A stretch of DNA of 37,534 bases from an uncultured Clostridia bacterium (GTDB taxonomy: Bacteria > Bacillota > Clostridia > Christensenellales > Borkfalkiaceae). Each line of letters opens with the position of its first letter. Positions within the stretch are counted from its first letter, which is position 1. The notes under the pieces are model-generated. The model worked only from the letters and a program-made list of their open reading frames with translations, did no database searches and had not been told where the DNA came from. This document shows positions 1 through 37,534 of this stretch, piece after piece. The translations under genes and the position numbers were made by a program. The stretch spans positions 1-37,534 of the forward strand of contig CANQUL010000007.1 in assembly GCA_947627015.1 (NCBI GenBank), in the 5' to 3' direction.

Positions 1-263
1 TCGCGTGCAGCCTCCACGCCGCCGATACATTCCACCACGACATTGACGTCGGGATCGAGCGCCACCTCGGCGATATTGGCCGCGACCATTCCCTCGGGAA
101 TATTCAGCTCCCGGATGCGTTCTTCATTGCATTCGAGCACGCTCTCGACGACGAGATCGACGTTCTGCGTCTCCCGATAGAATTCGCGGTGTTCGGTCAG
201 GATCTTGTAAGTTCCTCCCCCTACAACTCCCAAGCCGAGTATGGATATCCCTACCCTCTTCAT
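1..263 (-). CDS. hom: Homoserine dehydrogenase, N-terminal part (runs off window start)
   Basis: Reverse-strand translation begins MKRVGISILGLGVVGGGTYKILTEHREFYRETQNVDLVVESVLE: Rossmann GxGxxG start typical of Hom. ATG overlaps the coaX stop (ATGA). Not in the ORF track because it has no stop inside the window. Confidence 0.85.
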   Translation of the reverse strand, partial: MKRVGISILGLGVVGGGTYKILTEHREFYRETQNVDLVVESVLECNEERIRELNIPEGMVAANIAEVALDPDVNVVVECIGGVEAAR

Positions 264-1045
264 ACCTCTTCCTCCGAATTATATTCGTATAAAAATTTCA
301 AACCGTTCAGCGTGAGCATCTTGTCGATGACGTCGATGCACTTCGTCTCGTGCGCCATGACTTCGGAAAATCCGCCCGTCGCGATCGTGAGGACATCGGA
401 AGTCCCGAGCTCCTTTTTGATCTTGCGGACGATATATTCCACGAGACCGGCAAACCCGAATACGATCCCCGCCTGCATGTTGGTGACGGTATTGGTCGCA
501 ATGACGCTCTTGGGCGCCTCGATCTCGACTCGGGGAAGTTTGGCCGTCCCCGAAACGAGACTGTCGAGAGAGCCCTTGATCCCGGGCGCGATGACGCCGC
601 CGATGAATTCGCCCTCGGCACTGAGCACGTTAAAGGTCGTGGCCGTCCCGAAATCGATGACGATCATGGGTTTGCCGCAGCCGTATTTTTTGAGGGCCGC
701 CACGTTGTTGACGACGCGGTCGGCGCCCACTTCCTTTGCGTTGTCCGCCCGCATTTTCAGACCCGTCCTGAGCCCGGGAGCGATCTGTTTGGGCACGATC
801 CCGAGATAGCGCTTGAGCATGTGCTCCATCGTGTAATCGAGAGACGGCACGACGGAGGAGAAGATCCCGCCCTTTATGTCCTCGCGCCCGATCCCATTGA
901 GGGAAAACATCGTGAGGAGCTGTGCGCCGTATTCGTCCGACGTCTTTTTGAGGTCGGTCGCCACACGGAAGGAGAAGCGGAGCGTGTCCCGTTCGAACAC
1001 TGCATATTTTATGTTGGTATTGCCGATATCAATGCAGATAATCAA
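260..1045 (-). CDS. coaX: Type III pantothenate kinase
   Basis: IICIDIGNTNIKYAVF...ADRVVNNVAALKKYG...MIVIDFGTATTFNVL...GGVIAPGI motifs. Likely TTG start at 1045 overlapping the upstream stop (TTGA), SD GGAGG upstream. Confidence 0.92.
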   Translation of the reverse strand: MIICIDIGNTNIKYAVFERDTLRFSFRVATDLKKTSDEYGAQLLTMFSLNGIGREDIKGGIFSSVVPSLDYTMEHMLKRYLGIVPKQIAPGLRTGLKMRADNAKEVGADRVVNNVAALKKYGCGKPMIVIDFGTATTFNVLSAEGEFIGGVIAPGIKGSLDSLVSGTAKLPRVEIEAPKSVIATNTVTNMQAGIVFGFAGLVEYIVRKIKKELGTSDVLTIATGGFSEVMAHETKCIDVIDKMLTLNGLKFLYEYNSEEEV

Positions 1046-1728
1046 GATTTTTCCTCCGTATTTTCGGCAAGCGGGGGTTGGGCTTCCGGTTCCGTCCCGG
1101 CCGTCGTGCCCTTCTTTTTCCGTTTCCCGATCAGACGCTCGGCAACGGCCACCACGCGGTGAATGGCGGGCGCAACGACGAGATTGACGGCAAATTCGAG
1201 GAAGAAATTCCACGTCACGAGGACGACGACGATAAAGACGAACGGGTTCATGTCTCCCATGTCGAGCTCGCCCTGAAAGACGCCGATGGCACGGCCCATG
1301 AGGAGACAGCCCACGATGAAGAGCCCCGTATTGATGATGGGAACGATGCCGGCCGCAACGAATACGGCGGCGAGACGGTTCTTTTTGGAGATCAGGCCGT
1401 AGAGCCAGCCCGCAACGGCGCCCGCCGCGGTCGTCTTGAGAATGCAGGTAAAGACGGTCACAACGGGGTCATAGGTCCATATGACCGTATAGAAGGGCGA
1501 AAGGCACAGAATGACCTGAATGAGTACCACGACGCCGCAGGCAAACCCGAGGAGCGCTCCGCCGGCTGCGCCGAACAGGATCGCGCCGAGGACGATGGGA
1601 ATGAGCGTGAAGTTGAGCTGGACCGCACCGATCGCAATGGTCCCGCCGAAACTTTGCAGGACGATGACGAGTGCAAGGAGCACTCCGAGATAGGCGATAT
1701 TCTTCGCCGAGAGCTGAAATTTTGCCAT
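1042..1728 (-). CDS. ECF transporter S component (substrate-specific membrane subunit; pantothenate-type suggested by coaX linkage)
   Basis: MAKFQLSAKNIAYLGVLLALVIVLQSFGG...GAVQLNFTLIPIVLGAILFGAAGGALLGFACG: typical S-component architecture; ATG at 1728 with SD GAGG. Confidence 0.8.
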   Translation of the reverse strand: MAKFQLSAKNIAYLGVLLALVIVLQSFGGTIAIGAVQLNFTLIPIVLGAILFGAAGGALLGFACGVVVLIQVILCLSPFYTVIWTYDPVVTVFTCILKTTAAGAVAGWLYGLISKKNRLAAVFVAAGIVPIINTGLFIVGCLLMGRAIGVFQGELDMGDMNPFVFIVVVLVTWNFFLEFAVNLVVAPAIHRVVAVAERLIGKRKKKGTTAGTEPEAQPPLAENTEEKS

Positions 1729-1865
1729 GATTGCCTCCATCGGATCCCGTCGGGTATCCGTAGAAAAAAAGATTTTCGGCCCTGCGGCGGATACGATCGG
1801 AAGGTATCGTTCCGCCCCGGAAAGGGTCCGCATTTTATTATATCAAATTCTCGGAAATATCGCAA
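1729..1865 (-). promoter_or_regulatory. Promoter and structured 5' leader of the ECF-coaX-hom operon
   Basis: -35 TTGCGA (1860-1865), 17-nt spacer, -10 TATAAT (1837-1842). About 100-nt leader with two hairpins and a U7 tract; see finding. Confidence 0.6.
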
Positions 1866-1974
1866 GTAAATGAACGGAGGTATGGAACTTTTTTCTCCGT
1901 TCCCTCATAAGATGTGGTATAAAACCGCAGAAGAACCCATTACATACCTGCGGCTTTCAGAAGGAGGAAAAACC

Positions 1975-2181
1975 ATGAATAGCTGCTTTGGTGGCAACAG
2001 CTACCTTTGGATTCTCATCGCCGCGCTCATATTGGGTACGGTCGGGACGAATCTCCTGAATTCGCGTGCCCTCACGGGATGCGGCTGGCCCTTCCTTGTT
2101 GCACTCGGATATTGCATGTACAAGAACGGCACCCTCTCCGCGCTCGCGAATCAGCTCGGGCTCGGTTGCAACAACGGTTAA
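1975..2181 (+). CDS. Small hydrophobic Cys/Gly-containing protein (68 aa)
   Basis: MNSCFGGNSYLWILIAALILGTVGTNLLNSRALTGCGWPFLVALGYCMYKNGTLSALANQLGLGCNNG; SD AGGAGG; followed by a terminator hairpin. Confidence 0.6.
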   Translation: MNSCFGGNSYLWILIAALILGTVGTNLLNSRALTGCGWPFLVALGYCMYKNGTLSALANQLGLGCNNG

Positions 2182-2204
2182 GATTCGGCTCCGGTTCCGT
2201 AGAG

Positions 2205-2240
2205 AGATCCTCGTGCGATCGCACGGGGATCTTCTTTATG
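2205..2240. terminator. Bidirectional-looking terminator hairpin
   Basis: AGATCCtCGTGC GATC GCACGgGGATCT followed by TCTTTAT. Confidence 0.6.
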
Positions 2241-2760
2241 CGCGGTCGATCCGGTACTGCTGCAAGGCGATCACCGTCTTGGCGTCACGGATGCGCCCGT
2301 CTCCGATCATGGCATATGCCTCCTCGAGGGGGATCTCCGCAACGTCGAGAAATTCTCCCTCGTCGAGATGCTTTTTTCCCGCGCTCACGCCGTCCGCACG
2401 GTAAATATAGATCTTTTCATTGCAATAGCCGGGCGTGGGATACATCGTGAAGAGATGCACAAGACGGTCGGCGACAAGCCCCGTCTCCTCCTCGAGTTCC
2501 CTCTTTGCCGCAAGCATGGGGTCCTCTCCCCGCTCGAGTTTTCCCGCAGGGATCTCATAGAGTTCCTCCCGGTAGGCATAGCGGAACTGCTTTACGAGCA
2601 CGACCTTTCCGCCGTGTACGCAGAGGACGCAGGCGCCGCCCGGATGGTCCACCACCTCGCGCGTGCTCGTCGTTCCGTCGGGGAGGAGCACTTCGTCGCA
2701 GCGCACGCGGATGATCCGTCCCTCGAACAGGACATGCTCTTTCAGCGTTTCTTCTCTCAT
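2236..2760 (-). CDS. NUDIX hydrolase (ADP-ribose pyrophosphatase-like)
   Basis: GKLERGEDPMLAAKRELEEETGL NUDIX box. Confidence 0.9.
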   Translation of the reverse strand: MREETLKEHVLFEGRIIRVRCDEVLLPDGTTSTREVVDHPGGACVLCVHGGKVVLVKQFRYAYREELYEIPAGKLERGEDPMLAAKRELEEETGLVADRLVHLFTMYPTPGYCNEKIYIYRADGVSAGKKHLDEGEFLDVAEIPLEEAYAMIGDGRIRDAKTVIALQQYRIDRA

Positions 2761-2769
2761 GGCGTCTCC

Positions 2770-3456
2770 TTACAGCTCCGACGTGGCGCGGAACAGTTCC
2801 TCCGTCGAAGCGTCCTCTCCGCCGAAATAGCGAAGCAAGTACCGATACCCTACCATGAGTGCACCGATCTCCCCGCTGTCGAGACGGGCCGACGCGTCGA
2901 AAAGACGGGACAGCAGAAGTTCGGCGGCGTCCTTCTCCTCTTCCCGGAGCGCATAGCGGCCGATGCGGGTCCTTTCGGCCGAGAGAAGCTCCGCAAAGTG
3001 CCCGAATGCGCCGTTTGCTTCGCCCGCCGAAGGGAAGCAGTCCCCGACGATGTCACGGAAGGGACGGATGACGCGCTCGGCGAACACCGAAAAACTCGCC
3101 GTATAGCTCCCGTCCACATAGAAATAGCGCAGCAGAAAGTCGTCGAGCAGGATCGCACCGCCATCAATATCAACGAGAAGGCAGAACACAAAGGCGACGA
3201 GACGGTCCCGTTCGGGAGGGAGAAAGGCCGCTCCGTGCGCCGAGCCCTTGTCCGCGGGGAAGCGAAGATACTGCCCGCGCGCCTGTGCATAGTCAAATCC
3301 GTGCACGACCGCCGTGAACATTTCAACGAGTGCATGATTCGACGCGATCGCGGCGAGAACGTTCCGGATCCCCTCTCCCGCCTCATTGTATTTCCCCTCT
3401 ATGAGGCCGGTGCAGGCGTGCATAAACCGTTCGATGTTGATCTGTTTCTCTGACAT
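2770..3456 (-). CDS. Hypothetical protein
   Basis: ORF with start MSEKQINIERFMHACTGL; upstream of and close to NUDIX; no family recognised. Confidence 0.6.
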   Translation of the reverse strand: MSEKQINIERFMHACTGLIEGKYNEAGEGIRNVLAAIASNHALVEMFTAVVHGFDYAQARGQYLRFPADKGSAHGAAFLPPERDRLVAFVFCLLVDIDGGAILLDDFLLRYFYVDGSYTASFSVFAERVIRPFRDIVGDCFPSAGEANGAFGHFAELLSAERTRIGRYALREEEKDAAELLLSRLFDASARLDSGEIGALMVGYRYLLRYFGGEDASTEELFRATSEL

Positions 3457-3643
3457 TTTCGTACCTCCGCGGGAATTTCCGCCCATAGTTTCATTTTCTT
3501 ATTTATTATAGCACAAACCCGAAAAAAACAAAAGAAAAATCAAGGGGATTCCGGGTTTTTCCTTTTTCGCCGGAGGAAATCGCTCTTTCCCCCGCCCGTT
3601 AAAACATTTGTAAAAATTTTTGCTGTAAATTTTCCGAAATGCC

Positions 3644-3672
3644 TTGCATTTATCTGCAATTTCATGTATAAT
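3644..3672 (+). promoter_or_regulatory. Sigma-A-type promoter for the DUF4364 gene
   Basis: TTGCAT-N17-TATAAT. Confidence 0.65.
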
Positions 3673-3741
3673 AGTATCACTTCGGAGGTCATGCGCCATA
3701 CGGGAAATCCGGAGCCTAAGGCACAAAGGAGACCGCAAACG

Positions 3742-4266
3742 ATGCAGGTCAAGGGTGAGACTTCGGTCAACAAGTTAATACTTCTCTTTGTTTTTGACAA
3801 AATGGAGAGCCCGCTGTCCGAAAGGACCCTGCTCGATATGTGCACTTCGTCCAACGATTGGATCAATTACATGGACTGCGTCGTGCTCATCCGGAAACTG
3901 CTTGCGGACGGCTTTATCTGCGAGATCCCGAGCCCGGACGACTCGCTCTATACCATCACGCCCGAAGGACGCGAGACACTGGCCAACTTCTATATCAACA
4001 TTCCCCACAGCACGCGCGAGGAGATCTCCCGTTTCATCAAGAACAACAGTTCCAAATTCCGCACGCGGCAGGAATGCAAGTCCGATTACTATCAGAACAA
4101 GGACGGTTCGTTCACCGTATTTCTCAAAATTCTGGCCCCCGTCCAGCCCATGCTCGAGCTGAAATTTGTCGTACCGGACAAAAAGACCGCCAATATCATC
4201 TATAAAAAATGGGAGGACAAGGCCTCCGAACTCTATTCCGTCGTCTATGAGACGCTCGTGGACTGA
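3742..4266 (+). CDS. DUF4364 family protein
   Basis: VNKLILLFVFDKMESPLSERTLLDMCTSSNDWINYMDCVVLIRKLLADGFI... typical DUF4364 winged-helix-like N-terminus; start at 3742 preceded by GGAG. Confidence 0.75.
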   Translation: MQVKGETSVNKLILLFVFDKMESPLSERTLLDMCTSSNDWINYMDCVVLIRKLLADGFICEIPSPDDSLYTITPEGRETLANFYINIPHSTREEISRFIKNNSSKFRTRQECKSDYYQNKDGSFTVFLKILAPVQPMLELKFVVPDKKTANIIYKKWEDKASELYSVVYETLVD

Positions 4267-4319
4267 CCGAGAGCCGAAAAGACGACCCCCCACCAAAGAC
4301 AGAAAGGAGTGACAGCGAT

Positions 4320-4580
4320 ATGATTACTTATTCGACCCGGGGCACATGCTCCAAGCAGATCGTATTCGATCTCGACGCAGACAACAAGATCCACAACGTG
4401 AAGTTCATCGGCGGCTGCAGCGGAAATCTGCAGGGCATCGGACGGTTGGTGGAGGGCAGGACCCCCGACGAGGTCGTTCCCCTCTTAAAGGGCATCCGTT
4501 GCCGTCAGAACACCTCGTGCCCCGACCAGCTCGCACTGGCGCTCGAGCCGTATACGACCGCCGCAAAGAATAACGGCTAA
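4320..4580 (+). CDS. TSCPD domain / TIGR03905-like protein
   Basis: ITYSTRGTCSKQIVFDLD...FIGGCSGNLQGI...CRQNTSCPDQLALAL contains the conserved TSCPD motif. Confidence 0.88.
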   Translation: MITYSTRGTCSKQIVFDLDADNKIHNVKFIGGCSGNLQGIGRLVEGRTPDEVVPLLKGIRCRQNTSCPDQLALALEPYTTAAKNNG

Positions 4581-4598
4581 AAGAGTTTCGTCTTATGC

Positions 4599-4627
4599 AA
4601 AGACCGCGCTTTTGGCGCGGTCTTTTT
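4599..4627. terminator. Strong bidirectional intrinsic terminator between convergent genes
   Basis: AAAGACCGCGC-ttttg-GCGCGGTCTTTTTC. Confidence 0.85.
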
Positions 4628-4646
4628 CTCTGTTTTTGGCCTGTTT

Positions 4647-5813
4647 TCAGCATTTGAAAAGGGCGGCAAGACCCCCTTCCGACGTCTCACGGTAGCGCTC
4701 CGAGATGTCCTTCCCCGTCGCATACATCGTCGCAACGACGGTATCGAAGGAGATCTTCCTCGTGCCCGCAAGTACGCGTGCGAGTTCGGCGCTCGAGATG
4801 GCGCGAAGCGCCGCCACGGCATTCCGTTCGATGCAGGGGATCTGCACATACCCTCCTACGGGATCGCAGGTGAGCCCGAGCTGATGTTCGAGCGCGATCT
4901 CGGCGGCATATTCGATGACGTTTGCGGGAGCGTTCCACAGCCTGCACACCGCGGCGGCGGCCATGGCGGTCGCCGTACCGATCTCCGCCTGACAGCCCGC
5001 CTCCGCTCCGCTCACCGAAGCGTTCTGCTTGACCGTCGCACCGACAAGTCCCGCGACGGCAAGAGCGTCGGCGATCTCCTTTTCCCCGTAGCCCCATTTG
5101 GCCCGAAGATAGTAGAGCGTTGCGGGGAGCACGCCGCTCGACCCGCAGGTGGGTGCGGTGACGACCGTTCCGCCGGCCGCATTTTCCTCGCTGGCGGCAT
5201 AGGCATACGCACACACGAGACGGTGTTCGAGGGTATCTGCTCCTTCCTCCTCTCCCGCGGCGCCGAGAAGCGTACGCGCCTTGCGTTCGACCTTCAGAGG
5301 GCCCGGGAGCACGCCGCCCGTTGCGAGGCCGCGGCGGATCGTCTCCTGCATGGTGCGCCACACCCGGATAAGATAGGCTCCGATGTCCGCTTCGTCAAAT
5401 TCATAGACGATTTTATCAAGGGTAATCCCCCGCTCCCCGGCGTAACGCATGAGTTCGGAAAAGCTCTCAAAGGGATAGACATTGCGGGGAGGCGTATCGG
5501 GTGCACCGGCCTCGCGGATATTCCCTCCGCCCACCGAACAGTAGCCCGTCGTCCCGAGATAGTTGGGATGCGGCAGATCGCGGCGATCGCGGTCGAACAC
5601 GATCTCGCAGGCGAGCGGAGACAACGCCTCCCGAACGGCAACGTCGGTGAGATGTCCCTTACCCGTATGCGCAAGCGAACCGTACAGGACGGCTCTGTAT
5701 GCGGTGGCATCCGGATATTTTCTTTTGACGTCCCCGGCGGCGGCCGAAGGACCCATGGTATGGGAACTCGAAGGTCCCCTTCCGATTTTGTAAACTTCCT
5801 TAAGCGATTCCAT
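4647..5813 (-). CDS. sdaA: L-serine ammonia-lyase, iron-sulfur-dependent, single-chain
   Basis: MESLKEVYKIGRGPSSSHTMGPSAAAGD; TAPTCGSSGVLPA; CDPVGGYVQIPCIERNAVAA. Confidence 0.92.
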   Translation of the reverse strand: MESLKEVYKIGRGPSSSHTMGPSAAAGDVKRKYPDATAYRAVLYGSLAHTGKGHLTDVAVREALSPLACEIVFDRDRRDLPHPNYLGTTGYCSVGGGNIREAGAPDTPPRNVYPFESFSELMRYAGERGITLDKIVYEFDEADIGAYLIRVWRTMQETIRRGLATGGVLPGPLKVERKARTLLGAAGEEEGADTLEHRLVCAYAYAASEENAAGGTVVTAPTCGSSGVLPATLYYLRAKWGYGEKEIADALAVAGLVGATVKQNASVSGAEAGCQAEIGTATAMAAAAVCRLWNAPANVIEYAAEIALEHQLGLTCDPVGGYVQIPCIERNAVAALRAISSAELARVLAGTRKISFDTVVATMYATGKDISERYRETSEGGLAALFKC

Positions 5814-5858
5814 ATCCTTCCCCGCGGGATTTTTTCCCGATCGGCGCATACTGCTGAT

Positions 5859-6149
5859 ATGACGTTCTTATACATTCTGCTGACGGTCTACATCCTTGCC
5901 GTCAACTTTTACGGATACCGTTTTGTGCGGGCACAGAGAGACGGCACGGACGCGGGCGAACCGCCTGCGGGAGACGGGAAGCTCTTTCTCGCCGCTTTTT
6001 TCGGGGGCGCCATCGCCATTTACGCAAGTCTCTTTGCCATGCGGTACCGTCTCTCGAGCTTTATCCTCATGATCGGGCTCCCGCTCCTCTCCGTATTGAA
6101 TCTCTATTGCTACTTTCTTGCCTATCGGAGCATCTGGCTCTTTTTGTAA
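5859..6149 (+). CDS. DUF1294 family small membrane protein
   Basis: VYILAVNFYGYRFVRAQ...KLFLAAFFGGAIAIYASLFAMRYRLSSFILMIGLPLL fits the DUF1294 pattern; 96 aa. Confidence 0.6.
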   Translation: MTFLYILLTVYILAVNFYGYRFVRAQRDGTDAGEPPAGDGKLFLAAFFGGAIAIYASLFAMRYRLSSFILMIGLPLLSVLNLYCYFLAYRSIWLFL

Positions 6150-6159
6150 TGCGGCGGGG

Positions 6160-6978
6160 TCATCCCCTGTGCCGCGCTTCGAGAAACTTTGCCACGCCGT
6201 CCTCTTCGCAGTATCCGATGATGCCCGTCGCCTTCTCTTTGAGCCACGCGTCGGCATTGTTCACGGCATACGTCTCATCGCACACGTCGAACATGTCGGA
6301 GTCGTTGGAGGTGTCGCCGAAGCAGACCACACGGTCGCACAAGAGATGCTCTTTCAGGAATTTCACCCCCATCGCCTTGGTCGCGCTGCGGGGAGAAATT
6401 TCCATCCAGAAGTCGCTCTGATAGGTCTCCTGATGAAAGATGCAGATAAACCGCGGATCGTATTTGAGGATATCCCATGCGCTCTCGAGCTGTTCGCGCG
6501 GGCCGATGCACTTGAAGTAGATGACGACGCCGCCGAGGAGCTCCTCCTCGCCATAGACGGGCATGAGCCGGTCTGCCGGCATACGGGAGAGATAGCGCTT
6601 GATCCCCACGCTCTCCCGCCCTGCATGCCATACGACCCGTTCCCTGCCCGGTTCGGCGCTGTATACGAGGGGCATGATCCCGTGCGCGAGAAGGACAGAC
6701 AGGACATACGCCTTCTGCTCGTCCGTAAAGACGGTATAGGACAGCGTTTCGTCCCTGACAAAATCGTAGATCAGACCGCCGTTGTAGAGGATGACGGGCA
6801 GACGGACGTTCAGGCCCTCCACCGCACGGTAGGCGCTGAGAGCGGCGCGCGCCGTCGCATAGGTAAAGAGCATCCCGCCGTCGATCAGGGAATTGATGGC
6901 ATTGCGGCTGTATGCAGAGACCCGCCCCTCCTTCGTGAGGAGCGTTCCGTCCAGATCGGTCACAAAAAGCGTTCTCAT
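6160..6978 (-). CDS. Cof-type HAD-superfamily hydrolase
   Basis: LFVTDLDGTLLTKEGRVS (motif I); KAMGVKFLKEHL...VVCFGDTSNDSDMF (motif IV). Confidence 0.9.
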   Translation of the reverse strand: MRTLFVTDLDGTLLTKEGRVSAYSRNAINSLIDGGMLFTYATARAALSAYRAVEGLNVRLPVILYNGGLIYDFVRDETLSYTVFTDEQKAYVLSVLLAHGIMPLVYSAEPGRERVVWHAGRESVGIKRYLSRMPADRLMPVYGEEELLGGVVIYFKCIGPREQLESAWDILKYDPRFICIFHQETYQSDFWMEISPRSATKAMGVKFLKEHLLCDRVVCFGDTSNDSDMFDVCDETYAVNNADAWLKEKATGIIGYCEEDGVAKFLEARHRG

Positions 6979-6988
6979 AAATCTCCGT

Positions 6989-7046
6989 ACGCGTCCGAAC
7001 CGTCGGACGCGTTATCATTATACCATTCCCGCGGGACGGATGTCAA
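6989..7046 (-). promoter_or_regulatory. Promoter followed by a 5'-terminal hairpin upstream of the HAD gene
   Basis: TTGACA (7041-7046)-N18-TATAAT (7017-7022), then ACGCGTCCGA-CGGT-TCGGACGCGT (6989-7012). Confidence 0.7.
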
Positions 7047-7072
7047 TCCGATTGCACGCATTCGCAGTCTGC

Positions 7073-7108
7073 AAAAAAATAACACTCCCCTCTCGGAAGA
7101 TTGGGGAG
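7073..7108 (-). terminator. Intrinsic terminator after the CPBP gene
   Basis: Minus strand CTCCCC...GGGGAG followed by TGTTATTTTTTT. Confidence 0.6.
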
Positions 7109-7113
7109 CGCGG

Positions 7114-7914
7114 TCAGGACAAGTTCTTGCGTTCTTCGCGGATCCTGTGCGCAAGCGACCATATGATATGCGCGGCGCAGACCATGCCGGCGACGGCGGT
7201 CAGGATCCAGAAGACGGTATCCTGAAAGGCGCCCGATCCGAGATCGGTCACGATCGCTCCGCCGACGTCGAAGACCGCGTGGAGCAAAACGCACAGCCAA
7301 AGGTCGCGCGTCTCGAGAAGGACGACGGCAAGCATGCAGCCGATCAAGAACGTATAGCCGACTTGCAGAAGCGTGGAGCCAATCCCCGCGCCGAGAAAGA
7401 GATTGACGAGGTGCATGAGCGCAAAGAGCGCCGAAGAGACAAGGACGGAGATGAGCGTCCCGTCCTTTGCGTACTTCCCCGCGAGGAAGCGCTGCCGCAA
7501 AAAGGGAACGAGCAGGCCGCGGAAGAAGAGCTCCTCCATGTAGGCGATGGAGAGACATTTCAGGAGAAACAGCCACAGGAGATCGGGACGGTCGATCGAA
7601 GCGACGCCACCGAGGAGCGCGGAGAAGGGAAAATTGACGACGGCGACCGAAAAACAGGGGATCGCCCATACGAAACGGAAGGCCCCGCGCGGCACGGAAA
7701 AGGCATCCTTGTACCCCGCGCGCAGCATGAGAAGGGTGAGAAAGGCACCCGTCGCAATGCGCGGGACCGTCTCCGAGACGAGTCGGGTGAGTGTTTTATC
7801 CTCCCATCCGATCCAATCCGGCACGGAAAACACGACGATCGCGGCGACGCAGACAACGGCCGAAAAGAACAGCAGAAGGTCCAACTTACGCTTCAACGGG
7901 CTCCTCCTTTGCAT
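7114..7914 (-). CDS. CPBP-family intramembrane metalloprotease
   Basis: YMEELFFRGLLVPFLRQR (EExxxR), ALFALMHLVN and LLHAVFD motifs in a multi-TM protein. Confidence 0.85.
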   Translation of the reverse strand: MQRRSPLKRKLDLLLFFSAVVCVAAIVVFSVPDWIGWEDKTLTRLVSETVPRIATGAFLTLLMLRAGYKDAFSVPRGAFRFVWAIPCFSVAVVNFPFSALLGGVASIDRPDLLWLFLLKCLSIAYMEELFFRGLLVPFLRQRFLAGKYAKDGTLISVLVSSALFALMHLVNLFLGAGIGSTLLQVGYTFLIGCMLAVVLLETRDLWLCVLLHAVFDVGGAIVTDLGSGAFQDTVFWILTAVAGMVCAAHIIWSLAHRIREERKNLS

Positions 7915-8695
7915 TCTCCCCGATCGGAAGCAAATACTTCCCGAATACATAGCGCATCAGAAGCAAGAGAAGGATCCCGCCCGCCGCCATGAGGATCGCG
8001 GTGAGCTGGGAGGGCGTGAGCCAGGAAATGCCCGAGGAACCGCGGACGTCGTCGCGTGCGTATTCGATGAAGAAGCGCCAGACGCCGTAACAGATCAGAT
8101 AGATGCTTGCCGTATAGCCGCACTTCTTCCGCACGACCAAAACCATGAGGACATAGTACAGGGCAAAGAGAAAGAGTGCTTCATACAGCTGGATGGGAAT
8201 GCGCTTTGCCCATTCCCCGCCCGAATACATCGGAATACCGAAAACAGAGTCCGTCTTCGCACCGTAGCAGCAGCCATCGAAGAGACAGCCGATCCGTCCG
8301 AATCCGTGGGCGAGCACGATACAGGGCACGATGAGGCTCAGTACCCGGTTGAACTCCCTTACATGCGCTCTGTCCTTGAAGAGAAAATGCCCGACGCCGA
8401 AATAGATGAGAAGATAGCAGAGAACGGCGCCGATCAGCCCGCCGTAAAACGTTGCGCCGACGCCCCATTCAAAGACACCCGTGGCGAGAAAATTGTACCA
8501 CGACTGAAAGAGCACGGCGGAGAGATACCCGAGCACGACGCCGAACACGGCGTCGATGAGTGCGAAGTTAAAGACTTTGGCCGAGATCCCGACCCGGACC
8601 GAAAACATGCGGAAGCTCACCATCGCTGCGAGAACGCCGAGCACGATCATCCACACATACAGATCGATCCCCAAAAATGACGCATTCGGAAACAT
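7886..8695 (-). CDS. lgt: Prolipoprotein diacylglyceryl transferase family protein
   Basis: LAHGFGRIGCLFDGCCYG signature, multi-TM; promoter TTGACA-N17-TATCAT upstream. Confidence 0.82.
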   Translation of the reverse strand: MFPNASFLGIDLYVWMIVLGVLAAMVSFRMFSVRVGISAKVFNFALIDAVFGVVLGYLSAVLFQSWYNFLATGVFEWGVGATFYGGLIGAVLCYLLIYFGVGHFLFKDRAHVREFNRVLSLIVPCIVLAHGFGRIGCLFDGCCYGAKTDSVFGIPMYSGGEWAKRIPIQLYEALFLFALYYVLMVLVVRKKCGYTASIYLICYGVWRFFIEYARDDVRGSSGISWLTPSQLTAILMAAGGILLLLLMRYVFGKYLLPIGENAKEEPVEA

Positions 8696-8761
8696 GGCAT
8701 CCGCCCTCCTCTTCCCGTTCATGATACCACACGGTGTGGGAAATGTCAACTTGTTTGAATG

Positions 8762-8790
8762 AAAAAAGCCGCAAACGTTCTGTCTGCGGC
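8762..8790 (-). terminator. Intrinsic terminator after the ABC operon
   Basis: Minus strand GCCGCA...TGCGGC followed by TTTTTT. Confidence 0.8.
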
Positions 8791-8818
8791 CCGCGGGAGA
8801 CATACGGCCCCCTCTGTT

Positions 8819-9523
8819 TTATCGGGCACGGTCTGCCCCTTCATCCGATTCCCCGATGCCCTCCGTGAGTGCGGCGACAAGGCTTCTCTCGACGGGGTGC
8901 GCCTCGAAAAAGTTGCGGGGAAGGTCTCCGTCCACGGGGAAGTTGCCGAGCATCCTTCCGCCCTTTAAGACGATCGCGCGGTGGGAGAGGAGCGCCGCCT
9001 CATGCACGTCGTGCGTGACAAAGACGATCGTCTCGTGCCGCTCTTTCCATAGGGAGACGACCAGTTCGATCAGGCTTCTTTTCAGGGCGAGATCGAGGGA
9101 GGAGAAGGGTTCATCCATGAGAAGAACATCGTGCGGGAAGAGGAAGGCGCGGGCAATGGCGACGCGCTGGCACTCGCCCCCCGAGAGCGTCCCGGGCAAA
9201 CGGGTCTCCTTTCCCCTGAGTCCCACGCGCTCGAGCATGGGAGAGATCTTCCCGCGGTCCTCCTTTTTGAGGACAAAGGCGAGATTTTGCTCCACGGTGA
9301 GGTGCGGGAGCAGTTTTGCCTGCTGGAAGAGGTAGGAAGAAGTCCCTCTCCCCTCCACCGTTCCGTCATGGGAAGTCATCCCCGAGAGGATGTTGAGAAG
9401 CGTTGTCTTTCCCGCACCGCTCTCTCCGAGCACGGCGGTAATCTTCCCCTCTTCGAATTCGAGATCGATGTGCGAAAGCACCGTCCGATCTCCGTATGTC
9501 TTTCCGACGTCCTTAAGTCTCAT
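8819..9523 (-). CDS. ABC transporter ATP-binding protein (SsuB/TauB-like)
   Basis: Walker [24 protein letters not shown], Walker B DVLLMDEPFSSLD; ATGA overlap with the permease stop. Confidence 0.9.
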   Translation of the reverse strand: MRLKDVGKTYGDRTVLSHIDLEFEEGKITAVLGESGAGKTTLLNILSGMTSHDGTVEGRGTSSYLFQQAKLLPHLTVEQNLAFVLKKEDRGKISPMLERVGLRGKETRLPGTLSGGECQRVAIARAFLFPHDVLLMDEPFSSLDLALKRSLIELVVSLWKERHETIVFVTHDVHEAALLSHRAIVLKGGRMLGNFPVDGDLPRNFFEAHPVERSLVAALTEGIGESDEGADRAR

Positions 9524-10269
9524 GCGCGCCACCTCACGACAAGTTTTCCGAGAAGCGCAAACAGCCCTTCGAGCACAAATCCGAGCACGATGACAAGGAT
9601 CGTCAAAGCGAGAAGGCGTGGGATCTCAAGGGAGAGCTGGGCGTCCTGCATCATGCCGCCGAGACTCCTGTAAGTCTGGGCAAGCACTTCGCCCGAGACG
9701 GTGATCTTGAGCCCCATGGAGAGGATGGGCCCCGTCTGTCCGAGCACCGACGGCGCGGCAAGCGGGAAATACAGTCCGAAGATCTTCTTCCCGCGGCTCA
9801 CCCGGAAGGCTCGCGCGACGAGACCGTACTCCGCACGCACTTCGTCGAGTGCGGCGAGCATGGCGGCATAGAATGCGGGAAAGAGGACGAGGAGAGACAC
9901 GATCACGGGCGCAACGGCATGGGACGTCCACAGAAGGAGCAACAGGATGATTGCCATGGTGGGAACGGTCCGCAATACGGAAACGATCGGTGCGAAGAAG
10001 GCGCGGAGCCCGTCCGAAACGCATGCGAGCGCGGCCAGAAGGGACCCGAGGACGACCGCGAGCGCAAAGGCTTCGAGCGTCCGCAGGAAGGTGTTCCCGA
10101 ACGCACGCCAAAATGAGACGTCCGTAAAGAGACGTCCCATTGCGGCAACGGTCTCCCAAAAGGACGGGAGCACATAGTCATTCCCTATGAGAAAGTAGAG
10201 AAGCATCCACGTGAGCCACAGGATAGCGAGGGCGAGCGCGGAAAAGAGAATATTTTTTTTCACATCCAA
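9520..10269 (-). CDS. ABC transporter permease (SsuC/TauC-like)
   Basis: TM segments and VSRGKKIFGLYFPLAAPSVLGQTGPILSMGLKITVSGEVLA coupling region; start TTG at 10269 or GTG at 10263. Confidence 0.85.
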   Translation of the reverse strand: MDVKKNILFSALALAILWLTWMLLYFLIGNDYVLPSFWETVAAMGRLFTDVSFWRAFGNTFLRTLEAFALAVVLGSLLAALACVSDGLRAFFAPIVSVLRTVPTMAIILLLLLWTSHAVAPVIVSLLVLFPAFYAAMLAALDEVRAEYGLVARAFRVSRGKKIFGLYFPLAAPSVLGQTGPILSMGLKITVSGEVLAQTYRSLGGMMQDAQLSLEIPRLLALTILVIVLGFVLEGLFALLGKLVVRWRA

Positions 10270-11325
10270 TCACTGATTCTGATTTTTGAACGCCGTGGCC
10301 TTGGCCGTTGCGGCGGGTTCGGGGCAGAGGTAGTAATCGCACCCTGCGCCGGGGCCGACCGTCTTGGCGTCGGCAAAGGCAATGAGATTGACCTTGTCGG
10401 CGGCGGGCTTGGCATCGCTGTCAACGATTTGATACGGCACCTTCGCCTCATCGAGGAGCGAACGAAGGGTGAGCCCGGGCACGTTGTCGATCTGGACGAC
10501 CCCCACCGTGCAGCCGACGAGCGACTTGAGGTCTGCCTTGGAATTTATCTTGCTCTGATCGGAACGGGTGCGCATAAAATACATGTTTCCGTTGGTCACG
10601 ACGCCGAGCATCTCATAGCGTTCGCCCGTGCCGAGCAGTTTGGCGGCGATGTTCACGGGAAGGATGCAGAAGTCCGCATTCTTTGCCTCGTCCTGATTGC
10701 TCACTTGCGCGGGGATGGTCCCTGCCGCAACGATATGATAGGTGAATGCGTCCCCCTCCGTCTCGGATACGGCATAGGCGAGTGCGAGCGCGGGCGCGCC
10801 GTCGGGCGCAAAGACGGTATATTTCCCCGTCTGCGTTCCCGCTTCCGAATTCCCTTGGTAGAAGAATCCGTCCGCGGGCTGTGCGGTGAACGTTTCGCTG
10901 ACCGCGAGCAACTTTGTGAGGAAGGTCTTGACCGTCTCCTTGGCCGCAGCCGCTGCCGTAAACTTGACGGAGCAGTTCTTGATGACCTCTTTCGTGAGAT
11001 TTTTGGCGTTGAACGAGGGCTCGAGGCCATCGGCATAGGCCTTTGCGAGATCGGTCACGACGGCCGCGGGATCGGCCCCGGACAGATAGCCGTCTGCGCC
11101 CTGCATATACGAAGTCATGGCTGCGACGGCGGCAGGGTCTCCGTCGATGACCGACTTCTTGGCAACGAGCACGGCCTGCGGATAGCCGCCCTCGCCGTAG
11201 AGCGTCTGGAGGCTCCCCGCGATCTCAAAGACGGGCTCGGACGAATCGGGAAGCGTGCAGGATGCCATTCCGAAAACGGAAAGGACAAGCAGGGAACAAA
11301 GGATGATGCGTTTGAAAAATTTCAT
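10270..11325 (-). CDS. ABC transporter substrate-binding lipoprotein (NMT1/SsuA-like)
   Basis: MKFFKRIILCSLLVLSVFGMASC lipobox signal peptide; operon with permease and ATPase. Confidence 0.8.
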   Translation of the reverse strand: MKFFKRIILCSLLVLSVFGMASCTLPDSSEPVFEIAGSLQTLYGEGGYPQAVLVAKKSVIDGDPAAVAAMTSYMQGADGYLSGADPAAVVTDLAKAYADGLEPSFNAKNLTKEVIKNCSVKFTAAAAAKETVKTFLTKLLAVSETFTAQPADGFFYQGNSEAGTQTGKYTVFAPDGAPALALAYAVSETEGDAFTYHIVAAGTIPAQVSNQDEAKNADFCILPVNIAAKLLGTGERYEMLGVVTNGNMYFMRTRSDQSKINSKADLKSLVGCTVGVVQIDNVPGLTLRSLLDEAKVPYQIVDSDAKPAADKVNLIAFADAKTVGPGAGCDYYLCPEPAATAKATAFKNQNQ

Positions 11326-11362
11326 GAGAAGCTCCTTTCTTTATTTTGCATTCAAAAGCATT

Positions 11363-11611
11363 TCAATATTTACTGAACAGCGATTTTGCGCTCACGCCGG
11401 GAATGCTGCCGAGCTTGCCCGAGAGTGCGTTGACTTTGGCGGCGGGGGCATCCATCACGACGGACAGTACGGAGACGCCCTTCTCCCGATAAGGGATGCC
11501 CATTCTGCCCACGATGTATTCCCCGTATTCGGACAGGAGCGCGTTGACGCTCGCCGATTGCTCGCGGTCCTCCACGATCACGGACAGGACGCAGATGCGT
11601 TTTTCTTCCAT
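11363..11611 (-). CDS. TM1266-family (putative iron-only hydrogenase system regulator) ACT-like small protein
   Basis: 82 aa MEEKRICVLSVIVEDREQSASVNALLSEYGEYIVGRMGIPYREKGVSVLSVVMDAPAAKVNALSGKLGSIPGVSAKSLFSKY matches the TIGR03959/TM1266 pattern; SD GGGGAGG. Confidence 0.8.
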   Translation of the reverse strand: MEEKRICVLSVIVEDREQSASVNALLSEYGEYIVGRMGIPYREKGVSVLSVVMDAPAAKVNALSGKLGSIPGVSAKSLFSKY

Positions 11612-11749
11612 AAAAAACCTCCCCTTGCCGCAGGGCAAAGGGAGGCAATGCGAGCTTTCGCATGCGCTTCGGAATCTTCGCCCTTTGCGGTCAGAATCTT
11701 CTTTCCGTTCAGGTAGTATCATTGTATCATATCCGTGCCGAAATGGCAA
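11612..11749 (-). promoter_or_regulatory. Promoter plus attenuator-type structured leader of the TM1266-ABC operon
   Basis: TTGCCA (11744-11749)-N17-TACAAT (11721-11726). Terminator CCTCCCTTTGCC-CTGC-GGCAAGGGGAGG-TTTTTT ends directly at the ATG; upstream GCAAAGGG can pair with the terminator's CCCTTTGC. Confidence 0.75.
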
Positions 11750-11759
11750 GCGTTTACGG

Positions 11760-13214
11760 CTACTTTTTTCTCCTGCGCCGTACCCGGTAGACAATCGCAA
11801 AGACAGCGATCGCCGCGATGACGATCCCAAGCGGGATGAGCAGCAGCATTGCGAGACGCAAGCTGGGAGAGATGGGATCGTATGTGCCGTACTGCCATCC
11901 TCCGCTGATATATCCGCTTTCCGTCCCGGTCAGGGTGAAGGAAAGTTCTCCGAGCGGGAGGCCCTCTCTCCGGAAGATGTACGCATCTCCCCTCGATTCG
12001 AAATCGAGCGAGCTCGCCGCAAGGTAAAAGGGCGTCTCGAGACGGATCTCTATTTCGTCGAAATGGGCGCCGTATCGGCTCCAATACCGCCCGGACGAGA
12101 GCAGATAGGAATAAACATACCGATCCTTCGGTTCATCGGGATCGCCCGAAGGATTGCGCTCGATCGTGGGGTACAGCGGCGCTTTTACAACGTTTTTGAC
12201 GGTAGTCCGTGCGGGGATCGAAAGCGTGTACTCCCGCCATTGCATGAAGGCCTCTTCGCGGAGGGAGGAAGGGATCGCATAGGCAATGCAGCCGCTCACC
12301 GTCTCGCTCGACAGCATCCGCACGAAGCCCGCATACCAATCGTCCTCGGAGATCTCGCTCCCCTCGGGATAGAACCGCATGGCATAGGTGAAGAAGTCGG
12401 TGTCCGATTCCGCATAGAAGAGCGCATTGCCTTCCAAGGGATCAACGCCGTACCGGTCGGGATACAGACCAAAGGTGAGGTGGTCGATGTCCTCTCCCAC
12501 CACGACGAGACTGAGTTGGTTGGATCCCGCTCCGACGTCGAAACTTGCGCGCACCTTTCCGTTCACGATGTCCGTATTCATGCGGCCGCTCGACATGACG
12601 CGGGTATGTTCGGCATCACAGTCGAAGGAGAGCACAAAGGCGAGGTACTTCCGCCCGAGGGATTGGAGAATGTCCTCTCCGAATTCGACGCGGAAGCGAT
12701 ATTCGTGCACGGGAAGATCGCGGCGGTAAAAGCTGTCGGGGATCTGCCCGGCCGTTATCTCATAGATGCCGCTCTCGAGATCGAACGTGCGGTTGTAATA
12801 TCCCGAATAGCTGTGCCGTACAACGGACTCGACGGGCTCTCCGTCCGAAAGTACCGAATAACTCCCTTCCTCCGACGCAAGCCAGCGCGGCGCGCCCGAA
12901 CAGGGGAAGAGCATCTTGAGCGAAACGTCGCGGTCCGTGGGATTTTTGATGGTGTATTCGCTCGTCATGTAGGTATCCGACACCGCATAGCCGACCGAAT
13001 CGTTCTCATCGAATGCGGGGAGTTCTCCGATGTGCAGTGTCAGGACCTGTTTTTCCATGATGACGTCGTTCTTCACGCAGGGGAAGGCGCCGATCGCCGT
13101 AATGCCTTCGTAATAATCGGGCCCCGCTGCGGCCTCCGCTCTTCCATACGGCGCTCCCGTGCCCGACGCGAGCGCGAGAAGGCCCAAAATCAGCGCTTCG
13201 ATTTGCTTGATCAT
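11760..13214 (-). CDS. Exported protein of unknown function with C-terminal transmembrane anchor
   Basis: N-terminal hydrophobic segment ending AEAAAGP; C-terminal LRLAMLLLIPLGIVIAAIAVFAIVYRVRRRRKK; ATGA overlap with the histidine kinase gene. Confidence 0.75.
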   Translation of the reverse strand: MIKQIEALILGLLALASGTGAPYGRAEAAAGPDYYEGITAIGAFPCVKNDVIMEKQVLTLHIGELPAFDENDSVGYAVSDTYMTSEYTIKNPTDRDVSLKMLFPCSGAPRWLASEEGSYSVLSDGEPVESVVRHSYSGYYNRTFDLESGIYEITAGQIPDSFYRRDLPVHEYRFRVEFGEDILQSLGRKYLAFVLSFDCDAEHTRVMSSGRMNTDIVNGKVRASFDVGAGSNQLSLVVVGEDIDHLTFGLYPDRYGVDPLEGNALFYAESDTDFFTYAMRFYPEGSEISEDDWYAGFVRMLSSETVSGCIAYAIPSSLREEAFMQWREYTLSIPARTTVKNVVKAPLYPTIERNPSGDPDEPKDRYVYSYLLSSGRYWSRYGAHFDEIEIRLETPFYLAASSLDFESRGDAYIFRREGLPLGELSFTLTGTESGYISGGWQYGTYDPISPSLRLAMLLLIPLGIVIAAIAVFAIVYRVRRRRKK

Positions 13215-14680
13215 CTTTCTCCGCGCCGCTTCGGACGCGCTTCCTCCTTTTTTGTTTGTTCCTGCGAGAGCGGAAATTCAAACCAGAACGTACTCCCCGC
13301 TCCCTCGTTGGAGTACACCCCGAAGGGACAGTCCTGCGCGTCGAGAATGCTCTTGACGATGGACAGACCCAATCCCGTGCCCTGCACGGGACGCTTGTGC
13401 GTCTCATGCGAACGATAGTAGCGATCCCAGATGGTATTTATTTCGTCGGGAGGAATGCCCTTGCCCGTGTCCTCCACTTCGAACCGTGCCGCATCCCCCG
13501 TCCGAAGGAGACGCACGGATACCTTTTTGTCGTCGCCCGTATAATTGACGGCGTTGGAAATCAGATTGTAGGCGACTTGCTCGATGCGCTCGCGGTCGGA
13601 CTCGATCCAGAGGTCAGGCTCCACCCGGGACGCGATCGTATATCCCTGCGTCTCGGTGAGATAGTCGAACCGCGAGACGATGCGGTAAATGCTCTCGGAG
13701 AAGGAAAACCGTTCGCCCTCGTGCTTTCCGACGCCCGCACGGATCCTCGACAGGTCGAGCATGTCATCGACAAGGGCCGTCAGACGGTCCGTCTCGTCGA
13801 TGATGATCTGCGCGTGTTTGTCCCGCTTCTGCTTGTTGTCGCCCGAGATCTCGCGGATCATGGAGGCATAGGCCTTGATCATGGTGAGCGGCGTACGGAA
13901 ATCGTGCGAAACGTTCGCGATGAGCTCCTTCTGCATCCGGTCGGTCTGGGAGATCTCCCGCCCGGCATAGTCGAGGGTCTCGGAAAGCTCCTCGATCTCC
14001 CGGCAGAAGTACTCCTTCTTTTTGACCTTGTCCCAATTCCCGTGCGCGAGTTCCTTGGCCTGCTCCGTGACCTCCGTGACGGGCTTTGTGATGAGCATCG
14101 CCACAAAGCCGCTCACGACAAAGGCGAGGACGACGGAAAACAGCGCCGTCACGATGGTGAGCAACCGAAGTCCCGTCTCCAAAGTATTGAGGCGGGCGAC
14201 AGAACTCGACACATACAGGAAATAAGTCCTTCCGCTGAGGGTGAGGAGCGAAGCGTATGCGATCGAATCGCCCTCCGTGATGACGACGTCCGAAGCGCTT
14301 CCCGTGATGCGGTCCTTGAGTTCCTCCGCGATCTCGGGATAGCTCTCCCCCTCAACGGTGTCGGCAAACATGTTGCGGCCGCTCGTGTCGAGGAGACGGA
14401 ATCGCACGTCGTACTTCTCTTCGAGACGGCGCATCTGCCGCCAGCTCTCCGTGGAGATCGTCTCCGAATTTCCCAAATATTCCGTCATTTCTCCGCTCGC
14501 CGAGCGCATCAGTTCGACGGTCTGGCTCCGGTACTGCTGACCGACGAGCAGCCCCTGCACTGCCATGAAGATGACGACAAGCACAAAGGCAAACATCGAA
14601 AAGGCGAACCACAAAAGGAGGTTCAGGCTTCTGCCTGCCCCCTTTTTTCTGCGATTCGGCTTTTCTGCATTCTTTCCCAT
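13211..14680 (-). CDS. Sensor histidine kinase
   Basis: ELIANVSHDFRTPLTMIKAYASMIRE H-box; NLISNAVNYT N-box; VEDTGKGIP; GTGLGLSIVKSI; two N-terminal TM segments. Confidence 0.93.
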   Translation of the reverse strand: MGKNAEKPNRRKKGAGRSLNLLLWFAFSMFAFVLVVIFMAVQGLLVGQQYRSQTVELMRSASGEMTEYLGNSETISTESWRQMRRLEEKYDVRFRLLDTSGRNMFADTVEGESYPEIAEELKDRITGSASDVVITEGDSIAYASLLTLSGRTYFLYVSSSVARLNTLETGLRLLTIVTALFSVVLAFVVSGFVAMLITKPVTEVTEQAKELAHGNWDKVKKKEYFCREIEELSETLDYAGREISQTDRMQKELIANVSHDFRTPLTMIKAYASMIREISGDNKQKRDKHAQIIIDETDRLTALVDDMLDLSRIRAGVGKHEGERFSFSESIYRIVSRFDYLTETQGYTIASRVEPDLWIESDRERIEQVAYNLISNAVNYTGDDKKVSVRLLRTGDAARFEVEDTGKGIPPDEINTIWDRYYRSHETHKRPVQGTGLGLSIVKSILDAQDCPFGVYSNEGAGSTFWFEFPLSQEQTKKEEARPKRRGER

Positions 14681-14738
14681 TTTTTGAATAAATTGAATTT
14701 CAGAGATGACACTTCGGACATGGATATGCCGTTTTATG

Positions 14739-15404
14739 TCACGTCTCGAATTTATACCCGAGTCCGCGGAGCGTTACGATAAATTTCCGGTATTCCTTCA
14801 GATTGCCGCGGAGCATTTTGACATGTGTATCGACCGTGCGGTCGTCGCCGTAGAAGTCATACCCCCACACCTTGCTCAAAAGGCGCTCGCGGGTCAGCGC
14901 CACGCCCTCGTTCTGGACAAAGTAAAAGAGCAGCTCATACTCCTTGGGCGTGAGCTCGATCTTTTCGCCGTCCACATAGACGTTACGGCCCGTGACATCG
15001 ATCTTAAGCCCCTCGAACTCATAGATCTCGCCGGAGGACATCTTGGCCTTGCTGCGGCGGATGACGGCATGGATGCGCGCCATGACTTCCTTGGGGGAGA
15101 ACGGTTTGGTGACGTAATCATCTGAGCCGATTTCGAAGCCGAAGAGTTTGTCGTATTCCTCGGCGCGGGCCGAGAGCATGATGACGGGCGTCTCCGAGAA
15201 CTTTCGGATCTCCTTGACGGCCGAAAATCCGTCGAGCTTGGGCATCATGATGTCCATGAGAATGGCGTCGTACGTCGTCTCGCGGCACATGCGCACCGCT
15301 TCCATTCCGTCGCATGCCTCGTCGGCCTCTCCCCCTTCGAATTCCACATACTCGCGCAGAACCGTACGGATCATCTCTTCGTCATCTACGATCAGGATCT
15401 TCAT
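14739..15404 (-). CDS. OmpR/PhoB-family response regulator
   Basis: MKILIVDDEEMIR..., ILMDIMMPKLDG, VTKPFSPKEV receiver; C-terminal winged helix LTPKEYELLFYFVQNEGVALTRERLLSKVWGYDFYGDDRTVDTHVKMLRGNL. Confidence 0.95.
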   Translation of the reverse strand: MKILIVDDEEMIRTVLREYVEFEGGEADEACDGMEAVRMCRETTYDAILMDIMMPKLDGFSAVKEIRKFSETPVIMLSARAEEYDKLFGFEIGSDDYVTKPFSPKEVMARIHAVIRRSKAKMSSGEIYEFEGLKIDVTGRNVYVDGEKIELTPKEYELLFYFVQNEGVALTRERLLSKVWGYDFYGDDRTVDTHVKMLRGNLKEYRKFIVTLRGLGYKFET

Positions 15405-15432
15405 GCGTTACTCCTTTTTTACAGTATATTCC

Positions 15433-15497
15433 TTTCACATTATCTCTCTTTTACGGGCATGTGAAAACTCCGTGAAATCACCGACGCGACCATTATA
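15433..15497 (-). promoter_or_regulatory. Promoter and phased TTTCAC repeats upstream of the response regulator
   Basis: -10 TATAAT (15492-15497); minus strand TTTCAC-N5-TTTCAC (15461-15477) and an inverted GTGAAA (15433-15438). Confidence 0.5.
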
Positions 15498-15622
15498 CCA
15501 TATTTCGGGAAATTAAGCAAGAAAAAATTTTCCGAACAAAAGTTCTTGAAATAAAAAACAAACGTTTGACTTTCTCCAATGCGGCATGGTATAATAGAGA
15601 GGAAAAAATCGGGAGGCGCGCT

Positions 15623-16870
15623 ATGATTTCCGAAGAACGGCTGCACATTCTGACAGAGAGCGCAAAATTCGACGTTTCCTGTTCGTCCTCGGGCAGCAAG
15701 CGGAAGAACGAGGGCGGCATGGGAAACGGATATGCATCGGGATGCTGCCATTCGTTTACGCCCGACGGCAGATGTATCTCCCTGCTCAAGATCCTCCTCT
15801 CCAACGACTGCATCTATCGGTGCAAGTACTGCATGAACCGTGCCGACTCGGACATTCCGCGCGCCACCGCCACGCCGGACGAGATCTGCGAGCTCGTATG
15901 CAATTTCTACAAGCGCAACTATATCGAAGGGCTGTTTCTGTCCTCCGCCGTCTTTTGCTCGCCCGATCATACCATGGAACAGCTGTTTCTGACGGTCAAG
16001 AAGCTTCGGGAGGAGTACAACTTCCACGGCTATATCCATGTGAAGGGCATTCCGCATGCGGACGAACGGCTGGTGCGGGAGACCGCGCTGTACGCCGACC
16101 GCATGAGCTACAATATCGAGCTCCCCTCCGAGCAGAGCCTGAAACTGCTCGCCCCCCAAAAGAGCCGCGAGAGCCTGCTTCCCCCGATGCTGCATCTGCA
16201 GCGCGACCGGGAGATCTTTCGGGCGGAGAAACGGAAGGGACACTTTTTGCCTGCGGGACAGACGACCCAGATGATCGTCGGCGCAAGTCCCGAATCCGAC
16301 GGCACGATCGTCCGTCTTTCGCAGAGCCTCTACCGGAATGTCGGCCTCAAACGCGTCTATTATTCCTCCTATGTGCCCGTCGTGCACGATTCCCTGCTGC
16401 CGGAAAATCCCGCGGGCGAACGCAGGGAGCATCGGCTGTATCAAGCCGATTGGCTGCTCCGCTTTTACGGATTCGAGGCGGAAGAGCTCGTCCCCGAGGG
16501 CGGAAACCTCTCCGCAGAGCTCGATCCCAAGTGCGATTGGGCACTCCGGAACATGCACCTCTTCCCCGTCGAAGTCAACAGCGCACCGCTCGAAACACTG
16601 CTCCGCGTCCCCGGGATCGGTGCACGAAGCGCCTACAAGATCACCGAGGCCCGCCGCTATACCAATCTGACCTTTGAATCGCTCAAAAAGATGCGCGTCG
16701 TCTTAAAGCGCGCACGGCACTTTATCACCGCCGGGGGGAAGTTCTACGGGACGGACAGCCCGGCCGCCGTCAGGGAACTGCTCATCGCGGGAGAACCTCG
16801 CGATGCGGTCCAGCTCAGCATGTTTTCGGACATCGAAACCGCGCATTCCGCGCTTACGGGGGAACTGTGA
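15623..16870 (+). CDS. Putative DNA modification/repair radical SAM protein (TIGR03916-like)
   Basis: CIYRCKYCMNR (CxxxCxxC); C-terminal helix-hairpin-helix LLRVPGIGARSAYKI; SD GGGAGG; promoter TTGACT-N18-TATAAT upstream. Confidence 0.88.
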   Translation: MISEERLHILTESAKFDVSCSSSGSKRKNEGGMGNGYASGCCHSFTPDGRCISLLKILLSNDCIYRCKYCMNRADSDIPRATATPDEICELVCNFYKRNYIEGLFLSSAVFCSPDHTMEQLFLTVKKLREEYNFHGYIHVKGIPHADERLVRETALYADRMSYNIELPSEQSLKLLAPQKSRESLLPPMLHLQRDREIFRAEKRKGHFLPAGQTTQMIVGASPESDGTIVRLSQSLYRNVGLKRVYYSSYVPVVHDSLLPENPAGERREHRLYQADWLLRFYGFEAEELVPEGGNLSAELDPKCDWALRNMHLFPVEVNSAPLETLLRVPGIGARSAYKITEARRYTNLTFESLKKMRVVLKRARHFITAGGKFYGTDSPAAVRELLIAGEPRDAVQLSMFSDIETAHSALTGEL

Positions 16871-17592
16871 TCTACTTTTACGACGGCTCACGGGACGCCT
16901 TTCTGACCGCGTTTTTACTTGCATATCACGACGAGGACGCCGTCCTCACCTCGGGCGGGAAACAGCTTGCGCTCGGGCAGGGATCGGTGTTCGTAAAGGC
17001 CGACCCCGCACGCGCCCAAAAGGCGGAAAAACGGCTCGCCGAATTTGACAGGCAATGCTTGGATGAAATTTCAACAATATTGAGAAGCGGAGACCTCGAT
17101 CGCGACATGGTGGCCTTCCGTTATGTCATGCTTATCTCAAAATTGCAAAAACCCATCCGTTCGATGCTGTCCGAAGACGCCGTGATCGCGGCAACGGAAT
17201 GTATCCGCCGCGTCGGATTCGAGGTGCACCGATTCCACGGATTTGTGCGGTTTATGGAGACCCCGTGCGGCGCGCTCTATGCCCCCATTTCGCCCGACAA
17301 CGACATCGCGGACCTGCTCGTCCCCCACTTCCGTGCACGGCTCCCCGAGTACCCATTTGTCATCCATGATGTAAAACGAAAAAAGGCCGCTGTCTATGAC
17401 GGGAGCCACGTCTTTACGGCTCCCCTCGACCGGGCCGAAGTCGTGCTCTCCGCCGACGAGCAGGCATGGAAGCGGCTGTGGAAGGACTACTATGAGAGCG
17501 TAAATATCCCCTCGCGCGAACGCCTGCACCAGATGCGCGGATATATGCCCGTGCGGTATTGGAGATTTATGCCGGAGAAGCACAGCCTGTAA
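16867..17592 (+). CDS. DUF4130 / TIGR03915-like DNA metabolism protein
   Basis: IYFYDGSRDAFLTAFLLAYH...VHRFHGFVRFMET...DDFAxH-type C-terminus; GTG start overlaps the radical SAM stop (GTGA). Confidence 0.85.
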   Translation: MIYFYDGSRDAFLTAFLLAYHDEDAVLTSGGKQLALGQGSVFVKADPARAQKAEKRLAEFDRQCLDEISTILRSGDLDRDMVAFRYVMLISKLQKPIRSMLSEDAVIAATECIRRVGFEVHRFHGFVRFMETPCGALYAPISPDNDIADLLVPHFRARLPEYPFVIHDVKRKKAAVYDGSHVFTAPLDRAEVVLSADEQAWKRLWKDYYESVNIPSRERLHQMRGYMPVRYWRFMPEKHSL

Positions 17593-17596
17593 AGGA

Positions 17597-17618
17597 AAAC
17601 GGCCGTCCGAGGACGGCC
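17597..17618 (-). terminator. Terminator hairpin downstream of tRNA-Leu
   Basis: GGCCGTCC-tc-GGACGGCC then GTTTTCC on the minus strand. Confidence 0.65.
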
Positions 17619-17645
17619 GAATCCGAAGAACGAACTCCTATGGCG

Positions 17646-17728
17646 TGGTGCCGCTGACAGGGATCGAACCTGCACGGTCGCCCATTGGATCCTAAATCCA
17701 ACGTGTCTGCCAATTTCACCACAGCGGC
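17646..17728 (-). tRNA. tRNA-Leu (anticodon TAG)
   Basis: Minus strand GCCGCTGTGGTGAAATTGGCAGACACGTTGGATTTAGGATCCAATGGGCGACCGTGCAGGTTCGATCCCTGTCAGCGGCACCA: 7-bp acceptor GCCGCTG/CAGCGGC, anticodon loop TT-TAG-GA, T-loop GTTCGATCC, encoded CCA. Confidence 0.95.
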
Positions 17729-17742
17729 ATCAAGCGCGGGTT

Positions 17743-18780
17743 TTACTCATACAGATTGAGGAATTGTTCAAGGCAATAGAGCTGCCATTTCTGATTCCCC
17801 GTAAAGTTTTCCATGGAAAGGTTTTCTTTGAACTCCTTCCGCACGGGCCCATTCCAATCCGCAAAATACGCGTCTACGGGGCGCGGCATGGGAACTTTAT
17901 CCGGGGCTTTCCTTCCGTAACGGAGCTCAAACAGACGGCGCACCAAGTACTTGGAATCCCCGTTTCTCACGCGTGCAAGATCCAAGGGATCCGCCATGAC
18001 GAGACGGGCATAGGGATCGCCGTACGGAAGTCCTACACACCCGAACGCGTTATAGTAAGAACTCGAGCTCTCAATGGAAAACACATCGTCCATGAAGCGG
18101 AGATAGTCAATGCCGTTGTTCTCTTTGCGGTATCTTTCGAACAGGTAATTGACGTTTACCGGTTCTTTGAGCACGGCAAACGGGTCGGTGAAGGTGTACC
18201 GCTTCACAAATTCGTCGTATGTCCACTCCTTTCCGAGAAGAAGATCCATTCCGCCGAAAATCAAATCGGCGCTCTCCCCCACGAGCATCTTCGTAATGCC
18301 CAACTGCTTTGCCTCCAATGCCGCTTTGTAAATCTGCGGTTCGATGGAATGGACGGGCGCGCCCTTTGCTTTCATGAGGGTGGGAAGATATTTTTCGACG
18401 ACGCTCCAATCGATATCGACGTAGTGTAATTGCAAATGATTGTACTCGGCATACGATTCCGCACGGCGGAGCTCTTCTTTCTGAAATTCTCCCCCGAGGA
18501 AACGGAAGGTAAACGCGTCGCTGCCCGCGGGAAGATACGAGGCAACGATCGCCGAATCCATTCCGCCGCTCAACATAACGCCGAGCTTTTGCCCTTTCTC
18601 GGCGTCGAAAAAGGCCTGCATTTCCCGGTCAATATCCTCGGCGGTCTTGACGGGACGTTTTTCTTCCGGCGAAATCGGCTGGATATTGCAATGCCGCAAT
18701 CCTTCGTAGAAATTCTTTTCCGGATCTTCGATGTATCGGAACGCCAGATAGCTGCTCATGCAAAAATTCTTATCGACCAT
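17743..18780 (-). CDS. Asparagine synthase-like PP-loop ATPase lacking the N-terminal glutaminase domain
   Basis: GVMLSGGMDSAIVASYL PP-loop (SGGxDS); ITKMLVGESADLIFGGMD; ORF starts without the Cys-2 glutaminase domain. Confidence 0.75.
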   Translation of the reverse strand: MVDKNFCMSSYLAFRYIEDPEKNFYEGLRHCNIQPISPEEKRPVKTAEDIDREMQAFFDAEKGQKLGVMLSGGMDSAIVASYLPAGSDAFTFRFLGGEFQKEELRRAESYAEYNHLQLHYVDIDWSVVEKYLPTLMKAKGAPVHSIEPQIYKAALEAKQLGITKMLVGESADLIFGGMDLLLGKEWTYDEFVKRYTFTDPFAVLKEPVNVNYLFERYRKENNGIDYLRFMDDVFSIESSSSYYNAFGCVGLPYGDPYARLVMADPLDLARVRNGDSKYLVRRLFELRYGRKAPDKVPMPRPVDAYFADWNGPVRKEFKENLSMENFTGNQKWQLYCLEQFLNLYE

Positions 18781-18783
18781 GGG

Positions 18784-19221
18784 TTATTCTCCTTTTTGCT
18801 GATTTCTTGCGAGTCCCAATGTCTCCGTAATGATCGTGGAAGAGACGCCCTTTGTATAAGGGAAATACATGATTCGGATGCCCGCCGCGGCGAACTCCTT
18901 TTCGTACTGCTCCCACTTTTCCGTGCCGTACCAATCGTCGCCGACGAATAAAATCTTCGCTCCGAGCTTTTTGCACATCGTGAGTTTATCCATGTCCGAC
19001 TGCGGGACGGCGGCGTCGACATATTTGATACTGCGCACGATCTCGATCCTGTCCTCGAATGGAATGATCGCGCGCTTGCCCTTGTACAGAACAAGATCGT
19101 CCGTCGTCACACCGACGATCAGTTTGTCGCATAATCCCTTTGCGTTTTTCAAGAGATTCAGGTGTCCGATATGAAAAAGATCATAGACGCCTGCGGTATA
19201 TCCAATCAACTCTTCTTTCAT
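18784..19221 (-). CDS. Cytidylyltransferase (glycerol-3-phosphate cytidylyltransferase/TagD-like)
   Basis: GYTAGVYDLFHIGHLNLLKNAK (HxGH), KRAIIPFEDRIEIVRSIKYVD, STIITE. Confidence 0.88.
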   Translation of the reverse strand: MKEELIGYTAGVYDLFHIGHLNLLKNAKGLCDKLIVGVTTDDLVLYKGKRAIIPFEDRIEIVRSIKYVDAAVPQSDMDKLTMCKKLGAKILFVGDDWYGTEKWEQYEKEFAAAGIRIMYFPYTKGVSSTIITETLGLARNQQKGE

Positions 19222-19251
19222 CTTTGTCCCTCCGTTTTGTATCACGGATTC

Positions 19252-20076
19252 TCAATCGTTCCGATTTTCGTTGCGATAAGCCTTCACATGGTGCGTTGCA
19301 CGCTTGTTTAAGGGCGGCAATGTCATATAATCGCCGTAAGCATTCGACAGGTATTTGTCATAGGCGGCAAAGGCAAAAAATTTGTGGCCTTCGAATTCCA
19401 ATTCGATAAGATCGTCATAATACGCCCGCGGCGTATCGACGATAGTCTGTCCCCATGCCCTGCAATCGCACATCGTGCATTCCTCAAACGGATATTTGAG
19501 GAGCAAACGGTTCAACTTCTCTATGGCGCGGTGCCGTCCGTAGGCGATCCAGATGAGATACCACCAGAACATGAACGGGCGAAGCACATACGCCCACCAC
19601 TTGTCGGTAAAGACATACCACAGATTCATGACGATGACAAACCCGCAGAACAGCTCTTTGTGAAAGAGTTTTTTCCGGTCCTTGGGAGAGACGTCGGGAA
19701 CGCCGTCGGCGGGAAAAATGTCAAGAAAGAGATTTTTGACTTCGATGTGCGAACTGCTCTTTATGGTATAGCGGTCGTCCATGAGCTTCATAAAGGGATA
19801 GACGGCCTCTTTGCCGCGGTCGTCGGAGACCCAATAATGCGGACGGAGCCCGAGCTCCCCCGACTTCATGAGCGCATAAAATTTTTCGTAATCGGGGCGC
19901 GGCATGATCACGTCCGCATCGTCGTCCCACGGAATAAATCCCTTGTGACGGACGGCGCCGAGCATCGTCCCATAGGCAAGCGAATAGCGGAGCCCGTGCT
20001 CGCGGCAGACGCGGTCGAACTCCACGAGGAGATCTTTCAGGACGGTATGGATCTCATCAAGCGTAAGATATGTCAT
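19252..20076 (-). CDS. LicD family phosphotransferase
   Basis: HGLRYSLAYGTMLGAVRHKGFIPWDDDADVIMPRPDYEKF LicD nucleotidyltransferase-fold motif. Confidence 0.9.
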   Translation of the reverse strand: MTYLTLDEIHTVLKDLLVEFDRVCREHGLRYSLAYGTMLGAVRHKGFIPWDDDADVIMPRPDYEKFYALMKSGELGLRPHYWVSDDRGKEAVYPFMKLMDDRYTIKSSSHIEVKNLFLDIFPADGVPDVSPKDRKKLFHKELFCGFVIVMNLWYVFTDKWWAYVLRPFMFWWYLIWIAYGRHRAIEKLNRLLLKYPFEECTMCDCRAWGQTIVDTPRAYYDDLIELEFEGHKFFAFAAYDKYLSNAYGDYMTLPPLNKRATHHVKAYRNENRND

Positions 20077-20100
20077 ACATAGTACCTTGCAAACGGACTG

Positions 20101-20132
20101 AAAACGCAAATCGGCGCGCGTTCGGCGCCGAT
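20101..20132 (-). terminator. Terminator hairpin after ftsZ
   Basis: ATCGGCGC...GCGCCGAT 8-bp stem, minus-strand tail TTTGCGTTTT. Confidence 0.6.
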
Positions 20133-20147
20133 TTTTCTGTCTTTGGG

Positions 20148-21587
20148 TTATTTCTTCTTTCCGAGGAGCTTGCGCACAAAGGGCGGGAGATGGCCGTCGT
20201 CCTCGATCTCGGGAGCGGGGTCATACTCGGGTTCCTGTGCGGGCTGGACCTCTCGAGGGGCGTATCCGCGCGGATCGTAGGAACTGTCGGGATACTGCTC
20301 GGGACGGGGACGATAGGGATTGGGCTGGCCGTACGGCTGCTGTTCGGCGTAGCGGGGCTGCTCCGCGGGGCGCGGCTGTTCGGCATAATAGCCCTGCGCC
20401 TTGGGATAATCCTGCGGACGGCCGTATTCGGGCTGTTCGTATTTGGGCTGTTCGGGCTGGGCATTGCCATAGAGGAAGCTCTGCGCGTCCCGCGGGTCGA
20501 TGTGCCGCACGGGGATGGACGTCTGCTGCTTCTTCTCGGCAGGCTCTTCAGCGGGGCGTTCGTCGTTCGAAGGAAAACCCGTCGCGATGACGGTGACCTC
20601 GACCTCGTCCTTGATGTTGGGATCGATGCACGCACCGGGAATGATCATGGCATTGTAATCGACCACGCCGTGGATGAGCCCCATCGCAGTGCCGACTTCG
20701 TCAAGCGTAAGATCGGGACCGCCGACGACGTTGACGATGATCCCCTTTGCGCCCTCGATCGTCGTCTCGAGCAGAGGGCTGTTGACGGCGAGCTTGACGG
20801 CCTCAAGGATGCGGCCTTCGCCCTTTGCCACGCCGACGCCCATATGCGCGAGGCCCTTGTCCTCGAGCACGGTGCGGACATCGGCAAAGTCGCAGTTGAT
20901 GAGACCGGGCGTAATGATGAGGTCCGCGATCCCGCGGATCCCCTGACGGAGAACGTCATCGGCGACCGAGAATGCCTCGTTCATCGTTGCGTTCTTGTCC
21001 ACGACGCCGCGGATCTTTTCGTTGGGAATGATGACGAGGGTGTCGACATACTTGCGGAGATTATCGATGCCTTTGATGGCGTTGTCCATCTTGCGGCGGC
21101 CCTCGAAGGCGAAGGGACGGGTCACGACCGCGACGGTCAGAATGTGCTTGTCCCGTGCGATCTTTGCGATGACGGGTGCGGCGCCCGTTCCCGTTCCGCC
21201 GCCCATGCCGGCCGTGATGAAGAGAAGATCGGTCCCGTCGATCGCCTTGGCGAGGAGGTCCTTGCTCTCTTCGGCGGCCTCGCGGCCCACTTCGGGATCG
21301 GCCCCTGCGCCCAATCCGCGGGTACGCTTGACGCCGATCTGAATCTTGACGGGCGCCTTGCTGCACAAAAGTACCTGCGCGTCGGTATTGACGGCGATGT
21401 ACTCCGCGCTCGTGATGCTCGCCTCGATCATGCGGTTGACGGCGTTATTGCCTGCGCCGCCCACGCCGATGACACGGATCTTGGGGATCCCGTTGGATAC
21501 GATCTCGGCATAGCCTGCCGGTTGCTGCTGTTGGGTTCTTCCGTAGGCGGTCTCTCCGCCGTACAGCGTATCGTCATTGTAACTCAT
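20148..21587 (-). CDS. ftsZ: Cell division protein FtsZ
   Basis: IRVIGVGGAGNNAVNRMI; ITAGMGGGTGTGAAPVIA; Q/P/Y-rich linker; C-terminal LPPFVRKLLGKKK. Confidence 0.97.
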   Translation of the reverse strand: MSYNDDTLYGGETAYGRTQQQQPAGYAEIVSNGIPKIRVIGVGGAGNNAVNRMIEASITSAEYIAVNTDAQVLLCSKAPVKIQIGVKRTRGLGAGADPEVGREAAEESKDLLAKAIDGTDLLFITAGMGGGTGTGAAPVIAKIARDKHILTVAVVTRPFAFEGRRKMDNAIKGIDNLRKYVDTLVIIPNEKIRGVVDKNATMNEAFSVADDVLRQGIRGIADLIITPGLINCDFADVRTVLEDKGLAHMGVGVAKGEGRILEAVKLAVNSPLLETTIEGAKGIIVNVVGGPDLTLDEVGTAMGLIHGVVDYNAMIIPGACIDPNIKDEVEVTVIATGFPSNDERPAEEPAEKKQQTSIPVRHIDPRDAQSFLYGNAQPEQPKYEQPEYGRPQDYPKAQGYYAEQPRPAEQPRYAEQQPYGQPNPYRPRPEQYPDSSYDPRGYAPREVQPAQEPEYDPAPEIEDDGHLPPFVRKLLGKKK

Positions 21588-21589
21588 GT

Positions 21590-22741
21590 TTAACCTCCGA
21601 ATGTATTGAAAAGTTTTCCGAAAAATCCGTTGGAACTGTTGCTGTCTTCATAGGCCATATCGACGAGCGCGATCCGCGAGCTCATGGACGGCCGGTTGTA
21701 ATAGGGAAGGTCGGGCGAGAGGACCTCGCAGATGCGATTGATCCGCTTGGAGATATGTTCGAGCGCGCCGCGGATCTCCGTAACGCCCTCTCCCGTAAAG
21801 TACAGCGGCTTGTAGTCGAGTTCCCTGCCCGAGCACTCCTCCAAAAATCCCGAGATGGCTTCGCAGAAGTCGTCCAACCCCTCCTTTACGATCTCGGAGA
21901 GCGCTGCGGGATCGTATTCGATCACCTCGCCGCGGAAATCAAATTCCTGCTTGACCCCCGTCTTGACGTAGAGATTGGCGCGCTTCAGGACTTCGCAGGA
22001 AACATCGTACGAAAAGCCGAAGGCCTGCATGATCCGGGCAACGATCTGCCCGCGCCCCACCCACGCGGTCTTTTGTGCCATAACGCCCCCTCCGCAGATG
22101 ACGCCGATCGTCGCGGAGAGATACCCCGTATCGAGGAAGAGACAGTACTCGTCGCGCGTCTCCTCGGGGATGAGATAGACGGCCTCGGCGTATTCGGCGG
22201 GGAGATAGGAGAGCGCGATGCGCGTCCCCTCAAAGAGCTTTTCCATCGCGTTGACGAAATACTCGGTCGCGTAAAAGTAGGAGAAGAGCCCGCTCAGTGA
22301 GGTCGAAACGAGCCCGACGGGCGAGACGACGCGGCGGTTGTCGGCCGTGATGAAGATCATGCTCGTTGCACGGAGAAACCGATATCCCTTGACGGGAGAT
22401 TCCCCTCCCGCGGCGAGCGCCTCCGTTTCCCGCGCCGTGATCTTGCGCTTGGAAGAATACCCCGCTTTCTGCTCGCGCGGAACGACGAGGGTGAACTCCC
22501 CCGGCACGCCGATATAGAGCTTGCGGATGCGCTCGTTCATCGTCTTTTCCACGCTCTCGATGCAGCGCATGACCGCTTCTTTGAGCGCGGCGGCATTGTA
22601 GAATGCGCCCGCCTCGTAACCGTCGTACGGTTCCGTATGGCTTGCGTTGAATACAAATGTGCGGTTGACGCCCCTCTCTCCCACGAGTACCGTGACTTCG
22701 GAGGAACGGAGATCCAGCACGGCTACGCTCCTACGTCCCAT
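21590..22741 (-). CDS. ftsA: Divergent FtsA-like actin-fold cell division protein
   Basis: Directly upstream of ftsZ; MGRRSVAVLDLRSSEVTVLVGE actin phosphate-1; C-terminal NGFFGKLFNTFGG amphipathic tail. Alternative ATG upstream at MQKKIKS. Confidence 0.8.
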   Translation of the reverse strand: MGRRSVAVLDLRSSEVTVLVGERGVNRTFVFNASHTEPYDGYEAGAFYNAAALKEAVMRCIESVEKTMNERIRKLYIGVPGEFTLVVPREQKAGYSSKRKITARETEALAAGGESPVKGYRFLRATSMIFITADNRRVVSPVGLVSTSLSGLFSYFYATEYFVNAMEKLFEGTRIALSYLPAEYAEAVYLIPEETRDEYCLFLDTGYLSATIGVICGGGVMAQKTAWVGRGQIVARIMQAFGFSYDVSCEVLKRANLYVKTGVKQEFDFRGEVIEYDPAALSEIVKEGLDDFCEAISGFLEECSGRELDYKPLYFTGEGVTEIRGALEHISKRINRICEVLSPDLPYYNRPSMSSRIALVDMAYEDSNSSNGFFGKLFNTFGG

Positions 22742-22817
22742 TTTTTCCTCTTCGGCACATGCGCTTTTGATTTTCTTTTGCATATGCTCCCGCGCACGCA
22801 AGTACGCGTGTGACAAT

Positions 22818-22846
22818 ATTATACCAAAATCCCGATACCATGTCAA
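22818..22846 (-). promoter_or_regulatory. Promoter for ftsAZ
   Basis: TTGACA (22841-22846)-N17-TATAAT (22818-22823). Confidence 0.85.
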
Positions 22847-22875
22847 GAGAAAGAAAGAATATTTTCCTTTTATTC

Positions 22876-22905
22876 AAAAAAAGCGCCCCGAAACGGCCGG
22901 GACGC
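22876..22905 (-). terminator. Intrinsic terminator after ftsQ
   Basis: GCGTCCCG...CGGGGCGC followed by TTTTTTT. Confidence 0.8.
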
Positions 22906-22929
22906 TGCGATAAAATTGTTTTGTTCTCT

Positions 22930-23706
22930 TTACAACAGGCCGTACAGACGCGAATAATCGTAGTGAATGCCGTCTGGCCCCTCAACGACCGTCAGATACC
23001 CGCCCGTGCGTTCCTCATCGGACAGCGCAAGATATTGTTCGAGCGCACAAGCTGCCTTTTCCCCGATATGCACCGCGGGCTCGGCGATGTCAATCATCAC
23101 CCCCTCCTGCATCACAAGGCGGAAGGTATGATCCTCGGGCCGCTCGGTCGCCTGCGCGACCGTCACGGAGAGGATGTTGGCGCGGAGCTCCTTGATCTCG
23201 CTCCGGAAGGCCGCGGCGAGCGCGGTGAGTTCGGGGAGATAGGCGCCCGAGACCTCGCCGTCCGCGACGGTGAACGAAAATCCTTCGAGAAGGATGTTCT
23301 TCCCTGCGGCACGGTTGTCGGTCGTCTGCTTGTCATAGAGGTACTTCCCCTCTTCGTCGAGGACGGCATATCCGTCCTGCCGCGCGAACGTGAAGGTCTC
23401 TCTGCGCTCCCGTACCACGAGACGGACAACGGTGGGATACCGCTTTTCGATGGAGATGAGGCGCATGGCGGGATATTTCGCAACGACGGCCGCCACGTCA
23501 TCGAGATCCAGAAAGGTCGTGCTCTTTCCGACGAAAGCGTCGAGCTTTTCGCGGAGATCTCCCCCTTCCTCGCTGCCCTGCAGGGAGTAGGACTCATATT
23601 CGAGACGGACGTACGTCACCGTGAAAATCGCATTGAGTCCGGCGGCCACAACGGCCGCGAGAAGCACGAATGCAACGATCGCCGTCAAAAGTTTTCTCTT
23701 TGTCAT
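22930..23706 (-). CDS. ftsQ: FtsQ/DivIB-like cell division protein
   Basis: Single N-terminal TM, POTRA-like RLISIEKRYPTVVRLVVRERRE; position between murA and ftsA. Confidence 0.8.
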   Translation of the reverse strand: MTKRKLLTAIVAFVLLAAVVAAGLNAIFTVTYVRLEYESYSLQGSEEGGDLREKLDAFVGKSTTFLDLDDVAAVVAKYPAMRLISIEKRYPTVVRLVVRERRETFTFARQDGYAVLDEEGKYLYDKQTTDNRAAGKNILLEGFSFTVADGEVSGAYLPELTALAAAFRSEIKELRANILSVTVAQATERPEDHTFRLVMQEGVMIDIAEPAVHIGEKAACALEQYLALSDEERTGGYLTVVEGPDGIHYDYSRLYGLL

Positions 23707-23730
23707 AAGTACCTCCTCCCCGGACGGGAG

Positions 23731-24987
23731 TTAAATACGGACGCGGCGGATGCCGGCGCCGAGCGAACGGAGTTTCCCTTCGAAGTCGGAGTACCCTCTG
23801 TCCACATGGATGAGCCCGCCGACTTCCGAATTTCCCTCTGCGCCGAGGGCGGCAAGGATGAGCGCGGCCCCGCCGCGGAGGTCTCCCGCCGTAAGCCCGG
23901 CTCCGTGAAGGCGTCCCGTCCCCCGCACGAAGGCCGTTCTGCCCCGCACTTCGATGTCCGCTCCCATCTTGAGGAGTTCCGGCACATACTTAAAGCGCGT
24001 TTCGAAGAGATTTTCGACGACGAGCGCGCCGCCCTCCGCCCCCGCATTGAGGGCAGTCATCTGGGCCTGCAGGTCGGTGGGAAATCCCGGGAAGGGCATC
24101 GTTTCGATGCGACGGTTACAGCGGAGCCTTCCGCTGCTTACTATCTTTATTTTATCATTTTTCGTATGGATTTTGCAACCGTTTTCGCGCAATTTATGTA
24201 AAAGTAATCCGAGAGTTTCGGCTCTCACCCCTTCCGTCTCCACTTCTCCGCCGCAGATCGCGGCGGCAATGAGAAAACTCCCCGCCTCGATGCGGTCCTT
24301 CATGGGCGTAAACTCGGTCCCGTGAAGGCGTCCGACACCCTCTGCCTCGATGACGTCGGTGCCTGCGCCGCGTACCCGCGCCCCCATCGCGTTGAGGAAG
24401 TTCTGAAGATCCACGATTTCGGGCTCCTTGGCGGCGCCCGCAAGCGTCGTCCTTCCCTCCGCCATGACTGCGGCAAGCATGACGTTTTCCGTCGCGCCGA
24501 CGCTCGGGAAGTCGAGCGCGATGTCGGCTCCCGAGAGACGGGGACAGGTGCATTCGATGTACCCCTCCCGTTCCGCGATCTCCACACCGAAGCGCTTTAA
24601 GGCGTTGAGGTGCAGGTCGATGGGCCGAAGGCCGATATCGCATCCGCCCGGATAGGCACAGGCCGCGCGCTTGAAACGGGCGAGCAGTGCGCCGAGCATA
24701 AAGACGGAAGAGCGCAGCTCCCGCGTCAGGCTGGACGGAATGATATGGTTGGAAGCCCGTGCGCCGCCGATGCGGACGTTGCCTTCCGAAAAGGTGACCT
24801 CGGCTCCCAGCCCGCGGAGGATCTCCGCCATGCAGGTCACATCGGTGATGGCGGGCACCTCGCGGATCACGACTTCGTCCTCCGTCAGGACAGACGCGGC
24901 GAGAAGCGGAAGAACGGAGTTCTTGGCCGACTGCACGCGCACGTTCCCATAGAGCGGCCTGCCGCCCTCTATTATGAATTTATCCAT
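23731..24987 (-). CDS. murA: UDP-N-acetylglucosamine 1-carboxyvinyltransferase
   Basis: MDKFIIEGGRPLYGNVRVQSAKNSVLPLLAAS; YPGGCDIGLRPIDLHL active-site loop. Confidence 0.95.
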   Translation of the reverse strand: MDKFIIEGGRPLYGNVRVQSAKNSVLPLLAASVLTEDEVVIREVPAITDVTCMAEILRGLGAEVTFSEGNVRIGGARASNHIIPSSLTRELRSSVFMLGALLARFKRAACAYPGGCDIGLRPIDLHLNALKRFGVEIAEREGYIECTCPRLSGADIALDFPSVGATENVMLAAVMAEGRTTLAGAAKEPEIVDLQNFLNAMGARVRGAGTDVIEAEGVGRLHGTEFTPMKDRIEAGSFLIAAAICGGEVETEGVRAETLGLLLHKLRENGCKIHTKNDKIKIVSSGRLRCNRRIETMPFPGFPTDLQAQMTALNAGAEGGALVVENLFETRFKYVPELLKMGADIEVRGRTAFVRGTGRLHGAGLTAGDLRGGAALILAALGAEGNSEVGGLIHVDRGYSDFEGKLRSLGAGIRRVRI

Positions 24988-25039
24988 AGGATTCTCCTCT
25001 TGTATTTCGGAAAAAGCGGCAAAGCCCGCCGTGCGGGCT

Positions 25040-26176
25040 TTAACGCTGTTTTGTATATCCTATGTTTTTTCCGCCGCCGTTGTGCCTCGAGACGGAATAG
25101 ACGAGTCCCATCCCGGCCATCGTCACGACGAGCGAAGTGTTGCCCGCCGAGATGAGCGGAAGCGGCAGCCCCGTCGGAGGGATACATCCGCTGACGACAA
25201 GTGCATTGAGGGCGGACTGCACGGCAAAGGCGAGCGTGATTCCCGCCGCCAACATGTAGCCGTAAAAGGTCCGGCAGCGGTTTGCGATGCGGAATCCGCG
25301 GTAGATGACGAACGCAATGAGCACAAAGAGGAGAACGACGCCGAAAAATCCCGTCTCTTCCGCAATGACCGAGAGGATGAAATCGCTCTCGGAGAAGGGA
25401 AGAAAACGATACTTCTGGCGCGAGCCCAAAAATCCGGTGCCGAAAAATCCGCCGTTCGCAAGCGCATAGAGCGATTGGATGAGCTGGTACCCCTCTTCCT
25501 TGGGCGACGCCCACGGATCGAGAAAGGCCGAGAGCCGTTGCAGCCGATAGGGTTCCATGGCGATGAGCACGGGCACGAGGAGCAGGACGGGCGTGCAGAT
25601 CGCCGCCGTCGCCTTCCCGGAGACGCCCGCGAGAAAGATCATGCCGATCATGATCGCGCCCACGCACATCGTCACCGACATATTGGGCTCGAGCATGATG
25701 AGGACGCAGATCGCTCCGCCTGCCGCAAGGACGGGCAGGACGCCCTTGAGCGTACGCATCCGCGCGGGGTCTTTGGCGAAATAGCGTGCGGTGAAGAGAA
25801 TAAAGCCGTACTTGGCGATCTCGGACGGCTGAACGGTAAAGCTCCCGAATCCGATCCACCGCGTGGCGCCGTAGTTGCTCTTCCCGACCCCGGGGACAAA
25901 GACGAGGGCGAGGAGTACGAGGGAGATGAGGAGCGCGGGAAGGCCGATCTTCTCGAATTTCCGGTAGTCCGTCCATGCGACGGCGGCCATGGCGGCGAGG
26001 CCGAGGACAAACCCGACGATCTGCTTGCGGCAGAAATAGAACGCATCGCCGTACTGCACTTCGGCGTTATAACAGCTCGCCGAATAGACGCAGAGCACGC
26101 CGTATGCCGCAAGCAGGATGACGGCGCCGAGGAAGAGAAGATCCCCCGTTCCCCTCTCTCTATTCGTCCCCTTCAC
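25040..26176 (-). CDS. ftsW: FtsW/RodA/SpoVE-family lipid II polymerase
   Basis: GVLCVYSASCYNAEVQYGDAFYFCRKQ; QPSEIAKYGFILFTARYF; GLPLPLISAGNTSLV. Confidence 0.93.
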   Translation of the reverse strand: MKGTNRERGTGDLLFLGAVILLAAYGVLCVYSASCYNAEVQYGDAFYFCRKQIVGFVLGLAAMAAVAWTDYRKFEKIGLPALLISLVLLALVFVPGVGKSNYGATRWIGFGSFTVQPSEIAKYGFILFTARYFAKDPARMRTLKGVLPVLAAGGAICVLIMLEPNMSVTMCVGAIMIGMIFLAGVSGKATAAICTPVLLLVPVLIAMEPYRLQRLSAFLDPWASPKEEGYQLIQSLYALANGGFFGTGFLGSRQKYRFLPFSESDFILSVIAEETGFFGVVLLFVLIAFVIYRGFRIANRCRTFYGYMLAAGITLAFAVQSALNALVVSGCIPPTGLPLPLISAGNTSLVVTMAGMGLVYSVSRHNGGGKNIGYTKQR

Positions 26177-27617
26177 CGTTTACCGCCTCGGAGAGCACGG
26201 GCGCCGCAGTCTCCGGGATCCCGTTCTCCGCAGGCAAAACGAGCTCTGTCTCTTCCCGATTTTTGCTCCGTTCGGCACGCAGTTCTTCCATGATTTCGGC
26301 AAAGCGGTCGCCGCGTTCCTCGTAGCTGCGGAAGGCGTCGAAACTTGCCGACGCAGGAGAAAGCAGGACGTTCTGCCCCCTCTTTGCGGTCAGAAAGGCG
26401 ACCCGCACGGCGATCTCGAACGGCTTGCAGAGGGTGAGCGCCGAATATCCCGTCTTGAGGGCGGCATTCAGGATGCGGAAGGCGTTCTCGCCGTAGATGA
26501 CGACGTGGCATACATGCGAATTCCCGATCGCCTCGAAGAGCGGTTCGTAGGAGTATCCCTTATCCTTTCCGCCCACGAGGAGAACGCTCTCCCCCTTTAC
26601 GCTCCCGATGGCCTTGACGGCCGAATCGACATTGGTCGCCTTGGAGTCGTCGATGAACGTGACGCCGTCCACCTCGCCGATCGTGCTGATCCGGTGCCGC
26701 ACGCCGCGGAAAGAGGAGAGCGCCTCGGCAACGGACGCATTGTCTACACCGAAGAGCTTGGCGGCGCAGATGGCGGCAAGGGCGTTCATGCGGTTGTGCT
26801 CCCCTTCGAGCAGAAGATCGCTCTCGGCGCAGACCTTTTCGCCCATATAGCAGAAATAACCGTCTGCGAGATAGCCCCCGTTCACCCGTTCCGCGGCGGA
26901 GAACCAGATCACCTTCGCCTTGGTGTGCTCCGCAAATCCGCGCACGATGGGGTCGTCGTAATTGAGGACAGCGTATTCGCTCTCGGTGGCGTTTTTGAGG
27001 ATGCGCGATTTTAAGAATATGTAATTCTCGAGTGTGTAATGGCGGTTGAGATGGTCCTCCGTGATATTGAGCACGACGGCGACGTGCGGACGGAAGGAGG
27101 TCAGCGTCTCGAGTTGGAAGGAAGAGATCTCGGCGACGGCGATGCCGTCCTCCCCGAGTTCTTTGAGGCAGGCGGTGATGGGTTTCCCCACGTTTCCGCA
27201 TGCGATCGCCTTCTTTCCCGCCTTTTGGAGAATGCTCTCGAGCATTGTAACGGTCGTCGTCTTCCCGTTGGTCCCCGTCACGCCGACGGCGGGACAGCGG
27301 AGCCCGAGCGCGCCCAATTCGGTCTCGCCGAGGACGCGGCCGCCCGCCCGTTTGAAGGAGACGGGAAGCGGATGATCCACGGGGATGCCGGGGCTCAGGA
27401 CGAGAACGTCGCAGGTTGCGGAGACCTCTGCAAGGTTCTCTCTCCGCACCGAGACGCAGCCGATCGCCTCGAGACGCTCTCTCGTCTTTTGCACATTTTC
27501 ATCGTCGACATCGTCATAGAGCAAGACCTCCGCGCCGTGCTCCCGCAGGTACTCCGCGCTCGCGATGCCCGAGCGGGACAGGCCCGCAACGAGAAATTTT
27601 TGCCGTTCGAATAACAT
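26160..27617 (-). CDS. murD: UDP-N-acetylmuramoylalanine--D-glutamate ligase
   Basis: KFLVAGLSRSGIASAEYL; GVTGTNGKTTTVTML; NITEDHLNRH; FIDDSKATNVDSAVKAI. Confidence 0.95.
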   Translation of the reverse strand: MLFERQKFLVAGLSRSGIASAEYLREHGAEVLLYDDVDDENVQKTRERLEAIGCVSVRRENLAEVSATCDVLVLSPGIPVDHPLPVSFKRAGGRVLGETELGALGLRCPAVGVTGTNGKTTTVTMLESILQKAGKKAIACGNVGKPITACLKELGEDGIAVAEISSFQLETLTSFRPHVAVVLNITEDHLNRHYTLENYIFLKSRILKNATESEYAVLNYDDPIVRGFAEHTKAKVIWFSAAERVNGGYLADGYFCYMGEKVCAESDLLLEGEHNRMNALAAICAAKLFGVDNASVAEALSSFRGVRHRISTIGEVDGVTFIDDSKATNVDSAVKAIGSVKGESVLLVGGKDKGYSYEPLFEAIGNSHVCHVVIYGENAFRILNAALKTGYSALTLCKPFEIAVRVAFLTAKRGQNVLLSPASASFDAFRSYEERGDRFAEIMEELRAERSKNREETELVLPAENGIPETAAPVLSEAVNGEGDE

Positions 27618-27631
27618 ATGAGTCTCCTTTT

Positions 27632-28582
27632 TCAGACAAAGGGCAGGATGAGGGTGACGCCGACCGCCGCCGTAGAAGCGGCATACACATAGGAGATCCT
27701 GGCCTCCGCGTATCCCTTCTGCTGAAAGTGGTGGTGGATAGGCGCCATCCTGAACATGCGCTTGCCCGTTTTTTTATAGTATATTACCTGCAGGATGACG
27801 GATATGCTCGAAAGGACAAAAGCACCGCCCAAAAGCGGGATGACCAAAGCGTTCCCCGAAAAGAGCGCGATGCTCGCGACAAACCCGCCGAGGGACAGCG
27901 ATCCCGTATCGCCCATGAATACGCTCGCGCGGTTGGTATTGAAGAGGAGAAATGCGCCGAGGGCGCCCGCAAGCGCAAAGCAGAGGGTCGCGCACGCTCC
28001 GCCCTTCTGCGCGAGGATGAGGACGCCGAGGAAGAAAAAGCAGACGGCGGAGACCGAGCCGGCAAGTCCGTCGAGGCCGTCGGTCAGGTTGACTCCGTTG
28101 ACGGTGGCAAGAAAGACAAAGACCGCAAAGGGAAGCATCCACCAGCCGAGATCGAAGGAGAAGTCCGTATACGGGATCCGGAGCACGGTGAGCCCCTCCC
28201 TGCAACAATAGAAGCCCGCGATCAGGGCGACGGCGAACTGAAAGAGCAGTTTCTGATAGGGACGGAGCCCGAGGTTATCCCCTCTCCGTTTTTTGAGAAG
28301 GTCGTCCAAAAATCCCACGGCGAGATAGCCGAGCCCCACGGCGAGAGAGACAAAAAAGGGCTTGTCCGCTCTCCCCGCAAAGACAAGGGAGACGATGCAG
28401 GCCGCCGGGACAAAGGCGAGCCCGCCCATCGTCGGAGTGCCCTTTTTGGACGCATGCTCCTTGACGTATGAGAGGATATTCTGCCCCGCGCCCAGTCTTT
28501 TGAGAAGAGGCAGCGCAAGCGCACACAGCACGGCGGAGAGCAAAAACGAGAGAAGAAGCACGAAAAGAGGCGTTCGCATCAC
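27632..28582 (-). CDS. mraY: Phospho-N-acetylmuramoyl-pentapeptide-transferase
   Basis: EHASKKGTPTMGGLAFV; NLTDGLDGLAGSV; MFRMAPIHHHFQQKGYAEARIS. Confidence 0.96.
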   Translation of the reverse strand: MMRTPLFVLLLSFLLSAVLCALALPLLKRLGAGQNILSYVKEHASKKGTPTMGGLAFVPAACIVSLVFAGRADKPFFVSLAVGLGYLAVGFLDDLLKKRRGDNLGLRPYQKLLFQFAVALIAGFYCCREGLTVLRIPYTDFSFDLGWWMLPFAVFVFLATVNGVNLTDGLDGLAGSVSAVCFFFLGVLILAQKGGACATLCFALAGALGAFLLFNTNRASVFMGDTGSLSLGGFVASIALFSGNALVIPLLGGAFVLSSISVILQVIYYKKTGKRMFRMAPIHHHFQQKGYAEARISYVYAASTAAVGVTLILPFV

Positions 28583-30009
28583 GATTTCTCCAGAATGGAT
28601 CTTACAATAGCTTTATCGTTGTAGGCATACTTTATTCCCATGATCTCCTGCTCGTGTTCGCCGCCCTTCCCCGCGATGAGGAGAATGTCGCCCGCGCCGA
28701 GCAGGGAGAGCGCGTACCGCGTGGCCTCCTCCCGTTCCTCGATGACGGTATAATTGTCCGAGATCCCGGAAAACCCCTCTTCGATCGCCGACAGGATGGC
28801 GATGGGATCCTCGTAGCGCGGATTATCCGACGTCAGGACGGAGAAATCCGCCGTCTTTGCCGCGATCTCCCCCATGAGCGGACGCTTGGCGGCGTCGCGG
28901 TTTCCGCCGCAGCCGAAGAGGATAATCAGCCTTCCCTTGCAGTACGGGCGCAGGGCCTCGAGCGATTTGCGGATGCCGTCGGGCGTATGGGCAAAGTCCA
29001 CAAAGACCTCCGCCCCGTTCACCGACGCGACCAATTCGAGCCGCCCCTCCACGGAGACCTCGCCGAGCCCCTTTGCGATGGACTCCGACGATGCGCCGAG
29101 CTTTTTTGCCGCCGTCGCCGCCGCAAGCGCATTGGAAACGTTGTGCCGTCCCGTCATGGGAAGGTTCACCTCGATGAGATCGTCCTCGAGATTGAGCATC
29201 ATCTGCGTCCCGGAGAGGGATTCCCGTTCGATGAGGGCAAAGCAGTCGGCCGGGTTGTCCAGTCCGTACGTCGTTGCGGGCACGCCGCCGAGGGTGCGGG
29301 AGAAGGGATCGTCGGCATTCAGGACCGCCGCGCGGCAGGATGCGGACGTAAAGAGCTGCGCCTTGGCCTCGCCGTACGAGCGGAGATCCCCGAAAAAGTC
29401 GAGATGATCCTGCGTGAGGTTGGTGAATACGGCGAGATCGAAACGGATGGGGATCGTCTTTTTGAGGGCGAGCGCATGGGCGGAGACCTCCATCGAGACG
29501 GCCTCCATCCCATGGCGGCGCATGTCCGCGAGCGTCGAAAAAAGTGCGGCGGGATCGGGCGTCGTCAGCGTGGGCGGAATGACAACGTCGCCGTAGCGCG
29601 CGCCGAGCGTACCGAGGAGCCCCGTCCGCTTTCCGTCCGCATTCAGAATGGAGCGGATCATATGCGCGACCGTCGTCTTTCCGTTGGTCCCCGTGATCCC
29701 CACCGTCATGAGACTGCGTTCGGGATGTCCGTAGAAGGCGGCGGACACGCGCGCCATCCCCTCTCTTGCGTCGGGGACGATCAGCTGCGGGAGAGAGACG
29801 TCGAGTCCACGCTCGCAGAGGAGTGCGGCCGCACCCCGTTCCTCCGCTTCCGCGGCGAAGGCATGCGAGTCGGCATGCGTCCCGCGGAAACAGAAAAAGA
29901 GATCGCCCGGACCCGCAACGCGGCTGTCCGTGCAGAGCGAACGGATGCAGACGTCGCTCCCGGTCCGTGTTGCGCCCTTGATCTCGTTCGCCAATTCGCT
30001 CAATTTCAT
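28579..30009 (-). CDS. murE: UDP-MurNAc-tripeptide synthetase (meso-DAP type by DNPR motif)
   Basis: MKLSELANEIKGATRTGSD; VGITGTNGKTTVAHMI; LTSDNPRYEDP. True start is 30009 (the ORF-track ORF extends too far upstream). Confidence 0.95.
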   Translation of the reverse strand: MKLSELANEIKGATRTGSDVCIRSLCTDSRVAGPGDLFFCFRGTHADSHAFAAEAEERGAAALLCERGLDVSLPQLIVPDAREGMARVSAAFYGHPERSLMTVGITGTNGKTTVAHMIRSILNADGKRTGLLGTLGARYGDVVIPPTLTTPDPAALFSTLADMRRHGMEAVSMEVSAHALALKKTIPIRFDLAVFTNLTQDHLDFFGDLRSYGEAKAQLFTSASCRAAVLNADDPFSRTLGGVPATTYGLDNPADCFALIERESLSGTQMMLNLEDDLIEVNLPMTGRHNVSNALAAATAAKKLGASSESIAKGLGEVSVEGRLELVASVNGAEVFVDFAHTPDGIRKSLEALRPYCKGRLIILFGCGGNRDAAKRPLMGEIAAKTADFSVLTSDNPRYEDPIAILSAIEEGFSGISDNYTVIEEREEATRYALSLLGAGDILLIAGKGGEHEQEIMGIKYAYNDKAIVRSILEKS

Positions 30010-31703
30010 ACTTCCTCCGACGGCGGGATCTTCATGATGTCGATGATCCCTTCGAAAATTTCCTTGGCGCAGGGTGCGGCAACGGTGCTTCCGTAATAGC
30101 TGCCCTGCGGTTCGTCCACGATGATGAGACAGAGATAGCGTGGTACATCGGCGGGGAAAAATCCGAGAAAGGAAGAGACATACTTCCCCTGCGCGATAAC
30201 GCCGTTCTCGTATTTCTGCGCCGTCCCCGTCTTTCCCGCGACCCGATATCCCTCGATGTACGCCTTTTTGCCGCTTCCGTCCCGTACCACCCCTTCGAGC
30301 ATACCGCGGAGGATCGCCGAGGCCTCCTCCCCGACCGTCCTTCCCACCGGCACGGGACGGATGCGTTCGGAGACGGAGCCGTCCGAAGAGGAGAGCTCCG
30401 AGACGAGGCGGGGCGCATAGTAGTAGCCGCCGTTGACGGCGGAGGCGGCCGCACAGGCGAGCTGGAGCGGCGTCACGGCGATGGACTGGCCGAACCCGAT
30501 GCGGGCAAAGTCGCAGGCACGCAGCGCCTGTTCGGGAAGCAACATCCCGATCGCCTCTCCCGAGAAATCGATACCCGTCGCACGGCCGAACCGGAAGAGC
30601 GACAAATAGTCGTAGAAGGTCTCGGGTCCGAGGGCGAGCGCAATATCCACGAAACAAGGGTTGCAGCTGTTGTTGAGCGCTTCCGCAAGCGTCTGCCCGC
30701 TGTGTTTTCCGTTGGCATGATCGCTCCAGCAGCGGATGGTCGTACCGTCCACCGTGCGGGTGCGTGAGCTCGAAAAGACATGCCGCCCGGGATCGAGCGC
30801 GCGGCGGTTTCCTTTGAGGAACTCCTCGATATTTGCCGCAGCCGTGATGATCTTGAACGTAGAACCCGGTTCATAGATATCCGAGACGAGATTGTTACGG
30901 GAGAGCGCGTTGAGCGTGTCGAGATCGTCGCGCGGGATCGCGTTGAGGTCGTAGGAAGGGAGATTGACCATAGCGAGGACCGAAAAGTCGCGCGGGTCAA
31001 GCACGACCGCACGGGCCGCCTTGGCCGCACTCTCTTCGAGCACACGTCCCATGGTCTGTTCCGCGACCGATTGGATGCGGTAATCGAGCGTGAGGCGGAC
31101 GTTGAGCCCGTCTGTTGCGGGAAGATAGGCGGCGGCCGCCCCCCGAAGATCCACTCCGACGAGGTCGGTATCATACAGGATCTCCCCGTTCTCGCCCGCA
31201 AGATAGGAATTGTAGTAGGCCTCGATGCCTGTCGTCCCGGAGCGGTCATAGGCGGTGAAGCCGATAACCTGACTTGCAAGAGAGCCGTAGGGATAGACGC
31301 GTTCGTCGTTACGGGCATAGTAAACGCCCTTCATTTCACGGCCGGCGATCTCTTCCACCGTCTCCTTTCCGGTGCGACGGACGAGCACGATCTCCGATTT
31401 TGTGCGGTCGTTCAGCTTGCGAAAGAGCGCGTCGTACGGCTCGCCGAGCAGGCCGGACAGGATGTGTGCCGTGTTTTCCGCATCTTCCACCGCGTTGGCG
31501 CGCGCATAGATGCCGTATCCCGCACGGTTGCCCGCGAGGATCTCGCCGTTCCGGTCGGTGATGACCCCTCTCCCCGCGTTGACGGGGATCTCGCGCGTCC
31601 ATTGGTCGAGGGCGAGATAGTGCAGTTCGTCCTCCCAAATGAGCTGGATATAGAAGAACCGGCCCAAAAAAACCAAAAAAAGAAAGGTTATCGCCGCGAT
31701 CAC
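30006..31703 (-). CDS. Penicillin-binding protein 2/FtsI-family transpeptidase (5' end uncertain)
   Basis: EPGSTFKIITAAA (SxxK), RTVDG.../GKTGTAQKYENG (KTG); start GTG 31703 or an upstream non-canonical codon. Confidence 0.92.
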   Translation of the reverse strand: MIAAITFLFLVFLGRFFYIQLIWEDELHYLALDQWTREIPVNAGRGVITDRNGEILAGNRAGYGIYARANAVEDAENTAHILSGLLGEPYDALFRKLNDRTKSEIVLVRRTGKETVEEIAGREMKGVYYARNDERVYPYGSLASQVIGFTAYDRSGTTGIEAYYNSYLAGENGEILYDTDLVGVDLRGAAAAYLPATDGLNVRLTLDYRIQSVAEQTMGRVLEESAAKAARAVVLDPRDFSVLAMVNLPSYDLNAIPRDDLDTLNALSRNNLVSDIYEPGSTFKIITAAANIEEFLKGNRRALDPGRHVFSSSRTRTVDGTTIRCWSDHANGKHSGQTLAEALNNSCNPCFVDIALALGPETFYDYLSLFRFGRATGIDFSGEAIGMLLPEQALRACDFARIGFGQSIAVTPLQLACAAASAVNGGYYYAPRLVSELSSSDGSVSERIRPVPVGRTVGEEASAILRGMLEGVVRDGSGKKAYIEGYRVAGKTGTAQKYENGVIAQGKYVSSFLGFFPADVPRYLCLIIVDEPQGSYYGSTVAAPCAKEIFEGIIDIMKIPPSEEV

Positions 31704-31775
31704 GGCAAATAACCTCTTTTGTAAGACAGATAGAGAGAGTTCCGTCTTGATATTCAGTTCCTCCGAACGGCCTTG

Positions 31776-32558
31776 TTACGCTTTGATCATTCCGTTCTCT
31801 TTTGCCCACTTTTCCACCCGTTCGGGGGAAGTGGCCCTTGCGATATCCTCGTCGAGCTGACGGACCGATTCGGTCAGACGTCCGAGTTCCGCCTTCTTCT
31901 CCGCGATGTCGGCATGGATGGAATTGAGCACTGCGGTGTTGATGCAGACGATCGCAATGGCGACGACGATGGTCGCAACGACCGTTGCGAGAAGCAGACG
32001 CGTCTTGACAGAAAGAGATGCCCAGAATCCGGGTTCCGCCTTTGCGGCCCCTTCCTCGACCGTCCTGTGGAGCATGGTGCGGGCGGTGGGAATGCTGTCC
32101 TCTTCCGCATAGACGGGAGCGGGCGCATAGGTCTCCTGCGGAGCGGCATACACCCTGTTTACGGGAGCCGAGTAGACCGGAGTCTCCTCCTCGCGCGGGC
32201 CCATCGTATAAAAGCCCTTGGTGTATTTGACGTCCTCGAAAAGGCGTTTGCTCGTTTCGGCAGGTGCGGGCGGGGCGACGTAATCGGCGATCCGGGCCAC
32301 ATTGCTTGCGGTGGGATCGGCGCGCACAAAGGCGGGACGCTCCGTCCGGACAGGCGCTTCGCGCTCGGACGTCCGGTCGGGTTCGCTGTAAGACACGCGT
32401 TCCCGGACGGGAGAGGCGCTGTCCACGAGCCTTCTGTAATTTTCGGGAATTTCGCTGTTGTGCGCGTCCTGTTCGTTCTCGAAAGGCTTTTGAAACTCCT
32501 CGCGGTAGCGGTCGAATTCGGATGACGTTAATTTATTTTCGCGAATGGTACGATCCAT
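31776..32558 (-). CDS. ftsL: FtsL-like septum formation protein with long N-terminal disordered region
   Basis: Position between rsmH and ftsI; single TM LLLATVVATIVVAIAIVCI followed by coiled coil HADIAEKKAELGRLTESVRQLDEDIAR. Confidence 0.7.
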   Translation of the reverse strand: MDRTIRENKLTSSEFDRYREEFQKPFENEQDAHNSEIPENYRRLVDSASPVRERVSYSEPDRTSEREAPVRTERPAFVRADPTASNVARIADYVAPPAPAETSKRLFEDVKYTKGFYTMGPREEETPVYSAPVNRVYAAPQETYAPAPVYAEEDSIPTARTMLHRTVEEGAAKAEPGFWASLSVKTRLLLATVVATIVVAIAIVCINTAVLNSIHADIAEKKAELGRLTESVRQLDEDIARATSPERVEKWAKENGMIKA

Positions 32559-32602
32559 CGGTGTTCTCCCTTATCCTATTCAGGATAATGCTCTTTCATG
32601 CC

Positions 32603-33532
32603 TCAGATTTTGCAGGCGATCCGGAGCTTTGCGCTCTTGCTGCGCGGATTTATCGCAATTTCCTCTTCACTCGCCGTGAGAGGCTTTTTGGTGATCAGCT
32701 TGATCTCGCTCTTTTTCCCGCATACGCACACGGGAAAGCTCTTGGGACAGGTGCAGCCGACCGAAAGGTCGCGCATGACCTGTTTTACGATCCGGTCCTC
32801 CAGCGAATGGAACGTAAGGATACAACCCCTTCCTTCGGGCTTGAGGCGGCGGAAGAGCCCCGTCACGCATTCCGCAAGTCCGTCAAGCTCTCCGTTCACT
32901 TCGATCCGAACGGCCTGAAAGACCTTTCTTGCGCAGGCGGCCCCTCTCATGCGGGGAGGGAGCCCCTCTTCGACGAGCTCTTCAAGACGGCCCGTCGTGG
33001 TGATCGCTTCTTTCTCCCTTGCGGCGACGATACGTCTTGCAATCGGTCCCGCAAAGTCCTCTTCCCCGTATTCGCGGAAGATGCGTTTGAGCTCCTCCTC
33101 GGAATAACCGTTTATGACATCCTCTGCCGTAAGCGGTGCGCGCAGATCCATGCGCATATCGAGGGGAGCATCCTTCATGCGGTAGGCAAAGCCCCGCTTT
33201 TTGTCGTCGATCTGATGGGAGGAGATGCCAAAGTCGAGCAGGAACCCGTCCAGCCCGGCGACCTTCTCCCGGTCGAGAACACTCGCAAAATTCTTGTAAT
33301 CGGTTCTGTAGAGGGAAAACCTGCCCGCGTAGGGCGAAAGGGTCTTTTGGGCCTCCTCGATGGCCTCGCCGTCCCGATCGGTTGCGATGAGACGGACGTT
33401 CGGGCCGGCGGCAAGGATCGCACCCGAGTGCCCTGCCCCACCGCAGGTTCCGTCGAAATAAATTCCCCCGTCCCGGATCGCAAGGCCCTCGATGACCTCA
33501 CGGAGAAGTACGGGACGATGATATTCAAACAT
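32603..33532 (-). CDS. rsmH: 16S rRNA (cytosine1402-N4)-methyltransferase
   Basis: MFEYHRPVLLREVIEGL; YFDGTCGGAGHSGAIL; LDFGISSHQIDDKKRGFAYR; ILTFHSLEDRIVKQ. Confidence 0.96.
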   Translation of the reverse strand: MFEYHRPVLLREVIEGLAIRDGGIYFDGTCGGAGHSGAILAAGPNVRLIATDRDGEAIEEAQKTLSPYAGRFSLYRTDYKNFASVLDREKVAGLDGFLLDFGISSHQIDDKKRGFAYRMKDAPLDMRMDLRAPLTAEDVINGYSEEELKRIFREYGEEDFAGPIARRIVAAREKEAITTTGRLEELVEEGLPPRMRGAACARKVFQAVRIEVNGELDGLAECVTGLFRRLKPEGRGCILTFHSLEDRIVKQVMRDLSVGCTCPKSFPVCVCGKKSEIKLITKKPLTASEEEIAINPRSKSAKLRIACKI

Positions 33533-33971
33533 TTTCGGGCGATGCGGGCTTGCGGTTGTAGAACACGCTGTTGGCCTGCTTCAAGGTCATTTCCGCCTTC
33601 TTCGCCTCGTAGCGGTCCTTGTCCCATACTTCGATGAAGTCGACAAGACCGATGATGACGATCTCTTTTTCCAGACCCGCGTAATCGCGCAGATACTTGG
33701 GGATCTTGGTGCGGCCCTGATTGTCCGTCTCGGCCGGGACCACAGACTCATAGATGAAGCGCATTGCGTCCATCAGTTCGGGATCGCCGGGGTCGACGTC
33801 GATGTGCTTTGCGAGCCGCCTGTCCTTGACGGACTCCGGCATGATGCTGAGGCAGTCGGGAGCGTATTCGACAAAATAAAGCGTCTCCTTCCCGAAGGCA
33901 TTGAGATAGGCCTTGGGGATGCGCATCCGCTTTTTTTCATCCAGTTGATGGTCAACTCTTCCGCTCAGCAT
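33525..33971 (-). CDS. mraZ: Transcriptional regulator MraZ
   Basis: MLSGRVDHQLDEKKRMRIPKAYLNAFG; DNQGRTKIPKYLRDYAGL double SpoVT/AbrB repeats. Confidence 0.95.
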   Translation of the reverse strand: MLSGRVDHQLDEKKRMRIPKAYLNAFGKETLYFVEYAPDCLSIMPESVKDRRLAKHIDVDPGDPELMDAMRFIYESVVPAETDNQGRTKIPKYLRDYAGLEKEIVIIGLVDFIEVWDKDRYEAKKAEMTLKQANSVFYNRKPASPENV

Positions 33972-34011
33972 TTCCTTTCCTCATTCGGTGCCGATCCGAC
34001 ATCGTGGTTCT

Positions 34012-34061
34012 ATTATAACACATCCGTTTCCCCCCTGTCAACCACCTTTGACCACCTTTTT
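34012..34061 (-). promoter_or_regulatory. mraZ promoter with tandem 10-bp MraZ-box-like repeats
   Basis: TTGACA (34036-34041)-N18-TATAAT (34012-34017), immediately preceded by AAAAGGTGGT/CAAAGGTGGT (34041-34060). Confidence 0.75.
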
Positions 34062-34927
34062 TACAAATCGGGAAACTTTTTTCGAAAATATTGAAAACAA
34101 ATGTTCGTATTATAGGCATATTCGTTCAGCTTTTTTGAATTTCCGAGGAAAATTACCCTTCCTTTCCCCCATTTATGGGGGTCATGCGGGGTCAGGGGGT
34201 GGTCAGCCGTCCCTGACGCGGGGAGGGCAAAAAGGTGGTCACGCCGCTCCGTCTCCGACCGGTCAAGCGGAAATCCGAGGGAGATGAGAACGGTTTTCAG
34301 GCGGCGTGCCGTCCCCCGGGCTCCGTCAAAGAGTTTGAGGCCGAGATAGGCGCCGATCTGCCCTGCGACGAGAGCATAGTGCGTACAGCCGAGGACGGCG
34401 CCGTCATAGGCGCGCGCGTGCGCCAAACCCTTTGGAATGTGTTCGGACAGATTGAGCGGTGCGCCGCGGAGCACATGATCCTCGATCGCGGCGGCAAGTC
34501 GGGGAAGCGGAAGAAAGTCGAACCGCGTTCCGGGGAGGCGGTCCGCAAGCGCACGGACGCGGGGACTTGCCGCGGTGACGGGCGTTGCGAGGAGGAGCAC
34601 GTTCCCGCATGACCGAGCCGCCTGTTTGAGGGCGGGTTCCACGCCGATGACGGGGAAAGGATATTTTTTGCGCATCGCCTCCGCCGCGACCGCCGTGGCG
34701 GTGTTGCAGGCAAGGATGACGGCGTCCGTTCCGAGCCGCAGAAAGCACCCGAGCGCCTCATCCGTAAAGGCGAGGATCTCCCCTTCCGTGCGGCTGCCGT
34801 AGGGTGCGCGCGCGTTGTCGCCGAGATAGGCATATTCGGCCCCGGGGACTTCCCCGAGACAGGCGCCGAGAACCGACAGGCCGCCGATCCCGCTGTCAAA
34901 GACTCCAACCTTGGGGCATCTGTCCAT
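34061..34927 (-). CDS. murI: Glutamate racemase
   Basis: VGVFDSGIGGLSVL; YLGDNARAPYGSRT; VILACNTATAVA; VLGCTHYALV. Confidence 0.95.
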   Translation of the reverse strand: MDRCPKVGVFDSGIGGLSVLGACLGEVPGAEYAYLGDNARAPYGSRTEGEILAFTDEALGCFLRLGTDAVILACNTATAVAAEAMRKKYPFPVIGVEPALKQAARSCGNVLLLATPVTAASPRVRALADRLPGTRFDFLPLPRLAAAIEDHVLRGAPLNLSEHIPKGLAHARAYDGAVLGCTHYALVAGQIGAYLGLKLFDGARGTARRLKTVLISLGFPLDRSETERRDHLFALPASGTADHPLTPHDPHKWGKGRVIFLGNSKKLNEYAYNTNICFQYFRKKFPDL

Positions 34928-34988
34928 CCCGTTTCTCCTTTTTTTCGGAAAAAATACGATTTTTTTGCGTTACAAGGGCAAAAAACAG

Positions 34989-35017
34989 TTTACAAGGATT
35001 TTATTTTATGTTAAAAT
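34989..35017 (+). promoter_or_regulatory. rpsT promoter
   Basis: TTTACA-N17-TAAAAT. Confidence 0.65.
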
Positions 35018-35058
35018 AGCTTAGGTTATTCGAAGAAAGAAAAAGGAGTACACATACC

Positions 35059-35325
35059 GTGGCAAATATCAAGTCCGCTAAAAAGCGCGTTTTGGTGACC
35101 GAAAAGAAGACGATGGAAAACAAGGCCGTAAAGTCCGCCCTCAAGACGCAGATCAAGAAATTCCTTGCTGCCGTCGATGCAGGCGATAAGGCGCTTGCGG
35201 AAAAGCTCTATCCCGAGACCGTTTCCGCCATCGATTCCGCCGCTACCAAAGGCATCCTTCACAAAAACAATGCAGACAACAAAAAGGCCAAGCTTGCCAA
35301 AAAGCTCGCAAAACTGGCCGCCTGA
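35059..35325 (+). CDS. rpsT: 30S ribosomal protein S20
   Basis: MANIKSAKKRVLVTEKKTMENKAVKSALKTQIKKF; GTG start, SD AAGGAG. Confidence 0.95.
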   Translation: MANIKSAKKRVLVTEKKTMENKAVKSALKTQIKKFLAAVDAGDKALAEKLYPETVSAIDSAATKGILHKNNADNKKAKLAKKLAKLAA

Positions 35326-35341
35326 AAAAGCGCTTTCCCGG

Positions 35342-35370
35342 CGCCCGCGCTTTTGCGCGGGCGTTTTTTT
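35342..35370 (+). terminator. Intrinsic terminator after rpsT
   Basis: CGCCCGCGC-tttt-GCGCGGGCG-TTTTTTT. Confidence 0.92.
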
Positions 35371-35400
35371 GCCCTCCCGCGGGCCGTTCTGTCATTCCCG

Positions 35401-35423
35401 ACCCTCCTTACGGAGGGTTTTTG
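35401..35423 (+). terminator. Second tandem terminator
   Basis: ACCCTCC-ttac-GGAGGGT-TTTTG. Confidence 0.75.
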
Positions 35424-35491
35424 TTTGGCGGGTACATTTCATTGAACAAAAGCAAGATTCAAGGGGATTTTCGAAAAAACTGCGGATTTGC

Positions 35492-35520
35492 TTGACATCC
35501 CATCCGGAATATACTATACT
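35492..35520 (+). promoter_or_regulatory. Promoter of the XRE-cupin regulator
   Basis: TTGACA-N17-TATACT. Confidence 0.8.
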
Positions 35521-35630
35521 GCTTTACGTTCGCAGTTTATTTTTATTAAACTTTTGGTTTAGAATTGCGAGAGTTTCGTAAAAATAGGCCGAAAGTTTAC
35601 AAATACGAAACCGATCCGGGGAGAACGACT

Positions 35631-36164
35631 ATGGAATTGGGCACAAAACTCAGAGATATGCGTCAGAAAAAGGGCCTCACGCAGGAGGAACTCGCCGACC
35701 GCTGCGAGCTCACGAAGGGATACATTTCCCAGCTCGAAAACGATCTGACGAGCCCCTCCATCGCCACGCTCGTGGACCTTCTCAATGCTCTCGGTTCCAG
35801 CCTCGGCGACTTCTTCCACGAAGAACAGGAGGAAAAACTCGTATTTCCCGAGGCGGAATTCATCGAAAAACAGTCGGACGGCATGGTCTGGAACTGGGTC
35901 ATCCCCAATGCGCAGAAGAACATGATGGAGCCCGTTCTGGTCTCGCTCGACCCCGGTGCGTCCACCCAACCGGACTTCCCCCACGAGGGCGAAGAATTCG
36001 GCTTTGTGCTCGAAGGAAAGATCGACCTCGTCCGGGCGGGAAAGAGCCATATCGCAAAGAAGGGCGAGAGCTTTTACTTCACGGCGGACAAGGAACACTT
36101 CATCGTCAACCGAGGAAAGAGCAAGGCACGGTTTTTGTGGATCTCGACGCCGCCGAACTTCTGA
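35631..36164 (+). CDS. XRE-family regulator with C-terminal cupin domain (PuuR-like)
   Basis: LGTKLRDMRQKKGLTQEELADRCELTKGYISQLENDLTSPSIATL HTH; EGEEFGFVLEGKIDLVRAGKSHIAKKGESFYF cupin. Confidence 0.92.
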   Translation: MELGTKLRDMRQKKGLTQEELADRCELTKGYISQLENDLTSPSIATLVDLLNALGSSLGDFFHEEQEEKLVFPEAEFIEKQSDGMVWNWVIPNAQKNMMEPVLVSLDPGASTQPDFPHEGEEFGFVLEGKIDLVRAGKSHIAKKGESFYFTADKEHFIVNRGKSKARFLWISTPPNF

Positions 36165-36266
36165 TTTTTCGAAGTTTGCGTAGTTCTATGTCTCACATAA
36201 TACTATTAAAACGACCGATTTTTACGAAAATCGAGCGATAAAGTACCCAAAAGAGGAGGTTCGCCC

Positions 36267-37534
36267 GTGGCAGAACACATCATCGAACTCAAAAACGTTA
36301 CCAAGTACTATGACGACAACCTCGTCATCGACGACGTAAGTTTTTACGTGAACAAGGGAGAATTCATCACCTTCCTCGGTCCGTCCGGCTGCGGCAAGAC
36401 CACGACGCTCCGGATGATCGCCGGGTTCGATCTCCCCACGAGCGGACAGATCCTTCTCGACGGAAAGGACATCTCCCTGCTTCCGCCCAACAAGCGGCCC
36501 GTCAATACCGTCTTTCAGCGGTATGCCCTCTTCCCCCACCTCAATGTGTTCGAAAACATCGCCTTCGGCCTCAAGTGCAAGACGGTGCTGAATACCTATG
36601 AGAACGACAAGGGCGAGACGTACACGCGGAAGGAAAAGCTCTCCAAGAAAGTGATCGCCGAAAAGGTCGGGCGCGCCCTCGAGATCGTGGACCTCGAAGG
36701 ATTCGAAAAGCGTTCCATCTCCACGCTGTCGGGCGGCCAGCAGCAGCGCGTCGCCATTGCACGCGCCATCGTCAACGAACCCGAGATCCTTCTGCTCGAC
36801 GAGCCCCTCGGCGCACTCGATCTCAAGATGCGCAAGGAGATGCAGATCGAGCTCAAAGAGATGCACCGCCGCCTCGGCATCACCTTCATCTATGTGACGC
36901 ACGACCAGGAGGAGGCGCTCACGATGTCCGATACCATCGTGGTCATGTCGGATGGCATCGTGCAGCAGATCGGCACACCCAAGGGCATTTACGACGAACC
37001 CGCCAACACCTTCGTGGCCGACTTCATCGGCGAAAGCAACATTTTGAGCGGCACGGTCACGGGCGACAAACGGGTGAAATTCTGCGGAAAGACCTTCGAC
37101 TGCCTCGACGAATTCGAAAAGAATGAGCTGGTAGATGTGGTCGTTCGCCCCGAAGATATCCACATGTGCGCCCCCGAGGAGGGCCAGCTCAAGGGCAAGG
37201 TGCTCTCCGTTGTATTCAAGGGCATCCACTATGAGATCACCGTGCAGGTGGGAAAATACGAGCTCGTGGTGCAGAGCACCGAAAGTAGAAAAGAGGGCGA
37301 GCACATCGGGCTCACCATCTCTCCCGACGGCATCCACCTCATGAAGCCAAAATACACCAAAAACGTCTTCGACGGCGTCATCACCAAGCACAACACGGTG
37401 GAATTCGCCGACGGCGAATTCGATTGTGACGTCACCCAGCTCTACCCCGGCAGCCATCTCGACGAGGAGGAATACCTCGTTCTGCCCACGGGCGAGCGGC
37501 TTGACCTCACCGGCGAAGAAGTCAGTGTGGAAGT
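36267..37534 (+). CDS. potA: Spermidine/putrescine ABC transporter ATP-binding protein (runs off window end)
   Basis: GTG start after [76 protein letters not shown]-terminal TOBE region. Absent from the ORF track because it is open at the window end. Confidence 0.95.

Follow-up and report, generated by a model that had tools for sequence, protein, structure and literature searches.

A candidate OFF-riboswitch class associated with [FeFe]-hydrogenase H-cluster biogenesis in Clostridia

In an uncultured Clostridia bacterium, a short leader with the layout of an attenuator precedes an operon for a TM1266-family protein and an ABC importer, raising the question of whether this leader is a regulatory RNA and what it responds to. 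The window, that is the whole stretch of 37,534 nucleotides analysed, carries the operon on the minus strand. Its genes encode the TM1266-family protein (11363..11611; PF21699 / TIGR03959), the lipoprotein binding protein of an NMT1/SsuA-like importer (10270..11325), a permease (9520..10269; PF00528) and an ATPase (8819..9532; PF00005). The assignment of the importer to the NMT1/SsuA type, made in an earlier note on this DNA, held, with relatives of the binding protein matching PF09084/TIGR01728 weakly and its profile matching PDB 3hn0. These sequence matches could not name a substrate. A related NMT1-type importer in another family lies downstream of a TPP riboswitch (L226:547-648; 70 bits), and the importer superfamily therefore spans different substrates.

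The leader combines a 5' hairpin, an intrinsic terminator and a strand that can pair with either. All of its features lie on the minus strand. The promoter (11721..11749) is of the sigma-70 type with an extended -10 element (TTGCCA-N17-TACAAT with TG before the -10 box) and places the predicted transcription start at about 11714, so that the transcript would open with a 36-nt conserved hairpin, UACCUGAACGGAAAGAAGAUUCUGACCGCAAAGGGC (11680..11715), the proposed aptamer. This hairpin is supported by covariance models R1-R3, by compensatory changes and by a fold z of -3.2 when folded alone. It consists of P1 (CCU, 11711..11713, with AGG, 11682..11684), P2 (ACGG, 11705..11708, with CCGC, 11687..11690) and P3 (AGA, 11700..11702, with UCU, 11693..11695). 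CG/UA exchanges are found at two of the three P1 pairs and compensatory changes in both P2 and P3, and the outer A.C position of P2 in the window is G-C, A-U or G-U in many relatives. The antiterminator strand GCAAAGGG (11681..11688) overlaps the 3' half of the hairpin, with the AGG of P1 doubling as part of it, and is complementary to 11642-11635 in the 5' arm of the terminator. A linker hairpin, ATGCGA-AAGC-TCGCAT (11648..11663), separates the two. The 12 bp terminator (11618..11645; stem 11645-11634 / 11629-11618, loop 11633-11630) also holds the Shine-Dalgarno sequence GGGGAGG in its 3' arm and is followed by a U-tract (11612..11617) directly before the ATG at 11611. The whole leader has a folding energy of -42 kcal/mol, with a z of -2.6 relative to shuffles, and the terminator alone gives a z of -4.1. 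No second sequence similar to the leader was found in its own genome.

Much of this layout had been proposed in the earlier note. Its promoter, terminator, U-tract abutting the ATG and Shine-Dalgarno sequence within the 3' arm all held at the positions given above, as did the 8-bp complementarity of GCAAAGGG to the terminator 5' arm. Two further elements that it listed, the ATGCGA hairpin and a repeat of GAAGATTC (11701-11694 and 11679-11672, read from the sequence), are present but not conserved in relatives and look incidental. The sensor had to be amended: it is the 36-nt hairpin at the transcript 5' end (11715-11680), which contains GCAAAGGG and had gone unseen.

Comparison with Rfam 15 yielded no accepted match to the leader or its relatives, in line with the earlier note, which could place it in none of the riboswitch classes that it considered. 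When the leader was searched with 4227 families at E<=10, only atoC RNA (RF01733) reached the cut-off, at 16.6 bits and E 3.2 with a gathering score of 50 bits, and its aligned pairs are those of the terminator. This and another weak match (PyrR, 28.5 bits) were judged to be due to chance or driven by the terminator. The TPP riboswitch model (RF00059) gave no match on the leader at gathering score or E<=10, and none on relatives. The sole Rfam match in the window at gathering threshold is a tRNA gene (17649-17728, minus strand).

The 5' hairpin is conserved as an RNA structure. As relatives we used homologues of the importer binding protein taken from same-family genomes and named contigs; their sources are uncultured Clostridia, several labelled Candidatus Gallimonas. 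A TM1266 gene stands in front of about 95 of the collected binding-protein relatives, and nearly all of the corresponding leaders start with CCUGA[A/G]CGGAAAG - variable loop - CUGACCGCAAAGG directly behind a TATAAT-like box, a feature that closely precedes the motif in most relatives. The GCAAAGGG strand forms the 3' end of this element; next come a variable linker hairpin, the terminator and the start codon. The layout is repeated in most of about 90 same-operon leaders and is therefore not a product of chance. The common fold consists of P1 (CCU/AGG), an internal loop RA/RA, P2 (4 pairs), an internal loop RA/GA, P3 (RGN/NCY) and a variable loop. Folded by itself, the 36-nt window sequence is predicted to adopt the same fold apart from the outer A.C pair of P2. 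Compensatory changes occur at 7/10 pairs among 68 aligned sequences, and 66 more diverged sequences found by model R1 show 107 compensatory cells compared with 37 for shuffled controls. In a set of 98 distinct sequences, 9/10 pairs have compensatory changes and 93.6% of cells pair, as opposed to 34 to 53% in slid controls. For 18 distinct matches from other families, most of which were left out of model building, the values are 8/10 pairs and 96% of cells. Slid controls collapse in every covariation test. Overall, the motif is present before more than 100 importer or hydrogenase-maturation loci with 7 to 9 of 10 pairs showing compensatory changes, the internal-loop letters being near-invariant while the stems vary. 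We consider it close to certain that this is a structured, regulatory RNA, and the leader likely belongs to a family of small RNA switches that has not been described before. In a P2 subgroup with GCGG/CGGC (L097, L092, L083, L084 and others of alignment A1), a G.G mismatch lies beside a new G-C pair, possibly reflecting a tertiary contact.

The hairpin is coupled to two different expression platforms. Within 115 nt of the motif, a terminator hairpin with U-tract is found in 117 of 125 distinct leaders, compared with 33 of 117 letter-shuffled ones. In these 117 leaders, pairing between the 3' part of the hairpin and the leader's own terminator 5' arm reaches -13.7 kcal/mol as opposed to -12.0 kcal/mol for swapped partners, and none of 2000 permutations of the terminator partners was as good as the own pairing. 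This last figure should not be read as a probability because related leaders are not independent. The antiterminator pairing covaries across leaders and is kept. Since the 3' part of the hairpin also pairs with the terminator 5' arm, hairpin and antiterminator are mutually exclusive. By energy alone the hairpin together with the terminator is the most stable fold of the leader, and antitermination must consequently be kinetic, depending on timing during transcription. The second platform, a separate line of evidence for the same logic, is found in about eleven genomes that carry a second copy of the motif between TM1266 and the binding-protein gene (for example L178:2946-2981, L015:2518-2554 and L206:2536-2572). 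In these copies the Shine-Dalgarno sequence falls within the P1 3' strand or immediately after it, with the ATG 6 to 11 nt further on, and copies before hydG are built similarly, overlapping or abutting the Shine-Dalgarno sequence. Folding of the hairpin at such copies is inferred to block translation, and both platforms imply that the folded hairpin corresponds to the OFF state, a logic that we regard as likely on inference. The leader meets two properties expected of a riboswitch: a conserved, covarying RNA fold in a 5' leader, and an expression platform that excludes the sensor fold, here terminator/antiterminator or a Shine-Dalgarno sequence in or beside P1.

Within the home family the motif follows the importer. 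A scan with R1 found it once per genome, at the importer locus wherever the context was readable. In several genera TM1266 is absent from the locus and the motif is still located directly before the binding-protein gene, indicating that it tracks the importer rather than TM1266. Displaced TM1266 genes adjoin, for example, short-chain dehydrogenase and thymidylate synthase genes by a sequence-based reading, and no copy of the motif was detected at these separate TM1266 genes. By the same kind of reading, a sigma-factor-like gene is usually also near the displaced TM1266 (L253, L255, L256, L258, L260, L261, L262). An R1 scan of the class returned matches in the home family only, making broader models necessary; two such models, R2 and R3, located the motif in other families of the order, again before TM1266 and the importer. 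A search of viral contigs found no relative of the motif.

The class-wide scan very likely ties the motif to H-cluster biogenesis. Outside the home family and family f18, all matches at E<3.1e-4 (L263-L269, L271-L275) are located at [FeFe]-hydrogenase loci. The motif directly precedes hydG (L263, L264, L266) or stands before hydE-hydG-hydF (L272/L314), TM1266-hydE-hydG-hydF (L268/L316), TM1266-hydE (L273, L274; the L273 copy lies upstream of TM1266 on a cut contig), TM1266-hydG (L275) or aspA-hydF (L271/L308; L269 is visible only as far as aspA). At L265 and L267 it is flanked by hydA on one side and by TM1266 with an ECF substrate component on the other. Weaker but well-placed matches lie before TM1266-hydG-hydF (L277/L315; E 0.002) and, found with R2, between hydE and hydG (L250). 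No copy preceding a maturation gene had entered the R2 alignment. NCBIfam confirmed the identity of HydG, HydE, HydA and AspA; the assignments of hydF and most neighbours rest on sequence reading alone. An aspA gene between hydG and hydF is also known from Pelobacter carbinolicus (PMC3543383). Upstream of TM1266-hydE-hydG-hydF, L268 carries tandem copies of the motif (1455-1480 and 1501-1535). At E<=0.01 about 4 chance matches are expected in 391 genomes, consistent with the six R3 matches rejected as false positives (L276, L278-L282), which have E>0.002 and lie inside coding regions. One R2 match (L249) was likewise rejected.

The genes behind the motif differ with the presence or absence of HydG. 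We searched for HydG in 64 motif-bearing genomes, comprising 50 of the importer group (49 with the importer seen and G012, whose contig ends behind hydA-motif), 2 with an ECF component and 12 with the motif on hyd maturation genes. No HydG above the cut-off was found in any of the 50 importer-group or 2 ECF-component genomes, and only sub-threshold matches of ThiH-like appearance occur in G040 and G082. HydG is present in 12/12 genomes with the motif on maturation genes. Within a family, the lack of HydG and the importer context each reflect common descent, leaving roughly 7 independent families against 10; counted in this way, HydG is found in 0/7 families on the importer/ECF side and 10/10 on the maturation side. 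Both the link to the hyd maturation genes and the lack of HydG in genomes with importers under the motif are shown by comparative data. HydE is likely absent from the HydG-less genomes as well, an inference resting on the cross-match of HydE to the HydG profile in the 12 genomes and the lack of any match elsewhere. In G163, G200, G261, G206, G012 and G060, hydA is the gene immediately upstream of the motif. In G095, G191 and G219, hydA adjoins an importer without a detected motif; importers of the same type beside hydA and lacking a detectable motif are seen at L305:1924-5662, L310:2192-6566 and L219. One RNA element in front of biosynthetic genes where these are present and of an importer where they are absent resembles, by analogy, vitamin riboswitch regulons, suggesting that the importer probably supplies the sensed compound or a precursor of it. 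Because the motif precedes either maturation genes or importers where HydG is missing, sensing of something from hydrogenase assembly is probable.

Taken together, we propose a new candidate class of OFF-riboswitches for [FeFe]-hydrogenase H-cluster biogenesis, to which we assign a probability of roughly 0.72 in the absence of bench data and of an identified ligand. The hairpin, the terminator, the covarying antiterminator pairing and the Shine-Dalgarno copies are shown by comparative data; the steps of the switch are inferred. The sensor would be the 36-nt 5'-end hairpin, with its purine-rich loops RA/RA and RA/GA flanked by the covarying P1, P2 and P3. With ligand bound, P1 would occupy the GCAAAGGG strand, allowing the terminator to form and switching the operon OFF; without ligand, the same strand would pair with the terminator 5' arm and transcription would continue. 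At other loci P1 would instead close the Shine-Dalgarno sequence. Binding of a small molecule by the RNA is likely, with no binding data available and protein binding not separated from it. The ligand may be a small molecule that H-cluster assembly produces or requires, most likely an intermediate, product or dedicated precursor, its identity remaining open. The importer would bring this ligand or its precursor into bacteria without HydG, a putative salvage route; HydA has not been established in the window's genome. As regards the earlier note, the comparative data support its candidate riboswitch or attenuator upstream of the TM1266/importer operon, with ligand binding inferred, and its mutually exclusive antiterminator and terminator folds. 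The check it suggested, covariation in leaders of homologous operons, returned both a covarying hairpin and, across 117 leaders, a covarying antiterminator pairing. The ligands that it put forward (HMP/thiamine, purines, sulfonates) find no support, the motif tracking [FeFe]-hydrogenase maturation genes.

The main rival explanation is that the hairpin is a protein site, with TM1266 binding the RNA, with or without an effector of its own, to control its own operon and the hyd genes. TM1266 is a small protein named as a putative hydrogenase-system regulator, very frequently occupies the first position after the motif and is encoded by 19/20 tested genomes of the family, including those where it lies away from the motif. 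Against this, the motif is kept at the importer, hydG, hydE or aspA where the next gene is not TM1266, separate TM1266 genes in such genomes have no detected copy, and G148 contains the motif without a TM1266 match, in a genome only 89% complete. We consider this reading unlikely, as we do a riboswitch for a general nutrient common to hydrogenase-maturing cells, such as tyrosine, cysteine, SAM, iron, lipoate or a thiamine precursor. In its favour, both tyrosine and SAM are used by HydG, the importer belongs to the NMT1/SsuA type, and in G261 and G206 the motif controls an ECF substrate component. However, no match outside the home family (E<3e-4) lies at genes of such general pathways, TPP sensing is already covered by a separate element before a ThiT-like gene, and HydG absence goes with importer control.

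Explanations without any sensing RNA fare worse. A plain intrinsic terminator or attenuating hairpin would account for the strength of the terminator and its position next to the start codon, but the conserved part is the upstream hairpin, which also occurs without a terminator before hydG and the binding-protein gene; this reading is very unlikely. A related reading, of a repeat family or a terminator alone, was rejected, the leader being unique in its genome and the upstream hairpin its conserved part. A DNA operator for a repressor bound just downstream of the promoter is suggested by the home family, in which the motif begins immediately after the -10 box. Compensatory pair changes in the stems, conserved purine internal loops and intergenic copies adjoining Shine-Dalgarno sequences all but exclude it. 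Stems covarying around near-invariant internal loops thus disfavour both operator and sensorless terminator.

The proposed riboswitch shares features with several described classes and differs from each. The CCUGA...AGG stretch with its internal loop resembles the pyrophosphate-side arm of the TPP riboswitch, a likeness that serves as a lead only; in contrast to RF00059, our motif has no second arm and no Rfam match. A degenerate TPP-riboswitch-like element precedes a ThiT-like gene in the window's own genome (L200, G000:C2:69329-69417, + strand; 33.8 bits, below gathering score), with similar sub-threshold copies in most genomes of the family, and TPP sensing is therefore separate from the motif. 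The HMP-PP riboswitch (thiS motif), whose aptamer is embedded in a terminator stem and whose binding turns genes ON (PMC6478431), is likewise a compact sensor with a terminator platform at cofactor-biosynthesis genes. Unlike it, our conserved hairpin stands apart from the terminator, on its upstream side, is predicted to act as an OFF switch and adjoins hydrogenase maturation genes rather than HET-P/thiamin genes. Thiamine or HMP-PP as main hypothesis was rejected on the missing Rfam match, the differing thiS-motif features and the separate TPP-type element. The xanthine riboswitch (NMT1 motif), reported from Proteobacteria at purine genes (PMC7373994), is also a small OFF hairpin with conserved internal-loop nucleotides and some members before NMT1-like transporter genes; it has a bulged two-stem junction, however, and our motif is not beside purine oxidation or transport genes. 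No Rfam match links this family to the motif, but its presence in the library was not confirmed by accession. Like our motif, Moco/Wco riboswitches are cis-regulatory RNAs for a metal-cofactor pathway, with tandem Wco members reported to precede genes for ferredoxin hydrogenase (PMC9481103); they differ in gene set and in the lack of an Rfam match to our motif. The Moco/Wco fold is much larger than our motif.

No riboswitch for [FeFe]-hydrogenase assembly, hydEFG or TM1266 was found in Rfam or in the literature searched. In a bolder reading, which we put forward only as a possibility, the riboswitch would sense an organometallic compound, either an intermediate or the end product of H-cluster assembly, and would be served by dedicated salvage importers. 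Conceivable ligands include products of HydG, HydE or HydF, for instance an iron species ligated by CO/CN or the two-iron subcluster. NMT1-type ABC and ECF importers might then allow HydG-less gut bacteria to take the cofactor from neighbours and activate their own [FeFe]-hydrogenase. Apo-hydrogenase is known to be activated in living cells by added synthetic two-iron complexes (PMC6984386), and salvage of the cofactor is therefore chemically possible. If the proposed riboswitch class is real, it would make the cellular sensing of H-cluster biosynthesis status accessible to genetics, give a role to the unexplained TM1266-importer operon and turn the importer set into candidates for uptake of the hydrogenase cofactor or its precursors. 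The motif is spread across many anaerobic gut bacteria, and the question of how gut anaerobes with HydA but without HydG obtain an active hydrogenase would become directly testable.
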